NCBI GenBank assembly: GCA_021740845.1
Contig: JAIOYZ010000020.1
Location: 1 to 64,000 of the forward strand
Reading direction: 5' to 3'
DNA length: 64,000 bases
DNA from: Bacteroidia bacterium
GTDB taxonomy: Bacteria; Bacteroidota; Bacteroidia; UKL13-3
The position numbers and the translations under genes were made by a program. How positions within the stretch are numbered: the first letter of the stretch is position 1; each line of letters opens with the position of its first letter. Shown here one piece after another: positions 1-64,000 of the stretch. The notes beneath the pieces were generated by a model. The model was not told the origin of the DNA. It searched no databases and worked only from the letters and a program-made list of their open reading frames with translations.

Positions 1-2
1 TC

Positions 3-212
3 AACCGAACATTTAAGACAGATGATGATTGTTTAAAGTACTTAGCATTTTTGAAATGGGAAGAAGGATATAGTTGTAAAAGATGTCAGAATAGGAAATA
101 TAGCCAGGGCAAAAAGTTACATAATAGGCGTTGCACAAAATGTAGATATGAAGAAAGTCCAACCTGGCAAAATCCACGATATATACTTTTTCTCCGCGAA
201 TGCCCTCGGTAG
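3..212 (+). pseudogene. IS1595-family transposase, N-terminal remnant
   Basis: Reading frame 3 is open from the window edge to a TAG at 210-212. It encodes a zinc-ribbon start typical of IS1595-family transposases: a CLKYL..LKW..G block, then two cysteine pairs (CKRC and CTKC, about residues 27-30 and 47-50) that would bind zinc. In the family this ribbon is followed by an S-x-T-x-G-T block and the catalytic DDE/N domain. Here the similarity stops after ESPT and a short unrelated tail ends at the stop, so the catalytic domain is missing. No inverted repeat is visible. The left end lies outside the window. I infer a truncated, inactive insertion-sequence remnant. Confidence 0.6.
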
Positions 213-547
213 TTCTTAACTAGTAAAAAAAAAATGCTATTCGTTGAATTTCATTAGCTAGCAACTTAATGCTTTTCCGAGGGATAAGTCCCTTGTTTGG
301 GACCAAATTCTATATCCAAATGCTTTTTGTTTTTAAATTTGGTTCAAAACAAGATTGAATTTCTGCTGGTTTAGTAAACTTGCTCCATTTACAAAGCCTC
401 GCTTCCTCAGTTGCATGTGGGAGGGGTGGTGGCCGAGCTAGAAAAGCGGCAGCCTATCTGCAAGAAAATTGTTCTAATAAGGCTTTTACTCTGCAAGGCG
501 GTTCTCTCGGTTGGCTAGATGAGGTAGAGAAATAAGCTCTGCAACTA
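213..547. other. Gap between transposase remnant and aroA
   Basis: Apart from the rhodanese remnant at 365-535 I see no intact gene. The first half carries an A10 run near 227-236 and a near-copy of the window-wide motif (GGTTCAAAAC, 341-350). Confidence 0.4.
365..535 (+). pseudogene. Rhodanese-like domain, C-terminal remnant
   Basis: An open stretch of 56 codons ends at TAA 533-535. It reads like the second half of a rhodanese domain: a CGRGGGRARKAAAYL segment corresponds to the active-site loop C-x-x-G-x-R-S followed by an AA..L helix, and TLQGGSLGW corresponds to the L.GG...W signature near the end of the fold. The first half of the domain and a start codon are absent: an in-frame TGA lies nine bases upstream. 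Rhodaneses transfer sulfane sulfur through the loop cysteine, but this fragment should be inactive. It sits between the transposase remnant and the 3' end of aroA, so a past insertion or deletion probably removed its front. Confidence 0.5.
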
Positions 548-1825
548 TTATTTCTTTTTCCTTCCCGTAGTATCTATTTTAAGCAAAACTCCAATTTTTG
601 CAGCTTCTTGCCAGAAATTAGGAAACGATTTTTGTACCGATTCTGATTCGCTTAAAAAAATGGTAGATTGTAAAATGGAAAAGAAGGCAAAAGCCATAGT
701 TATTCTATGATCTTCTTGAGTGTTGATTACACTATTCTCATAAAACGAATGCTGAATACCATCGTGTTCTAATTGGCTGCTAGTGCAATTAACTCTGTAA
801 TGCAATTGCTTTAAACCTTGTGATAAAACCTCTATGCGGTTACTTTCCTTAAAGACTAAACTGCTCAATCCCTTTGCATTCATTATAAATGAAGCGCCTG
901 CTGTGGCACAAATTAATGCAGGAGCAAGGTCTGGGTAATTGGTAAAATCAAAGGAGAAATTGGAAGTGCTGGGGGTTTTGCCTTTGGTGATATAAACACC
1001 GGTTTCTTTTTCAATGGTTCTAATTCCAAGTTCTTCCATCCACTTGGCTACTATAGAATCTCCTTGAATGGAGTTTAAAAATAAGCCTGGAAAAAGGATA
1101 TCGGCTTTATCTGCTAATAATGCGGCCTCGTAAAAAAAGGCTGCACTGCTCCAATCTGCTTCTATATAATAGGTTAAGTTTTCTGTATTTTTTGGTCTAT
1201 ATTCGGTTTGAACCAAAATAGTGTTTTCTGAAAATGAACTTTCAAAACCAAACTCTTGCAGCATGGATTGAGTCATTTCAATATAGTTCTTACTTACCAA
1301 GTTTCCTTCCAAGGTAATTTCTAGAGGATTCTCCATTAAAGGTGCAGCCATCATAAGTGCAGAAGCAAACTGGCTAGAATTGCTAGTGTCTATGCTTACC
1401 TTTCCTCCTTTGAGTTTTGTTCCTTTAATAGCAATTGGTAAAACACCTTCATTTTCTAAATACCTAATATCTGCACCTAAAGAATTTAAGGCTTGAACCA
1501 AAGAGCTGATAGGCCTTTGCTTCATTCTTTCATTGCCTGTTAAGGTTATTTCCAATCCAGGAATAGCAGAAAAATAAGCAGTTAAAAATCGCAAACAAGT
1601 ACCAGCGTTTTTAATGTCAATAACTCCATTTGGTTCAGACAGAGCCTTATTTATAATTTGGGTATCGTCTGCGGTAGAGATGTTTTCTATTGTTCTGGCA
1701 GGAAGGTTTTTTTGCTTTAAAACTTCGTTTAAAACCAAGGCTCTATTGCTAATGCTTTTGGATGCCGGTAATTGTATGGTGGCAATTAAATTGGCGTCTT
1801 CACATTCTATTTTTACTTGACTCAT
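548..1825 (-). CDS. aroA: 3-phosphoshikimate 1-carboxyvinyltransferase (EPSP synthase)
   Basis: Cytoplasmic enzyme that joins phosphoenolpyruvate to shikimate 3-phosphate, the sixth step of the shikimate pathway to chorismate. The 425-residue length fits the family. Visible family marks are the substrate-binding ASKSISNRALVL near the N-terminus (about residues 21-32), NAGTCLRFL (about 73-81), the TGNERMKQRP block (97-106) and DHRITMAFAF near residue 370. It overlaps the upstream aroB by four bases (ATGA), so the two are probably translated together. An exact copy of the dispersed motif GGTTTGAACC lies inside the gene at 1205-1214, where it encodes LVQT in a variable region. Confidence 0.95.
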   Translation of the reverse strand: MSQVKIECEDANLIATIQLPASKSISNRALVLNEVLKQKNLPARTIENISTADDTQIINKALSEPNGVIDIKNAGTCLRFLTAYFSAIPGLEITLTGNERMKQRPISSLVQALNSLGADIRYLENEGVLPIAIKGTKLKGGKVSIDTSNSSQFASALMMAAPLMENPLEITLEGNLVSKNYIEMTQSMLQEFGFESSFSENTILVQTEYRPKNTENLTYYIEADWSSAAFFYEAALLADKADILFPGLFLNSIQGDSIVAKWMEELGIRTIEKETGVYITKGKTPSTSNFSFDFTNYPDLAPALICATAGASFIMNAKGLSSLVFKESNRIEVLSQGLKQLHYRVNCTSSQLEHDGIQHSFYENSVINTQEDHRITMAFAFFSILQSTIFLSESESVQKSFPNFWQEAAKIGVLLKIDTTGRKKK

Positions 1826-2883
1826 GGAGTTAAATTGCGGTAATATTCTATAGATTTTGCAATCAAATCATCGTGGCAATTGATGTCTATTTTGGCTTTT
1901 CCAATTTTCTTGAGTAAGGTGAAATTGATAAGACCCTGACGGTTTTTCTTGTCGTTTTTCATGATATCAATCAAACTAGGCGCATGCAATTTACCTTTGT
2001 ATTTTGGAAATCTACTCTTGAAAAAATCGGTGATTTTTTCTAACTCAGAACCGCTTAAACCTTGAATTGCTTTACTTATATAGGCTTCACAAATAATTCC
2101 TATGGCAATGGCCTCACCGTGTTTAAGTGGAACGGCATCAGAAATTAGGGAATGTGTTTCTATAGCATGTCCAATGGTATGGCCAAAATTGAGAGCTTTT
2201 CTTATATCTTTTTCTAGAGGATCCTTTTTTACAATGGATACCTTAATTTTCAACGATTGGAAAATTAGTGCCCCTGCATTTTCCCAGTCGTGGTTTTCTA
2301 TGGCTGCTAATTTTTCAAAGAGAGATTTATCTTCAATTAAAGCATGTTTACAAACCTCGGCCAATCCATTTCTTTTTTCTTCTTCCTGCAAGGTGTTTAA
2401 AAATTGGGGGTTGATAAAAATATATTTAGGGTGCTGAAAAACTCCAATTACATTTTTATATGATTCAAAATCAACACCTAATTTGCCGCCAATACTGGCA
2501 TCTACCATAGAAAGTAGCGTAGTAGGGATGTTTATAAAATCAATTCCTCTTTTATAAGTTGCGGCGCAAAAGCCACCCAAATCAGAGATAACACCCCCGC
2601 CTAAATTAAGCAAAACAGCTCTTCTATCGGCAAAATGCTCTTGAAATTTCGACCAAATTTTTTCGGCGTACTTTAGGGTTTTATTTGCCTCACCAGCAGG
2701 AATTACAATAGGTTCGTAATTTACCAAATACGGACTTAAGATGGGCCAACAATGACGTTGGGTATTGGTATCCATCAAAACAAATACCTTCGAATACTCC
2801 TTATTTATCAGTATTTCAGCAAGTTTCTCTAAAACTTCATTTCCTAAAAATAGTTCGAAATCTTTTTGAATTATTTCTTTCAT
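1822..2883 (-). CDS. aroB: 3-dehydroquinate synthase
   Basis: Cyclises DAHP to 3-dehydroquinate, the second shikimate step, using NAD and a divalent metal in the cytoplasm. The 353 residues match the usual length. The NAD-binding glycine motif LGGGVISDLGGF (about residues 94-105), the IPTTLLSMVDASIGGK block (about 120-135) and the metal-ligand histidines in FGHTIGHAIE and LKHGEAIAIG are all present. It is the first gene of the aroB-aroA pair and is divergent from the proline dehydrogenase gene, with 78 bases between the starts. Confidence 0.95.
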   Translation of the reverse strand: MKEIIQKDFELFLGNEVLEKLAEILINKEYSKVFVLMDTNTQRHCWPILSPYLVNYEPIVIPAGEANKTLKYAEKIWSKFQEHFADRRAVLLNLGGGVISDLGGFCAATYKRGIDFINIPTTLLSMVDASIGGKLGVDFESYKNVIGVFQHPKYIFINPQFLNTLQEEEKRNGLAEVCKHALIEDKSLFEKLAAIENHDWENAGALIFQSLKIKVSIVKKDPLEKDIRKALNFGHTIGHAIETHSLISDAVPLKHGEAIAIGIICEAYISKAIQGLSGSELEKITDFFKSRFPKYKGKLHAPSLIDIMKNDKKNRQGLINFTLLKKIGKAKIDINCHDDLIAKSIEYYRNLTP

Positions 2884-2961
2884 GAAACCCGCTTATAATT
2901 ATACATTTGTCACGCAAAATAAGGCTATATTTTGTCAACAACAATTTAATGTTATCAAAAG

Positions 2962-4140
2962 ATGATTAAGAACATCGTGGATTTCTCTAATACAGAAGTT
3001 GCGTTTCAATCGAAAACTAACCAAGAGTTAAGGAACTCTTACTTATTATTCAAAGCCATTGGGTATAATTGGTTGGTTCAGGCCGGACCAAAAATGGTGG
3101 AATTTTGTTTTTCTATTGGTTTGCCTATTAATGGCATAATTAGAAGAACCGTGTTTCATCAATTTTGCGGAGGAATAAATATTGAAGATTGTGAAAGCAA
3201 TATTCAATTGATGTATAAATATGGTGTTGGAACCATTTTAGATTATTCTGTAGAAGGGGAGGAAAAGGAAGAAACCTTTGAAGATACAGCTGCAGAAATT
3301 ATTAAAACAATTCTAAAAGCCAAAGGAAATCCTGCTATTCCATTTAGTGTATTTAAAGTAACTGGGGTGGCTAGGTTAAGTTTATTGGAGAAGGTAAATA
3401 ACAAGGAAACTTTAACCGAAGAGGAAACAAAAGCATTTGAAAGAATAAAAAATAGGATAGACCATATTTGTAAAACCGCCCACGATAATCTAGTACGCTT
3501 ATTTATTGATGCAGAAGAAACTTGGATACAGGCTGCAATTGATGGTTTGGTTACCGAGATGATGGAAAAATACAATAGAGAGCGCATTATTGTTTACAAT
3601 ACCATTCAATTTTACCGTCATGATAGATTGCAATATCTAATGGAATCTATTGCCAATGCTAGAACATCGGGATATTTTTATGGGGTTAAATTAGTAAGAG
3701 GTGCGTATATGGAAAAGGAGAGTTTACGCGCAAAGGAAATGGGATATCCAGATCCAATTCAACCCAATAAAGCTGCAAGCGATAGAGATTATAATGAGGG
3801 TCTTAAAGTTTGCATCGAAAACATGGATATTGTTTCTATTTGTGCGGGAACACATAACGAAGACAGTTGTACCTATTTAATGGAGCAAATGAAATTAGCC
3901 AATATTGAACCCAATGATACGAGAATTTATTTCTCTCAATTGTTTGGTATGAGCGATCATTTGAGTTATAATTTGGGTCATGCAGGGTACAATGTTGCTA
4001 AGTATTTGCCTTATGGACCAGTTAGAGCTGTATTGCCATACTTATTTAGGAGGGCACAAGAAAATACTAGTGTTCAAGGTCAGGCAGGAAGAGAGTTAAG
4101 TTTGGTTCAAAAAGAATTGAGCCGCCGTCGCCATGCCTAA
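2962..4140 (+). CDS. Proline dehydrogenase
   Basis: Flavoenzyme that oxidises proline to pyrroline-5-carboxylate, feeding electrons to the respiratory chain; this is the stand-alone form (392 residues) rather than the bifunctional PutA. The (beta-alpha)8 domain shows the family blocks VKLVRGAYMEKE (about residues 235-246), QLFGMSDHLSYNL (about 326-338), YLPYGPVRAVLPYLFRRA and a QEN turn near the C-terminus, where the arginines bind the proline carboxylate. The last eight bases overlap the start of tsaE. This gene is divergent from aroB. Confidence 0.92.
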   Translation: MIKNIVDFSNTEVAFQSKTNQELRNSYLLFKAIGYNWLVQAGPKMVEFCFSIGLPINGIIRRTVFHQFCGGINIEDCESNIQLMYKYGVGTILDYSVEGEEKEETFEDTAAEIIKTILKAKGNPAIPFSVFKVTGVARLSLLEKVNNKETLTEEETKAFERIKNRIDHICKTAHDNLVRLFIDAEETWIQAAIDGLVTEMMEKYNRERIIVYNTIQFYRHDRLQYLMESIANARTSGYFYGVKLVRGAYMEKESLRAKEMGYPDPIQPNKAASDRDYNEGLKVCIENMDIVSICAGTHNEDSCTYLMEQMKLANIEPNDTRIYFSQLFGMSDHLSYNLGHAGYNVAKYLPYGPVRAVLPYLFRRAQENTSVQGQAGRELSLVQKELSRRRHA

Positions 4141-4567
4141 TTCCAATGAAAATTCTTTGGTTTATGGTTTGGAAGATTTGCAAAAGGCTGCTTCCTGGCT
4201 GTTAACTAAAATTGGTTCAAACCGAATTGTTTGCTTTACTGGCCAAATGGGCGCAGGCAAAACTAGTTTAATAGCAGCTATTGTTAAAGAATTAGGGGTG
4301 CTTGAACCAATTAGTAGTCCCACTTTTTCTCTGGTAAATGAGTACAAAGGGTTGGATGGTAAAACCATTTATCATTTTGATTTTTACCGAATCAATTCCT
4401 TGGAAGAAGTTTATGATATTGGTTACGAAGATTATTTTGAAAGTGGAGCTCTTTGTTTGATTGAGTGGCCAGAGAAAATTGAAGAATTGTTAGCCAAAGA
4501 AAATTGTCTCTATTTTGCCATAGAAGGGATGGATTTGGAAAGAAAACTGAGCCTACTTGTTAGTTAG
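4133..4567 (+). CDS. tsaE: tRNA threonylcarbamoyladenosine biosynthesis ATPase TsaE
   Basis: Small ATPase that works with TsaB-TsaD in making the t6A modification at position 37 of ANN-decoding tRNAs. The 144 residues contain the Walker A loop GQMGAGKTS (about residues 37-45), the SSPTFSLVNEY segment (about 63-73), HFDFYR (about 83-88) and the Walker-B-like LCLIEWPEKI. It overlaps the proline dehydrogenase gene by eight bases, so both probably share a transcript. An exact dispersed motif (GGTTCAAACC, 4214-4223) lies in the coding sequence just before Walker A and encodes GSNR. Confidence 0.93.
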   Translation: MPNSNENSLVYGLEDLQKAASWLLTKIGSNRIVCFTGQMGAGKTSLIAAIVKELGVLEPISSPTFSLVNEYKGLDGKTIYHFDFYRINSLEEVYDIGYEDYFESGALCLIEWPEKIEELLAKENCLYFAIEGMDLERKLSLLVS

Positions 4568-4584
4568 TTCTGCATATTTTGGGC

Positions 4585-4615
4585 TTGTGATATTTCAGGA
4601 ATAAACCTATATTTG
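4585..4615 (+). promoter_or_regulatory. Bacteroidota-type promoter for ald
   Basis: TTG at 4585-4587 is followed, 20 bases on, by TATATTTG at 4608-4615. This matches the published Bacteroidota consensus of a -33 TTG element and a -7 TAnnTTTG element with a 19-21 base spacer. The ald start codon at 4638 leaves a short leader. It is a sequence match only. Confidence 0.55.
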
Positions 4616-4637
4616 GTTTCAACTCAATACATAACTC

Positions 4638-5864
4638 ATGGCCGATTCTATTTCTTTTGGTTTTAGTGATTTAGCCAAGCAGGCTAGTTTGCAACCTAAG
4701 GAAGCCTTGTTGGAAATTAATCATCCCAACCAAGCTCTTTATATTGGAATTCCTAAGGAAACTACCTTACAGGAACATAGGATTTCGTTAACACCTTCTT
4801 CAGTTCAATTATTGGTTGACAATGGCAATGAGGTTTGGATAGAAACCAATGCTGGTAAGCAAGCTAATTTTTTAGATAAAGAATACAGTGAAGCTGGGGC
4901 CAAAATTTGTTACGATGTAAATGAGGTTTATAAGGCTGATATTATTGTAAAGGTAGAGCCCCCAACTCCAGAAGAAGTTCAGCTATTAAGTCCGGATAAA
5001 TTATTGATTTCTGCCTTGCAACATGGCGCCAAATCTGAAAGTTATATCAGAAGCATGATGCAAAAGAAAATCAATGCCATTGCTTTTGAATATTTAAAAG
5101 ACAAGGATGGCATATTCCCAATAGTTAGAAGTTTAAGTGAAATTGCAGGAATAACAGCCATATCCATTGCTTCTGAACTTTTAAGTACACGCGGTGGAGG
5201 AAAGGGTGAAATGTTGGGTGGAGTTTCTGGTATTCCTCCAACAGAGATTGTAATTATAGGAGCTGGCACAGTTGGAGAATATGCTGCAAGAACCGCAATT
5301 GGGAAAGGCGCTTCAGTGAAAGTTTTCGACCATTCCTTGGCCAAGTTGAGGAGGTTGCAAAGTAATTTGGGTCAGAACATATTTACTTCTTTGATACATC
5401 CAAAAATTCTTCAAAAAGCTTTGATAAATGCAGACGTTGCAATTGGATGCATAAGAAGTGAGGAGGGCAGAAGTCCGATTATTGTTAGCGAAGAATTGGT
5501 TTCGAACATGAAAGAATCAAGTGTGATTTTGGATATAAGTATAGACCAAGGGGGAGTTTTTGAAACCTCTGAAATAACCTCACATGCTAAACCTACTTTT
5601 GTAAAGCATGGGGTAATTCATTATTGCGTTCCTAATATTACAAGTAATGTTTGTCGTACTGCGAGCTATGCTTTGAGCAATATCCTTACTCCCTTATTAT
5701 TGAGAATTGCAGAGTCTAAAAACTTTGGTGAATTTCTTTATGCCAACGCCGAGGTTAGAAATGGAGTTTATATTTACAAAGGAAATTTAACGCACCAGCA
5801 TTTAGGTAAACGCTTGAGTATCTACCAAAAAGACCTCGATTTATTGCTTGCCGCACATACTTAG
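4638..5864 (+). CDS. ald: Alanine dehydrogenase
   Basis: NAD-dependent oxidative deamination of L-alanine to pyruvate and ammonium. The protein (408 residues) has the two Rossmann-type halves of the AlaDH/PNT family: IGIPKETTLQEHRISLTP (from about residue 37) with the substrate-binding arginine, a VKVEPP lysine block, LQHGAK with a likely catalytic histidine, and the nucleotide loop IIGAGTVGEYAA (about 205-216). Compared with the classic 370-residue enzyme it has an N-terminal extension of about 35 residues. It has its own putative promoter (4585-4615). Confidence 0.88.
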   Translation: MADSISFGFSDLAKQASLQPKEALLEINHPNQALYIGIPKETTLQEHRISLTPSSVQLLVDNGNEVWIETNAGKQANFLDKEYSEAGAKICYDVNEVYKADIIVKVEPPTPEEVQLLSPDKLLISALQHGAKSESYIRSMMQKKINAIAFEYLKDKDGIFPIVRSLSEIAGITAISIASELLSTRGGGKGEMLGGVSGIPPTEIVIIGAGTVGEYAARTAIGKGASVKVFDHSLAKLRRLQSNLGQNIFTSLIHPKILQKALINADVAIGCIRSEEGRSPIIVSEELVSNMKESSVILDISIDQGGVFETSEITSHAKPTFVKHGVIHYCVPNITSNVCRTASYALSNILTPLLLRIAESKNFGEFLYANAEVRNGVYIYKGNLTHQHLGKRLSIYQKDLDLLLAAHT

Positions 5865-5991
5865 AGGTTTTTGTAAAATCCAAAAAATATCTTTAAGTTT
5901 CAGTAATTCAGAGTGAAAAGTAATCCACACCTATGTTGATACGTGGTGTATTAGTTGCCGTTTGCATTTTCGTTATTTGAAGGACAGAACT

Positions 5992-6022
5992 TGTTTCACG
6001 CAATTGGAATAAGTGTTTCACG
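5992..6022 (+). promoter_or_regulatory. Pair of parS-like half sites
   Basis: TGTTTCACG occurs twice in direct orientation, at 5992-6000 and 6014-6022. It is the left half of the conserved ParB site TGTTTCACGTGAAACA, and each copy is followed by a degenerate right half. parAB begins about 700 bases downstream. I saw no complete palindromic parS in the window, so ParB binding here is only a possibility. Confidence 0.3.
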
Positions 6023-6027
6023 GAACC

Positions 6028-6708
6028 ATGGAAATAAACTATTACGGACATTCTTGTTTTTTGATAAAGGTTGGTGGCAAGAAATTGCTATTCGATCCAT
6101 TTATCCGTGGAAACGAATTGGCAAAAGAAATAAATATAGATTCTATAGAGGCCGATTATATTTTGGTAAGTCATGGTCATGAAGACCATACTGGCGACTT
6201 GGTATATTTAGCTAAAAAGACGGATGCAACTGTTATTGCATCTTTTGAAATTACTAGTTGGTTGCAAAAGCAAGGTATAAATAAGGTTCATCCAATGAAT
6301 GTGGGTGGAAATAAAAACTTTGAATTTGGGAAAGTAAGCATGACCTACGCAGCACACAGCAGTAGTTTTGCAGATGGAACCTATGCAGGAGTTGCCTCTG
6401 GATTTGTTATAACTGCAGAAGGTAAATCTGTTTATTATAGTGGCGATACAGGATTAACGCAAGAGATGAAGCTTATTGGCGAAATGCATGCTATTTCATT
6501 GGCATTATTACCAATTGGCGACAACTTTACAATGGATGCAAAGGATGCAGCAACGGCAGCTAATTTTCTGAATTGCAAAGATGTAATTGGCTTGCATTAC
6601 GATACATTTGGATTTATAGTAATTAACAACCAAGAGGCCATAAATTCCTTTGCAAACAAAGGGGTTAAATTAACATTATTAAAAATTGGCGAAACATTCG
6701 CTGCATAA
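6028..6708 (+). CDS. UPF0173-type metal-dependent hydrolase (metallo-beta-lactamase fold)
   Basis: The 226-residue protein has the compact metallo-beta-lactamase fold of the UPF0173/YtkL family. Marks are MEINYYGHSCFLI at the start, the metal-binding HGHEDH motif (about residues 50-55), the later histidines in AAHSSS and GLHYDTFGF, and the aspartate in YYSGDTGL. The physiological substrate is unknown. I chose the ATG at 6028 because homologs begin at this point with M-x-I-x-Y-x-GHSCF; a GTG 15 bases earlier is also open. It ends four bases before the parA start. Confidence 0.85.
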   Translation: MEINYYGHSCFLIKVGGKKLLFDPFIRGNELAKEINIDSIEADYILVSHGHEDHTGDLVYLAKKTDATVIASFEITSWLQKQGINKVHPMNVGGNKNFEFGKVSMTYAAHSSSFADGTYAGVASGFVITAEGKSVYYSGDTGLTQEMKLIGEMHAISLALLPIGDNFTMDAKDAATAANFLNCKDVIGLHYDTFGFIVINNQEAINSFANKGVKLTLLKIGETFAA

Positions 6709-6712
6709 AAAT

Positions 6713-7519
6713 ATGGGTAAAACAATATCAATTGTAAATCAAAAAGGTGGGGTAGGAAAAACTACCACTGCAATTAATCTTGCTGCAAGTTTGGCGGTAT
6801 TGGAATTTAAAACATTGGTAATAGACGCAGATCCACAGGCCAATACAACCTCCGGTTTGGGTTTTGATCCAAAGGATGTAAGAACTGGTTTGTATGAAGT
6901 ATTGGTGAATGAGGTTCCTGCTTCGGATGCAATTATTACAACCGATTTTGCTTATTTGGACATTCTTCCTTCCAATATTGATTTGGTTGGAGCTGAAATT
7001 GAACTAATAAATGTTCCAAACAGAGAGCGCATTATGTACCATGCTTTGGAAAAAGTAAAGAAGAATTACGATTTTGTAATTATTGATTGTTCTCCATCCC
7101 TAGGTTTGATAACAACCAATTCTTTGGTTGCAAGTGATTCTGTTATTATTCCAGTTCAATGCGAGTATTTTGCATTGGAAGGTTTGGGTAAATTATTGAA
7201 TACCGTAAAAATTATACAAAGTAATTTAAACACCGAATTGCAAATTGAAGGCTTGTTACTTACCATGTACGACATGCGTTTAAGGTTAAGTAATCAGGTG
7301 GTGGAAGAGGTGAAAATGCATTTCCAGGATTTGGTATTTGATACCATTATTCAACGAAATACCAAGTTGAGTGAGGCTCCAAGTTTTGGTTTGGCAGTAA
7401 TTACTCACGATGCAGAAAGCAAGGGAGCAATTAATTATTTGAACCTAGCTAAAGAATTATTGCATAAAAACGGACTCAATAAAACCAATATGATGGAGTC
7501 TAAACACGAATTGAATTAA
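6713..7519 (+). CDS. parA: Chromosome partitioning ATPase ParA/Soj
   Basis: Walker-type ATPase that acts with ParB on parS to segregate the chromosome origin. The 268-residue protein starts MGKTISIVNQKGGVGKTT, containing the deviant Walker A lysines (KGGVGKTT), followed by VIDADPQANTT (switch) and VIIDCSPSLGL (Walker B, about residues 122-132). The length and the absence of an N-terminal HTH fit chromosomal rather than plasmid ParA. The ATG at 6713 was chosen over an upstream in-frame start because it places the family N-terminus correctly and lies just past the hydrolase stop. parB follows after 22 bases. Confidence 0.94.
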   Translation: MGKTISIVNQKGGVGKTTTAINLAASLAVLEFKTLVIDADPQANTTSGLGFDPKDVRTGLYEVLVNEVPASDAIITTDFAYLDILPSNIDLVGAEIELINVPNRERIMYHALEKVKKNYDFVIIDCSPSLGLITTNSLVASDSVIIPVQCEYFALEGLGKLLNTVKIIQSNLNTELQIEGLLLTMYDMRLRLSNQVVEEVKMHFQDLVFDTIIQRNTKLSEAPSFGLAVITHDAESKGAINYLNLAKELLHKNGLNKTNMMESKHELN

Positions 7520-7541
7520 TTAAAGGAGAATAGAAAGAGAA

Positions 7542-8432
7542 ATGAGCGCCAAACATAGAAATGCATTGGGAAGGGGATTAAGTGCCCTTTTAGAAAACAA
7601 CGGAACAGATATTACTGGGGCTGAGACAAAGCCATTACATTCGATAAGTGAAATTCCAATTAGTCAGGTTCAAGCAAATCCTTTTCAACCACGTGAAGAA
7701 TTTGACGAGGTAGCTTTATTGGAATTGGCAGAAAGCATTAAGGTGCATGGAATTATTCAACCTATTACGGTTAGAAAATTAGGATACGATAGCTACCAAA
7801 TTATTAGTGGTGAGCGCAGAACTCGTGCATCTAGATTGGCTGGATTAACTAATATTCCAGCATTTATTCGTTTGGCAGACGATCAAGGCATGTTGGAAAT
7901 GGCCTTGATTGAGAACATTCAACGCGAAGAATTAAATGCCATGGAAATTGCCTATAGTTATAAGCGTTTGGTGGATGAATGTAATTTAAACCAAGATCAA
8001 TTGGGTGAAAGAGTTGGTAAAAACAGATCTACTGTAAACAACTATATGCGCTTGTTGAAATTGCCTGATAATATTCAAGCAGCATTAAGAGATGCCCAAA
8101 TTTCTATGGGTCATGCTCGTGCAATTATCAATATAGACAACAGCGACGAGCAACAATATTTATTCTCCAAAATGGTAGAAGATGGCTTGTCGGTGCGTGA
8201 AGTTGAAAACCTGGTTAGAGCAGCTCACGAAAGGAAGGACGAAGAAATTAAAGCAACTCCTGAAGCTAAAAAGAAAGCAGAATTACCAGTTACCTTTGTA
8301 GAGTTCCAAAAATCATTGAGCAGTAAATTTGAAACCAAGGTTAAAATTAAGGCCGATGAAAGGGGAAGAGGTATTGTAAGCATTCCATTTAAATCGCAAC
8401 AAGATCTTAAACGCATTATGGAATTGCTGTGA
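7542..8432 (+). CDS. parB: Chromosome partitioning protein ParB/Spo0J
   Basis: CTP-dependent DNA clamp that loads at parS. In the 296 residues, the N-terminal NALGRGLSALL segment matches the arginine-containing peptide that stimulates ParA. The CTPase domain shows NPFQPREEF (about residues 46-54) and the ISGERRTRASRLAGL motif (about 88-102). A helix-turn-helix follows (LNQDQLGERVGKNRSTVNNYMRLL, about 150-173), and a dimerisation domain closes the protein. It is in one operon with parA, and its stop overlaps the next gene by four bases. Confidence 0.95.
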   Translation: MSAKHRNALGRGLSALLENNGTDITGAETKPLHSISEIPISQVQANPFQPREEFDEVALLELAESIKVHGIIQPITVRKLGYDSYQIISGERRTRASRLAGLTNIPAFIRLADDQGMLEMALIENIQREELNAMEIAYSYKRLVDECNLNQDQLGERVGKNRSTVNNYMRLLKLPDNIQAALRDAQISMGHARAIINIDNSDEQQYLFSKMVEDGLSVREVENLVRAAHERKDEEIKATPEAKKKAELPVTFVEFQKSLSSKFETKVKIKADERGRGIVSIPFKSQQDLKRIMELL

Positions 8433-8989
8433 TAAGAAGCCTTCTATTTATTTTCTTTTTAAGTTGTTTCGGTTTGAACCTAATGGCGCAGCATCTGGAG
8501 CAAACACCTGTAAAAACAATTAGCTTGCAGGAAACAGCTAAGAAGAATATGAGTTCTGTAAAAAAAGCAACCTTATTATCTATTATTCCTGGAGGAGGGC
8601 AGATTTACAATAAAAGTTATTGGAAGGTGCCTGTAATTTACGCTGGTTTTGGAGCCTTAGGATATTCCTATGTTTTTTACAATAGAGTTTATAACGATGT
8701 AAGGCAAGCCTATATTCAAAAGCTTAACAATGAACCCATCACCAATCCAGAATACGAAAATGTATCGGAGGATATGCTGTACAATTTGAGGGAAAGTTAC
8801 CGTAAGTCAAGAGATTTGTCGGTAATTGGAATGGCAGGTTGGTATGCATTTAACTTGATGGATGCCGCGGTAGACGCACACTTGAAAGGATTTGATGTGG
8901 GGGAAAAACTTACTTTAAAAGTGAAGCCTCAATACCAATACGGACCAAGTTATTCTTATGCCGGGCTGAGCTTAAAACTGAATTTTTAG
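8429..8989 (+). CDS. DUF5683 family membrane protein
   Basis: The 186-residue product has a signal peptide (IRSLLFIFFLSCFGLNLMAQ) and the DUF5683 core: ATLLSIIPGGGQIYNKSYWKVPVIYAG, with a glycine-rich turn and a likely membrane segment at about residues 46-75. A second hydrophobic segment lies near residues 131-145 (SVIGMAGWYAFNLMDAAVDAHL). The family is linked with parAB, dapB and lepB in Bacteroidota, and its function is unknown. The GTG start overlaps the parB stop (GTGA), which implies coupled translation. An exact dispersed motif (GGTTTGAACC, 8471-8480) lies in the signal peptide and encodes GLN. Confidence 0.8.
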   Translation: MIRSLLFIFFLSCFGLNLMAQHLEQTPVKTISLQETAKKNMSSVKKATLLSIIPGGGQIYNKSYWKVPVIYAGFGALGYSYVFYNRVYNDVRQAYIQKLNNEPITNPEYENVSEDMLYNLRESYRKSRDLSVIGMAGWYAFNLMDAAVDAHLKGFDVGEKLTLKVKPQYQYGPSYSYAGLSLKLNF

Positions 8990-9062
8990 GAGCCTAAAGT
9001 GTAATTTTTCGAGTGCATTGTTTATTCACCCCGAAATGTTTATTTTTAACCCAATGTTTTTT

Positions 9063-9072
9063 GGTTCAAACC
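9063..9072. repeat. Dispersed GGTTCAAACC motif (intergenic copy)
   Basis: Exact core GGTTCAAACC with the usual flanks (TT before, GAA after), lying about 50 bases upstream of the dapB start. It is one of 26 exact copies in the window. Confidence 0.8.
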
Positions 9073-9118
9073 GAATTTTAGGAGTTTGAAATTAAAAGGC
9101 GAAAACTAATTTATTGAA

Positions 9119-9877
9119 ATGAAGATTGCATTATTAGGGTATGGCAAAATGGGTATGGCTATTGAAAAGGTAGCTGTTGCCAAAGGTCACGAAATAGTTT
9201 ACAAGGTAAATCTTGAAAACGCCTACGATTTTATGCCTTTGAGCTTAAAAAATGTTGATGTTGCCATTGATTTTAGCATGCCAACAGCTGCGGTAGATAA
9301 TATCCTAAAATGTTTTGAGGTTGGTATTCCAATTGTTGTTGGAACAACCGGTTGGTACGATCAGTTTGATGAAATAAAAGCAAAATGTTTGAGTGAAGGT
9401 CAGGCAATGGTTCATAGCACCAATTTTAGTATTGGGGTTAATTTGTTTTACAAACTCAATAAAATTATGGCAAGCATGATGGCACATTTCGATTCCTATA
9501 ATGTGATGATTGAGGAGGTGCACCATACGGCAAAAAAAGATCACCCAAGTGGCACGGCTCTTTCATTGGCCTCTCATATTATGAAGGAAATTCCAAGTAA
9601 GACCACTATTCGCGAGCGATTGATTTATGGTGATGATCAGCCTTCGCAAAGTGTAAAACCACATGAATTATTAATAGAAACATACCGAGAAGGTGATGTT
9701 ACAGGTTTACATAAAGTAAAATACGAATCGGTTATAGATTCCATAGAAATTATTCACGATGCCAAATCGAGATATGGATTTGCAAAAGGAGCAGTGATGG
9801 CGGCAGAATGGATTATTGGAAAGAAAGGTATTTATACCATGGACGATATTTTAAATTTAGACGAAATCCTAAAATAA
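9119..9877 (+). CDS. dapB: 4-hydroxy-tetrahydrodipicolinate reductase
   Basis: NAD(P)H-dependent reductase in the diaminopimelate/lysine pathway, supplying peptidoglycan and protein synthesis. The 252 residues show the dinucleotide-binding start IALLGYGKMGMAIE (about 3-16), VDVAIDFSMPTA (about 44-55), VVGTTGWY and the catalytic block EVHHTAKKDHPSGTAL (about 135-150) with the active-site histidine and lysine. It follows the parAB-DUF5683 genes and precedes lepB, a common Bacteroidota order. Confidence 0.94.
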   Translation: MKIALLGYGKMGMAIEKVAVAKGHEIVYKVNLENAYDFMPLSLKNVDVAIDFSMPTAAVDNILKCFEVGIPIVVGTTGWYDQFDEIKAKCLSEGQAMVHSTNFSIGVNLFYKLNKIMASMMAHFDSYNVMIEEVHHTAKKDHPSGTALSLASHIMKEIPSKTTIRERLIYGDDQPSQSVKPHELLIETYREGDVTGLHKVKYESVIDSIEIIHDAKSRYGFAKGAVMAAEWIIGKKGIYTMDDILNLDEILK

Positions 9878-9966
9878 CCATTTATTAAATTTAATCACCC
9901 TTCAACAAATTAGGGCCTTAATCAAAACATAAGCACGCTAACATTGCGTTCAATACGAAAAAAAAT

Positions 9967-11340
9967 ATGCAGACTAAAACGGCTTTCGATATCAAATCTA
10001 CCTTTGATTACTACTATAAAAACCCCAAAGAATTTTCTCGCAGGCAATGGATTATAATTGGGGTTTGGTGCTTGTTAAATGTATTTATTTTTGGGTTGTA
10101 TTTAAGTGCTGGTGCAAGCATTGGTATGGCCGGTATGAACCTAATTTATGGTTGCGCCCTTATAGTTTTGTATTTCACAAGGATATTGGCCTTTTTGGTT
10201 TCACCAATTATTTACTCCGTTCTATTTATACTTTCTTTGGTAAGGGTTGTAGATAAACCAGATAATGCCATGGTTTACGAATGGGGAGATGCACTTTGGT
10301 TTGCAACTTTAGCTGCAACGGTAATTCGCTCTTATTTTATTGAAGCGTATACCATACCAACTTCTTCCATGGAGAAATCCTTATTGGTAGGAGATTTTTT
10401 ATTTGTAAGTAAATTTCATTTTGGTACACGCTTGCCAGTTACGCCTTTGTCGTTTCCATTTTCCCATAATGTATTGCCCTTAACAGATTCTACACCAAGT
10501 TATTTGGAGTTTATGAAAATGCCCTACAAGCGTTTGCCAGCCTTAACTCCAATAAAGAACAACGATGTAGTGGTATTTAATTATCCGTATGAAGATGGAA
10601 GGCCATTTGATAAAAAGGAGAATTATATTAAAAGGTGTTTGGCTATTTCTGGCGATAGTATTTTAGTTGAAAATGGCCAAGTATTTATTAACCGAATTCC
10701 TGCCGAGAACCCACCAAAAATGCAGTTTAAGTATTATGTAAAATATGCAGAAACTGGCTTTTGGACAGATAAGAGTTTTCAAGAGATGTTGCGTAAATAC
10801 GATATCTCGGAAGGTGAGAATTTGCCACACGGAAACTTAGATTTTGCCTTTCCACTTTCACATGATAGCAAATTGAAAATGGAAAAAGAACAAGGTGTAA
10901 TGAAGGTTGATTCTATGTTTAGTAGAAAAGGTGAATATCAAGAATTCTTATTCCCTCACAATCCTGAATTGGCTTGGAGCGTTGATTTTTATGGTCCTAT
11001 TTATGTGCCTAAAGCGGGTGATGTGGTTACCTTGGATAGTCTTCAGTATTCCTTGTACGAGCGTGCAATTCGTGTTTATGAAAACAACGATGATTTTAAA
11101 ATGGAGAATGGCAAGTTTTACCTTGGTGGAGCAGAAATTAAAACCTATCAATTTAAATACAACTATTATTTTATGATGGGAGATAACCGTCATAATAGCG
11201 CGGATAGCCGTTTTTGGGGATTTGTTCCAGAAACAAATATTGTAGGAAAAGCTTTATTTGTTTGGATGAGTTGGGATAAGAATGCACCAAATGTATTGCA
11301 AAAAGTGCGTTGGAATCGCTTGTTTATGGGGATTCATTAG
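9967..11340 (+). CDS. lepB: Signal peptidase I
   Basis: Membrane serine protease that removes signal peptides from Sec-exported proteins. At 457 residues it is the long Bacteroidota form. The N-terminal 120 residues hold three or four hydrophobic segments (about 27-50, 55-75, 77-95, 110-125). The catalytic serine lies in [16 protein letters not shown] (about residues 130-145) and the general-base lysine in [12 protein letters not shown] (about 221-232). The C-terminal box is [17 protein letters not shown] (about 407-423). The additional residues between the lysine box and the C-terminal box are typical of the phylum. Confidence 0.94.
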
Positions 11341-11545
11341 TAGCTATTAGCAAATGGAAGGCAACTAGCCTCTGGCTCCTAGCCACTGGCTTTAACCGTG
11401 CTTTCCCAAAATATTTGCTAGCAGCCATAAATGGCAGCAACTAACAACCCAACAGCCAACATAGCTGCATTGTGCGGTCGGTTCAATCACCATTGGGTTT
11501 TATGCCAGAATACAGCATTTTACATTCTTTTATTTACCTTACTAT
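11341..11545. repeat. Intergenic repeat block with CTAGC/GGC arms
   Basis: The stretch after lepB is rich in short related words (CTAGCC, CTGGC, CCACTGGC, GCTAGCAGCC, CAGCAACTAAC) that could fold on each other. Similar words recur at 12056-12102 and at 40180-40240. I see no coding potential on either strand. It looks like degenerate copies of a dispersed intergenic repeat. Confidence 0.4.
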
Positions 11546-11632
11546 TTGACTAATTTGTACTCGCAATCCACCAAAGCGGTTGCAACGAAATCGATAGGGG
11601 CACGCCGAACCAAAATTGCTCAAAAGAGAACT

Positions 11633-12049
11633 GTGAAAAGTATATTTATAGACAAAAATATAAAACCAACAAATAAGGATTTAGAGAAGGGATTGGGTGA
11701 CACATTTTATATTTGGAAAAGTATTGAGGATTTCACTAAAAAAAAATATCCAGATGCAACCTGTGAATGGAATTTTTCTGGAGAAAAGTTTGGATGGAGT
11801 TATAGAATAAAAGACAAAAAGAGAATTCTAAAATATTTACTTCCAAGAGATAAATTCTTTAAAATCGCTTTTGTATTTGGACAAAAAGCAACGAACGAAA
11901 TTATGGAAAGTGACATTTCGGAATCTATTAAAATAGAACTAAATCTTGCAAGACAGAATGCCGAAGGACGTGGAATAAGAATTGAAATTAAAGATCAATC
12001 AAATTTTGAAGACATTCAAAAATTAATTGAAATTAAAATATCAAATTAA
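11633..12049 (+). CDS. DUF3788 family protein
   Basis: The 138-residue product resembles DUF3788 proteins throughout: FIDKNIKPTNKDLEKGLG near the start, EWNFSGEKFGWSYRIKDKKR in the middle, YLLPRDKFFKIAFVFGQKAT (about residues 66-85) and GRGIRIEI near the end. The family is of unknown function, small and cytoplasmic. I start at the GTG at 11633, where homologs begin; the frame is open 87 bases further upstream from a TTG, but that stretch has no family similarity. The gene is flanked on both sides by intergenic repeat words, which hints that it travels as a cassette. Confidence 0.65.
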   Translation: MKSIFIDKNIKPTNKDLEKGLGDTFYIWKSIEDFTKKKYPDATCEWNFSGEKFGWSYRIKDKKRILKYLLPRDKFFKIAFVFGQKATNEIMESDISESIKIELNLARQNAEGRGIRIEIKDQSNFEDIQKLIEIKISN

Positions 12050-12194
12050 GCGGGCATCTCCTAGCCAACGGCCAGTTGCCAGATGCCAGCAGCCAGATGC
12101 ATGTATTTCCTAATTGTCAATTTTTTGTGGGTTTCTTGTGGCTTTCTTGTGCGTTTGGAAGTGTATTTTGCCTTTTTAAATACGAGAAAGAAGC
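12050..12194. repeat. Repeat words and leader before the condensin operon
   Basis: At 12056-12102 there is a run of related words (CTAGCC, ACGGCCAGTTGCCAG, ATGCCAGCAGCCAG) like those after lepB. The remaining 90 bases form the leader of the operon. It holds no clear promoter match. Confidence 0.35.
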
Positions 12195-14843
12195 ATGTTA
12201 ACTTCATTAACCATTTTAAATTCAAAGGTATACGGCAAGGCAGAAATTCGCCTAAACGATTGCGATAGTTTGCAATTGGTTGGTCCAAATAATATTGGAA
12301 AGAGTACACTCATTTATGCCTTGAATTTCCTGTTTATTATTGATGGCAATAAGATGACTTTTAGTGGTCAGCGCAGGGGCGATAAAGAAACCTTGCACCA
12401 TTATTTCCCCAATCCAAATCAAAGTTATATCGTTTTTGAGGTTTTCAAGAAGTCATATTACTGTATTTTGGTAAAGCGTAATGGCGATTCTGAATTGGAG
12501 TATTACCGTTTTAATAGTGAATACAAAGAGCATTTTTTTGTTGATGAGCAAAAGAAATTATTAAAGTTTGATGAGGTACAGGAAGCAATGGCCAAGGATG
12601 GTATTGCGTTGGAGGCCTTTAAAGATAAACGGGAAGTTTTTAATACTGTTTACCAAAGAGGAAGAAGAAATAACGGGGTAGTTTGGCTTGATGATAATGT
12701 GAAAACAGAAGGCTTGAGCAATAATTTTTCAAAGATTTATCGCTACCTTATCAATACTAAATTAATCACCAATAAGAATTTAAAAGAAGCCCTTATTGTT
12801 GCTGATAATAGAGAAAATGAGGTATTGAATTTTTCTCAAAAGAACAAAAAAGACATCATCGATTTGCGGAAGATTAACAATGAGATTCGCAATTTAAAGT
12901 CGGTGAAAAATGAGTTCGATGATTTTAGAGAGGTGATGAGCCAATACAATGCAAAGGCTAGAATTATAAACCAATTGTATTTTGCGTTCAACCATAATTA
13001 CGAAAACACCTTGCCAACACTTCAAAGTCAGTTGGCAGAACGCAACCAAAATATTGCTCGGATCAACACAGAAATAAATGAAAACCTTATTCCTCAAAAA
13101 GCCGATTTTGATAGAAAAATTGGAAACAAGGAAACGGAGATTAATGGTCGTGCAGAGCTATTAAACGAGAAAGAAATTGAATTAAAAGTAATCAATTCTT
13201 TTGACCCAATTGAACTTTTGAATGAGTCGTTGGGGAATTTAGACAAAAGTAGAAAGGAAGTTGAATCTCGCATAACCATGGTTGAGATTCAGAAATTGAG
13301 TAGTAAATCTATTGATTATAGAATTGGTCAATTAAACGAGCAAATTTCTAGGTTTGAAAACCAAATAAAGAATTATGGAGATTTATTAATCAACAAGATT
13401 TCTGGCAACAAGGAAAATAGAAAATTGCTTAATGGAATTTTAAGTGAGCAGGTTAAGAGTTTACCTGGCGATCAAGTTTTAAAAGCGATTCATAAAGTTT
13501 CTAAAACACTTGCCATATTTGATGGAGAAATTGATTTGTCTAAGAATATCAACTTAGTAGATTTTAAATCTATCGAAGAAATTAAGGTTGAATTGGATGC
13601 TGCAAAATTGGAGCTGAAGAGTCAGGAAGAATTGTTTAAGGTAGCAAACGACCTTGAAAAATCTCAGCAAGAATTGATAGAAATCAATGGAAAGATTGAA
13701 GAGATTCGTCATAAAATTCAAAAGATAAAATCGAAGCCAAACTTGGTGAAGACAATTGAGAAATTGAAGGCAGATTTAAAATCTTTGAATGAGGAAAAGC
13801 AAAAGATTGAAGCTGGTCAGAACAAACTAGCTAAGGATATTGCTAAGAGTCAGTTAGAGGTACAAGATTTAATTGTAGACAAAGACAAACGTGAAAGAAG
13901 GATAAGAGAATTGCAAGAGTACAAGCAATTGTTGGAAGCTCATGGATTGGCAGGAGAGGAGCATGAATCGCAGGATGATTTGGATAATTTGTATAAGAAA
14001 ATCAATATTAACCTGAGTGATAGACATGATTTAAAAGCCAATAAGGATAAGTTGTTTGAGAAATTGCGTGATAAGTTACAATCTACTTTTGCGGATGAAA
14101 TGGATTTTATCAAATACGTAGAAGAAGAGATTGCTTTGATAGATGATAAAGAACGCTCTATTTCAAGTTTATTGGAGAATATTTCTGCACAGTTTGCAAA
14201 CCCTGCTTATGCATTATTGAAGCGTTACGAAGAGTTTAAAGAATTTGTTTATAATAAGTTTAATAGCAAATTATCTCAAGCAAGAATTTCTGATATTGAA
14301 TCCTTAACTATAGAGTTGGAGGACAATAAGAAATTGGTGGAAGAGGTGAAGAAAATCAGCCAAATTCAGCAAGTTAGAGGGCAGTTGATGTTTGAGTTTG
14401 ACCATTCGGAAAACTTAAAAGTACTGGATGGATATTTGGATTCGGGTAAGAAAATTGAGTTTGATGATTTGTTTGATATAACACTTCATTTAACAAGAAA
14501 AGGAAGTACCAAACGCGTGGATTTAAATGAGCAAATTGAAAGTGATGGTACAGATAAAATGATTCGTTTGATTATTATCATGACTATCATTAATCGATTG
14601 GCTTTGTTTGATGATGAAAATAGAATTGCCTTGTTTATTGATGAGGTTGCAACCATTGACAAGCAAAATAGGCCAGAATTGGTGCGTTTTTGCAAGGAGC
14701 ATAATTTCATTCCAATTTTTGCTGCACCAGATGCTGTAGCAGGTTTTGGTAAGTATTATTTTATCTATCCAAATGCAGGTAAAATTAATATCAATGAAAA
14801 GGTAAATGCCATGTATGGAGAAAGAAATGTTAGTTCAAATTAG
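12195..14843 (+). CDS. SMC-like ATPase of an Mks-type condensin (MksB-like)
   Basis: The 882-residue protein has SMC architecture. An N-terminal ATPase half contains Walker A VGPNNIGKSTLIYAL (about residues 28-42). A long stretch from about 200 to 700 is rich in E, K, L and N heptads, with a central break near 440-460, consistent with a coiled coil folded at a hinge. The C-terminal half holds a signature-like SDGTDKMIRL (about 773-782) and Walker B IALFIDEVATID (about 803-814). The match is closest to MksB/JetC types rather than canonical Smc, which is larger and has an LSGGE signature. The next two genes look like kleisin and KITE partners. It would be a DNA-loop-extruding or DNA-clamping motor. 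Assignment by pattern only. Confidence 0.7.
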   Translation: MLTSLTILNSKVYGKAEIRLNDCDSLQLVGPNNIGKSTLIYALNFLFIIDGNKMTFSGQRRGDKETLHHYFPNPNQSYIVFEVFKKSYYCILVKRNGDSELEYYRFNSEYKEHFFVDEQKKLLKFDEVQEAMAKDGIALEAFKDKREVFNTVYQRGRRNNGVVWLDDNVKTEGLSNNFSKIYRYLINTKLITNKNLKEALIVADNRENEVLNFSQKNKKDIIDLRKINNEIRNLKSVKNEFDDFREVMSQYNAKARIINQLYFAFNHNYENTLPTLQSQLAERNQNIARINTEINENLIPQKADFDRKIGNKETEINGRAELLNEKEIELKVINSFDPIELLNESLGNLDKSRKEVESRITMVEIQKLSSKSIDYRIGQLNEQISRFENQIKNYGDLLINKISGNKENRKLLNGILSEQVKSLPGDQVLKAIHKVSKTLAIFDGEIDLSKNINLVDFKSIEEIKVELDAAKLELKSQEELFKVANDLEKSQQELIEINGKIEEIRHKIQKIKSKPNLVKTIEKLKADLKSLNEEKQKIEAGQNKLAKDIAKSQLEVQDLIVDKDKRERRIRELQEYKQLLEAHGLAGEEHESQDDLDNLYKKININLSDRHDLKANKDKLFEKLRDKLQSTFADEMDFIKYVEEEIALIDDKERSISSLLENISAQFANPAYALLKRYEEFKEFVYNKFNSKLSQARISDIESLTIELEDNKKLVEEVKKISQIQQVRGQLMFEFDHSENLKVLDGYLDSGKKIEFDDLFDITLHLTRKGSTKRVDLNEQIESDGTDKMIRLIIIMTIINRLALFDDENRIALFIDEVATIDKQNRPELVRFCKEHNFIPIFAAPDAVAGFGKYYFIYPNAGKININEKVNAMYGERNVSSN

Positions 14844-14854
14844 GGAGATAAGGA

Positions 14855-16051
14855 ATGAACAAAGCAGAACCTAAAACCATATTAAACTTTCTGGCTACCT
14901 ATTTTGATAGCTTGAAAGACCTGTTTGATTTGCAAACAGAAGATGGAATAATTCGGAAGGAACGCCTGCAAGAAATGATTCAAGTGAGAGGGGATGATAT
15001 TCTTTCTCAATTGTTGGATTATAAGATTGTAAAGAAACTGGGCGATGATTATGAGTTTAGAGAAACCTATTATAAGTTATTTGAATTTATCTTAAATGAA
15101 TTTAGGCCTTTATTGCCAGAAACTATTCAGAAATACGAGCATTCCATTTCAATTTTATTTAGAAAAATAAGGGAAGGTATTTCAAAAGATAAGCTGATAT
15201 TGGGTCAAAGAATAAATGATTTGTACAATGAAATCAAGGAGTTTAGCGAGGCAGTTGAGAAAAATACCATTCGTTTATTAAATGAAACGCGTGAGTTAAA
15301 ATCCAATGTTGAGAAGTTAGATTACCAGGAGAAAGTAAGAAAAGCTAGTTTTTGGATTGATTATTATATCACACCATTAAACAATATTTTGGATATTAAC
15401 CATGCAGAATCCATTACCAATAAATTGTTTGATATTTCCAATTATGTGAATGTTCGTCGTTTGAATTTTGATGATGAAAACATTCGTTTGCAATTTGAAA
15501 AAACCTATACTTTTTTGGTTCAAACCAACGATGATTTATTAAAACAATCTAAGTTATTGACCAATGAATTATTGCCCTTAATTGAACGCATTAGAACCGA
15601 GTCTGTGATATTAACAGGCTGGATTGAATTCTTGAAAGCCCCTGCAAAAGCGCCACTTCCAAAGGTGTTTAAGATTGAACGTGTTTATCCATATAGCAAC
15701 GATATGTATTTAAATGCCAAAGAGTATTTAGAGCAATTTGCTATTGATGAAACTATCTTTTTAGAAGACCCAACCATGTTAAGTGATAAGTGGGTTTTTA
15801 ATAAAGATTTATACAAAGCAAAAATGATGAATCAATTGCCATTGGATAGTTTTTTTGAATGGTGTGGATTAACTTTAAAAGGAGATTATCAGCAAATAGA
15901 AACCGATAAGTTTTTTGCATTAACAGCTTTGTTATTTGAAGACGGAATTAGTATTGAATTAGATAAAACAGAAGATAGAAAGCTTATCAATACTAGCCAA
16001 ATGACCTTACGTGTACCAAAATTAAAAATAGAGAAATATGGAATATCCTAG
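14855..16051 (+). CDS. Probable kleisin subunit of the Mks-like condensin (MksF/JetA-like)
   Basis: The 398-residue product begins with a winged-helix-like N-terminal region (about residues 1-75). Long helices follow (about 80-165, including RLLNETRELKSNVEKLDYQEK) and a further helical bundle (about 220-260). A C-terminal region with a WEC-like FFEWCGLTL turn comes last. That layout fits MksF or JetA kleisins, which bridge the heads of the SMC dimer. It starts 11 bases after the SMC gene and overlaps the third gene by 14 bases, so the three subunits are probably co-translated. An exact dispersed motif (15517-15526) encodes LVQT in it. No catalytic motif is visible. The assignment rests mainly on context. 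Confidence 0.55.
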   Translation: MNKAEPKTILNFLATYFDSLKDLFDLQTEDGIIRKERLQEMIQVRGDDILSQLLDYKIVKKLGDDYEFRETYYKLFEFILNEFRPLLPETIQKYEHSISILFRKIREGISKDKLILGQRINDLYNEIKEFSEAVEKNTIRLLNETRELKSNVEKLDYQEKVRKASFWIDYYITPLNNILDINHAESITNKLFDISNYVNVRRLNFDDENIRLQFEKTYTFLVQTNDDLLKQSKLLTNELLPLIERIRTESVILTGWIEFLKAPAKAPLPKVFKIERVYPYSNDMYLNAKEYLEQFAIDETIFLEDPTMLSDKWVFNKDLYKAKMMNQLPLDSFFEWCGLTLKGDYQQIETDKFFALTALLFEDGISIELDKTEDRKLINTSQMTLRVPKLKIEKYGIS

Positions 16052-16577
16052 ATATCATAAAGACATTGTAAACGATTTAATGAGTGGTAAATTTATTCTT
16101 GCCAGTGATATTAAATTTAATTCGTTAAAAGAACAGGCGCCTTTTTACGAACGCTTTTTTAAAGAAAGTTTTGGTTATGCTTTAGAGATAAAAAGTGATT
16201 ATGGTTTTTTGCTTAGCTACGAAACTGCAGAGCAATTGAGTAGAGATATTTGTATGTTTTTTGCAATCCTTTGTTACGAATTAGATAAGGATGGTAAGAA
16301 CTTTTTAGAAGAAATTCAGTATGCAGAATTTGAAATGGAGAAGCTAGATTCTTATTTTGATAATAGTGCCTATGCCGAATTAATAGCCTCTAACAATCAA
16401 TTGAAAAGCGGTGAGTCGAGGAGAGATTTTATGCGAACCTTGGCAAGGAGAAATATTGTAGAGCGCAATGGTGATGCTAAGTTTACATTTACCCAAGCGT
16501 ATAAAGTATTTGTTGATTTTGCGGCAGATTTTGCCAAAGGAAAGCTGGCTCCTCCAATAGAAACAGAAGAAGCTTAA
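16038..16577 (+). CDS. Probable KITE subunit of the Mks-like condensin (MksE/JetB-like)
   Basis: The 179-residue product has features of tandem winged-helix KITE proteins. There is an N-terminal FILASDIKFNSLKEQAPFYERFF segment, then SDYGFLLSYETAEQLSRDICMFFAIL (about residues 55-80), which resembles the core of MksE, and an acidic tail. It overlaps the kleisin-like gene by 14 bases. KITE dimers regulate the kleisin and the SMC heads. The next gene is aroC, so no topoisomerase-VI-like JetD/MksG nuclease follows. Confidence 0.55.
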   Translation: MEYPRYHKDIVNDLMSGKFILASDIKFNSLKEQAPFYERFFKESFGYALEIKSDYGFLLSYETAEQLSRDICMFFAILCYELDKDGKNFLEEIQYAEFEMEKLDSYFDNSAYAELIASNNQLKSGESRRDFMRTLARRNIVERNGDAKFTFTQAYKVFVDFAADFAKGKLAPPIETEEA

Positions 16578-16607
16578 TTGGATCAACCTTAAATAAAACC
16601 AGTAACC

Positions 16608-17699
16608 ATGACAGGCAATACGTTTGGAAAAGCATTTTCAATTACCACTTTTGGTGAAAGTCATGGTGGGGCATTGGGCGTGGTTATTGATGGTTGTGTG
16701 CCAAATTTAGAAGTAGATTTCGGTTTGATCCAAAGGGACTTGGCGAGAAGGAAACCTGGACAAAGCGCCATTAGCACAGATAGAAAAGAGGAAGATGAAT
16801 TTGAAATTCTAAGTGGTGTTTTTGAAGGCAAAACATTAGGAACTCCCATTGCAATAATTGTAAGAAATAAAGATCAAAAATCTAAAGATTACGATACCTT
16901 AAAAGATGTTTTTCGTCCATCCCATGCTGATTTTACCTACCAAGAAAAATACGGAATCCGGGATCATAGAGGAGGAGGAAGGCAATCTGCAAGAGAAACG
17001 GTTTCGAGGGTAATTGGTGGTTCATTTGCCAAAATGATATTGAATCAATTGGGTGTATCCATTCAGGCTTATGTTTCTCAAGTGCATACCATTAAAGTTG
17101 AAAAACCTTATTCAGAATTAGATTTGGTTCAAACCGAAAAAAATATGGTAAGGTGCCCTGATTTGGAAATTGCAAAAGCGATGGAAATTGCCATTGAAAA
17201 AGCAAAGTTGGAAGGAGATAGTTTAGGAGGAATTATTTCTTGTGTTATAAAAAATGTACCTATTGGTTTAGGAGAACCCGTATTTGATAAAATTAATGCG
17301 GATTTGGGAAAAGCGATGCTGAGCATCAATGCAGTAAAAGGATTTGAGTTAGGTTCAGGTTTTGCTTCGGTTGAAAAAAAAGGAAGTGAATTAAATGATT
17401 CCTTCTCAATCAAAAATGGAGAAATTGGCACTCAATCCAATAATAGTGGCGGAATACAAGGTGGAATCACAAATGGAGAGGATATCTTTTTTAAGATAGC
17501 ATTTAAACCGGTTGCTTCCATTTTAAAAGAGCAAGAAAGTGTGAATTTAAGTAAAGAGAAAGTCACAATTGAAATAAGAGGAAGGCATGATGCATGCGTG
17601 GTTCCGAGGGCTGTGCCTATAGTTGAAGCCATGGCAGCCTTGGTATTGGTTGATCATTATTTAAGGCATGCTGCGGTTAAATTCCAACCTTTTCCTTAG
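16608..17699 (+). CDS. aroC: Chorismate synthase
   Basis: Final shikimate-pathway enzyme; it converts EPSP to chorismate using reduced FMN without net redox change. The 363 residues carry the three family signatures: FGESHGGALGVVIDG (about 10-24), RRKPGQSAISTDRKEEDE (about 46-63) and DHRGGGRQSARETVSRV (about 120-136). An RGRHDACVVPRAVPIVEAM block (about 324-342) closes the active site. It is co-directional with the condensin operon, 30 bases after it. The dispersed motif at 17126-17135 encodes VQT in a surface loop. Confidence 0.95.
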   Translation: MTGNTFGKAFSITTFGESHGGALGVVIDGCVPNLEVDFGLIQRDLARRKPGQSAISTDRKEEDEFEILSGVFEGKTLGTPIAIIVRNKDQKSKDYDTLKDVFRPSHADFTYQEKYGIRDHRGGGRQSARETVSRVIGGSFAKMILNQLGVSIQAYVSQVHTIKVEKPYSELDLVQTEKNMVRCPDLEIAKAMEIAIEKAKLEGDSLGGIISCVIKNVPIGLGEPVFDKINADLGKAMLSINAVKGFELGSGFASVEKKGSELNDSFSIKNGEIGTQSNNSGGIQGGITNGEDIFFKIAFKPVASILKEQESVNLSKEKVTIEIRGRHDACVVPRAVPIVEAMAALVLVDHYLRHAAVKFQPFP

Positions 17700-17745
17700 A
17701 TTTGTTGTTTATCAGTAGACCATCAATTGGTTTAAATCTTACAAA

Positions 17746-19584
17746 ATGAAGAAATTAGTAATCGTCGCATTGGTTTGTTTGCAGTCGTTTTATGGCATTA
17801 GTCAAAACACCAATCCATGCTCAACAGATCAGCAATTAGAAGAAAGTTTAAAGCAAGATCCTGAATTAAAATTAGAACAGGATAAGGCAACCCTTATTGG
17901 TGCCGCCACTCCGGATTTGCGTAAAAAAGGAACTGTAAGGTATATTCCGGTTGTGTTTCATGTAATTCATAAATATGGATTTGAGAACATTACCCAGGGT
18001 CAATTAAATGATGCTTTGCGTGTAATGAATGAAGATTTTAGAAAATTGGCTGGTACAAATGGAGGTTCAAGCACAGACCCTTTAGCTACCGATATGGAAT
18101 ATGAATTTAGGTTAGCACAATTTGATGCAAATGGACAATTAACCAACGGAGTAAATAGAATTTACAATTTAGGAACAGACGATGCATCTGACGCGCAAAA
18201 ATCATTGAGTGTTTGGAATTCAAAAAAATATTTTAATATCTGGGTGGTAAATACCATCAAAAATAATACAGGTCAAACAGGAAGTATCGTTTTGGGTTAT
18301 GCCCAATTTCCATTTCAAATAAACTCACAAGGTAGTACAGATGGAGTTATGGCAAGAGCAGACCAAATGGGAGCTATAGATGCTGCTGATGGCTCACAAG
18401 CTGGCAGAACTTTAACGCATGAATCGGGACATTGGGTTGGATTATATCACCCATTTCAGGGAGGATGTGTTGGAGGAAGTGCAAGTAATTGTACTACACA
18501 AGGCGATCAAGTTTGCGATACCCCACCCGTTTCTACTGCAACAACAGGTTGCCCTTCTTCTAGAAACTCTTGTACCAATGATGTTCCTAATTTGCCAGAC
18601 CTAATTAAAAACTACATGGATTATGCAGATGGAACTTGCATGAATATGTATACTCCTGGTCAAAAATCAAGAGCTGATCAAATGATGGCAGCCTATCGTT
18701 CTGAGATATATTCAAGTGCAAACCTCAGTGCTGCGGGTTTAAATACAAATGGTAGTTACAGAACATTAACAGCTTCAACTACAAAAGCACCCTATTCATT
18801 TTCATTTAGCACCCCAAGTTTAAGTGGTACCGGTTGGACATTAGAAAACTATATGAGTCCTGGTGATAGTGGTTGGCATGTAAATACAAGTGTAGGTGCT
18901 GGAGGAAATGGTTGTTTGTCTGCAAATAATTTGAACAATTCCAGAAATAATGTTCGTAATGCTTTTGTTTCACCAAGTATAGATATTTCCGTTTTGAACC
19001 AACCTAGTTTGAATTTTTATTTGGCTTATGCTAAAAGAATTAGTGTGAGTGGAGATAGAATTAAGGTTTATATTTCTAATAGCCATGGAAGAAGTGAAAC
19101 ATTGGTAAGAACCATTTTAAGCACAGAAATGGAAACTGGTGCATTATCTACAAGTCCATTTGTTCCAACTAGTTCGGAGTGGAAAAGGTTTACAATAGAT
19201 TTGTCTCCTTATAAATCGTACACCAATTGCAAAATTAGAATTGAATTACAGTCGCTTAGAGGCAATAATATTTATTTTGATGAGTTTTCAATTTCTGAAC
19301 CAACAGGTATTTCTGAAAGGTTAAAGCAAGAAATGAATTTTAATTTATTCCCTAATCCAAGCAAGGATTTAACACAGATTTCCTTTACAAATCCAACTGC
19401 GCAAGAGATAACAATTGATATTATCGACCTACAAGGAAAAAAATTGAAAGAAATAGGAAACGGAGAATTTGCAGCAGGTAGCCATGAATTAAAATTTGGT
19501 GTAAAAGAGTTGAATTCAGGAATTTATTTGATAGAAGTAAAAACGGAATCTGGAGTATTTGTCCACAAATTGTGGGTAGAATAG
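17746..19584 (+). CDS. Secreted M43-family metalloprotease with T9SS type A sorting domain
   Basis: The product (612 residues) begins with a signal peptide (KLVIVALVCLQSFYGISQ). It then has a propeptide-like stretch, a pappalysin/cytophagalysin (M43) catalytic domain with the zinc motif HESGHWVGLYH (residues 225-235) and a Met-turn NYMDYADGTCMNMYTPGQ (about 287-304). Eight or more cysteines in the domain probably pair. A beta-sandwich region follows (about 345-515). The C-terminal 85 residues, NLFPNPSKDLTQISF to HKLWVE, form a Por-type sorting domain that directs export by the type IX system and anchoring at the surface. It is likely a surface or extracellular protease. A terminator follows. 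Confidence 0.88.
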   Translation: MKKLVIVALVCLQSFYGISQNTNPCSTDQQLEESLKQDPELKLEQDKATLIGAATPDLRKKGTVRYIPVVFHVIHKYGFENITQGQLNDALRVMNEDFRKLAGTNGGSSTDPLATDMEYEFRLAQFDANGQLTNGVNRIYNLGTDDASDAQKSLSVWNSKKYFNIWVVNTIKNNTGQTGSIVLGYAQFPFQINSQGSTDGVMARADQMGAIDAADGSQAGRTLTHESGHWVGLYHPFQGGCVGGSASNCTTQGDQVCDTPPVSTATTGCPSSRNSCTNDVPNLPDLIKNYMDYADGTCMNMYTPGQKSRADQMMAAYRSEIYSSANLSAAGLNTNGSYRTLTASTTKAPYSFSFSTPSLSGTGWTLENYMSPGDSGWHVNTSVGAGGNGCLSANNLNNSRNNVRNAFVSPSIDISVLNQPSLNFYLAYAKRISVSGDRIKVYISNSHGRSETLVRTILSTEMETGALSTSPFVPTSSEWKRFTIDLSPYKSYTNCKIRIELQSLRGNNIYFDEFSISEPTGISERLKQEMNFNLFPNPSKDLTQISFTNPTAQEITIDIIDLQGKKLKEIGNGEFAAGSHELKFGVKELNSGIYLIEVKTESGVFVHKLWVE

Positions 19585-19601
19585 GTTCTTAAAAAGTATA
19601 T

Positions 19602-19630
19602 AAAAAGCCGCCAATCAGCGGCTTTTTGTT
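19602..19630 (+). terminator. Intrinsic terminator after the M43 protease gene
   Basis: Perfect 10-base stem AAAAAGCCGC/GCGGCTTTTT (19602-19611 and 19618-19627) with a six-base loop, ending in a T run. It separates the protease gene from topA. Confidence 0.9.
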
Positions 19631-19722
19631 TTATTTGCGGGTTGTATTTATGATATTGTCCCCGGATAATTGGATTGTGAATGTTGAATTGAGTGTAAGG
19701 TAAAACAGAGAAAGAAGAAAAG

Positions 19723-22110
19723 ATGAGCAAGAATTTAGTAATTGTTGAGTCGCCTGCCAAGGCAAAAACCATTGAGAAATTTTTAGGAAAAGATTTCACA
19801 GTGAAAAGCTGTTTTGGCCATATTCGAGATTTATCGAAAGGGGATGACGCCATAGATGTAAAAGGAGATTTTACTCCCAGCTATGAAGTGAGCGATGATA
19901 AAAAAGCCATTGTAGCAGAGTTAAAGAAACTATCTAAGGAAGCCGATCTGGTTTGGTTAGCTTCCGATGAGGACCGCGAGGGGGAAGCCATTAGCTGGCA
20001 CCTGAGCGAAGTATTAAATTTAACTGAAGCAAAAACAAGAAGAATCGTTTTTCATGAAATTACAAAACCCGCTATTCTTAGGGCTATTGAATCTCCAAGA
20101 GGCATTGATAAGAACCTGGTAGATGCACAACAAGCCAGAAGGGTTTTGGATAGATTAGTAGGTTTTGAACTATCTCCAGTACTTTGGAAAAAAGTAAAAG
20201 GAAACTTAAGTGCTGGTAGAGTTCAATCTGTCGCAGTAAGGCTAATAGTAGATAGGGAAAGAGAAATCAACGTTTTTGAACATACTTCTGCCTTTAGAGT
20301 TATTGCTCGTTTTAATATTAGCGGCAAGCAAATGGAAGCCGAGTTGGGCAAACGTTTTGCAACCGAGGCTGAAGCAAAAGCATTTTTAGACAAATGTGTT
20401 GGAGCTAATTTTACCATTAAGAATTTAGAAGTAAAACCAAGTGAGAAATCTCCAGCCCCGCCATTTACAACTTCTACTTTACAGCAAGAAGCAAGTAGAA
20501 AAATTGGATATGGAGTTAGCACTACCATGAGTATTGCCCAAAAGCTTTACGAAAATGGATTAATAACCTATATGCGTACCGATAGTGTTAACCTTTCTGA
20601 GTTAGCTATTGAATCTGCAAAAGAATATATCACCGGTAATTTTGGTCCGCAGTATAGCAGACCAATGCGTTATACCACTAAAAACGATAGTGCTCAAGAG
20701 GCGCATGAGGCAATTAGACCAACCTATTTTGAGAATGTAGAAATAGAAGGAACACCTCAAGAAAAAAGATTATACGATCTTATTTACAAGCGTGCCATTG
20801 CTTCTCAAATGTCGAAAGCACAAATTGAGAAAACGATTGCTACCATTTCTATAAGTGGGATTCCAGAAACCTTAGCCGCAACTGGTGAAGTATTGAAATT
20901 TGATGGTTTCTTAAAAGTATACTTAGAAAGCACAGATGACGACCAAGAGGATGAAGGAAACAAAATGTTACCACCTTTAATTGTTGGTGAAATTTTAAGT
21001 TTGATCCAAGTTCAAGCAACAGAGAAATTTACTCGTCCTGCCGCAAGATACACCGAGGCAAGTTTGGTAAAAAGATTGGAAGAATTGGGGATTGGTAGAC
21101 CGTCTACATATGCTCCAACCATTTCAACCATACAAAAAAGGGGTTACGTTTTAAAAGAAGATAGAGAAGGAAAAGAAAGAAATTTTATCCAATTAACTCT
21201 TCAAAGTAATGCCATAGAAAGAGATGTGAAGATGGAAAAATTTGGAAGCGAAAAGTCCAAATTGTTTCCAAGTGATATTGGAATGATTGTAACAGATTTT
21301 CTAGGAAAGCATTTTGAACAAATCATGGACTTTGGCTTTACGGCCAGTGTAGAAGAGGAGTTTGATAAAATTGCTAGAGGGCAGTTGGTTTGGAATAAAA
21401 TGATTGAGAAGTTTTATGGTCCTTTCCACGCTACTGTAACAAATACCAGTGAAAATGCAGAAAGACAAAATGCAGAAAGAACTTTAGGTATTGATCCAGA
21501 ATCTGGCAAGACAGTTTATGTAAAAGTTGGTAGGTACGGACCCTATGCTCAAATTGGAGAAAACAGCGACGATGAAAAGGAGAAGCCACGTTATGCCAGT
21601 TTAAGAGCAGGCCAATTAACTGAAACCATAACCTTAGCTGAGGCGATGGAATTGTTTAAATTACCTCGTTTGGTTGGTACATTTGAGACAAAAGATATCA
21701 AGGCATCTATCGGAAGATTTGGTCCTTATTTGGTTCATAACAGCAAGTTTATTAGCATACCTAAAACAGATGATGTTTTTGCAATTGATGAAGCAAGAGC
21801 AATTGAATTAATTGAAGGCAAAAGAATTTCTGATGCAAATAAATTATTGAAGGTTTTTCCTGAGGATGAAGAAGTGAAAATCTTGAATGGTAGATGGGGA
21901 CCCTATATTGCTAAAGGAAAAGAAAATTATAGGTTACCTAAAACGCAAAAGGTAGAAGAATTAACTTTTGCCATGGTAACAGATATTATTGCAGCTGAGC
22001 AAAAAACTGGGGGTAAAAAAGCAGCTTCAAAAAAGGCAGCACCTGTTAAAAAGGTAGCAGCCAAGAAAACAGCTGCTAAGAAAACTGCAGCCAAAAAAGT
22101 AAAGAAGTAA
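19723..22110 (+). CDS. topA: DNA topoisomerase I (type IA)
   Basis: Relaxes negative supercoils by single-strand cleavage. The 795-residue protein starts with the Toprim domain (NLVIVESPAKAKTIEKFLG; acidic DEDREGE near residue 87). The strand-passage region has the active-site tyrosine in GLITYMRTDSVNLS (about residues 281-294) and the helper block RLEELGIGRPSTYAPTI (about 451-467). Past about residue 610 there are TopA C-terminal repeats, each ending in GRFGPY or GRYGPYA, in place of zinc fingers. The last 30 residues are K/A-rich, histone-H1-like, and probably bind DNA electrostatically. Confidence 0.95.
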   Translation: MSKNLVIVESPAKAKTIEKFLGKDFTVKSCFGHIRDLSKGDDAIDVKGDFTPSYEVSDDKKAIVAELKKLSKEADLVWLASDEDREGEAISWHLSEVLNLTEAKTRRIVFHEITKPAILRAIESPRGIDKNLVDAQQARRVLDRLVGFELSPVLWKKVKGNLSAGRVQSVAVRLIVDREREINVFEHTSAFRVIARFNISGKQMEAELGKRFATEAEAKAFLDKCVGANFTIKNLEVKPSEKSPAPPFTTSTLQQEASRKIGYGVSTTMSIAQKLYENGLITYMRTDSVNLSELAIESAKEYITGNFGPQYSRPMRYTTKNDSAQEAHEAIRPTYFENVEIEGTPQEKRLYDLIYKRAIASQMSKAQIEKTIATISISGIPETLAATGEVLKFDGFLKVYLESTDDDQEDEGNKMLPPLIVGEILSLIQVQATEKFTRPAARYTEASLVKRLEELGIGRPSTYAPTISTIQKRGYVLKEDREGKERNFIQLTLQSNAIERDVKMEKFGSEKSKLFPSDIGMIVTDFLGKHFEQIMDFGFTASVEEEFDKIARGQLVWNKMIEKFYGPFHATVTNTSENAERQNAERTLGIDPESGKTVYVKVGRYGPYAQIGENSDDEKEKPRYASLRAGQLTETITLAEAMELFKLPRLVGTFETKDIKASIGRFGPYLVHNSKFISIPKTDDVFAIDEARAIELIEGKRISDANKLLKVFPEDEEVKILNGRWGPYIAKGKENYRLPKTQKVEELTFAMVTDIIAAEQKTGGKKAASKKAAPVKKVAAKKTAAKKTAAKKVKK

Positions 22111-22168
22111 AAAGGTTCATTCTATAGATTTTTTGTAATTTCGGTTCAACAATTCAAAATAGTAGTAG

Positions 22169-23107
22169 ATGAATGAGTCTGAATTAAGATCGCTAGTTGC
22201 CTTATTAGATGATGATGATCCAGAGGTTTTTCAGCATATTGAAGATAAATTATTATCTTATGGAACAGGCGTAATTCCTTTTTTGGAAGAGGAGTGGGGC
22301 GAACTTAAAGATATGATTCACCAGCAAAGGTTGGAGAATATCATTCATCAATTGCAATTTAATGAGCTATTCAATTCCTTTCAAACTTGGTTCAAAACGC
22401 CCGACCAAGATTTATTGGAAGGAGTGTATTTAATTTGTAAGTACCGTTTTCCTGAATACGATAAACAGAATTTAATTAATACCATTGAGCGTTTAAGATT
22501 AGACGTTTGGTTGGAGATGAATTATGAGTTAAGTCCTTATGAAAAGGTAAGAATCATCAATTATATTTTATACCAAGTTCATGGGTTTAAAGGGAATGTA
22601 GATAATTACCATGATCCCTCAAATAGCTTTATTAATCAGGTTTTAGAAAGCAAAAAAGGCAATCCAATTTTATTGGCTACTATTTATATTTTGGTGGCAC
22701 AAAAATTAAATATTCCTATTTACGGTGTTAATTTGCCGCAACATTTTGTGTTGGCATATATGGAAGAGTTTGGGAAAAGCAATGTAGAAATGCGTTTCAA
22801 TGATATTGAAAAATTGCTGAACCAAAATGGAAAGATTCTATTTTATATCAACGCCTTTAATGGAGGAACCATTTTTTCTAAATCCAATTTAGAGCAATTT
22901 TTACAACAGATAAAAGTAGAATCTAGGCAGGCGTTTTTAGATCCTTGTAGTAATTTGGATATCATAAAAAGGATTTTGAGAAACTTGGCATCATCCTATG
23001 AAAAGTTGGGTAAACCTCATAAACAAAACGAAATTCTGAAGATTTTATATGCTTTGGGTGAACCGCCATTGGCAGATTTTCATGAATTAGGTTCAGATCC
23101 AGAATAG
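22169..23107 (+). CDS. SirB1-family transglutaminase-like protein
   Basis: The 312-residue protein resembles the SirB1/Transglut_core2 family. It has an acidic N-terminal region with repeat-like helices, then a core containing NSFINQVLESKKGNPILLATIYI (about residues 151-173) and IPIYGVNLPQHFVLAYM (about 181-197), where the family keeps a papain-like fold. I do not see a clear catalytic cysteine in the usual position, so enzymatic activity is uncertain. It lies 58 bases after topA, and the start at 22169 fits the family N-terminus. Function is unknown. Confidence 0.7.
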   Translation: MNESELRSLVALLDDDDPEVFQHIEDKLLSYGTGVIPFLEEEWGELKDMIHQQRLENIIHQLQFNELFNSFQTWFKTPDQDLLEGVYLICKYRFPEYDKQNLINTIERLRLDVWLEMNYELSPYEKVRIINYILYQVHGFKGNVDNYHDPSNSFINQVLESKKGNPILLATIYILVAQKLNIPIYGVNLPQHFVLAYMEEFGKSNVEMRFNDIEKLLNQNGKILFYINAFNGGTIFSKSNLEQFLQQIKVESRQAFLDPCSNLDIIKRILRNLASSYEKLGKPHKQNEILKILYALGEPPLADFHELGSDPE

Positions 23108-23128
23108 CTTGTTGAAACGTAATAAATA

Positions 23129-24865
23129 ATGCATTTTTGTTGCATGGGAAATTGGCTAAGCCTTCAAAAATGCACTAAAGAGTTTCAGTTAATATTGTTT
23201 AGAGTTAAATTTATTTTAGTATTCCTCGCTCCAATTAGCATGGCTTTTGGGCAGCATACTTATATTCCTTATGGTGGAAATACATCGCATATTTTAGATA
23301 GGTTGGAAATTAAATCTGGTGAATTGGCAACAGATTATTTTCATACCATTAACAAGAGTTATAGAAGGATGGCAATTGCCAATTATGTGGATAGCTTTCC
23401 GGTGAACAAATTAGGATTGTCTTCACAAGATTATTTCAATATGTCGTATTTGATTAACGATAATTTTGAATGGTCGAATAATGAAGGAAGTAAATCTAAG
23501 AAGCCATTTTTAAAACAGTTTTATACTCGTAAAGCTGCCATGTATAGCGCACAAATCAAGGATTTTAATTTGGTGGTTAATCCTGTTTTGTATTACCAAA
23601 TGTCAACCGATAAGTGGAGTGGTAAAAATGCATTAATCAATAACAGAGGTATTGAAATTAGAGGAAATGTAGGAGATAGAATTGGTTTTTATACTCAGGT
23701 TAGTGATGAAATAATTCAAGTTAATTCTTGGGTAGGTGATTACAGGCAGCGAACTGGTGTTTTGCCTTATGCAAACTTTGTTAAAAATTACCCAGGTTAT
23801 TCAAGTTATTTTCTTTCTAGCGCCTACGTAACTGCATCTTTAAATAAGTATATGGATTTGCAGTTTGGCCATACCAGAAACTTTATTGGAGATGGGTTCA
23901 GAACCTTTATTTTGGGAGATATGAACCCTGAGTATTTAACCATGCGTTTGAATACACGAATTTGGAAAATGAACTATACCAATATCTGGTCAGAATTGCG
24001 TGATCCAATGGGTGGTGGTTATACAATTCAGCCAAGGCATTATATGGCAACTCATCATTTGAGTTTGAACCTAGGTAAGAAATTTAATTTGGGATTATTT
24101 GAAACCATATTGTTTAACAGAGATAGTGGTTATGTAAATACTGGTTTTGATTTGAATTATTTGAACCCAATTATTTTTTTTAAATCAATTGAGAATGGCT
24201 TAAACAGTACAGATAAAGCTATTATTGGTATTAATTATAAATATAATTTTGCCAAACATTTTTCTTGGTATGGGCAAATAGTTTTCTCCGAATTTGTATT
24301 AAAAGAATTGGTAAACAGAACGGGATGGTGGGGAAATAAATATGCGGTTCAAACTGGAATAAAATACATTGATGTGGCTGGAATTAACAATTTGGATATT
24401 CAAGGTGAGTTTAATTTGGCCAGACCTTTTATGTATACTAGTTATAGCGACAAACAAACCTTTAGCAATTTTGGACAATTTTTAGGTCATCCATTGGGTG
24501 CTAATTTTTATGAAATGGTTGGCTTAATTCGTTACCAACCCTTGAACCGTTTGAATATTACTGCCAAAATTATTTATTCCTTATATGGCAACGATACGAA
24601 TGGAAGTAATTTTGGTAAAGATATAACAATGAGTTACCGAAGCAATAGCGCTGGAAATTACAATAATTTTATAGGACAAGGTGTTGAAACCAAATTATTG
24701 ATGGGCGATTTAATGGCTACTTATATGCCTAAACACAACCTTTTTGTTGATTTTAAAATAGGTTATAGAAGAACTGTTGCTGCTTTGAGTTTATTTAACC
24801 AAGAAACCTTTTATTTGTCTCTAGGTCTGCGACTTAATATTAATTACCGCAATTACGATTTTTAA
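23129..24865 (+). CDS. Outer-membrane beta-barrel protein, RemB/Wzi-like
   Basis: The product (578 residues from this start) has an export signal ending ...LVFLAPISMAFGQ. A long barrel with alternating aromatic strands follows, including HTRNFIGDGFRTFILGDMNPE (about 250-270), RLNTRIWKMNYTNIWSELRD and a C-terminal strand ending in aromatics. This resembles RemB, a gliding-associated outer-membrane protein, and the Wzi capsule-assembly family. It probably sits in the outer membrane and contacts surface polysaccharide. The true start may be the ATG at 23144; the first residues are not conserved. It is 21 bases downstream of the SirB1-like gene and probably co-transcribed. Confidence 0.6.
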   Translation: MHFCCMGNWLSLQKCTKEFQLILFRVKFILVFLAPISMAFGQHTYIPYGGNTSHILDRLEIKSGELATDYFHTINKSYRRMAIANYVDSFPVNKLGLSSQDYFNMSYLINDNFEWSNNEGSKSKKPFLKQFYTRKAAMYSAQIKDFNLVVNPVLYYQMSTDKWSGKNALINNRGIEIRGNVGDRIGFYTQVSDEIIQVNSWVGDYRQRTGVLPYANFVKNYPGYSSYFLSSAYVTASLNKYMDLQFGHTRNFIGDGFRTFILGDMNPEYLTMRLNTRIWKMNYTNIWSELRDPMGGGYTIQPRHYMATHHLSLNLGKKFNLGLFETILFNRDSGYVNTGFDLNYLNPIIFFKSIENGLNSTDKAIIGINYKYNFAKHFSWYGQIVFSEFVLKELVNRTGWWGNKYAVQTGIKYIDVAGINNLDIQGEFNLARPFMYTSYSDKQTFSNFGQFLGHPLGANFYEMVGLIRYQPLNRLNITAKIIYSLYGNDTNGSNFGKDITMSYRSNSAGNYNNFIGQGVETKLLMGDLMATYMPKHNLFVDFKIGYRRTVAALSLFNQETFYLSLGLRLNINYRNYDF

Positions 24866-24946
24866 ATAAGGCAAAGTGTAAACATTAAATTAAACTGCCA
24901 TTAAGTTTTAAATCATTTAGTAATGAGAAATTTACAGAGTTAATTC

Positions 24947-24956
24947 GGTTTGAACC
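24947..24956. repeat. Dispersed GGTTTGAACC motif (intergenic copy)
   Basis: Exact core inside TTCGGTTTGAACCAAA, about 50 bases upstream of the glmM start. Confidence 0.8.
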
Positions 24957-25007
24957 AAATAAATTGGACTTGGATTGCTATTTTTGCAGCCCTTAAAAAC
25001 AAAAATT

Positions 25008-26423
25008 TTGACATTAATTAAATCTATTTCAGGTATTCGTGGTACAATTGGAGGTCAAGCTGGTGATGCCCTTACCCCAACTGACATTGTTAAATTTACT
25101 GCCGCTTTTGGCTTTCTTATGAAACAAAACCAACCCACTTGTAAAATTGTGGTTGGTAGAGATGCCAGGATTTCTGGCGAAATGGTAAATTCATTGGTAT
25201 GCGGAACCTTGATGGGTTTGGGTATTGATGTAATAGACTTGGGATTGAGCACCACACCAACCGTTGAAATGGCAGTTGTTATGGAAGAAGCTCAAGGCGG
25301 AATTATTTTAACAGCAAGCCATAACCCTAAGCAATGGAATGCCCTGAAATTGTTGAATGGCAAAGGCGAGTTTATTTCTGATGAATTGGGTAAAGAGGTT
25401 TTATCAATTGCAGATTCTGATAAAATTGAGTTTGCTGATGTAGACAAATTGGGTAAACGCACTTTAAACGATACCTATATTCAAAAACATATTGATGCAA
25501 TTTTAGCTATTGATTTGGTTGACATTGCAGCAATTAAAGCTAAGAAATTTAAAGTTGTTGTTGATGCAGTAAATTCAACTGGTGGTATTGCGGTTCCTAT
25601 GTTGTTAAGAGCATTGGGAGTAGATGATATTATTGAATTGTATTGTACTCCAGATGGAAAATTCCCACATAACCCTGAGCCATTGCCAGAAAATTTAACT
25701 GCTATTTCTGGAGAAGTTAAACGCAACAAAGCGGATTTAGGTATTGTAGTAGATCCAGATGTAGATAGATTAGCATTGGTGAGTGAAGATGGTTCTATGT
25801 TTGGCGAAGAATATAGTTTGGTGGCTATTGCAGATTATGTTTTAAAACATTCTTCTGCAGAGAAATTAGAAAGATTGGGTTACAAGAAAAATACAGTTTC
25901 CAATTTATCCTCTACACGTGCTTTAAGAGATATTACCGAAAAGCATGGTGGAATATACAATGCAAGTGCAGTAGGTGAAGTGAACGTGGTAAAGATGATG
26001 AAGGATACCAATGCTGTAATTGGTGGTGAAGGAAATGGAGGAATTATTTTTCCTGAATTGCATTACGGAAGAGATTCATTAGTAGGCATTGCTTTGTTCC
26101 TTTCTCATTTGGCTCAAACAGGTAAAATTTGCTCTATGTTGAGAGAAAGCTATCCTGATTATACCATTGCTAAAAAGAAAATAGAATTAACTCCAGAAAT
26201 CAATATTGATGTATTGATGAAACAAGTTAAAGACAAGTACAGCAAACAACCTATCAACGAAATTGACGGATTGAAAATTGAGTTTGATCAAGAATGGGTG
26301 CATTTGCGTAGGTCGAATACAGAACCTATTATTCGTATTTATGCAGAAAGTCAGAGTGAAAATACTGCCAATAGTTTAGCAGAAAAAATCATCTCAGACA
26401 TGAAACAATTTATTAAATCATAA
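25008..26423 (+). CDS. glmM: Phosphoglucosamine mutase (alpha-D-phosphohexomutase family)
   Basis: Interconverts glucosamine 6-phosphate and 1-phosphate on the route to UDP-GlcNAc. The 471-residue protein opens with LIKSISGIRGTIGG. It has the phosphoserine loop ILTASHNPKQWNALK (Ser at about residue 101), the metal-binding DPDVDRLAL loop (about 247-255), an EGNGGIIFPE sugar-binding loop (about 345-354) and the phosphate-binding RRSNTEPIIRIYAE near the end. I chose the TTG at 25008, which gives the family N-terminus MTLIKSISG. A broader hexomutase role (glucose or mannose) cannot be excluded by eye. Confidence 0.88.
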   Translation: MTLIKSISGIRGTIGGQAGDALTPTDIVKFTAAFGFLMKQNQPTCKIVVGRDARISGEMVNSLVCGTLMGLGIDVIDLGLSTTPTVEMAVVMEEAQGGIILTASHNPKQWNALKLLNGKGEFISDELGKEVLSIADSDKIEFADVDKLGKRTLNDTYIQKHIDAILAIDLVDIAAIKAKKFKVVVDAVNSTGGIAVPMLLRALGVDDIIELYCTPDGKFPHNPEPLPENLTAISGEVKRNKADLGIVVDPDVDRLALVSEDGSMFGEEYSLVAIADYVLKHSSAEKLERLGYKKNTVSNLSSTRALRDITEKHGGIYNASAVGEVNVVKMMKDTNAVIGGEGNGGIIFPELHYGRDSLVGIALFLSHLAQTGKICSMLRESYPDYTIAKKKIELTPEINIDVLMKQVKDKYSKQPINEIDGLKIEFDQEWVHLRRSNTEPIIRIYAESQSENTANSLAEKIISDMKQFIKS

Positions 26424-26451
26424 AAAAAATAAAGAAACCAAAACACAGAAT

Positions 26452-27549
26452 ATGGCTTTACAATGCGGAATCGTGGGCTTGCCCAATGTTGGAAAATCTA
26501 CTTTGTTTAATTGTTTGAGCAATGCAAAAGCACAAGCAGCAAACTTTCCATTTTGTACAATTGAGCCCAATGTTGGGGTGATTACCGTACCGGATATTCG
26601 CTTAAATAAAATTGCCGATTTTGTAAAGCCAAACCGCTTGGTGCCTACAACCATTGAGATTGTAGACATTGCTGGATTAGTTAAAGGAGCAAGTAAAGGC
26701 GAGGGATTAGGCAATCAGTTCTTAGGAAATATTCGTGAGACAGATGCTATTATTCACGTTTTGCGTTGCTTTGAAGACGATAATATTATTCATGTGGATG
26801 GAAGTGTAAACCCATTGCGCGATAAGGATGTTATTGATACCGAATTGCAGTTGAAGGACATTGATTCTATTGAAAAGAAATTGATGAAAACCAGCAGAGC
26901 TGCTAAAACAGGAGATAAATCTGCAGTGAAAACTGAGCAGGTTTTGCAAAGATTTAAAGACCATTTAGAAAATGGTTTGAACGCAAGAACACTTGAAGTT
27001 AGTGAAGAAGATTTAGAGCAAGTTGAAGATTTGTGTTTGTTAACTTTAAAGCCTGTTCTGTATGTATGCAATGTGGATGAAGGAAGTGTGGTAAATGGCA
27101 ATGTGCATGTAGATAAAGTTAGGGAAGCCGTAAAAAACGAAAAAGCAGAAGTATTGGTAATTAGTGCTGCAATTGAAGCAGATATTGCTGGCTTAGAAAG
27201 TTTTGAAGATAGACAAGCCTTCTTGGCTGATTTGGGTTTAGAAGAATCTGGTGTTTCTAAGTTAATTCATGGTGCTTATCATTTGTTGAACCTAATTACT
27301 TATTTCACCGCAGGTGTACAAGAAGTAAGAGCTTGGACCATTCACAGAGGCTTTAAAGCTCCACAAGCAGCAGGTGTAATTCATACAGATTTTGAAAGAG
27401 GATTTATTAAAGCAGAGGTAATTCATTTGGAAGATTACCTAAAATACGGAAGTGAAGCTGCTTGTAAAGAAGCAGGTAAATTGAGTGTTGAAGGAAAAGA
27501 ATATGTTGTGGTTGATGGTGATGTGATGCACTTTAAATTTAATGTGTAG
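26452..27549 (+). CDS. ychF: Ribosome-binding ATPase YchF
   Basis: Obg-family P-loop protein that binds ribosomes and hydrolyses ATP rather than GTP; it has roles in stress response and translation. The 365 residues contain GLPNVGKSTLFNCL (about 7-20), the DIAGLVKGASKGEGLGNQFL switch (about 68-87), the NVDE motif (in place of NKxD, consistent with ATP specificity, about 204-207) and a C-terminal TGS domain (FKAPQAAGVIHTDFERGFIKAEV). It follows glmM by 28 bases. Confidence 0.95.
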   Translation: MALQCGIVGLPNVGKSTLFNCLSNAKAQAANFPFCTIEPNVGVITVPDIRLNKIADFVKPNRLVPTTIEIVDIAGLVKGASKGEGLGNQFLGNIRETDAIIHVLRCFEDDNIIHVDGSVNPLRDKDVIDTELQLKDIDSIEKKLMKTSRAAKTGDKSAVKTEQVLQRFKDHLENGLNARTLEVSEEDLEQVEDLCLLTLKPVLYVCNVDEGSVVNGNVHVDKVREAVKNEKAEVLVISAAIEADIAGLESFEDRQAFLADLGLEESGVSKLIHGAYHLLNLITYFTAGVQEVRAWTIHRGFKAPQAAGVIHTDFERGFIKAEVIHLEDYLKYGSEAACKEAGKLSVEGKEYVVVDGDVMHFKFNV

Positions 27550-27597
27550 TTTAGATAGATAATTCGGTTAAACTTGATAGACAATTCAACAAAGCGC

Positions 27598-27641
27598 TCC
27601 ACCTAGGCTAAAGCTTAAGTGTGTAAATAAGCTTCGGTGGA
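27598..27641. repeat. Hairpin repeat TCCACC..AAGCTT/AAGCTT..GGTGGA at the Smr gene start
   Basis: Inverted arms TCCACC (27598-27603) and GGTGGA (27636-27641), with inner AAGCTT/AAGCTT pairs (27611-27616, 27629-27634), make a hairpin whose last base is the first base of the next ATG. The arms resemble the hairpin at 57852-57877. A family of short intergenic hairpins is likely. Confidence 0.65.
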
Positions 27642-28594
27642 TGAAAAATATGATAAAACTAGGTGATAAGGTTAGGTTTTTAAATGAAAACATGGAAGGC
27701 ATTGTTACTTCCATGAAAGGTAAAAATCAAATAGGAGTCACCATCGACAGTGATTTTGAGATTCCGGTTTTGATATCGGAGGTTGTAAAAATTAATTTTG
27801 ATGATATTGCTGGAAATACTCCAAGCAATTCGCCAGCAAAACCATTTAGAGTTGCCAATAACAATCCATTGGGTGTTTTTCTAGCTTTTGAAAGGCAGGG
27901 AGAAGTTGATTTAGAAATTTCATTGCACAATAATTTTAGCGAATATTTAACGGTAATAGTTTATCAAAAGATTCAAGGTGTTTTTCATTTGTATAAAACT
28001 CTTCAATTAGAGAGGGACCAAACCTTAGCTTTGGGTAAAACCCAATTGAATCAATTTGATCAATGGCCGAGTTATCATTTTACTTTGGTACCCTATGAAG
28101 ATACAACGGTATCTATTTTAAAGACTATTCAAAGTGAATTAAATTTTCAAGCAAAAACCTTTCACCAATATTGGAAACATTGCTTTTTCTTACAGAAACA
28201 AGCATATGTTTTTAAGTTAGATGAGCCTTTAGAAAAGTTGAATTTACAGGCCTTAAAGCAAAAAGATTTTTCAGAAAAGACTTTGGTTCAAGCCGTTGAT
28301 TTAAAAAGTGTACCCAGTAGAATTTTAGATTTGCATTACGAATCATTGCAGCAAAATGGGTATGGATCTGCAACAGATATTACCTCTTTTCAGATGGAGG
28401 TATTTACCAAAACCTTAGAAGCAGCTTTTGTAAACAAGATGCCAGAAATGGTTTATATTCATGGTGTTGGCAATGCTTACCTCAAAAATAAAATCCGCAC
28501 TTATTTAAGCAAGCATCCCGAAATGATTCTAAATTTTGAAGATGCAGATATTCTTCAATTTGGAGGAGGCGCAACTTTGGTACGTTTTAAATAA
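27641..28594 (+). CDS. DUF2027 and Smr domain protein
   Basis: The 317-residue protein opens with a beta-barrel-like DUF2027 domain (IKLGDKVRFLNENMEGIVTSMKG, like the start of MutS2-linked proteins). It has a middle beta-sandwich (about residues 63-165) and ends in an Smr domain (VDLKSVPSRILDLHYESL to ILQFGGGATLVRF, about 222-317) with the conserved IHGVGN turn (about 274-279) that carries the nuclease-like loop. Smr domains cut or bind DNA and RNA. The first ATG (27641) overlaps a hairpin repeat; an in-frame ATG at 27650 gives a start nearer to homologs and may be the real one. Confidence 0.75.
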   Translation: MKNMIKLGDKVRFLNENMEGIVTSMKGKNQIGVTIDSDFEIPVLISEVVKINFDDIAGNTPSNSPAKPFRVANNNPLGVFLAFERQGEVDLEISLHNNFSEYLTVIVYQKIQGVFHLYKTLQLERDQTLALGKTQLNQFDQWPSYHFTLVPYEDTTVSILKTIQSELNFQAKTFHQYWKHCFFLQKQAYVFKLDEPLEKLNLQALKQKDFSEKTLVQAVDLKSVPSRILDLHYESLQQNGYGSATDITSFQMEVFTKTLEAAFVNKMPEMVYIHGVGNAYLKNKIRTYLSKHPEMILNFEDADILQFGGGATLVRFK

Positions 28595-28596
28595 AT

Positions 28597-28612
28597 TTTG
28601 GTTCGAACCAAA
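28597..28612. repeat. Perfect palindromic variant of the dispersed motif
   Basis: TTTGGTTCGAACCAAA is a perfect 16-base palindrome between the ends of the convergent Smr gene and the response regulator gene. Its core GGTTCGAACC (28600-28609) is the fully symmetric variant of the window-wide motif. It may act as a bidirectional stop or as a protein-binding site. Confidence 0.75.
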
Positions 28613-28629
28613 CCTTAACAATAACAAAT

Positions 28630-29106
28630 TTAAGAAAGCAATTCTTGGCGAAGGATAAACTCCATTTGGTCTGCGCTTCTTTCTGCTTTTTCTGTTTGTT
28701 CTGCTCTTTTTCTAATTAAATCTTCTTCAGCATATTTGGCAATTCCTTTTTGGATGGTTTCATCCAATATCTTTTCTTCCCAAGGTTTGTTGAGATAGCT
28801 AAAAATTTTACCAAGGTTTACCGCATCTACTGTATCGGCAAAATTTGCAAACCCAGTAAGCATAATTCGGATGGGAAGTGGATGTTTTTCAACCATCATT
28901 TTTAAGAATTCAACACCTGTAATTTCTGGCATGCGTTGGTCGGTAATAACAACTTGAATATCTGGTTCATTATCCAAAATTTTCAAAGCATCCGTTGCAC
29001 TAATGGCGATAAAAACCTCATACTTGATGCGGAAGCAAGCTTTAAACGACATTAAGTTGTTTTCCTCATCATCTACATAAAGGACTTTTACTTTCGTATT
29101 GTTCAT
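28630..29106 (-). CDS. Response regulator, receiver domain only
   Basis: The 158-residue protein is a CheY-like receiver with VLYVDDEENNLMSFKACF at the start, the phosphoacceptor Asp in VVITDQRMPEITG (about residue 56), MLTGFAN and a KPW motif. A short coiled tail of about 35 residues follows. The sequence is a close relative of the receiver half of the hybrid at 34281 (shared YVDDE-NNLMSFKA-FR and KPW segments). It is divergent from the Rv1355c-like operon, so it probably belongs to the same signalling system, acting by protein contact since no DNA-binding domain is present. Confidence 0.85.
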   Translation of the reverse strand: MNNTKVKVLYVDDEENNLMSFKACFRIKYEVFIAISATDALKILDNEPDIQVVITDQRMPEITGVEFLKMMVEKHPLPIRIMLTGFANFADTVDAVNLGKIFSYLNKPWEEKILDETIQKGIAKYAEEDLIRKRAEQTEKAERSADQMEFILRQELLS

Positions 29107-29195
29107 ATTTGATGTTTTTGCATTATTTACACAATGTTAAAATAAATTATTTATATTGCCCTTATAATAATTTAAAAAGCATTATATAAATTTAA

Positions 29196-31448
29196 ATGGC
29201 TGAAACAGGATTAATAGTGGCACCAGCAATAAATGTATTTTATGCTGAACAAGATTACGAAAGTTTTGTTCGAGGTGCTTTAGAAAATGGCTTTCAAATT
29301 TTTAATACTATTGAGGCGCAATTAATTGAACTCCTAAAATCGCGGAATCCATCGAAGCGATTATTACCCGAAGATTTAAAAGAATTACTAGCTATTCATT
29401 TGGATGGTAAGAATTTGGATTTATATGGAGTTTGGGTAAAATATCCTTGGAGTAAAAAAGTTGTTCATTTGCTTCCAGAGAATGAATTTGTGGAAGTAAG
29501 AACCAATAGAAATCAATACAAAATTACACCTCAAGAACAAAATCAACTAAGCACCAAAAAAGTTGGTATTATTGGATTAAGTGTTGGTCAGTCTGTTGCT
29601 TTAACAATGGCAATGGAGAGAAGTTTTGGGGAATTGAGAATTGCCGATTTTGATACATTAGATTTAAGCAATTTAAACAGGCTAAGGGGAAATGTATTTC
29701 AATTAGGACTTCCAAAAACGCAAATATGTGCTCACGAAATTTTGGAATTAGATCCTTTCTTAAAGGTGATAACTTATGATGAGGGAATTCATGAAAATAA
29801 TATTGATACCTTTTTTACAGATGGTGGAAACTTAGATTTATTGGTTGAAGAATGCGATGGTTTAGATATTAAAATTCTTGCTCGGCATAAAGCCAGACAG
29901 TACCAGGTTCCTGTAATTATGGAAACCAGTGATAGAGGATTGCTGGATATTGAAAGGTTTGATAGAGAGCCAAACAGGGCATTATTGCATGGCTTAATTG
30001 GAGATTTAGACCCAAGTAAATTAAAGGGTTTGAGCATGGAAGATAAGGTTGAATTTCTTCTTCCTATGGTTGGCTTAAACGCACTTTCTGAAAGAATGAA
30101 AGCAAGTATGATTGAGGTGCAAAGTTCAATTTCAAGTTGGCCTCAATTGGCATCTGCAGTTACCATGGGTGGAGGAGTAACAGCAGAAATGTCTCGTAAA
30201 ATATTGTTGAACCAATCCACCATTTCGGGTAGGTATTATATTGATTTGGATGAATTGGTGCCTGAACCTAAAATTGAAAATAAGGAAACTAATACTTACC
30301 AATTAGCACAAGCACTTAAAGTTTCTGAAATAAAGGAAATGCTAAAAAATACTTCGATTCTGGAAAAGGTTTTGCCCTTATCAAAAGAAGAAGAACTCAT
30401 AATTGCCAAGGCAGCTGTAATGGCGCCATCTGGAGGAAATGTACAACCTTGGCGAATTTTATTTCATAAAGGAAATCTAATTTTGGTTCATGATATTTAC
30501 CATTCACAAGCCTTTTTAGATTATGCTCATTTGGGTAGCTACTTGGCTTTTGGAACTATGGTAGAGAATATCAGAATTCAAAGTTTGGCCCTAGGCTACA
30601 AAATTAATTGCCAGTATTTTCCTGAACCTAAAGATACCAGAATTGTCGCTTCTATTTGGTTCGAACCAAACCCAACAAAAATTGTGGATGGCAGGGTAAA
30701 TGCAATATATGATAGGTTAACCAATAGAAGAATTGGTAATCGCGAGCCATTGCCAATTGCAGTAAAAGAGGGAATAAGTAGAATTACCCAAGCAGAGAAA
30801 TTAGCTAAATTAACTTTGGTTGAGGATTTAGATAAAATGAATGCTTTGGCTGATATATTATCTACCGCTGAAAAATTATTGTTATTGCATCCACAAGGTC
30901 ACCACGATATATTTCATAAAGAATTAAGGTTTTCAAAAGAGGAGGCATTAGCAACCGCTGATGGTTTGGATATTGCCACACTTAATATGAGTAAGGCAGA
31001 AATTTTAGCGCTAAGAATTGCTAGTAGTCGTAAGGCAATTGATTGGGTTGATAAAATTGGTGGAGGAGAAGCCTTTAAGAAAAATACTAAAAAAGCCATT
31101 GCAGCATCTTCGGCTTTGGGCATAATTACCATGCCGTTTTTTTCAAATGAAGCCTATTTACATGGAGGAGAATTTTTAGAAAAAATTTGGATAGAAACTA
31201 CTCTTGGAAAATGTTCTTTTCAGCCTGTAACCCAATACAGTTATTTGTTGGCAAGGTTAAATCATGGCAACGGAATTGGTTATGATGAGGCTTATAAAGA
31301 GAAGATTAGAGCATTGAGTTATAGATTTAATGAAATTTTACATGAGGTTTCTGATAGGGAAGTTATTTTTATTTTTAGATTAGCGCTCGAAAATGAGCCC
31401 GAGGTGAGGTCAATCAGAAGGTCGGTTGACAAAATTTTTATTGAATAA
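29196..31448 (+). CDS. Rv1355c/MoeY-like ThiF-nitroreductase fusion
   Basis: The 750-residue protein has an N-terminal part, a ThiF/E1-like domain and a C-terminal nitroreductase-like domain. The E1-like domain has KVGIIGLSVGQSVAL (about residues 122-136), followed by IADFDTLDLSNLNRLR (about 149-164), the ATP-binding D..D.SNLNR pattern. The nitroreductase-like domain (about 400-740) has AAVMAPSGGNVQPWRILFH (about 406-424), a flavin-binding pattern, and a YAHLGSYLAFGTMVENI helix. E1-like enzymes adenylate a carboxylate, and nitroreductase-fold partners oxidise or reduce with FMN. Together they resemble peptide or small-molecule tailoring enzymes. It is the first gene of a tight operon with an acyltransferase and sensor kinases. 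Substrate unknown. Confidence 0.75.
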   Translation: MAETGLIVAPAINVFYAEQDYESFVRGALENGFQIFNTIEAQLIELLKSRNPSKRLLPEDLKELLAIHLDGKNLDLYGVWVKYPWSKKVVHLLPENEFVEVRTNRNQYKITPQEQNQLSTKKVGIIGLSVGQSVALTMAMERSFGELRIADFDTLDLSNLNRLRGNVFQLGLPKTQICAHEILELDPFLKVITYDEGIHENNIDTFFTDGGNLDLLVEECDGLDIKILARHKARQYQVPVIMETSDRGLLDIERFDREPNRALLHGLIGDLDPSKLKGLSMEDKVEFLLPMVGLNALSERMKASMIEVQSSISSWPQLASAVTMGGGVTAEMSRKILLNQSTISGRYYIDLDELVPEPKIENKETNTYQLAQALKVSEIKEMLKNTSILEKVLPLSKEEELIIAKAAVMAPSGGNVQPWRILFHKGNLILVHDIYHSQAFLDYAHLGSYLAFGTMVENIRIQSLALGYKINCQYFPEPKDTRIVASIWFEPNPTKIVDGRVNAIYDRLTNRRIGNREPLPIAVKEGISRITQAEKLAKLTLVEDLDKMNALADILSTAEKLLLLHPQGHHDIFHKELRFSKEEALATADGLDIATLNMSKAEILALRIASSRKAIDWVDKIGGGEAFKKNTKKAIAASSALGIITMPFFSNEAYLHGGEFLEKIWIETTLGKCSFQPVTQYSYLLARLNHGNGIGYDEAYKEKIRALSYRFNEILHEVSDREVIFIFRLALENEPEVRSIRRSVDKIFIE

Positions 31449-31456
31449 AAATCATT

Positions 31457-32146
31457 ATGAAAATTAGGGCCTTCAAAGTAACCGAAGATCATTCGGCATG
31501 TTTACGTTATATTAAAGGCCATCATTTGGTTTTAGAATCTTATGGTGTAACCAAAGTAACATCCCTCAATGCAGATTGGATAGATGACCCGCATACCTAC
31601 GCCATTATTGTGGAGTCGGAGGATGGCACTAAGGTTTATGGAGGTGGTAGGATTCAAATTAAAAGCAAAGTTTTAAGAATGCCAATGGAGGATGCAATAG
31701 CCATTTTGGATGATAGAATTTATGCCTATGCAGATAATTTAGGTGTTTTGCAGGTTGCAGAGTTTTGTGGATTGTGGAATTCTAAAGAAGCTGCTGGATA
31801 TGGTATTGGAAGTATTTACATGGGTAGGGTTGGAGTGGCAATTGCAGCACAATTAAATATTAAATATCTAACTGCATTATGTTCACCAGGTACTCTCAGA
31901 AACTGCTTAAAAGTTGGCTTTGAGGTAATACGTGAACTAGGAAACAATGGAACATTTTATTATCCAAAAGAGGATTTAACAGCCACAGCATTATTGATAA
32001 AAGATTTAAATGATTTGCCTGGAGCTAATCCAATTGAAAGAGAAGCAATTTATAAAATAAGGGAAAACCTAACCGGAACTACTATTGAAAGTGGTCCAAA
32101 AGGTGAAATGGAATTTAGTTACGATTTACATATAAAAAATGGTTAA
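31457..32146 (+). CDS. GNAT-fold N-acyltransferase-like protein
   Basis: The 229-residue protein has a GNAT-like layout. There is an N-terminal strand-helix (KIRAFKVTEDHSACLRYIKGHHL), a central strand VLQVAEFCGLW (about residues 96-106) and an AGYGIGSIYMGRVGVAIAAQLNIKYLTALC segment (about 110-139) in place of the coenzyme-binding R/Q-x-x-G-x-G/A loop. CLKVGFEVIREL then matches the common GF.vi. end of GNATs. The fold and place (between a ThiF-nitroreductase fusion and a sensor kinase) recall autoinducer synthases or N-acyl amino acid synthases, but LuxI-specific residues are not seen. It overlaps the kinase gene by eight bases. Confidence 0.6.
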   Translation: MKIRAFKVTEDHSACLRYIKGHHLVLESYGVTKVTSLNADWIDDPHTYAIIVESEDGTKVYGGGRIQIKSKVLRMPMEDAIAILDDRIYAYADNLGVLQVAEFCGLWNSKEAAGYGIGSIYMGRVGVAIAAQLNIKYLTALCSPGTLRNCLKVGFEVIRELGNNGTFYYPKEDLTATALLIKDLNDLPGANPIEREAIYKIRENLTGTTIESGPKGEMEFSYDLHIKNG

Positions 32147-34271
32147 AAAGATACTGAGCACTTTACTGATTCTGGTTGTTTTTTCATTTGTATCCCTAGC
32201 AGATACCATTGAGTTTAGTGGAAAAAAAATAATAGTTAGCCAACAATCTCATTTGTGGGTTGATACAACAAAGTCCTTAGATTTAGCTGGTGTTAAGTCC
32301 GAAATGAAAGAACATGGCTTGAAGGGAAAGTTAGATTTAGATTATGTAAAATATCCTGTTTGGATGGCTATAGATATTCAAAATAAATCATCTAATGATA
32401 GAATAATGGCTGTTTTTGAAAACCCATTGCTGGATTCAATTGCCTTATTTGAGGATACAAATTCAACAATTCCGGTTTCATATAATTATTTTGGTGAAGG
32501 ATTTTTGAACCGAACCTATAAGGGTACTTTTCAAAAATTTGTTCTTGAAATTCCTGTTGGTTCAACCCGAACTTTTTACTTTAGAATTAACAGCACAGAG
32601 CAAATGATTTTGCCTTTAAGTATTTCTACCGAATCGGAAGCCTTGCAAAATAACAATTTGCGTGATTTGATTTATGGTGCTTTTATGGGAGTAATTTTGG
32701 TGATGCTGTTTTACAATTTGTTTGTTTATTACTCTACAAAAGACACCAACTACCTGTATTATGTTTTGTATATTCTCTTTATTGGCCTAGGGCAAATTAC
32801 TTTAAGTGGCCATATGTTTTCTTTGGTTATTCCAGATTTACCCTCTGTATATAAATATGCTATTGTAGTATTACCAGCACTTTCTGGAATTTTTGCTGTG
32901 TTTTTTATTCAGCATTTTTTGCAAGGTTCTATTCTTGAACCCAAATTAAATAAGGTATTATCTGTAGTAGCGGTTTCTTATGGATTGGCTGGAATTGTTA
33001 GGCTTTTAGGCTTTGATCAAATTAGTGCTCGAATGATGGATTCTATTGGATTGCCTGGGTCTATTGTGGTTTTTATTATGGCATTTAGGGTTTATAAAAA
33101 GGGTTTTAAATCTGCTAGTTATTTTATAGCTGCTTGGTCTGTTTTTATTATTGGGGTGGTGTTTTTTGTATTCAGAAATTTAAGCTTATTGCCTTTTAAT
33201 GCTGTTACTACCTATACCTTACCTTTAGGTGCTTCACTTGAAGTTGCCTTGCTTTCTTTTGCTTTGGCTGATAAAATAAATACGCTTCAAATTCAGAAAA
33301 GAGAAAAAGAAAAGGAAGCTTTATTGGCTGCTTTGGAAAATGAAAGGTTAATCAAAGGCCAAAATATTATGCTAGAACAAAAGGTTCAAGAAAGAACCCT
33401 TGATTTGGCAAAATCTAATGAGCAATTAAATGATACCTTAACCAATTTAAAAGCTACCCAATCTCAATTGGTGGAACAGGAGAAAATGGCTAGTTTGGGT
33501 CAGTTAACTGCCGGTATTGCTCACGAAATTAATAACCCAATTAACTTTGTTACTTCTAATATTAACCCTTTAAAAAGGGATATTTCTATGATTCAAGATT
33601 TGATGAATAATTTAGAAAGTTTGTGTTTATCTGAAGATAATTCTGAAGAAAAATCTCAAAAAATTAAGAATTGGAAAAAAGACATCGATTATGAGTATTT
33701 GCAAGAAGAATTGGTATTTTTATTAAAAGGCATTGATGAAGGTGCTCACCGAACTGCTGAAATTGTAAAAGGCTTGCGGGTTTTTGCGAGAAATGATGAA
33801 GATACTCTTTTAAATACAGATGTTATTGAAGGAATAGAATCAACTTTAGTTATCTTAAATAACCAGTTAGGCAAAATTGAAATAAAGAAAAATTACGAGG
33901 GACCTCAATTAATCGACTGTTACCCAGGGAAATTGAATCAGGTTTTTCTAAATTTGTTTAGTAATTCCATTCACGCTGTTAACTCAAAATTTGAAGCAAA
34001 TGTTGGTGGACAAATAACTATTACGGTAAATGTTGATGAAAACTATATTTATCTTACTTTTGAAGACAATGGAATTGGGATGTCTGATGAAGTTCAGAAG
34101 AAAATTTTTGAACCATTTTTTACCACCAAGCCTGTTGGACAGGGAACTGGTTTAGGAATGTCGATTGTTTTTACAACAATTGAGGCCCATAGAGGGAAAA
34201 TAAACTTGAGTTCCGTACTTGGAGAAGGTACAAAATTTGAAATTCAATTGAACCGATCGTTAATATTTTAA
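32139..34271 (+). CDS. 7TM (7TMR-DISM) sensor histidine kinase
   Basis: The 710-residue protein has a signal peptide (LSTLLILVVFSFVSLAD), a periplasmic 7TMR-DISM extracellular beta-domain (about residues 25-170) and seven hydrophobic segments (about 178-375). A coiled linker (about 380-440) leads to a HisKA domain with phosphoacceptor His in LTAGIAHEINNPINF (about 458-472). The HATPase domain holds N-box LNLFSNSIHAV (about 606-616), EDNGIGMSD and GQGTGLGMSI (G-box). 7TMR-DISM proteins sense extracellular small ligands. In this operon the ligand may be made by the two upstream genes. Confidence 0.85.
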   Translation: MVKKILSTLLILVVFSFVSLADTIEFSGKKIIVSQQSHLWVDTTKSLDLAGVKSEMKEHGLKGKLDLDYVKYPVWMAIDIQNKSSNDRIMAVFENPLLDSIALFEDTNSTIPVSYNYFGEGFLNRTYKGTFQKFVLEIPVGSTRTFYFRINSTEQMILPLSISTESEALQNNNLRDLIYGAFMGVILVMLFYNLFVYYSTKDTNYLYYVLYILFIGLGQITLSGHMFSLVIPDLPSVYKYAIVVLPALSGIFAVFFIQHFLQGSILEPKLNKVLSVVAVSYGLAGIVRLLGFDQISARMMDSIGLPGSIVVFIMAFRVYKKGFKSASYFIAAWSVFIIGVVFFVFRNLSLLPFNAVTTYTLPLGASLEVALLSFALADKINTLQIQKREKEKEALLAALENERLIKGQNIMLEQKVQERTLDLAKSNEQLNDTLTNLKATQSQLVEQEKMASLGQLTAGIAHEINNPINFVTSNINPLKRDISMIQDLMNNLESLCLSEDNSEEKSQKIKNWKKDIDYEYLQEELVFLLKGIDEGAHRTAEIVKGLRVFARNDEDTLLNTDVIEGIESTLVILNNQLGKIEIKKNYEGPQLIDCYPGKLNQVFLNLFSNSIHAVNSKFEANVGGQITITVNVDENYIYLTFEDNGIGMSDEVQKKIFEPFFTTKPVGQGTGLGMSIVFTTIEAHRGKINLSSVLGEGTKFEIQLNRSLIF

Positions 34272-34280
34272 GTAACATTA

Positions 34281-35369
34281 ATGGAAACAAATCTAAAACC
34301 GATTGTCTTATATGTAGACGATGAGAAAAATAATTTGATGTCATTTAAAGCTTCATTTAGGATGGAGTTTGAAGTGATGTTGGCAGGCTCTCCAGATGAG
34401 GCTTTGGAGGTTTTAAAGACTTGTGAGCCACATGTAATTATCTCAGACTACCGCATGCCATTTCTTACTGGTATTGAGTTGTTTGAAAAGATTAGAGTAA
34501 AATATCCTAAGCCACTTCGTGTATTATTAACAGCTTATAGTGATGTGCAATCATTAACCGATGCCATTAACAAAGGCGAGGTTTATAGATATATTAAAAA
34601 ACCATGGCACGAAGATGAGATTCGTTCTGTGGTACGAGAATCCTTTGAGTATTTCCATACTAGAAATGAGTTGGAAACTCGAAATAAGGAATTAATAGAG
34701 GCATACAAAGATTTAGATCGTTTTGTGTATAGTGTTTCCCATGATTTACGTTCACCTTTAATGGGCATTTTGGCGGTTTCTAATCTTTTGGCTAAAAGTC
34801 AGAATCTTAGTGAAGTGGCAGATTATGCCGATTTGATTTCTAAAAATGTGAGTCGTTTAGATGAATTTATTTTTAACCTTTTAGAATACTATAAAGTTAA
34901 ACGTGGCGAATTAACTATTGACGCTATTTCTCTTAAAACCATTATCAAGAATTTAATTGAAGTTTACGAAACCGATGCAAGAAACAAAGGCATTCGTATT
35001 GAAATGGACGTGGTTCAAGAAGAAGAATTTAGAAGCGATTCTTTAGTAATTATGGTAGCTCTACAAAATTTATTGTCCAATTCCCTCAAATACCAACGTC
35101 AGGATAACCCAGATAAGATGGTGAAATTTACGGTGAGAGTTTTGCGTGGACAAGCAAATATTAAGGTAGAAGACAATGGAATTGGGATAGAACCTGAGTT
35201 TATTGATAAGATATTTGAAATGTTTTTCCGCGCCTCTGTAATTGGCACAGGTTCTGGAATTGGACTTTACAATGCCAAGCATGCCTTAGATAAATTGGGA
35301 GCAACTGTTAAGGTAAATTCTGTTCCCAATGTGGGCACCCTGTTCGAAATTATTTTGCCAAGCAAATAA
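34281..35369 (+). CDS. Hybrid receiver and histidine kinase
   Basis: The 362-residue protein begins with a receiver domain: VLYVDDEKNNLMSFKASF, a phosphoacceptor Asp in VIISDYRMPFLTG (about residue 56), then KPW. It continues with a HisKA helix, FVYSVSHDLRSPLMGILAVSNLL (about residues 148-170; His at about 154), and an HATPase with NLLSNSLKY, VEDNGIGIEPE and GSGIGLYNAK. It has no membrane segment, so it is a cytoplasmic relay, likely paired with the preceding 7TM kinase (ten bases upstream) and the stand-alone receiver at 28630. The transcript ends at the terminator at 35389-35417. Confidence 0.85.
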   Translation: METNLKPIVLYVDDEKNNLMSFKASFRMEFEVMLAGSPDEALEVLKTCEPHVIISDYRMPFLTGIELFEKIRVKYPKPLRVLLTAYSDVQSLTDAINKGEVYRYIKKPWHEDEIRSVVRESFEYFHTRNELETRNKELIEAYKDLDRFVYSVSHDLRSPLMGILAVSNLLAKSQNLSEVADYADLISKNVSRLDEFIFNLLEYYKVKRGELTIDAISLKTIIKNLIEVYETDARNKGIRIEMDVVQEEEFRSDSLVIMVALQNLLSNSLKYQRQDNPDKMVKFTVRVLRGQANIKVEDNGIGIEPEFIDKIFEMFFRASVIGTGSGIGLYNAKHALDKLGATVKVNSVPNVGTLFEIILPSK

Positions 35370-35388
35370 GAAAATATACTGCTTAAAC

Positions 35389-35417
35389 AAAGCCAGCCTC
35401 AAGGGGTTGGCTTTTTT
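35389..35417 (+). terminator. Intrinsic terminator after the signalling operon
   Basis: Stem AAAGCCAGCC/GGTTGGCTTT (35389-35398 and 35405-35414; one G-T pair) with a six-base loop and a T run. It ends the 29196-35369 operon. Confidence 0.88.
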
Positions 35418-35428
35418 CATTTTATTTC

Positions 35429-35438
35429 GGTTTGAACC
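35429..35438. repeat. Dispersed GGTTTGAACC motif (intergenic copy)
   Basis: Exact core inside TTTCGGTTTGAACCAAAT, just after the terminator and about 70 bases before the AsmA gene. Confidence 0.8.
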
Positions 35439-35506
35439 AAATAAAATAACGAGATTTATACCCTAATGCCATTTAATTTTCCTCAAACTATTCTTAAATT
35501 CGTCCC

Positions 35507-38251
35507 ATGAAATTTATAAAATATCTTTTTATTAGTTTAGGTGTAATCCTAGTGCTTTTGCTTTTAGCTCCATTTCTATTTAAAGGGAAGATTGTTAAAA
35601 TTATAAAGGAACAAGCCAATGAACAATTAAATGCCAAGCTAAATTTCAATGAGGATATTTCGGTTGGCTTAATCAGTAGTTTTCCTAACCTATCTATTTC
35701 CATTGAGGATTTGTCGCTGGTAGGAATTCAAGATTTTGAAAAAGATACATTATTTTCAAGTAAGACCATTTCACTAACACTCGATTTAATGAGTGTAATC
35801 AAAGGCGATAAAATTGATATACTTAAAATTGGTTTGGTTCAGCCAAGAATACAAGCATTTGTTTTAAAAGACGGAAGAGCCAATTGGGATATTGCCAAAA
35901 CAGACACTACAGTTGCCGAAACGCCAGTAGATACAAGTTCTTCTGCCTTTCATGTTGCCTTGCGTAAATTAGAAATTACAGATGGCTATATTCTATACGA
36001 CGATAAAGAAGGCAATATGTATAGTGAATTGGTGGATATGGATTATACGCTTGAGGGTGATTTTACCGAAAAGCTATTTACCATGAAAAACATACTTTCT
36101 ATCCAATCTTTAACTGTGGGAATGGATGGAATAAACTATTTATCGCACGTAAATACAAAAGCCAATGCGGATATTGAAGCCAATATGGATGAGTTTAAAT
36201 TTGTGTTTAAAGACAATGAGTTTAGTTTGAACCAATTGGTTTTTGGCCTAAATGGAATGTTTGCCATGCCGGGTGATGATATGGTAATGGACTTAACATA
36301 TGCTGCTAAACAAAATGAATTTAAGAATTTCTTATCCTTGATTCCTGCTATTTATGCTAGTGATTTAAATGATCTTCAATCTAAAGGTAAATTGGCCTTC
36401 GACGGTTTTTTAAAGGGAACTTATAATGAAAAACAAATGCCATCTTTCGGTTTGAACCTAGGCATTGAAAACGGTTGGTTTAAATATACTTCCTTACCAA
36501 CTCCAGTTGAAAATGTAAATGTGAAATTAGCTGTTACCAATCCAGATGGAGATTTGGATCATACAGAAATTAACTTGAGTAAATTTCATTTTGATATTGA
36601 AAAGAACCCTTTTGATGCAAAGTTATACGCTAAAAACCCAATGAGCGACCCTTATGTGGATGCATTTTTTAAAGGCGTTTTGAACCTAGGACAAATAGCT
36701 AGCATTGTTCCATTGCCAGAGAATACTAAGCTTAGCGGAATTGTTAGTTCTGATATTACAGCAAAAGGAAGAGTGAGCTCAATTGAAAATGAAAAGTACG
36801 AAGACTTTGATGCCAAAGGAAATTTAACTTGTACTTCTATTTATTATGCGTCTCCAGATTTGCCAAAACCATTTGAACTGAGCAAAACTGAAATGAGTTT
36901 CTCGCCTAAAATAATTGCCTTAAAATCCTTTGATGCAAAAATAGGAAACAGCGATATGCAGATGAATGGTGAAGTTGCGAATTTCTTACCTTACTATTTT
37001 GGTAAAGGAGTATTAAAAGGCAAATTGAATTTTACCAGCAATCAATTTGATGCCAATGAGTTTTTAACAGAAGGCGATACCGCAGTAGCGGCAACACCAG
37101 CAGATACAACACCTATGAGTGTTTTTGAGGTTCCTCAAAATATTGATTTTACCTTAACAAGCAGCATAAAAAAATTGCTTTATACCAATATGGAAATTAC
37201 CAATTTGCAAGGCATCATTGCCTTAGTAGATGAAAAGGTTTCCTTTAAAAATGTTTCTTTAAATACCCTTGGTTCAGAAATGAAAATGAATGGTTTTTAT
37301 GAAACTTCTAATCCTAAGAAACCAAGTGTGGATATGGATTTTGCCATTCTTAACTTGGATTTTCAAAAGGCATTTGCCACATTTAATACCGTTAAAAAAT
37401 TGGCACCTGCCGCAGAACATATTTTTGGAACTTTTAGCACCACGCTAAATATGAAAACAGATTTGGACGAACATATGAATCCAATCTATCCAAGTTTGTT
37501 TGCAAAAGGAATGATGGCCATTCCAACTGCTGAGATAAAAGAAATTAAAGCATTGGATAAGGTGGCTGATTTCATTAAAAAACCAGAATACAAGAAACTT
37601 GGTTTCTATCAATCTAAAATTAAATTCGAGGTAAAAGATGGTAAAGTTACTACCGAACCATTTGATGTAAAATTGGGAGCACAAACTATGTCGTTGAGCG
37701 GCACTACAGGTTTGGATCAAACCATAGCTTATACTGGCAAAGTTAATATACCACGTAAAGATTTGGGTGAAGCAGACAAAGCCATGAGTGATGCCTTGGC
37801 TTTATTGAATAGTCAGGCAGGCTCTGATATTAAAATGAATGAAAACTTGCCATTAGAAATTGGAATTGGTGGAACTTTTACCGACCCAAAAATAACGACC
37901 AATTTGGCTGATTTAATAAAATCGCAAGCGGGTTCATTAAAAGACCAAGCCATGGATGAGTTGAACAAAAAGAAAAAAGAACTGGAAGACCAAGCCAAAG
38001 CTGAAGCCGATAAATTGAAGAAAGAGGCGGAGGCAAAAGCCAGGGCAGAAGCAGATAAGTTGAAAGCAGATGCTAATAAAGCAAAACAAGATGCAGAGGC
38101 AAAAGCTAAAGCGGAGGCAGATAAATTAAAAGCAGAAGCAGATAAGGCTAAGAAAGAGGCCGAAGCCAAAGCAAAGGCTGAGGCAGAAAAAGCGAAAAAG
38201 AAAGCGGCAGAAGATGCTAAGAATAAATTAAAGGGAATTTTAAAACCTTAA
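35507..38251 (+). CDS. AsmA family protein with TolA-like C-terminal helix
   Basis: The 914-residue protein starts with one hydrophobic anchor (KYLFISLGVILVLLLLAPFLF) and the AsmA signature ISVGLISSFPNLSISIEDLSLVG (about residues 47-69). A large beta-rich body follows (about 70-800), typical of AsmA-like lipid-transport or outer-membrane-biogenesis proteins. The last 100 residues are a charged K/A/E/D-rich repeat of AEADKLK units, predicted to be a long helix like that of TolA. Such a fused helix is unusual; it may span the periplasm or contact the envelope. The dispersed motif at 36449-36458 encodes GLN. Confidence 0.78.
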   Translation: MKFIKYLFISLGVILVLLLLAPFLFKGKIVKIIKEQANEQLNAKLNFNEDISVGLISSFPNLSISIEDLSLVGIQDFEKDTLFSSKTISLTLDLMSVIKGDKIDILKIGLVQPRIQAFVLKDGRANWDIAKTDTTVAETPVDTSSSAFHVALRKLEITDGYILYDDKEGNMYSELVDMDYTLEGDFTEKLFTMKNILSIQSLTVGMDGINYLSHVNTKANADIEANMDEFKFVFKDNEFSLNQLVFGLNGMFAMPGDDMVMDLTYAAKQNEFKNFLSLIPAIYASDLNDLQSKGKLAFDGFLKGTYNEKQMPSFGLNLGIENGWFKYTSLPTPVENVNVKLAVTNPDGDLDHTEINLSKFHFDIEKNPFDAKLYAKNPMSDPYVDAFFKGVLNLGQIASIVPLPENTKLSGIVSSDITAKGRVSSIENEKYEDFDAKGNLTCTSIYYASPDLPKPFELSKTEMSFSPKIIALKSFDAKIGNSDMQMNGEVANFLPYYFGKGVLKGKLNFTSNQFDANEFLTEGDTAVAATPADTTPMSVFEVPQNIDFTLTSSIKKLLYTNMEITNLQGIIALVDEKVSFKNVSLNTLGSEMKMNGFYETSNPKKPSVDMDFAILNLDFQKAFATFNTVKKLAPAAEHIFGTFSTTLNMKTDLDEHMNPIYPSLFAKGMMAIPTAEIKEIKALDKVADFIKKPEYKKLGFYQSKIKFEVKDGKVTTEPFDVKLGAQTMSLSGTTGLDQTIAYTGKVNIPRKDLGEADKAMSDALALLNSQAGSDIKMNENLPLEIGIGGTFTDPKITTNLADLIKSQAGSLKDQAMDELNKKKKELEDQAKAEADKLKKEAEAKARAEADKLKADANKAKQDAEAKAKAEADKLKAEADKAKKEAEAKAKAEAEKAKKKAAEDAKNKLKGILKP

Positions 38252-38297
38252 TTTTTGAACCGAAACCTTATTTATTAGCCTAAACAAATAGTACAAT

Positions 38298-39695
38298 ATG
38301 AGCGAAAAAGAAGAATTAAACACGTATTTTGAAGCCTTACGCAAGAGGGAATTTTCTAGATTAGATAAAGACAAACAAGTTTATCTCGACTTTACCGGAG
38401 GTAATTTATACCCACAAAGTTTATTAGATAAGCATTTTGATTTTCTTAAAAACAATACTTTAGGTAATCCGCATTCTTCAAATCCGAGTTCTTTGTTGGC
38501 TACAAAAAAGGTAGAAAGTGCGCGTGCTAAAGTTCTTTCGTTTTTTAATGCTGAAGATTACTATTGCATCTTTACTTCCAATGCTTCGGGTGCCTTGCAA
38601 ATAGTAGGAGAGAACTACCCTTTTAACGATAATTCTTGTTTTCTTTTAACTAGCGATAACCATAATTCTGTAAATGGAATTAGGGAGTATTGCAAAGAAA
38701 GAGGAGGCAAATACCAATATACTACCATCAATTATGAGGACTTACATATTAATGAAGCTGAATTATTGGAGAAGGTTTCTGAATACAATCATTTTGAAAA
38801 TAAACTATTTGCTTACCCCGCGCAATCCAATGTTTCTGGTGTAAAACACGATTTAAAGTACATTCAACTTTTACAAGATAAAGGTTGGGATGTATTGTTA
38901 GATGCAGCAGCATTTGTGCCTACCTCTAAATTAGATTTACAAGCTGTGAAGCCCAATTTTGTTTGCCTTTCTTTTTACAAAATGTTTGGGTACCCAACTG
39001 GTTTAGGTTGTTTATTGGTAAGAAAAGACAGCTTCTCTAAATTAAACAAGCATTGGTTTGCAGGAGGCACTGTTAGTTTTGTAGCCGTAAATTACGATGG
39101 GTATTATTTGGTAAATAACCACGAACGATTTGAAAACGGAACCCTCAATTACTTAGATATTCCGGCAATTGAATTAGGTTTAGATTTTATAGAAGAAATT
39201 GGTTTGACCCAAATTAACAAAAGGGTAATGGGATTAACTGAATATTTGGTGAATAATCTTTTGGCATTGCATCATGAGAATGGAAAACCTTTGGTGAAAG
39301 TATTTGGTCCGCATACTTTAGAAAACCATGGTAGCAATATCATTGTAAATTTCTTCGATCCAAATGAGCAAGCCTACCCATTTGAATATTTGCAAGTATT
39401 GTCTAATAAAGAAAATATTTCCATCCGTTCGGGATGTTTTTGCAACCCAGGAATTGATGAAATTAATAGCTGCATGACTACAGATGAATTGTCCTCATTT
39501 TTTAGCAGCAGAGACCATAGAAGTTATAAAGATATGGTATCCTATTTAGGGAAAATGAGAGGTGCCATTCGCATATCTATTGGTATTCCAACTATTGAAG
39601 CCGATTTAGATATTTTGTTGAATTTCTCAAAAGCCTTGCTTAACAAAGAAGTTCCACAAGAAGCCTTGGAAATGGTTGGTGCGTTTAATCAATAG
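38298..39695 (+). CDS. Class V aminotransferase, cysteine-desulfurase/MOCOS-like
   Basis: The 465-residue PLP enzyme has the fold-type I layout: N-terminal YLDFTGGNLYPQSLL; the cofactor-ring contact region FTSNASGALQIVG (about residues 92-104); DVLLDAAAFVP (about 197-207); the PLP-lysine segment SFYKMFGYPTGLGCLLV (about 226-242); and, near 378-386, SIRSGCFCNPG with two cysteines where desulfurases hold the persulfide. It is closest in pattern to the aminotransferase V part of molybdenum-cofactor sulfurases. Whether it handles cysteine or another amino acid is not clear by eye. Downstream lies repeat DNA. Confidence 0.75.
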   Translation: MSEKEELNTYFEALRKREFSRLDKDKQVYLDFTGGNLYPQSLLDKHFDFLKNNTLGNPHSSNPSSLLATKKVESARAKVLSFFNAEDYYCIFTSNASGALQIVGENYPFNDNSCFLLTSDNHNSVNGIREYCKERGGKYQYTTINYEDLHINEAELLEKVSEYNHFENKLFAYPAQSNVSGVKHDLKYIQLLQDKGWDVLLDAAAFVPTSKLDLQAVKPNFVCLSFYKMFGYPTGLGCLLVRKDSFSKLNKHWFAGGTVSFVAVNYDGYYLVNNHERFENGTLNYLDIPAIELGLDFIEEIGLTQINKRVMGLTEYLVNNLLALHHENGKPLVKVFGPHTLENHGSNIIVNFFDPNEQAYPFEYLQVLSNKENISIRSGCFCNPGIDEINSCMTTDELSSFFSSRDHRSYKDMVSYLGKMRGAIRISIGIPTIEADLDILLNFSKALLNKEVPQEALEMVGAFNQ

Positions 39696-40299
39696 GTGTT
39701 TTTGTTTAATCAAGAATCTAGCCTGCCCGATGGAAATTCAGCGTATTATATGAATTTGGAAAACTATGGAAATTTTAGAAAGCGAGAGACGAGAATCGAG
39801 ATTGCGAGAAAGAATCCAGCCTGCCCGATGGACCTTCAGGAAGGAAGGAATCCAGATTCCATAGAGCTTTAAACCATAAACGATTAAACCTCTTTTAACA
39901 ATTACACCTCAATGGACGAAGAATAAATTGCTAGCTGCCAGAATCCAGAATCCAGCCTGCCCAATGGACCTTCAGCGTATTCTATGAATTCAGAAAACTA
40001 GGGAAATTTTAGAAAGCGAGAAACGAGAATCGAGATTGCGAGAAAGAATCCAGCCTGCCCGATTTTGCTTCAGCAAAGGCAGGAATCCAGATTCCATAGA
40101 GCTTTAAACCTTAAACGAATAAACGAATAAACGATTAAACCTCTTTTAACAATTACACCTCAATGGAAGAAGAATAAAACGCTAGCTGCCAGAAGCCAGA
40201 AGCTCATCCTACGCTAAAGCTTCGGCTGACAAAGCCAGCAGCTAGAGGCAAGAGACCATTAAACATTATCCTCCTATGCCAAGTCTCCGGAGGAGAAAC
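39696..40299. repeat. Two-copy intergenic repeat block of about 235 bases per unit
   Basis: Two diverged direct copies (about 39721-39955 and 39956-40195, period 234) share a common order. Each has GCCTGCCC, a TTCAGCGTATT stretch, AAATTTTAGAAAGCGAGA, GAATCGAGATTGCGAGAAAGAATCCAG in pieces, then AATCCAGATTCCATAGAGC, a TTAAACCTCTTTTAACAATTACACC stretch and CTAGCTGCCAGA. Copy 2 has a GCCTGCCC..TTTGCTTCAGCAAA..GGCAGG hairpin that is broken in copy 1. It ends with two more short hairpin remnants (40204-40227 and 40270-40293). No coding potential. It looks like a family of mobile intergenic repeats. Confidence 0.75.
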
Positions 40300-40515
40300 T
40301 TAGCTTCCAATTTCATCTTTCTTATCCTTAGTTTTAGGATGAAATTGTGTAAGACTATTGACGGCAAAGATGCTGGCTATTGCCATTAGAACTACAACAT
40401 GCTTGTCTATGGGAGTATCTTCTACATCGTCTTCAAAATCTGGTTGAGCTTGTACGCGCAAGGTGAAAAGTGAAAGTGCAAGCACTAATAGAATTGGGGT
40501 AGATTTAAATTTCAT
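40300..40515 (-). CDS. Small protein with signal peptide and one membrane segment
   Basis: The 71-residue product has a signal peptide (TPILLVLALSLFTLRVQAQ), an acidic stretch (DFEDDVEDTPID), one hydrophobic segment (VVVLMAIASIFAVNSL) and a short charged tail. It follows the T9SS protein gene at 40526 by ten bases on the same strand. The form is common in Bacteroidota beside T9SS genes, but I do not recognise a family. Function unknown. Confidence 0.5.
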   Translation of the reverse strand: MKFKSTPILLVLALSLFTLRVQAQPDFEDDVEDTPIDKHVVVLMAIASIFAVNSLTQFHPKTKDKKDEIGS

Positions 40516-40525
40516 TTTGTATTTT

Positions 40526-43087
40526 TTATAAGTGAATAATTTTCTTTGTTAACTTTTGCTGTCCTTGGTGAAATTCTAAAAAATAAACTCCTGGTGCCAA
40601 GGGGCTGGTATTAATTTTAAGGTTTTGGTCCAATAATCCGGTTTGAACCAAATTGCCTTGGATATCTAAAATTTTATAATGTATGCTTTCCATAGTTGGG
40701 GTTGGATTTTGAATGTAGATTTCATCGTAACAGGGGTTTGGGAAAACTTGTAGGTTCAAACCGAAATTGCTTTTTGCTAAACCTGAGGTATTTTCTTTGC
40801 TTAAGTAGAACCGGTTGCTGGCTGCACTTTCTGGTGCTTCATTTACTTCAAACTCGTAATCCATTTCTGGTTTTAAAAGCAAGCTGCTTTTTGTAAATTG
40901 ATCTATAAAATAAATAGGAATATTAGCAGAAAGTGAGCTTGAAAAATGCAATCGGTATTTTTTCTTTTCTTGCTTTTCCCAACCAAAAGGCACAAGTGTT
41001 AAACTTTCCCAATTGCGAATTCCTTGTATAGATAATTTGGTTCCGTCTTCACTCAAAGAATAAAAACTAATTCCAGGATTTATCCATTTTTTTGAATCGT
41101 ATTCTTCTGTGGTATTTTTGGCATTGGTATTCTCATAAATCAACAAGGCATCCAAATAGCTCGAATCCCAATCGGTGAGGGTAAGCCGTAATTCTCCCGA
41201 CTTAGTTTTGCCTAAAATTTGAGAGCCTTGTGCATTACTTACTTTATCTGTTTCTTCTATGGTAATACTGGGGTTGCTGCCAATGGTTTGAACCATAAAT
41301 GCCGAGCCCGAGCCAATGGTTGAATTGATATTTCCATCGGAACTAACTTGGCCGCTGGCATTGTAATTTACATAAGTTCCTTTTCCATTGGCGCCACCTT
41401 GCGCACGCCAAGTGTAATAGGTAGAAGCAATATTGTTTCTGTTAATACTGTTCCAATCTATAGCAGAAGGAAATGGATTTCCAACCAAACTATACCCGCC
41501 AATTGAATCAGAAAGGGCAGAGGTAGAGCTGGTATTAATTAGTTTGTCGCCGGGAGTATGCGTTCCTTTTGCACTTAAAATACAATTGGTGGCAGTTGCG
41601 GCATTGTCGCTTAAATCAATGCTTCTGTCGCCACGAATTAAAATTCTATACCCAATACCTTGCTCTAAATTTTGTGTGAAGGTATTATTAATTGCTTCCC
41701 AATTTTGGGTATTAGAATTTAAAGTAAATAAAGAAGATGCATTGCTAGAGGTTGGGTCGAACCCAATTCCTGTACCTGTTATGTGTGTATTGCTTTGCCA
41801 ATTTTGAGAGATTCCATCACTCGTAGTAACAGGACTAGAAAGAAAGCGATATGCTCTGCGTGCTGGAATAAAGCGTTCTTGTGTGATGGCTCCATTTAAA
41901 GTGGCGGTATTGCTTACTGCTGCAATTCTTGCCGTTCCCAAAGAATCTGATTGAAGCACTAAATTTCCTTGAGTAATTAAGGTAGATAAACTGTTTAAGG
42001 TTAATGTCCCTGCAGAGGAGCCAGAACATAAATTTGTTTCTGTTCCCAATACCAAAGTGCTTCCCGAATTGAGGGTTAGATTTCTTAAAGTTTCGTATCC
42101 TGTTTTTAGTTTTAAAGTGTCTGCAAAACCAGCAATAAGAATATCCGAAACATTGCTTCCAATCATTTTTCCTTCACCAGAAATCTTCCCATAAATGCTC
42201 AATTGGTTTGGGCCAATGCTTAAATCGCAATCATTGTTTAATAAAATACTGTTGCATGCCATGGGTGCAGAAAGCGAATAGGAGCTGGTTAATTGCACAT
42301 TGGAATTGGCGGTAGGAGCTCCCAAACTCCAAGTGCTTCCATTCCAAATGGTATTGCCAACCGCTTCTTCCCAAGTGGTGGCAACTCTCATTTCATCTAT
42401 GGTTCCTGAAACATTGGTGCTGGATTGTCTAATGCAAACTGCTAATAAACTACTAGCATCATTTCCAATAGAATCCATGGCTAAAGGAGTGGAGGCTAAG
42501 CTTTCAGAAACACTTGGTTCATCCAAAATCCATAAGGAAACTTTATCGTTTTGCGAGCCAGCTATGAACTCGTATTTCACTACCATTAAATACGTTCTGC
42601 CAAAAACAAAGTTGGTGCTAGCAATAGTGGCAGCGCCGTTTTTGCCAATACCAAAACGCAAATTTCCACTGCTATTAGTAGCTACTACTCGCGCAAAAAA
42701 GGAAACAATATTGAAATGAAAAAAGTACTCTGCACCTCCCGAATTAATTTGAACCAAAGCAGCCGCATACAAACTACCAGATGATTGTGCAGCAAAAGTT
42801 CTATTGATATCCTCGCGAGAACTGGTGCCGCTTGTAAAGTTTATGGCGCCGCCACTTGCAGTTGGGTAACCTTTTGGTGAGCTTAAGCCTGCGCTAAAAT
42901 ATTTAACTTGGTTTGAACCAACTCCACTATGTGCTTCCCAATTTGTGGTAAGGTTTGTAATGGTTGAATCTGTATTTCCATAGGAAAAGGATTCTGTTAT
43001 AAGTTGCGCATTGGATGGCAAGTTTAATAACAAGCTAATTGCTATTAAAAAAATGCCATGCAACATTGTTGGGGTAGAATGTTTCAT
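40526..43087 (-). CDS. Secreted T9SS type A sorting domain protein
   Basis: The 853-residue product has a signal peptide (IFLIAISLLLNLPSNAQ). A beta-sandwich, LamG-like N-terminal region follows (about 30-240, with EYFFHFNIVSFFARV). Repetitive S/T/G/N-rich beta-solenoid-like segments come next, and the C-terminal Por sorting domain (LQVFPNPCYDEIYIQNP to KLTKKIIHL) directs type IX secretion. It is probably a surface adhesin or cargo; no enzymatic motif is visible. Several dispersed motifs (40640, 40753, 41285, 42910) lie in the coding sequence. Confidence 0.7.
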   Translation of the reverse strand: MKHSTPTMLHGIFLIAISLLLNLPSNAQLITESFSYGNTDSTITNLTTNWEAHSGVGSNQVKYFSAGLSSPKGYPTASGGAINFTSGTSSREDINRTFAAQSSGSLYAAALVQINSGGAEYFFHFNIVSFFARVVATNSSGNLRFGIGKNGAATIASTNFVFGRTYLMVVKYEFIAGSQNDKVSLWILDEPSVSESLASTPLAMDSIGNDASSLLAVCIRQSSTNVSGTIDEMRVATTWEEAVGNTIWNGSTWSLGAPTANSNVQLTSSYSLSAPMACNSILLNNDCDLSIGPNQLSIYGKISGEGKMIGSNVSDILIAGFADTLKLKTGYETLRNLTLNSGSTLVLGTETNLCSGSSAGTLTLNSLSTLITQGNLVLQSDSLGTARIAAVSNTATLNGAITQERFIPARRAYRFLSSPVTTSDGISQNWQSNTHITGTGIGFDPTSSNASSLFTLNSNTQNWEAINNTFTQNLEQGIGYRILIRGDRSIDLSDNAATATNCILSAKGTHTPGDKLINTSSTSALSDSIGGYSLVGNPFPSAIDWNSINRNNIASTYYTWRAQGGANGKGTYVNYNASGQVSSDGNINSTIGSGSAFMVQTIGSNPSITIEETDKVSNAQGSQILGKTKSGELRLTLTDWDSSYLDALLIYENTNAKNTTEEYDSKKWINPGISFYSLSEDGTKLSIQGIRNWESLTLVPFGWEKQEKKKYRLHFSSSLSANIPIYFIDQFTKSSLLLKPEMDYEFEVNEAPESAASNRFYLSKENTSGLAKSNFGLNLQVFPNPCYDEIYIQNPTPTMESIHYKILDIQGNLVQTGLLDQNLKINTSPLAPGVYFLEFHQGQQKLTKKIIHL

Positions 43088-43193
43088 GAGACAAATAATT
43101 ATGTCTCAAAGAAAATACTCGCTACTTAAAAACGCAAGTTTTAGACCTCACATAAATCTGGTTTCTTGCATTTATTTTTTAGAAACTACGTTT

Positions 43194-43203
43194 GGTTCAA
43201 ACC
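43194..43203. repeat. Dispersed GGTTCAAACC motif (intergenic copy)
   Basis: Exact core in TTTGGTTCAAACCGAAA between the T9SS gene start and the end of the S9 peptidase gene. Confidence 0.8.
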
Positions 43204-43250
43204 GAAATTACTTAAAAAACAATACAGACAAAAAGCTGAAAACCCTTGTA

Positions 43251-45380
43251 TTATTTAAGGGTTTGGTCTAGCCACTCAAAGAATACACGTTGCCATAAAA
43301 TTCCATTTTGAGGTTTGGTTACCCAATGGTTTTCATCTGGGAAATATAAAAACCTAGAGGGAATTCCTTTCAATTGTGCTGCAGTAAATGCTTCCATTCC
43401 TTGGTTCAAAGGAACGCGGTAATCTTTTTCGTTGTGGATAATAAGGATGGGAGTGTCCCAGTTTTTAACAAACTTATGCGGACTTGCATCAAAGTTATTT
43501 GGCGATTGTTTTTGATCCCAATACGGACCTCCATTATCGTGATTGGCAAAGAACATTTCTTCGGTGGCACCATACCAACTTTCCATATTAAACATTCCGC
43601 AATGGGCTATAAATGTTTTGAAACGTTTGTTGTGATTGCCCGCTAACCAATACACGCTATAACCGCCAAAACTTGCTCCCACTGCGCCTAATTTTTCTTT
43701 GTTTACAAAGGGTTCTTTAGCAACATCATCGATGGCGCTTAAATAATCTTTCATGCATTGGCCACCATAATCGTTGGCAATGGCATCGTTCCATTCGCTA
43801 CCAAAACCTGGCAAGCCTCTTCTGTTGGGAGCCACAACAATATAACCGTTGGCTGCCATCAATTGAAAATTCCAGCGGTAACTAAAGAATTGAGAAACCA
43901 TACTTTGTGGTCCGCCTTGGCAATACAATAAGGTTGGGTATTTTTTGCTAGCATCAAAATCTGGTGGGTAAATTACCCAAACCAACATGTCTTTGTTATC
44001 TGTTGTTTTTACAATTCTCTTTTCTACTTTACCCATTTTGGTTTGATCCAAAAGAGCTTTGTTGGTTTGTGAAAATGGTGTTTCTGTTTTGGCAATTAAA
44101 TCCATTACAAATAATTCTGTTGGCATGCTGATAGTCATTTTTGCAGCCAATACAGTAAGCTTGCCTAAGTTAGGAATAAGGCTAAAACCACCAATATCGT
44201 GATTGCCTTGTGTAAGCAATACCACTTGGTTTAAGCTCTTTAATTTTGGATCGAACATGCAAATTTGTTGCGTGCCTTCCATATCTGCAGAGAAGGCCAA
44301 ACGCGCATTGTCTAACCAAATAAAGTTGTTTAGGGTATAATCAAAGTTATGGGTCAATGGATTGATTTTATTTTGAATATAAATAGCTGCTTGAATCTTT
44401 CCATTGCCTGGAGCTTTGCTTGCTTTTGGTTTGTTGAAATCAAAATAAACCAATGTGTTTCTATCGCTTTCGTAACCCGGAGTTGCCATGCTCAACCACG
44501 CTATTTTAGTTCCATCAGGAGAGAACTGAGGGTTTTTATCGTAGCCTAAATTTGCTTCTGAAACATTGGTAGTTGCTTTGGTTTGAATATCGTAAACATA
44601 AATATCAGAGTTGGTAGAGGTGGCATCTTCGGTGCCATGCATCTTTTTACAGGTATAAGCAATTCTTCCTCCATCAGGACTCCAAGTATAATCATCATCG
44701 TCGCCAGAAGGTTGCAAAGGACAATCAAATTTTTCGCCAGCTAATAAATCTAAAGCTTCACCTTTTAGTTGGCCATTTTCATAAGCTTGAATAAACAAAT
44801 GGCTGTAAGCATAATCGTGCCATGCATCCCAATGGCGGTAGAATAAATTGTCAATTATGCGGGCATTGCTTTTGTCCAAATCAGGATAAACCTCGCTCAC
44901 TTTCGAATCCATTTTTACATCCATCACCAAAGCCAATTGGTTCATCTTAGGTGAATATTTATAGCCGTTTATTCCACCTTTGATTTGGGTAATCTGCTTA
45001 GAGTTTTTGCCCGATAAATCACATTCGAACAATTGAACCTCATCGTTAATGGTGCGTAGGTAAGAAATTTTTAATCCATCCGGTGTAAATCTCGCTCCAA
45101 AGGCGTTTATGGTTTCATCTAAAATTGGTGTGGGTTGGGGTAGGGGCAGGTCGAGACCTGTCCGTGCGGGTGCGGATTGGGAAATGGGTTTTATATAAAT
45201 GGTGTTTTTGCCTTTGTTGGCTTTTACGTCGTAGTGTTTTACGGCGTAAATGGCCAGTTTGCCATCTGGGGAAACCATGTGCTCGCTAATGCGACCAAAT
45301 TGCCAAAGGGTGGCAATATCTAATTTGTTTTGTGCCATACTAAACAAGGGAAGTAAGGTTAAGATGAGTAATTTTTTCAT
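43251..45380 (-). CDS. S9-family prolyl oligopeptidase (acylaminoacyl-peptidase-like)
   Basis: The 709-residue product has a signal peptide (KKLLILTLLPLFSMAQ), an N-terminal seven-bladed beta-propeller of the WD40-like Tol/PD40 type (YTWSPDGGRIAYTC, NPQFSPDGTKIAWL blades) and a C-terminal alpha/beta-hydrolase. The catalytic serine is in VGASFGGYSVYWLAGNH (about residue 565), the Asp in LIIHNEKDYRVP (about 655-666) and the His in DENHWV (about 686-691). The exported enzyme probably cleaves peptides at the surface or in the periplasm. Confidence 0.9.
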   Translation of the reverse strand: MKKLLILTLLPLFSMAQNKLDIATLWQFGRISEHMVSPDGKLAIYAVKHYDVKANKGKNTIYIKPISQSAPARTGLDLPLPQPTPILDETINAFGARFTPDGLKISYLRTINDEVQLFECDLSGKNSKQITQIKGGINGYKYSPKMNQLALVMDVKMDSKVSEVYPDLDKSNARIIDNLFYRHWDAWHDYAYSHLFIQAYENGQLKGEALDLLAGEKFDCPLQPSGDDDDYTWSPDGGRIAYTCKKMHGTEDATSTNSDIYVYDIQTKATTNVSEANLGYDKNPQFSPDGTKIAWLSMATPGYESDRNTLVYFDFNKPKASKAPGNGKIQAAIYIQNKINPLTHNFDYTLNNFIWLDNARLAFSADMEGTQQICMFDPKLKSLNQVVLLTQGNHDIGGFSLIPNLGKLTVLAAKMTISMPTELFVMDLIAKTETPFSQTNKALLDQTKMGKVEKRIVKTTDNKDMLVWVIYPPDFDASKKYPTLLYCQGGPQSMVSQFFSYRWNFQLMAANGYIVVAPNRRGLPGFGSEWNDAIANDYGGQCMKDYLSAIDDVAKEPFVNKEKLGAVGASFGGYSVYWLAGNHNKRFKTFIAHCGMFNMESWYGATEEMFFANHDNGGPYWDQKQSPNNFDASPHKFVKNWDTPILIIHNEKDYRVPLNQGMEAFTAAQLKGIPSRFLYFPDENHWVTKPQNGILWQRVFFEWLDQTLK

Positions 45381-45400
45381 GCTGTTATTTTTAACGGGAA

Positions 45401-48073
45401 CTATTTTTTTGATTTCAATCTTGCTTCACCAAATTGAAGAATTTGATCAATGAATTCGTAAGGTTTGTAATTATTTAAAGCGCATTGGTGGAAGATGGCC
45501 GTTGCGGGTGTCATGCCGGGTAAGGAGTTTACTTCTATAAAAACCACCTCTACTTTATTGTTGGAGAATATTCTTACAAAAGCATCAATTCTACAATAAC
45601 CTTCCACGCCTAAAACTTGTGCTGCTTTTTTCAATTGTGCCTGCACTTGTTTGCTAATAGATTTATTTGCCAGAGGTGTTTTTGCATATCTAGCAGGAGT
45701 AATATTTTGACCTTGGCCAGCTAAGAATTTTTCTTCTAAACTCAATATTTCGCTTTCGGCTAAAGTCTCACTTGGTTCAAATGTTTCGTAAAACAATTTG
45801 CCATTTTTGTAGTGTGTAAGCATGCCGCCAGTAACTTCTAAAAAGTGTTTGGCTTTTCCTTTTTCTACAAATTTCTCTACCAAGAAAAACTTCTTTTTAG
45901 GGAATTCTTCTTTGGCACCCAATTGCAATTTCACACGCATCTCTTCGCTAATTTCAAAGCTTGGTCTAAATACGCCTTGTGCATACGCTATTAGTTGAGC
46001 TCTGTTTTTTATCTTCTTTACCGCGCTGCTACAACCATCGTCGGCAGGTTTAGCAATTAATGGATAACCAACCTTTTCTATTTGAGAAACAATGGCTTTT
46101 TGATTTTTCTCAAAATCTTCTTCGTAAATTAACCAATGATCTGCAACCAATAAACCCTTCTTTTTAAGCAATTCGTTGGTATCGTATTTGTTAATTGTTA
46201 TCTGTGAACTTGCAACATCAGAACCATTAAAAGGCAATTTAATTTTATTCAATTCTTGTTGAACCGTTCCATCTTCACCCGGTCTACCATGCAAAGCAAT
46301 AAATACAGCATCGGCTTTTTGCTTGAGTTCTTTATAGCTAATTTTCTTAGGTTCAAACAGATTTGTATTGCTGTATTTAGTTAAAATAGCCTCACATTCT
46401 TTGGTGATGGTATTCATAATTTCTGGTCGGTGATAATGCATTACCTTTTCACGAATATCATCTGCATTGTCTTTTAACATAACCTGAATTGGAAGCAAAT
46501 ACAATTCATGAGCCTCATCATTGCCTGTTACAAAAACAGGGAAGGGTTGGTACTTTTCTGAAGAAGCTAATTTCTCATAAATATTTCTTCCACTTTCTAC
46601 ACTAATATGTCGTTCTGTGCTATAACCACCCATTAAAACGGCCACACGTTTTTTGTTGCCTTTCTTACTTTTATTAATGGTAAGTTGGGCATCTAATCTG
46701 GCCAATAAAGTTTGGTGAGTTAAGTTTACACTCTGACTAGAAATACGTTCTTGAATAGAAGTGCGAATGATATAAGTTAAAAACTGCGATGGATTCAAAC
46801 CAATTTCTGCTGCCTGGTGAAAGAAGAAAGAAGAAGGCATCATTCCCGAAGTTGTATTGGGATCATTTAAGAAAATATCACCATCTTTGCTCAAGAAACC
46901 ATCTATGCGAGCATAAACATGGAAATTGAAAAAGCCAAACAAATCCACACACGCTTTTCTAATTTCTTGAATCTTATTTTCAGCTAAATCAATGGGAGTA
47001 ATTTTTCTACTTAAGCCAGGTAAGTACTTACTTTTATAATCGTAAACTTCTTCGCCTTTTACAATTTCTGTTGGCGGAAGCGCTACAGCAGAGCCGTCTT
47101 CGTTGCGCAATACAATGCACGAAAACTCTCTACCTTCAATAAAACTCTCAATTAATACTTCTGTTTCTGAGTAAACACTTTCTAGTTGAATTTGAACTTT
47201 TCCCTTAAGTTCTTTATCTAAAATTGCCCAAAGTTCATCGGGGTGGTAAACCATTTTATCCTTGATTTTGGCAGGCAAACCAATACCTTCTTTTACATCT
47301 GTTATCTTTTGAATAAACTGAGTTTTCTCTAATATGCTTTTACCAATCCAATCTTTTGGCGTGATGGTTTGTATAAAAAAAGCTTTGTGAATGGCATCTA
47401 CAAATTCTTTTAAATTATCTGTTTTTATCACACTCACCCCAACCGAACTTCCTTGATTGGCGGGCTTCACCACAAATGGCAATCCTACTTTTTGGATAGC
47501 TTCTTTTTGTAAAATCGGCAGTTGGTTCAAACCGCTTTTTGGAAAAGAAAAGTATTTAGGAAGTTTCATCCCTGCGGCCTGCATCCATTGTTTTTGCAAG
47601 CGCTTGTTCATGCCAATAGAAGAAGGCAAAATGCCAGAACCCGAATACGGAATGCCATACCATTCTAATAAACCTTGTAAGGTTCCGTCCTCACCAAAAT
47701 TACCATGTAAGGCTAAAAAAGCAAAGTCGATAAGACCTTTTAAGTCTTCTGCTGCCAGCAATTTGCCAATTTTTCTGGCCATGGTTTTGCCATTGTCAAT
47801 ATAGGCAGATTTTAAATTTTCTGCATATACTTGCACCTCGTGTTTGGCGCCTTTTAAAAACTCAACCGAAGGGTAAAAATCGCGGATGGAGCCTTTATAA
47901 ATAAAATGCCAATCCAATAAAATGAAATTGTTAAAGCTATCCACAAAAATGGGAATGGCTTCAAATAAAGTTTTATCTAAATTATCGTAAACTGTTCTTC
48001 CACCTGCAAAAGAAACTTCACGTTCTCTGCTATTTCCGCCAAAAAATATTCCAATTTTTATACGTCCGCTCAT
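45401..48073 (-). CDS. ddl: Tandem D-alanine--D-alanine ligase (two Ddl domains)
   Basis: The 890-residue protein is a double Ddl. The first half (about residues 1-455) has the N-terminal IGIFFGGNSREREVSFAGG, FLALHGNFGEDGTLQGLLE (about 117-135), the ATP-grasp block PFVVKPANQGSSVGVS (about 203-218), and a C-terminal DPNTTSGMMPSS in place of the usual E-x-N-x-x-P-G-M-T. The second half (about 470-890) repeats the design with VAVLMGGYSTERHISVESG, VFIALHGRPGEDGTVQ, LIAKPADDGCSS and the canonical FIEVNSLPGMTPATAIF. Monomeric Ddl is about 310-370 residues, so this is a fusion or duplication. One half may be catalytic and the other structural. Confidence 0.85.
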   Translation of the reverse strand: MSGRIKIGIFFGGNSREREVSFAGGRTVYDNLDKTLFEAIPIFVDSFNNFILLDWHFIYKGSIRDFYPSVEFLKGAKHEVQVYAENLKSAYIDNGKTMARKIGKLLAAEDLKGLIDFAFLALHGNFGEDGTLQGLLEWYGIPYSGSGILPSSIGMNKRLQKQWMQAAGMKLPKYFSFPKSGLNQLPILQKEAIQKVGLPFVVKPANQGSSVGVSVIKTDNLKEFVDAIHKAFFIQTITPKDWIGKSILEKTQFIQKITDVKEGIGLPAKIKDKMVYHPDELWAILDKELKGKVQIQLESVYSETEVLIESFIEGREFSCIVLRNEDGSAVALPPTEIVKGEEVYDYKSKYLPGLSRKITPIDLAENKIQEIRKACVDLFGFFNFHVYARIDGFLSKDGDIFLNDPNTTSGMMPSSFFFHQAAEIGLNPSQFLTYIIRTSIQERISSQSVNLTHQTLLARLDAQLTINKSKKGNKKRVAVLMGGYSTERHISVESGRNIYEKLASSEKYQPFPVFVTGNDEAHELYLLPIQVMLKDNADDIREKVMHYHRPEIMNTITKECEAILTKYSNTNLFEPKKISYKELKQKADAVFIALHGRPGEDGTVQQELNKIKLPFNGSDVASSQITINKYDTNELLKKKGLLVADHWLIYEEDFEKNQKAIVSQIEKVGYPLIAKPADDGCSSAVKKIKNRAQLIAYAQGVFRPSFEISEEMRVKLQLGAKEEFPKKKFFLVEKFVEKGKAKHFLEVTGGMLTHYKNGKLFYETFEPSETLAESEILSLEEKFLAGQGQNITPARYAKTPLANKSISKQVQAQLKKAAQVLGVEGYCRIDAFVRIFSNNKVEVVFIEVNSLPGMTPATAIFHQCALNNYKPYEFIDQILQFGEARLKSKK

Positions 48074-48144
48074 GATTCGAACTTAAAACATAAGCGCAAT
48101 AAATCCCAACTAAAAATCCTCAGGTTTGCACCCAATTGTCTACA

Positions 48145-48927
48145 TTATAGGATACGCAATTTGAAGTGTTCTTTTACCTGTTCTTTTCTAAAATATACAA
48201 GCCCAACAAAGAATAAATCTACACTTACTTTTACCATTGCATCGCTTTTAATTTCCTCCCAAGCCTGCGTCATTCCTTTGCTCCAGTATATATCGTCGAA
48301 AACAATTACGCTATCGTTATGCAAAAAAGGTTTGCAGAGTTCAAAATAGCGCAGGGTGGCTTCATAGCTATGGTTGCCATCTATAAATAAAAAATCTAAT
48401 TTTTCGGTTTGAACCAAAAGGCTGGGAAGAATTTCATCGAAGGTTCCGAGCTGTGAGTTTATTTTATTATCGATGCCCAGTTTTTGGAATGTTTCTTTTG
48501 CTTTATTCTGCACATCTTGGCAAGCTTCAATGGTATGTATTTGGGCAGTTTGGTTTGAACCAAAAGCCAAATAGGAGGTGGTGATACCTAATGAAGTTCC
48601 AAGTTCGATGAAGTTTTGGTAAGGATAATTTTTAGCAATAAAATAGAGTACTTGAGCAATTCTAGCTGGCTTTAAATGCTGATTGGCCAAAACACCAACA
48701 GTTGTATTTCTGCTTTTTTGTGAGGCACCAAAATCCTCGTAAGAAATTTCTTGCTTACTTTTTTTGAGCTCTTTTCTTAAGGCTTCTATCTTTTCAAAAT
48801 TTGGTTCAAACCGCTGTTTCTTAATGCATGTTTGGTGCAATTGAAAAACAAAAGGCGAATGCAAAACATCTACCCACTTAGATTGCAGGTAGTGAAGAAG
48901 AAAGTGCTTTGTATAATGAAAGTTCAA
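48145..48927 (-). CDS. Class I SAM-dependent O-methyltransferase
   Basis: The 260-residue product has the Rossmann-like methyltransferase core: FIELGTSLGITTSYLAF (motif I, about residues 96-112), IHTIEACQDV (motif II acidic end, about 120-129), LDFLFIDGNHSYEATLRYF (about 174-192) and VIVFDDIYWSKGM (about 202-214). The pattern is that of class I O-methyltransferases (methyltransferase_24 or catechol-OMT type). The substrate is unknown. The dispersed motif occurs three times in this gene (48416, 48552, 48803). A terminator hairpin precedes it. Confidence 0.8.
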   Translation of the reverse strand: MNFHYTKHFLLHYLQSKWVDVLHSPFVFQLHQTCIKKQRFEPNFEKIEALRKELKKSKQEISYEDFGASQKSRNTTVGVLANQHLKPARIAQVLYFIAKNYPYQNFIELGTSLGITTSYLAFGSNQTAQIHTIEACQDVQNKAKETFQKLGIDNKINSQLGTFDEILPSLLVQTEKLDFLFIDGNHSYEATLRYFELCKPFLHNDSVIVFDDIYWSKGMTQAWEEIKSDAMVKVSVDLFFVGLVYFRKEQVKEHFKLRIL

Positions 48928-48935
48928 GGGCGTTT

Positions 48936-48971
48936 CAAAAAAAATCGGTTCAGGAAAAACCTGAACCGATT
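48936..48971 (-). terminator. Intrinsic terminator after the DUF349 gene (minus strand)
   Basis: Perfect 12-base stem AATCGGTTCAGG/CCTGAACCGATT (48943-48954 and 48960-48971) with a five-A loop. On the minus strand it starts eight bases past the DUF349 stop and is followed by a T run (A run on plus, 48937-48944). Confidence 0.88.
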
Positions 48972-48979
48972 GTTAATTT

Positions 48980-50950
48980 TTATGGATTAACGCTGGTTTC
49001 GTTACCAGCTTTTCTTAAAGCTTTAAGTGCTTTTAGTTTTTCTTCTAATCCCGCAATATGCTTTTGGGCAATGCCAATTTTATCTTGAATTTGCTCTGCC
49101 AATGGATTTTTGCTATTACCAGATTTAAAGAATCCTAAGTTATTATCCCAAGTTTCAATATCCTTCTTTAAACCTTTAATGCGTTCCATCAAAATTTTCT
49201 CTTCACGTTGCAATTTCTGTGCACCGTTAGGAGAGCTAGCTAACATTTCAAAATTCTGCTTGTCGCGGTCTTCACGCATGTCTTTGTTCAACTGCTTGTT
49301 CTTGCTATACAATTTATCTAGTAAATCGTTGTACTTCTTGTTAACAGGCTCTTTCTGACTCATGGGAACAAATCCAATTGCATTCCAATCGGTTTGAATT
49401 TGCTTCAATTCTTGGAAAATTGTATTGGTATTTTCTGCGGTTTGCAAGCTTTCTAATTTAGCAATCAAGGCATTTTTCAATTCCAAGTTTTGCAATTGTT
49501 CTGTTTGTTGACTCGCATATCTTTCCGATTTTTTAGCGAAGAAAGAATCGCAAGCGGTGCGGAATCTTTTCCAAACGGCATCGTTAACTTTTTCTGGAGC
49601 ATGACCAATTTTTTTCCATGCCTCTTGAAATTTCTTTAACTCATCTGTTTGTTTGTTCCAATCAATTGGGTTGGCAGCAATGGCTTCAGCCTTTTCGCAC
49701 AAATCTTCTTTGGCTTTTAAATTTGCATTGCGCTCAGCATGCATGGCCTTAAAGAAATTGTTTTTATTGCCAAAGAAACTGTTTCTAGCTTCTCTAAACT
49801 CGTTCCAAACTTGGTCGCGGTTAGCCATAGGCACATGACCAATTTTTTTCCAAGATTCCATTAACTCATTTAAAGCAGTGCTATTGTCCATCCAATCTTT
49901 GATGCGAATGGTTTTAACTTCAGCAATAGCTTTAGCCTTTTCTAATAGCTCTTGTTTAGCTATTAAATTTTGTTGGCGAACGGCTTCCATTTCTTCAGAT
50001 TTGGCTTTAATCATGCCATAAACCTTATCAACTTCTGCTCTAAAACGTTGCCAAATATCTTCAGAAGCTTCCTTAGCAACCGGACCAATAAAACGCCAAT
50101 CTTCTTGGTATTTTTTTGCCATAATTAGCGCTTTTTTGATATTGGTTTCGGCAACCAATTCGCTAACACGAGCAATTAATTCTATTTTTTGATCGAGGTT
50201 TTTGCTTCTATCTAAATCTTTTAGTTCGTTATTTATTGAAAGACGATCGTAGAATATTTCGTTTAATACTCTAAAACTTTCCCAAAGTCTTTCTACATGT
50301 TCTTTAGGAACATTCTTAATTTTCTTCCATTCCTCACGCAATTCTTTTAAGCGTTTTAAGCTATTAGAAGTCTCTTCAGATTCTGTAAGGGTTTTAATTT
50401 CCTCCAGAATGGCTTCTTTCGACTTCAAGTTTTCTAGCTTTTCAGCTTCTTGGCGTTTGCGCGCTTCTTCTTTTCTTTGTTTTAAATCGAAGAAGGCTTG
50501 GTTAAATTCTTCTTTGCTGTTATCGCCTTTAAATTCAAAACCATCTTTGTCGCCGCCTTCCTCAAGAAATTTGGCCAAAGCACTTGCCTTTTCTTCGGCA
50601 ATGTGTTGATCCAAATACGGCTTAATGGATTTAAAAATTTGAAGAGCTTCTTCCAGCTCTTTTTCTGCCACGGCCTTGTGCGCTAAAACCAATAACTCCT
50701 CTTTGCTTAATGATGCAAAATCGGGTAAATCCTCTACAGCTGCCAATTCATTTTCCTCTTCAGGAATTTCAATGGAATCAGCTGTTTCGGCAGAAATCAG
50801 GTTTTCGTTTACAGGTTCGGCAACTGCCTCAACAACGGGTTCAACAATAGGTTCAACTGGTGTTTCTACAGGTGCATTTTCAGACAGGTTAACCACTGGA
50901 CTACTTTCGTCCGCAGGTTCATTAGTTACGTTTTCCAACTCTTGGTTCAT
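48980..50950 (-). CDS. DUF349 repeat protein
   Basis: The 656-residue protein has an acidic, P/E/V-rich N-terminus (about residues 1-75). About five DUF349 repeats follow, each a charged helical hairpin with a W-K-I-G/P/N core (EEWKKIKNVP, EDWRFIGPV, ESWKKIGHVP, EAWKKIGHAP, TDWNAIGFVP) and a conserved W..F turn. A C-terminal coiled tail (about 575-650) closes it. Function of the domain is unknown. The N-terminal acidic region resembles those of proteins with disordered envelope or RNA-binding tails. Confidence 0.8.
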   Translation of the reverse strand: MNQELENVTNEPADESSPVVNLSENAPVETPVEPIVEPVVEAVAEPVNENLISAETADSIEIPEEENELAAVEDLPDFASLSKEELLVLAHKAVAEKELEEALQIFKSIKPYLDQHIAEEKASALAKFLEEGGDKDGFEFKGDNSKEEFNQAFFDLKQRKEEARKRQEAEKLENLKSKEAILEEIKTLTESEETSNSLKRLKELREEWKKIKNVPKEHVERLWESFRVLNEIFYDRLSINNELKDLDRSKNLDQKIELIARVSELVAETNIKKALIMAKKYQEDWRFIGPVAKEASEDIWQRFRAEVDKVYGMIKAKSEEMEAVRQQNLIAKQELLEKAKAIAEVKTIRIKDWMDNSTALNELMESWKKIGHVPMANRDQVWNEFREARNSFFGNKNNFFKAMHAERNANLKAKEDLCEKAEAIAANPIDWNKQTDELKKFQEAWKKIGHAPEKVNDAVWKRFRTACDSFFAKKSERYASQQTEQLQNLELKNALIAKLESLQTAENTNTIFQELKQIQTDWNAIGFVPMSQKEPVNKKYNDLLDKLYSKNKQLNKDMREDRDKQNFEMLASSPNGAQKLQREEKILMERIKGLKKDIETWDNNLGFFKSGNSKNPLAEQIQDKIGIAQKHIAGLEEKLKALKALRKAGNETSVNP

Positions 50951-51041
50951 AATAAAGTTTTCTCCTTAATTCAAAAAGGGAGTCAAAAATAAGTTTTAAA
51001 ACGATAAATTTGTGCTTGTTTTTCATGAAAATTATCCGTTA

Positions 51042-51899
51042 ATGCCAGCCAAACTTATTGAATGTCCGCGCGATGCCATGCAAGGCCTCCATCACTTTAT
51101 AGAAACATCTACTAAAGTTCGCTATCTCAACCAACTATTAAAGGTAGGTTTTGATACCTTAGACTTCGGAAGTTTTGTTTCTCCCAAAGCCATTCCGCAA
51201 TTGCGCGATACGGCAGAAGTCTTGTCGCAGCTCGATTTAAATTCGGTTCAAACCAAACTATTAGCTATTGTAGCCAATACCCGAGGCGCCGAAACAGCCT
51301 GTACTTTTAAAGAGATTTCTTATTTAGGATTTCCATTTTCTATCTCAGAAACATTTCAACAAAGAAATACCAATTCTAGTATTCAAGATTCTTTGGTAAC
51401 TGTTGCGGAGATGCAAAATTTGTGTGTGAAGCACGGAAAAGAGTTGGTTGTATATATAAGTATGGGATTTGGAAATCCATATGGAGATGTTTGGAACGCA
51501 GAGTTGGTTGCCAAATGGGTAGGGGAAATGGATAAAATGGGAATTCGTATTTTGAGTTTGAGCGATACTATTGGTATGGCTGATCCAAAAAGTATTTCTT
51601 ATATTTTTTCTGAGCTTATTCCCAGCATGCCTCATATAGAATTTGGTGCACACCTACATACTACACCCGATACTTGGGAAGAAAAAGTAAGTGCAGCGTG
51701 GGATAGCGGTTGCAGAAGATTTGATGGCGCCATTAAAGGTTACGGAGGTTGCCCAATGGCCAGCGATAGTTTAACGGGCAATATGCCAACAGAAAATGTT
51801 CTTGCCTTCTTAGAAAAAATAGAAGTTAATTCCGGTTTGAACCAAGACGCCTTTGCAAAAAGTATGTTGATGGCAAACGATGTTTTTGCACAAGGATAA
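51042..51899 (+). CDS. mvaB: Hydroxymethylglutaryl-CoA lyase
   Basis: Cleaves HMG-CoA to acetyl-CoA and acetoacetate in leucine degradation. The 285-residue TIM-barrel protein shows ECPRDAMQGLHHFI (about residues 7-20; metal and substrate contacts), a DTLDFGSFVSPKAIPQL block, ILSLSDTIGMADP, GAHLHTT (metal-binding histidines, about 205-211) and the catalytic loop GYGGCPMASDSLTGNMPTE (about 239-257; the Cys is the general acid). The ATG at 51042 gives the family N-terminus. The final 83 bases are repeated at 55467-55549 past an adhesin gene. Confidence 0.92.
   Translation: MPAKLIECPRDAMQGLHHFIETSTKVRYLNQLLKVGFDTLDFGSFVSPKAIPQLRDTAEVLSQLDLNSVQTKLLAIVANTRGAETACTFKEISYLGFPFSISETFQQRNTNSSIQDSLVTVAEMQNLCVKHGKELVVYISMGFGNPYGDVWNAELVAKWVGEMDKMGIRILSLSDTIGMADPKSISYIFSELIPSMPHIEFGAHLHTTPDTWEEKVSAAWDSGCRRFDGAIKGYGGCPMASDSLTGNMPTENVLAFLEKIEVNSGLNQDAFAKSMLMANDVFAQG
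51817..51899 (+). repeat. mvaB 3'-end repeat, copy 1 (in the gene)
   Basis: The last 83 bases of mvaB recur at 55467-55549 with four mismatches (51823, 51851, 51891 and 51896). It includes the dispersed motif at 51834-51843. It codes for the final 27 residues of the enzyme. Confidence 0.9.
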
Positions 51900-52247
51900 T
51901 CGCTTTATTGGAAATGGAATTTTATTAATTAGGTAAAATTTCAAATGAAACTATATGCCTTAGTTTAGACAAATAAGGGAATTGTCATATTTGAATTAAT
52001 TGTGGCTTTAAGTATTTCTACGGTTTATTTAGGTTTAAAGCCAACTTATTTTCGTTTTAATTTTCTAGCTAAAATCTGTTTGCCATTAATATTAAAAGGT
52101 ATTTACAAACTTGATATGATTTGGTGACCGTATATTTATTTAGAAAAATTTATTACTTCTTGAATGATAATTGGCCCAAAAGAAAATTAGAAAAGAGAGC
52201 GATAATTTCAATTCATTAACCTAAATTAGCCTATTGCAATTTGAACC
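51900..52247. other. Gap between mvaB and the interrupted adhesin gene
   Basis: AT-rich, no open reading frame of note on either strand, no hairpin or clear promoter match. It begins the segment bounded by the two mvaB 3'-end copies. Confidence 0.5.
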
Positions 52248-55200
52248 ATGAGAAATTTACCCCTTCTATTATTCCTAGTCTTATTCGCTTGCCAAAGTTT
52301 TGGGCAACAATTAGGCTATGCCAAAGTTTATGGCGGTAAAGGTTCTCAATTTGCAACTCAAAACTTTTTCGACAACAATGGCAATCGCTTCCAGGTGGTT
52401 TATTTTGATAGCACATTTACTATAGATAGTGCAGGATATACAAAACCTATCCAAACCATTGGAAACAGCTTCACAATAGCCGTAATCAAATTTGATACCC
52501 TCGACCGTTTCGTTTATTATTTTAGTTTTAGCAGACCCAATGGACCAACAATTGATCTAAAGTTTGATGACAATAATAATTTATACTTATCTACTGGCAT
52601 TGCTTATAACGACTCAATGCAATTGTATAACTCAAAAAGAGAGCTCTATGCCAATATTAAAGTGGTTTATGATTACCAGAATAGTTCAATACACGATAAT
52701 TCCTATTTGATTTGTAAACTTAATGGCAATGGAGAATTTATTTGGCACAACATTCTATTTAGAGAAAACAGAATAATTGGTTATTATAGGACACCTAGTT
52801 TCTTATCCATTAGTTTGAATAACTCAAACGAATTAAGATTGATTTTCCCTAATATCTGACGCGAAAATTCGTATATATCAGATACTATAAGTTGCATTAA
52901 TAAAATAGGTCTAAAAAGTTATCATTTGGTTACTACCCAACATGCCCTATTTAAATTTTCGTCTAATGGAATTTTGCTTTCTACTTCTGAACCCTTCAAA
53001 AATCGTTTTTCAAATTCGCAAAGAGATAGTTCAATGTATTATTATAATTATCGAAAGGAGGTAAGACTAGTAACTGGCAAAAACTATTATTATACCTATC
53101 TTAATATTTATATAAGCAATGCAGATACCTTTAACAGTTCGCCACGCATTCCTGTAAAACAAGGAAATATTTACTTCTTAATTAAGTTAAACGAACAAGA
53201 CAGTATTATATGGATGAAGCCTCTGTACAAGGGAAAGGAAAGTGTTTATACCGCTTATTCTCTATTCCATGATTTAGATATAGATACTGTATCTCAAATC
53301 CTATCCTTTAATATAATATTTTCACCAACTTATTTTGAACCTATTTTCAAACCATCTTTAAATAATGGTGGAGGGGGCTTTGTATTTAAAATAAACGCGG
53401 ATGGACAAATCATTAAAGAAGATTCTTTCGCGAACACAACATTCTTTTTTAGAGAATCATATGATTATATAAAAAAACAATGGGTATCATTAGGTCAGAT
53501 AAATGGGACAGATTTGCGATTTAGAAATTTTATCCCTTCCAACCTTTACTACAATTATTTTTTGGCAATTGTCATTTTTGATTTGGATTATAATCCAATT
53601 TTTATCCAACCACTTGTAATTAACTATTTCAGCCTAAGTTCAAATATTCAAATTAACAATTTTCCTAACTATAGTGATTTTGTGGATTCGCGAGGTAAGG
53701 TAACTGTTAGTGGGGCCTTTTGGGACAGTATTTACCTGCCTTGTCAGAATTTATATAGCACTTTAAATGATACCAATTTTTTAGGATATCCAATGACAGA
53801 TGGATTTTCAATTAGTATTGAATCGTTTAAAAGGATAAATAGAATTGAATGCCGAAACTATCTTTCGCCAAGTACAAAGTATTTATGGGACAGCACAGGA
53901 ATTTACATAGACACCTTACAAAATAGTTTTGGTTGCGATAGCATTTTAGAGGTTAACTTGCAAATTTTACAAAGCACAAGCAGCATAGATAGCATGGTTT
54001 GTAACGCTATGAAATCCTTTAGCCAAAAATACATCTGGGATTCTTCTGGAATTTACTTTGATACCATTCCCAATTCTTTTGCTTGTGATAGTATCATAAA
54101 ACTCAGTCTCTTAGTTGGTTCAAACCGAAGCTTTATAGATACCACTGTAAAATACACACTTCAATCTCCAAGTGGAAAATTTAATTGGGACAGTAGTGCA
54201 ACCTACTACGATACCTTAACCAATAGCATTGGTTGTGATAGTATAATCCGCATAAACCTTGCTGTACTTAGCAATCGCAGCCAAATAGACACTTTCAATT
54301 GTTATCCAATTCAATCTTTTAGCAATACTTTTGGGATGAATCAAAGTGGTCATTATCTGGATACTATTCCCAATAGTAAGGGAGGCGATAGTCTTATTAG
54401 TATTCATTTTACAATTGGTTCAAACAGCAGTACCATTGATACCAGCTTTTGCAACCAAATTATTAGTCCAAGTGGCAGATATATGTTTTCAAGTTCTGGA
54501 ATTTACTTGGATACACTTATAAACTGTTTCTTTTGCGATAGTATTATAGAAATAAACTTCACCAGAACCTCCTCTAGCGATACTTTATATTATACAAACT
54601 GCGATAGCTTATTGTCGCCAAGCGGCAAGTTTTACTTAGACAAAACAGGCTTGTTTACCGACAGTCTACTTACCGTAAAAGGTTGTGATAGCATTGTATA
54701 TATTTATTATACACGACCGGTTTCTAATAGCCAATTTTCAGTCTCAACATGCGATTCAGTGGTATCTCCAAGCGGCAAATATGTTTATACCTTAAGTGGA
54801 AATTATTCAGATACATTAATCAACCAATTTGGTTGCGATAGTGTAATTGAAATTAGTGTAACTAAATCTACCAATAAATTAACCATATCCAAATCAAACG
54901 ATATTGACTGTTTGCAGCCATTTACGCAATTGATTGCAGAAGGAGCATTAAAGTACACTTGGAGCCCAATTGAAGGACTCAATGATGCACATATACCCAA
55001 TCCAATTGCATCTCCAATAAAATCAATTACTTACTATGTTATAGCCAGCGATTCTTTTGATTGTGAATTTACAGATAGCATATTTTTAAATGTAAACAGG
55101 GCTGATAGTTTAGGCTTTTTCCCAAATGTTATTACACCCAATGGAGACGGCAAAAACGATTGTTTGCCATTAAATAGTTTAAATGAATTTAAAGAAGCAA

Positions 55201-55385
55201 ACTTTTTTGTTTACAACAGATGGGGTAATTTAATCTATGAGTCGAACAACCCAGAATTATGCTGGCAAGGAATTGCAATGGATGGCCAAGCCGTGACAGA
55301 AGGCGTTTATTACTATATCCTAAAAGGCAAAACTAAATGCGATGAAAACTTCACTAAAACGGGCTCTATAACCGTTATTCGGTAA
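52248..55385 (+). pseudogene. T9SS type B (CHU_C) adhesin gene interrupted by one in-frame TGA
   Basis: Two open segments in the same frame, 52248-52859 and 52860-55385, are separated only by TGA at 52857-52859. Read through, they give one product of about 1045 residues. It has a signal peptide (LPLLLFLVLFACQSFGQ) and an N-terminal beta-rich region (about residues 20-525). Seven or eight repeats of about 35-45 residues follow with the pattern SPSGKY.WDSSGIY.DT..N..GCDSI..I. Last comes a gliding-motility-associated C-terminal domain (FPNVITPNGDGKNDCLPLN to FTKTGSITVIR, about 960-1045). It was a surface protein exported by type IX secretion. The stop makes it a likely pseudogene, or reflects recent change or error. 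If a downstream start were used the second half would lack a signal peptide. Confidence 0.8.
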
Positions 55386-55685
55386 TTAATGATATTCCTT
55401 TTTACTTAAATTGCTCCTGAAGTTGGGCAATTCAATAAACCAAAATTAGAACATATTAATAATTTCAAATAGGAGTTAATTCCGGTTTGAACCAAGACGC
55501 ATTTGCAAAAAGTATGTTGATGGCAAACGATGTTTTTGCAAAAGGGTAAAGTTTTGTATTTGGTTTTTGTGGTTTTGAATTACAATCCTGTCAAATTGTA
55601 ATAATCAAAGTTAGATAACGGAAATTTCGAAAAACACAATTCCTCTTAAGAGCATTTTGCATTGCTGGCAAATAGTATAATTTTT
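55386..55685. other. Gap with the second mvaB 3'-end copy
   Basis: Carries the second copy of the mvaB 3' end (55467-55549). The rest, to the lipoprotein gene end at 55686, shows no gene, hairpin or promoter match that I can support. Confidence 0.6.
55467..55549 (+). repeat. mvaB 3'-end repeat, copy 2
   Basis: Seventy-nine of 83 bases match the end of mvaB (51817-51899). The reading frame of the copy is kept to its own TAA (VNSGLNQDAF...DVFAKG), and two of the four differences are silent. It is not attached to a start codon. Confidence 0.9.
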
Positions 55686-56276
55686 TCAACTAATTGATAT
55701 CAATCCTTTTTCTATTATTTCATATTCTTTTCCTGTCCATTCAAGCATATAATAAGAATGAACTCCGTTAGCTTTGCCATGGAAGAACCTAACTTCTATC
55801 AAAACTATTTTTCTGTCATTAGTAAAATAAGGGGAAGTCAATTCTATCCAACCTGATTTAAATTTATCTCTTAGCGTCCAATATTTTTCAGTGTTTCTTT
55901 TTATGGAAAATTCCAAACTGTCACCATTTATATAGTCTATTCCTGGGAAAATTTCTTTCTTCCAATAAATGGTCTTTTCAGACTTATAATAATTTGGAGT
56001 AATGCCATTAAGTTTGGTTGATGTGGTGTCAATTGTTTTGTCCACAATACCAATTGAATTGCCAAGTTCTTCGAATTCAGACATAACAACTTTGTAGTAA
56101 ACCAAGTCCAATTCAGGTGTCTTAGAGCTTTTAAGCACTTCTTGAAGGTTGTCTGACTTGCAAGACACAAAAAATGTCAATACAACAAAGCAAAGGCTGA
56201 AATTATATTTAATATTAAAGTTATTCAACTTGTTGTTTAAGAAACAAATACCTTTCATAATCAATAAAATCGGCAA
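55686..56276 (-). CDS. Putative lipoprotein, unknown function
   Basis: The product (196 residues) has a hydrophobic segment and lipobox-like cysteine (FSLCFVVLTFFVSCKSD, about residues 26-42), then a soluble region rich in charged and aromatic residues with paired strands (YYMLEWTGKEYEIIEKGLI at the end). I do not recognise a family. It overlaps the start of its body with the end of the serine hydrolase gene (56221-56276), so the true start may be an internal one nearer the signal. Both genes lie on the same strand, so they could be co-transcribed. Confidence 0.6.
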   Translation of the reverse strand: MPILLIMKGICFLNNKLNNFNIKYNFSLCFVVLTFFVSCKSDNLQEVLKSSKTPELDLVYYKVVMSEFEELGNSIGIVDKTIDTTSTKLNGITPNYYKSEKTIYWKKEIFPGIDYINGDSLEFSIKRNTEKYWTLRDKFKSGWIELTSPYFTNDRKIVLIEVRFFHGKANGVHSYYMLEWTGKEYEIIEKGLISIS

Positions 56277-57762
56277 CTTTTACCTCGATGGATTTTACTT
56301 TATTGTCTTCAATTGTAAAAGGCAAGATTTCTATGCCGCAGGTAATATCTGAGTAAAAGCAAAGGAATTGATTGTTTCCAATATATTTCAAAGTGCCAAT
56401 ATTATTGGGATGGTGGGAGAGATGCAAGACCAATTTTCCCTTTTCAACTTGCACGTTCATTTCCCCATAAAGTGAATTATTATAGGTTCCTTCAAAGTTT
56501 TTTGCATTAATAGGCAAAGGCATTTTCTTGTTAGATAAGGCAATTAAACTATCCAAATCTTTTGCTTCCTGCTCATTAAAAGGTTTGGTTCTGTTAAAAT
56601 AAATTTCGCTAATATTTCTATAGGGAACATTTAGGTAAGCTTCTAAAACTTGTTTTACCAAAGCATCGTATAAAGAATTAGCATCAGAATTGGTATAAAC
56701 CAAAACGCCTAAATTTTCTTCTGGAATATATTCTGTTTTAGTAACAAAACCATTTGCTCCACCACTATGTTCAAAAACACGTTTCCCTTCATAGTCGTAG
56801 CTTTGCCAACCAAGTCCGTAAGTTACAAAATGCTTGCTTGGGAAAATTTTAGAACTAACATCGTTAGAAATCATATTAGATTTTCTAGTCTCTAATAAAA
56901 CCTTATTTGGAACTACTTCCATATTGTTAAATTGGCCCTTATTTAATTGCATTAACAACCAGTTGGCCATATCAGCCGCGCAAGAATTAATACTTGCAGA
57001 AGGACCCATATTTTCAATATTTGTTAAAGGAATAGTTTGAAGTTTATTTAAATACATGGTATGCGGAGTGCAAGCATTTTTATCGTTCTTCATCAACTCA
57101 TAACTGGTATGGGTATGTTTCATTTGAAGTGGCTTAAAAAATGTTTGATCCAAATAAGCATCCCAACTCATGCCTGTTACAATTGGAATTAATTCGCCAG
57201 CAGTTATAAACCCAGCATTACAATAACCATATTTATAACGAAAATCGTATTTAGGAACAGTTCTTCCCATTCCCGCAATAATATCGGCTCTAGAAAGTGT
57301 GCTTCCCCAATTTAAAAAATCACCTTGGAAAGTACCATGACCAATTCTATGGCATAGCAAATCTCTTACCGTGCACAATTGGGTTGAGGTAGGTTCATAC
57401 AATTTAAAAGAAGGCATATATGTAGTTACCTTTTCATCTAATGATAATTTCTTTTGGTAATCTAATAAGGCAATGGCGGTACCCGTAAAAGCTTTGGAGT
57501 TAGAAGCAATTTGGAAAAGGGAGTACTCATCAACCTTTTCTTTGGTTTGAATATCTTTAACACCATAGCCTTGGCAATGCACAATTTTTCCGTCCTTTAC
57601 AATGGCAATAGCCAGTCCAGGAACTTGCCAACGCGCCATTTCTCTTTCAATAAAAGTGCTAAGGGAATCTTTAATAAATGCAGGCTGCGCGTAGGTTTTG
57701 GTTTGAACCAAAAGCAAAAATAGGGAGCCAAGAAGTAGGGTATAGTTAAATATTTTTTTCAT
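56221..57762 (-). CDS. Class C beta-lactamase-related serine hydrolase
   Basis: The 513-residue product, from the ATG at 57762, begins with a signal peptide (KIFNYTLLLGSLFLLLVQTKTYAQ). The penicillin-binding/class C fold shows the S-x-x-K motif in QIASNSKAFTGTAIALL (about residues 86-102), the Y-x-N motif as YCN (about 183-185) and H-S-G in VFEHSGGANGF (about 332-342). A C-terminal beta domain of about 110 residues (DUF3471-like) follows. The family includes D-aminopeptidases, esterases and beta-lactamases; the actual substrate is unknown. Two exact dispersed motifs flank its start (57700-57709 inside, 57771-57780 nine bases before the ATG). Confidence 0.85.
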   Translation of the reverse strand: MKKIFNYTLLLGSLFLLLVQTKTYAQPAFIKDSLSTFIEREMARWQVPGLAIAIVKDGKIVHCQGYGVKDIQTKEKVDEYSLFQIASNSKAFTGTAIALLDYQKKLSLDEKVTTYMPSFKLYEPTSTQLCTVRDLLCHRIGHGTFQGDFLNWGSTLSRADIIAGMGRTVPKYDFRYKYGYCNAGFITAGELIPIVTGMSWDAYLDQTFFKPLQMKHTHTSYELMKNDKNACTPHTMYLNKLQTIPLTNIENMGPSASINSCAADMANWLLMQLNKGQFNNMEVVPNKVLLETRKSNMISNDVSSKIFPSKHFVTYGLGWQSYDYEGKRVFEHSGGANGFVTKTEYIPEENLGVLVYTNSDANSLYDALVKQVLEAYLNVPYRNISEIYFNRTKPFNEQEAKDLDSLIALSNKKMPLPINAKNFEGTYNNSLYGEMNVQVEKGKLVLHLSHHPNNIGTLKYIGNNQFLCFYSDITCGIEILPFTIEDNKVKSIEVKVADFIDYERYLFLKQQVE

Positions 57763-57770
57763 ATAAAATT

Positions 57771-57780
57771 GGTTCAAACC
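57771..57780. repeat. Dispersed GGTTCAAACC motif upstream of the serine hydrolase
   Basis: Exact core in AATTGGTTCAAACCGAAA, eight bases upstream of the start codon on the minus strand. Confidence 0.8.
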
Positions 57781-57851
57781 GAAAGGCCATTCATAAATAA
57801 TGCGAAAGCCAAAAATAAAGGAATAAATGAAAAAAGCAATTTACCACCACC

Positions 57852-57877
57852 TCCACCTTCGCCGAGGCTTCGGTGGA
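57852..57877. repeat. Hairpin TCCACC..GGTGGA
   Basis: Arms TCCACC (57852-57857) and GGTGGA (57872-57877) with inner pairing around GCC/GGC. It belongs to the same family as the hairpin at 27598-27641. A second hairpin, CCCGAC..GTCGGG with a GCTTCAGC core, follows at about 57899-57924. Confidence 0.6.
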
Positions 57878-57939
57878 CGAGAGTCCAGAATCCAGCCTGC
57901 CCGACGTAGCTTCAGCGAAGTCGGGAATCCAGACAAGAA

Positions 57940-58318
57940 TGACTATGGCTTCAGCCATATTGAAAAATGCAGCGGGTAATTAAATGATTGTTTTTATTTT
58001 CATTGAAAAAAAAATCGAAAAATCAATAGCCCAGGGCTTCAGCCCTGGGATTGGAGGAAATGCGAAAATAAAATGCCCATGGCTTCAGCCATATTGAAAA
58101 ATGATGCAGGTAATTGGATGATTGTTTTTATTTTTCATCTGAAAAATCGAAAAATCAATAGCCCAGGGCTTCAGCCCTGGGATTGGAGGAAATGCGAAAA
58201 TAAAATGCCCATGGCTTCAGCCATATTGAAAAATGCTGCGGGTAATTGAAAGATTGTTTTTATTTTCATTGAAAAAAAATCGAAAAATCAATAGCCCAGG
58301 GCTTCAGCCCTGGGTTTT
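57940..58318. repeat. Three tandem REP-like units, each with two CTTCAG hairpins
   Basis: Three units of about 132-134 bases. Each carries ATGGCTTCAGCCAT (57945-57958, 58079-58092, 58211-58224) and CCCAGGGCTTCAGCCCTGGG (58030-58049, 58162-58181, 58295-58314), perfect inverted repeats with a CTTCAG turn. Spacer text (GGTAATT..GATTGTTTTTATTTT..ATCGAAAAATCAATAG) is kept between copies. The form recalls REP pairs (BIMEs) moved by RAYT/TnpA-REP Y1 transposases. No such transposase lies in the window. Confidence 0.85.
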
Positions 58319-58383
58319 TAATAATATATGATATTTAATAATATATGATATTGAATTAATAGGATTTGGATATTTATTTAAAC

Positions 58384-58420
58384 AAAAAAAAGAGGCAAAT
58401 TTTCATTCGCCTCCGTTTTT
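58384..58420 (-). terminator. Intrinsic terminator after the low-complexity protein gene
   Basis: On the minus strand: GAGGC (58413-58409)..GCCTC (58396-58392) with additional AA/TT pairing in the loop, followed by a T run. It starts 16 bases past the stop of the gene at 58436. Confidence 0.75.
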
Positions 58421-58435
58421 TATAATTATAAATTT

Positions 58436-59875
58436 TTATCTCCCTCTTGGTGCACCGCCTCCGCCTGCTGGTCTTGCAGTTCCTGAGCCAGATGGTCTTG
58501 CACTTGGTGCAGATGGCCTTGCTCCTCCACTTGAGGGTCTGTTTTGTGAAGGGGCTGGCTGAACATTGGGTTTTGTTGCTGGTTTATTATAACTCGGTTG
58601 GCGACTAGGTGAATTGTTGGAAGGTGTACTTGGTCGCACGGCTGGTTTTGTTTGACTAGGTTGACGATCAGGTGCATTAGTTGATGGTGTACTTGGTCTT
58701 GAACTCGGACTACTCGGCCTTGCACTTGGGCTAGGTCTATCGTTTGAATAGGATGGACTTTGTGGTCTAGTTGTTCCTGTTGCCGGTGCAGCTGGTCTGG
58801 ATGAAGGTGAAACACTAGGCCTTGAATTTGGCGAAGGGGTTGGCCTTGTATTCATTCCATCAGGTCTTTTATAGTTATAGCCAGGATTCGGTCTAGAGTT
58901 TACAGTGTTTCCTGCAATTGGCTTTCTATTTGGTTGCTCATATGTTTTTCTGTAGGCTCCTGTATTTCTAGCTTGGTAAACAGAATTTGACCTCGACCTG
59001 CTATTGTTGTAATAATGGTTGTGGTAAGGTTGATTGTGGTAATGGTGGTTATACCTGTAATAATTATAATGGTTATAATGTCCCCAATAATAAGAATGGA
59101 AATAAACAGGTGCCCACGGATTATACCAACCAGGATAATAAGAATAGCCATATGGTGAGGCATAAACTACATAACTTGGTGCAAACAAAAATCCCCACAT
59201 TTGCCAATATGAAACCCGCACATAAGTAGCGGTAGTAACAGGTTGGTTGTACCCATTGTAATTATTGCTATTTGCAGGCTCGTTATTATTTGTAGTTGTA
59301 TTGTTAGTAGTATTATTAGTGGTAGTATAATAATTGTTTATGATAACAGTTTTTCCATCTCCACCAACAGAAGTGTCTGTTTTGCTAGGTTTGTAGCCAG
59401 GGTTTGGGATAGATGACTTGCTTGCCAATTCTTTACTAGCATTTTCATCTAATGGCTCAATAATATAGTTCTTGCCATATAAATCTTCATCCCCAATTAT
59501 TTGAACTGATATTTCACCTTGTGCATCTTTATCTACCATAATTACTGCCACATCTTGGCTTTCTGTTGCGTTAATGGGAGTTTGCAAAACAATTGCATGG
59601 GCATTTCCTTGCACGTTGTCAATTACCTTTATGTAATCTGTTCTGTTGTCTCTGTTTAAATCGAGGTTGTTTACCTTTTTGTCCTCTGTATTGAGGGCTC
59701 GTTCAAAATCCTCAAGGGTTTGAGATTGCTGAAAAATCTCTAAAACCGCGCTTAAATTTAAATTGTCCCCAGGTAATCCTAAAGAGTCTGGTGCCATTCC
59801 TAAATTTTGTGCTTTGATTGAATTCATTCCTGCTAAACCTAAGCAGAGCATGAAAATTAATTTTAACTTTTTCAT
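58436..59875 (-). CDS. Secreted low-complexity protein, Y/H/N-rich centre and P/S/R-rich tail
   Basis: The product (479 residues from the ATG at 59875) has a signal peptide (LKLIFMLCLGLAGMNSIKAQ) and an N-terminal folded part (about 20-150). That part contains LDLNRDNRTDYIKVIDNVQGNAHAIVLQ and the AVIMVDKDAQGEISVQIIGDEDLYG block, as in small Bacteroidota envelope proteins. From about residue 175 it turns to T/N runs, an aromatic Y/H/W-rich centre (about 215-300) and a basic P/S/R-rich tail ending GGGGAPRGR. The tail is likely disordered. Function unknown. Confidence 0.65.
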   Translation of the reverse strand: MKKLKLIFMLCLGLAGMNSIKAQNLGMAPDSLGLPGDNLNLSAVLEIFQQSQTLEDFERALNTEDKKVNNLDLNRDNRTDYIKVIDNVQGNAHAIVLQTPINATESQDVAVIMVDKDAQGEISVQIIGDEDLYGKNYIIEPLDENASKELASKSSIPNPGYKPSKTDTSVGGDGKTVIINNYYTTTNNTTNNTTTNNNEPANSNNYNGYNQPVTTATYVRVSYWQMWGFLFAPSYVVYASPYGYSYYPGWYNPWAPVYFHSYYWGHYNHYNYYRYNHHYHNQPYHNHYYNNSRSRSNSVYQARNTGAYRKTYEQPNRKPIAGNTVNSRPNPGYNYKRPDGMNTRPTPSPNSRPSVSPSSRPAAPATGTTRPQSPSYSNDRPSPSARPSSPSSRPSTPSTNAPDRQPSQTKPAVRPSTPSNNSPSRQPSYNKPATKPNVQPAPSQNRPSSGGARPSAPSARPSGSGTARPAGGGGAPRGR

Positions 59876-59955
59876 AGTTTTAAACAAAAACTAATATAGT
59901 CAAAAAGGCTGCCAAAAAGTAAAATACCCAAAAAGGATTTCAGAATATTTTTGTT

Positions 59956-61296
59956 TCAATTCACTTTTTTGTTCAAATGGAAATCAATAAGCTTGACTTT
60001 CCAGTTTCTTTCTCCTGTTTTTACTTTGGCTTGAAGTACATTTAATATAGAGTATAATCCAAAATAGGTTCTGTTGATATATAGTGCATGTTCAGAACCT
60101 CTGCCTTCTTTCGATTTCTTCAACTCATCCATTTTACTCACCTCTTCGCCCAAAGCATATATTTTTTCAATATACTCATTGTTGCCAAAATCAAATGTTT
60201 CTTCTAAAAAAGGAGTAGCCAACAAGCGAGTCATTTTCATAAAAGCATCTGTAATTATATCTTGAGTCTTTTGATCGTCGTTGGAATTGATGATTTGTTG
60301 TTGCAGCATAATTCTTTTTATGATGCCAGGTTCATCCAAAAGTTCTGGTACCAATAAAGCAAAATAATTGACATAAAAGTCCTCGGGAATTTCTTTAATG
60401 CAACCAAAATCTATAACACCTAAAACACCATTATCTTTCAAAATGAAATTGCCAGGGTGTGGGTCGGCATGAACCGATTTAATTTCATGCACTTGAAAAT
60501 CGTAAAAATCCCACATGGCCTGACCAATAGAATTTCTGATTTCCTGACTAGGATTGGTTTTTAAGAAATCATCTAAATGCAAACCTTCCATCCAATCCAT
60601 TGTGAGCACTTTCTTAGAGCTAAACTCCTTGTAATAATTGGTGAAGGCAAGATTTGGAATGTGTTTGCACAGTTGAGAAATAGAAACAGAACGTTCAAAT
60701 TCCAAATCGTAATTGGTTTCCTCTAGCAGTTTTGCTTCAACCTCTTTGATGTATTTTTCTAATTCCTTTTCGTTCATATCTAATAAGCGAAAAGCAATGG
60801 GCTTAACTATTCTTAAGTCACTCTTAATACTTTCTGCTACACCCGGATATTGAATTTTTATAGCTAATTTTTTTCCTTTAAAAAATGCCTCATGCACCTG
60901 ACCAATACTGGCGGCATTGCTGGCTTTCATATTAAATGATTCGAATATTTCTTGAGGTGTTTTACCAAAACTCTTTATAAAAGTTTGTACAATGAGCGGA
61001 CCAGAAAGCGGAGGCGCATTATATTGAGCCATTTGAAATTTATTGGTGTATTGCCTTGGCAAAATGTTCTTTTCCATGCTCAGCATTTGAGCTACTTTTA
61101 AAGCACTTCCCTTTAATTCACTCAAGGCATTGTATACATCAGAGGCGTTGTCTTCATGCAATTCTTCCTTGCTTAGGCTTGGGTCAACCATTTTTTTAGA
61201 ATAATGCTTGATATAGTTGCCGCCAATTTGTGCACCTGTTTTTACAAAGCGCATGGCTCTTTCCACCTTTGAAGATGGAATGCTATTTTGTTCCAT
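59956..61296 (-). CDS. AarF/UbiB/ABC1 family kinase-like protein
   Basis: The 446-residue protein has the ABC1 atypical-kinase layout: ELKGSALKVAQMLSME (the KxGQ-type motif, about residues 53-68), AASIGQVHEAFFKGKKLAIKIQYPGV (about 128-153), HADPHPGNFIL (catalytic loop, about 280-290) and GVIDFGCIKEIP (DFG-type, about 296-307). Family members support ubiquinone or lipid metabolism and may be ATPases rather than protein kinases. It lies five bases after a TetR-type gene, a pairing seen in Bacteroidota. Confidence 0.85.
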   Translation of the reverse strand: MEQNSIPSSKVERAMRFVKTGAQIGGNYIKHYSKKMVDPSLSKEELHEDNASDVYNALSELKGSALKVAQMLSMEKNILPRQYTNKFQMAQYNAPPLSGPLIVQTFIKSFGKTPQEIFESFNMKASNAASIGQVHEAFFKGKKLAIKIQYPGVAESIKSDLRIVKPIAFRLLDMNEKELEKYIKEVEAKLLEETNYDLEFERSVSISQLCKHIPNLAFTNYYKEFSSKKVLTMDWMEGLHLDDFLKTNPSQEIRNSIGQAMWDFYDFQVHEIKSVHADPHPGNFILKDNGVLGVIDFGCIKEIPEDFYVNYFALLVPELLDEPGIIKRIMLQQQIINSNDDQKTQDIITDAFMKMTRLLATPFLEETFDFGNNEYIEKIYALGEEVSKMDELKKSKEGRGSEHALYINRTYFGLYSILNVLQAKVKTGERNWKVKLIDFHLNKKVN

Positions 61297-61301
61297 TAAT
61301 A

Positions 61302-61961
61302 TTATTTGTTTTGGAATAAGAATTTACCAAAGTCGATAAGAGAATCTAGGGGAGAAGTAGCCAATAAATCAAAGGCCAAATTCACTGATTTTTCTATGGC
61401 TGCATCCGTTTTTTCAAAAGCGGGACTAGTATCTTTTAACCAGAAATGCTGCAGAAATAAATAGTTCATCCAAATGCCTTCTGCATATTTTTTGTTTAAG
61501 AATTTTCTATCCTCCAATTCTTTACTTTCGATACCTGCATCTATAATTTCTTGCACAAAAACCATAAACTCTTTTCTAAACTCTTTCAAGAAATATGGGA
61601 ATTGAGGCAATGGAATGCCTTTGTTTTTTGGTTCAAACAGAAATTTAATAAAGCTTCTTTGGTTTAATAAATGCTCAAACCAAGCAAAATAAAATGCCAA
61701 TATTTTTTCTCTGGCAGAGTATGCAGTAAAAATTTCGGTTTGAACCAATTTATTTTTTACCTCCATAAACCATTCCAAGAAAATTGAATTTTCAATGGCT
61801 TCTAAGGACGAAAAATGGGAGTAGAATTCCTTTTCTTCCATTCCAAGTTCTTTAGAAAATTGATAAACATTCTTAGGAGTGTCTTGCGTTTCAAGGCATA
61901 TTTGAATATACCTTTCAATAATTTTATCTTTCATGGGAGTTTTTAGCAGTTGTTGATTCAA
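61302..61961 (-). CDS. TetR/AcrR-family transcriptional regulator
   Basis: The 219-residue product (219 from the ATG at 61961; an ATG at 61934 gives a shorter start MKDKIIERYI) has an N-terminal helix-turn-helix (about residues 25-60; NVYQFSKELGMEEKEFYSHFSS) and a helical C-terminal ligand domain. TetR-type repressors usually bind operators close to their own promoter. It probably controls the neighbouring kinase-like gene. The ligand is unknown. The dispersed motif at 61737-61746 encodes LVQT. Confidence 0.72.
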   Translation of the reverse strand: MNQQLLKTPMKDKIIERYIQICLETQDTPKNVYQFSKELGMEEKEFYSHFSSLEAIENSIFLEWFMEVKNKLVQTEIFTAYSAREKILAFYFAWFEHLLNQRSFIKFLFEPKNKGIPLPQFPYFLKEFRKEFMVFVQEIIDAGIESKELEDRKFLNKKYAEGIWMNYLFLQHFWLKDTSPAFEKTDAAIEKSVNLAFDLLATSPLDSLIDFGKFLFQNK

Positions 61962-61994
61962 CTCTTATAAAAACGCCGCAAAATCAAAATTGTT

Positions 61995-62624
61995 TTAATC
62001 TGGTAAAAGAAGAAAATCTATTCCTCTAGGACCTAAATTAAATAGCAAATCAAGAATTGATAAATTGGGTTGAAAGGGCATTTTTTCTGAGAAAACCTGA
62101 AGGTAGTTTTTAGATAATAAAAGTTCTTCTTCAAGAGGTTTTCCTTTGGCCAACATATTTCTTTCATCCATTAATCCCTCTGGAGTGTTTTGAAATTCTG
62201 AGCTAAATTCAAACTCAATTTTTGTTTTATAACATTTCAAAATCCATTGAATTAAGACTAGGTTCAATTCAAATAAATTGGATATTTCTTTAGAATCGTA
62301 AATGCTTTTTAGATGGTCTTTATAATAAAGAAAGAAGGCAGATTTTCCATAGGCAGCATTTAATGCCTGCCAATGTTGTTTTCTCCAATTGTTAGAATCA
62401 TCAATAAAAATTTCATTTATCTTTTGCTTACCAGCTGAATGTTTTATGGGAATTATTAAATCAAGAATTCCGTTTGCACTAAATATTTTACAACGATTAC
62501 GATAGCTTTGCTTTTGGTAATTTTCTTGTTTTTCTATTACTACAATTTCTGCGTTTATTGCCAATTGAAACCAAGCAATAGGAGGTAGGTATGCTGTGCT
62601 TAAAATTACTTTGTAGGGTCTCAT
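61995..62624 (-). CDS. WbqC-like family protein
   Basis: The 209-residue product matches WbqC-like proteins: ILSTAYLPPIAWFQLAI near the start (about residues 7-23), QKQSYRNRCKIFSANG (about 37-52), the basic IPIKHSAGKQ loop and a LNAAYGKSAFFLYYKDHL block (about 87-104). The family is linked with sugar and polysaccharide synthesis, and the reaction is unknown. The ATG at 62624 was chosen because it fits homologs and overlaps the stop of the upstream kinase gene by four bases (ATGA). Confidence 0.82.
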   Translation of the reverse strand: MRPYKVILSTAYLPPIAWFQLAINAEIVVIEKQENYQKQSYRNRCKIFSANGILDLIIPIKHSAGKQKINEIFIDDSNNWRKQHWQALNAAYGKSAFFLYYKDHLKSIYDSKEISNLFELNLVLIQWILKCYKTKIEFEFSSEFQNTPEGLMDERNMLAKGKPLEEELLLSKNYLQVFSEKMPFQPNLSILDLLFNLGPRGIDFLLLPD

Positions 62625-63286
62625 ATCAAATCCAAAATATGAAAGTGATGAATTCCTGGGGTATATTCTTTTTCTGCCAATGCCTTTATTTGTTGGTATT
62701 GGTCGGTGTTTTTTACAAAATCTAAATTTGAACAATCAATCATCAAAATTCTTAAATCTTTGTTGGCATGCAAGTAGTTGAAATAAGATTCTTGGAGGTT
62801 TTGTAAATAAGTATTTTCTATATGCTGCTCGTAAACTCTGCCTCTGTTGGAGATATTCCATTGCAATTTTTCCACTGGCGCATGCAGGTAAATAAGCAGC
62901 TCTGGCTTGGGTAATTGGTTGTTAATGATTTTAAAAAGTTTGTAATACAATTCGTATTCATCCTCATCTAAATTTACCTTAGAAAACAAAAGGCATTTGG
63001 CAAAAACATAATCGCTAACAACCACCTCTTTAAATAAATCTTGCTCGGGTAATTGGTGTTTAAGCTGGTTGAACCTAGCCGCCAAAAAGCTCATTTCTAG
63101 CGGAAAAGCATAGCGTCTGGCATCTTCATAAAATTTGGGCAAGAATGAATTGTCTTCAAACTCTTCCATAATTAAGCGCGCATTCCAATCGGCCGATAAT
63201 AGTTTGGCCAAGGTAGATTTACCCGCACCAATATTGCCTTCTATGGCCACAAACGAATATGGAATTAACTTGCTCAAGTTGAACAA
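62621..63286 (-). CDS. Deoxynucleoside kinase
   Basis: Phosphorylates deoxynucleosides for the salvage pathway. The 221-residue protein has P-loop VAIEGNIGAGKSTLAKLL (about residues 13-30), a MEEFEDN segment (about 40-46), the R/E substrate block SFLAARFNQL (about 66-75) and the lid-like NRGRVYEQHIE (about 136-146). Specificity for deoxyadenosine, deoxyguanosine or pyrimidines cannot be told by eye. It is between folK (24 bases upstream) and the WbqC-like gene (overlap), probably one operon. Confidence 0.9.
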   Translation of the reverse strand: MFNLSKLIPYSFVAIEGNIGAGKSTLAKLLSADWNARLIMEEFEDNSFLPKFYEDARRYAFPLEMSFLAARFNQLKHQLPEQDLFKEVVVSDYVFAKCLLFSKVNLDEDEYELYYKLFKIINNQLPKPELLIYLHAPVEKLQWNISNRGRVYEQHIENTYLQNLQESYFNYLHANKDLRILMIDCSNLDFVKNTDQYQQIKALAEKEYTPGIHHFHILDLI

Positions 63287-63310
63287 AAATGAAGGAATAA
63301 ATTTAAAGTT

Positions 63311-63796
63311 TTAAGGTAATTTTTCCACGTTCAGGCTATCCTCGCATATCTCAAGGAGTTCCAAAAGTGTTTTGTTCAATTTGGGGTGTACATAGTTGGG
63401 AGAAATTTCTACCAAAGGAATCAAAGTGAATCTTCTTTGAGCAATAAATGGGTGTGGTACTATTAAGTTTTCGAAATTTAAAATTTCAGAGTTATAAAAA
63501 AGAATGTCCAAATCAATAACTCTAGGTTCCCATTTTTCTTTGCGTATTCTACCCATTTCGGTTTCTATTTGCAGGAGATTATTCAAACAATCCATTGGTT
63601 TTAATTCGGTTTGAACCAATAGAACCTGATTTAAAAACGGGTTTTGTTCTGTATTTCCCCAAGCAGCAGTTCTATAAATACTCGATTTGGTTTGGATCAA
63701 ACCGATTCTTTCTTTTATAAATAAACACGCATTTGCCAAGTTTTCTTTTGAATCACCTTGGTTCGAACCTAATAATATGTAGACATTATTTGTCAT
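63311..63796 (-). CDS. folK: 6-hydroxymethyl-7,8-dihydropterin pyrophosphokinase (HPPK)
   Basis: Transfers pyrophosphate from ATP to hydroxymethyldihydropterin in folate synthesis. The 161 residues carry YILLGSNQGDSKENL (about 6-20), the FLNQVLLVQT strand (about 54-63), the RVIDLDILFY metal-binding block (about 93-102; the D.D pair binds Mg) and VPHPFIAQRRFTLIPL (about 113-128). The dispersed motif occurs at 63608-63617 (LVQT) and, as the symmetric variant, at 63760-63769 inside the conserved LGSN.G motif. It is the first gene of a folK-dNK-wbqC run on the minus strand. Confidence 0.93.
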   Translation of the reverse strand: MTNNVYILLGSNQGDSKENLANACLFIKERIGLIQTKSSIYRTAAWGNTEQNPFLNQVLLVQTELKPMDCLNNLLQIETEMGRIRKEKWEPRVIDLDILFYNSEILNFENLIVPHPFIAQRRFTLIPLVEISPNYVHPKLNKTLLELLEICEDSLNVEKLP

Positions 63797-63878
63797 TTTG
63801 CAATTATAGTGGAAAAATGAAAGGGAGTTTTATTTCTTTCTTTTAATTTGAATTTTATCTTCCATAAAAAAATACCAC

Positions 63879-64000
63879 ATGAAAAAAATTGGAACAGCAC
63901 TCATACTTTTTTCGCTTTTTCTTTTTGGTTGTCAACCAGATTCTACCGATGAACCTACACTTACAGTGCCCGGTTCTATTGATTTTGTTGGCACTTGGAA
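63879..64000 (+). CDS. Putative lipoprotein, partial
   Basis: An ATG at 63879 opens a frame that runs off the end of the window. The first residues KKIGTALILFSLFLFGCQPD form a lipoprotein signal with the cysteine of the lipobox (LFGC). The 40 visible residues after it do not identify a family. It is divergent from folK. Confidence 0.6.
   Translation, partial: MKKIGTALILFSLFLFGCQPDSTDEPTLTVPGSIDFVGTW

Follow-up and report, generated by a model that had tools for sequence, protein, structure and literature searches.

A conserved Bacteroidota gene cassette pairs a predicted N-acyl amino acid synthase with a 7TM histidine kinase, its proposed receptor

RESULTS

Organization of the locus

We analyzed a 64,000-nucleotide stretch of a Bacteroidia genome, hereafter the window, in which five genes and their bordering elements occupy the region listed below.

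28630 to 29106, minus strand: stand-alone receiver of 158 aa (REC domain plus a tail of ~40 residues; Response_reg, 60.9 bits), divergently oriented and in a PhcQ-like circuit position
29107 to 29195, no strand: divergent intergenic stretch, presumed from its position to hold the promoters of both units
29196 to 31448, plus strand: ThiF cyclase-flavin-dependent oxidase (FDO) fusion of 750 aa, predicted TrzS/OxzB-like oxazolone synthetase (NF005901)
31457 to 32146, plus strand: putative N-acyl amino acid synthase (NAS) of 229 aa, with a GNAT/AHL-synthase fold in its predicted structure
32139 to 34271, plus strand: 7TMR-DISM histidine kinase of 710 aa, the proposed receptor (Pfam; co-occurrence of its orthologue with the synthase)
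34281 to 35369, plus strand: REC-histidine kinase of 362 aa with PhcR-like architecture (Response_reg, HisKA, HATPase_c)
35389 to 35414, plus strand: hairpin resembling an intrinsic terminator and ending the operon (11 pairs, loop of 4, T-rich tail)

The first-pass annotation had described a four-gene operon with a divergent receiver. Our gene calls agree, with gaps of 8, −8, and 9 bases between the plus-strand genes and the terminator-like hairpin following the last of them. A weaker hairpin lies at 28614-28600, downstream of the minus-strand receiver gene. Sigma-70-like matches between 29107 and 29195 did not rise above those in shuffled sequences. The arrangement was found again in more than 100 loci with varying flanks, which exceeds what chance would give.

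The first enzyme is a predicted oxazolone synthetase

The 750-aa protein scored 741 bits against NF005901, the NCBI family for Rv1355c (cut-off 476), upholding the earlier description of an Rv1355c-like ThiF-nitroreductase fusion. The ThiF domain (PF00899) was detected with Pfam, and the nitroreductase part was also assigned (Pfam/NCBIfam); the best PDB sequence match of the FDO half was Acg (2ymv), over residues 405-683. Adenylation-type residues D151, D153, N159, N161, R162, K174, D221, and K226 are common to the protein and its actinobacterial relatives. We take the Asp within an EECD..K motif, shared by Bacteroidota and actinobacterial ThiF proteins, as the probable counterpart of TrzS Asp217.

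Rv1355c is now recognized as TrzS. This ThiF cyclase-flavin desaturase and an adjacent N-acyltransferase together produce N-acyl tryptazolones (PMC12856293), and TyzACB and OxzAB carry out the same chemistry with tyrosine or phenylalanine as substrate (PMC10404671). This TrzS assignment replaces the molybdopterin (MoeY-type) role with which the protein had earlier been associated. One trait of acyl-oxazolone clusters of the TrzAS/OxzAB type, the fusion of a ThiF-like cyclase to a nitroreductase-superfamily FDO, is present here, and the chemistry predicted for this enzyme, that of an oxazolone synthetase, is well supported by homology. We also considered an anti-phage E1-like defence function and rejected it, as PADLOC returned only weak, generic ThiF matches.

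The second enzyme resembles FeeM and AHL synthases in fold

The 229-aa protein matched no Pfam-A family at E 0.1 and no NCBIfam family above cut-off, and we therefore turned to an AlphaFold model (alignment of 49 sequences, pLDDT 87.7). Foldseek gave, at ranks 1-4, FeeM (2g0b), then MesI, BjaI, and TofI; FeeM and BjaI are the same two relatives previously reported for TyzA. VIA Z scores were 15.2 for FeeM and, among AHL synthases, 15.0 for TofI, 14.4 for LasI, and 13.8 for BjaI over 191 residues, with ElaA, an ordinary GNAT fold, at 14.6 and so less than one unit below the best score. These classes cannot be told apart by Z alone. An ordinary acetyltransferase is nonetheless disfavoured, because FeeM and the AHL synthases lead the Foldseek ranking and align over 166-191 residues, against ~145 for ElaA. 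Comparison with LuxI and FeeM structures, proposed in the first-pass annotation, thus yielded FeeM and AHL synthases as the best match, with the ElaA score tempering the distinction.

The protein shares the fold of LuxI-type AHL synthases and lies outside their Pfam sequence family. Its sequence resembles actinobacterial and Streptomyces acyltransferases weakly at best; a profile comparison with the hypothetical protein adjoining Rhodococcus TrzS was likewise weak (E 0.013, probability 3%). No NAS was found in a PDB search with the synthase-family profile, and the published NAS are so divergent that sequence cannot prove the assignment. On the structural model, an N-acyl amino acid synthase is the best match for this protein, and the other trait of acyl-oxazolone clusters, an adjacent NAS of FeeM/AHL-synthase fold, appears to be present. 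The earlier suggestion of two small-molecule enzymes can accordingly be specified as a putative N-acyl amino acid synthase and a predicted oxazolone synthetase.

The sensor kinase and the receivers

The 710-aa kinase has the domains of a 7TMR-DISM kinase, with a DISMED2 ectodomain (PF07696, 54 bits), a 7TM domain (PF07695, 163 bits), HisKA, and HATPase_c (81 bits). The 362-aa protein downstream combines Response_reg, HisKA, and HATPase_c. Its receiver and the stand-alone receiver share YVDDE.NNLMSFKA and KPW segments, as the first-pass annotation had noted, and are more similar to each other than to any other receiver in the genome (109 bits, with the next match at 30). The REC-kinase is found in most cassette loci, 3′ of the 7TM kinase, and the divergent receiver in about four-fifths. 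An extra small receiver frequently lies 3′ of the REC-kinase.

The synthase is linked to the 7TM kinase across Bacteroidota

We then examined whether the enzyme-kinase link, originally read from gene order and spacing, is kept elsewhere. Among 64 genomes of the window's family, the synthase was present in 32; an orthologue of the kinase (threshold E 1e-40) was present in the identical 32 and absent from the remaining genomes. The 7TM kinase adjoins the synthase in 29 of 31 family loci, 79 of 80 loci from the genome_contigs set (Dyadobacter, Chitinophaga, Litoribacter, Anditalea, Rhodonellum, and many MAGs), and 13 of 13 further phylum-wide loci, these three sets overlapping by ~10 contigs. Overall, the two are neighbors in 121 of 124 loci, and the three misses are contig ends. 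The occurrence of enzyme and kinase genes apart had been named as evidence that would count against the link; among the loci examined, no intact synthase locus lacked an adjacent kinase.

The synthase was found in 14 of 392 genomes of a phylum-wide sample, and the cassette is therefore patchy; its presence is patchy even inside one genus. Patchiness within a genus would fit genes merely inherited together, without a common function, in a mobile or selfish neighborhood. We regard such co-inheritance as very improbable, given a median gap of −4 bases after the synthase gene, a synthase/ThiF order that can be swapped, the replacement of one member, and flanks that differ across many genera. Synthase identity among loci also falls to ~30-32%, a divergence over which random neighbors would not be expected to persist.

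The tailoring enzyme is exchanged while the synthase-kinase pair is constant

Across 104 rows including the window, the tailoring position is occupied by ThiF-FDO (56), ThiF alone (39), an FAD oxidase (6), or a methyltransferase (2), and in one case by none. On the synthase and kinase tree, these classes changed at least nine times with the synthase-kinase pair constant. In one genome the cassette ThiF-FDO has been lost, with a distant, unlinked ThiF-FDO elsewhere and the synthase-kinase part intact. ThiF-only members would make a different product if their genomes hold no desaturase elsewhere.

The FAD oxidases of the six loci are nearest to 4-cresol dehydrogenase and vanillyl-alcohol oxidase. 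A Tyr and a Tyr-Arg pair (Y78 and Y494-R495 in locus L144), which we take to bind the phenol in enzymes of this type, do not vary among the sequences (4 of 4). A known enzyme, FeeG, yields N-acyl aminovinylphenols through oxidative decarboxylation of N-acyl tyrosines (PMC8762209). By analogy, this suggests an N-acyl tyrosine intermediate in the FAD-oxidase loci. The methyltransferase, present in two loci, is of the ICMT/PEMT type; as the products of ICMT-family enzymes are carboxyl methyl esters, a methyl ester is predicted there. Every tailoring variant would thus plausibly remove or mask the carboxylate, fitting a diffusible lipophilic ligand, with the synthase-kinase pair as the constant core.

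These exchanges bear on the main rival explanation, in which the kinases are mere regulators: in response to envelope stress or some other external cue, the 7TM kinase would control whether the enzymes make an antibiotic, a surfactant, or a membrane lipid. N-acyl tyrosines and stieleriacines are antimicrobial and alter biofilm communities, and oxazolones are induced in proteobacteria by sub-inhibitory antibiotics (PMC12856293). Self-regulated clusters are common, and gene linkage is equally compatible with a kinase that regulates the pathway or answers another stimulus. Against this, the family, genome_contigs, and phylum loci show no consistent association of the cassette with genes for a DNA-binding regulator, an exporter or transporter, or resistance. 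The kinase also persists when the tailoring enzyme is exchanged, which better suits a receptor for the pathway's product than a sensor of an independent cue. We consider the regulator-only explanation unlikely.

Co-variation with the synthase was stronger for the 7TM domain (partial r 0.39-0.58) than for the ectodomain (0.23-0.34) in the full set, and was lost (0.13 and 0.09, respectively) once near-copies were thinned to 36 rows.

Comparison with known systems

The enzyme pair recalls trzAS (Rv1356c-Rv1355c), tyzACB, and oxzAB, in which an NAS likewise lies beside a ThiF-FDO fusion; here, in contrast, both enzymes are tied to signaling genes encoding a 7TM kinase, a REC-kinase, and a receiver. 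No kinase adjoined the oxazolone-type loci that we inspected in Rhodococcus, Mycolicibacterium, and a Streptomyces plasmid. The nearest published hint of a signaling link is in Mycobacterium tuberculosis, where the neighbors of trzAS are c-di-GMP genes and the authors liken oxazolones to cell-cell signals (PMC12856293). Among N-acyl tyrosine clusters of the fee/stieleriacine type, FeeM is the top structural match of the window synthase, and nasY clusters contain ThiF and nitroreductase genes (PMC12479983). The fee/stieleriacine-type clusters differ in that the accessible parts of the literature on them describe no dedicated sensor kinase.

The layout of the cassette is that of the Ralstonia quorum-sensing operon phcBSRQ, which has the same parts list of synthase, membrane kinase, REC-kinase, and receiver. 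There, PhcR is a REC plus histidine kinase protein and PhcQ a REC protein, neither with a DNA-binding domain (PMC8578825); their receivers are similar (PMC6989110), as are the two receivers here (109 against 30 bits), and PhcQ binds and stabilizes the regulator PhcA (PMC13320629). The differences are that PhcB is a methyltransferase yielding a fatty acid methyl ester, whereas the window has a 7TMR-DISM sensor and a divergent receiver. We sought kinship of the REC-kinase to PhcR through plasmid-borne relatives, and the matches were other hybrids with chemotaxis-like or unrelated neighbors. By architecture, then, the cassette may work like the phc circuit; we do not claim membership of the phc family.

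A signal synthase gene also adjoins that of a multi-TM histidine kinase receptor in LuxM/LuxN and CqsA/CqsS, whose synthase families and sensor domains are unrelated to those of the cassette.

DISCUSSION

The cassette is real and conserved. Its chemistry and its circuit layout are each of a known kind, and their combination is new and apparently undescribed; in the literature outside subscription papers, we came across no study that connects oxazolone genes with sensor kinases. Sequence and structure prediction support the enzyme families, the fold, the linkage of the genes, and the tailoring swaps, and from these we infer the amino acid and acyl chain, the product, its export, the match of ligand to receptor, and the output genes. 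The most likely product of the enzymes is a neutral derivative of an N-acyl aromatic amino acid, and this compound is most likely what the 7TM kinase senses; the case for sensing comes from the linkage. The first-pass annotation had proposed an amino-acid- or peptide-derived signal sensed by the kinase. An amino-acid-derived ligand is the best explanation of the data, and a peptide-derived one found no support.

Under the proposed mechanism, the GNAT-fold enzyme would use acyl-CoA or acyl-ACP as donor to N-acylate an amino acid, which is probably aromatic. The ThiF domain would adenylate the carboxylate and close the oxazolone ring, and the fused flavin oxidase would desaturate the alpha-beta bond. 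Once released, the neutral lipophilic product could reach the 7TMR-DISM kinase of its own or neighboring cells and alter autophosphorylation. The REC-kinase and the stand-alone receiver would then receive the phosphate and produce their output through protein contact, as in phcBSRQ.

The product might instead be a messenger retained inside the cell or its membrane, reporting redox, O2, or lipid status to the cell that made it, with no signal between cells. TrzS desaturation requires O2, and mycobacterial tryptazolones are mostly retained in cells (PMC12856293); a membrane lipid could also be read by a membrane 7TM domain. However, acyl-amino acid intermediates are found mainly in the supernatant (PMC12856293), and the ThiF-only and methyltransferase variants have no need of O2 at the tailoring step itself. 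We judge an own-cell messenger to be improbable, and less likely than the regulator-only explanation.

On balance, we lean toward a synthase-receptor signaling cassette in which the 7TM kinase senses a ligand derived from an N-acyl amino acid. A broader proposal, which we put forward tentatively, is that these loci form a widespread and undescribed Bacteroidota quorum-sensing family. Its N-acyl amino acid signals would be neutralized as an oxazolone, a decarboxylated enamide, or a methyl ester; the synthase and 7TM receptor would be a constant pair, and the exchangeable tailoring enzyme would set the chemical dialect.

The paper that discovered the tryptazolones describes the function of acyl-oxazolones as a major unresolved question (PMC12856293). 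The cassette names the first candidate receptor for these compounds, one that is directly testable and found in the harmless, cultured genera Dyadobacter and Chitinophaga. If the proposal is true, Bacteroidota would gain a synthase-receptor signaling family of their own, together with a modular route to new signal chemistry in which the receptor is retained.

Variation in the cassette and its surroundings

At locus L066 of genome G002 (7375-8442), ThiF is encoded without the oxidase half, and the sister locus L064 carries the full fusion of a ThiF cyclase to a flavin-dependent oxidase (ThiF-FDO); the absence looks like a recent loss. Locus L074 of genome G034 has a 519-base gap (8093-8612) at the position of the ThiF-FDO gene in related loci, and a distant ThiF-FDO lies on a separate contig of this genome (L075; best match L084, 42%).

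Locus L141 lies on a contig titled as an Azovibrio restrictus metagenome-assembled genome. The cassette on it belongs to Bacteroidota and closely resembles the one at locus L142, so the contig probably reflects mis-binning, not transfer of the cassette to Pseudomonadota.

Downstream of the cassette, the window encodes:

35507-38251, AsmA/DUF748-like protein with a long K/A/E-rich repeat tail at its end

This gene is also found downstream of the cassette in several genera of the family. Upstream of the cassette, immediately before the divergent receiver, loci L194, L196, and L197 (one family) carry a REC-PglZ (PorX-like) gene, tsaE, and an alanine dehydrogenase/PNT-type gene.

Genome G008 carries a tandem array of six kinases (833-866 aa, spacing ~2.5 kb) at about 25.5-39 kb of contig C69, with 44-48% identity to the 7TM kinase of the window between kinase domains; contig C29 carries further such kinases.

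Finally, Rhodococcus plasmid locus L228 (2851-6944) has an Rv1355c-family gene with a GGDEF gene nearby, resembling trzAS of Mycobacterium tuberculosis, which c-di-GMP genes adjoin (PMC12856293).
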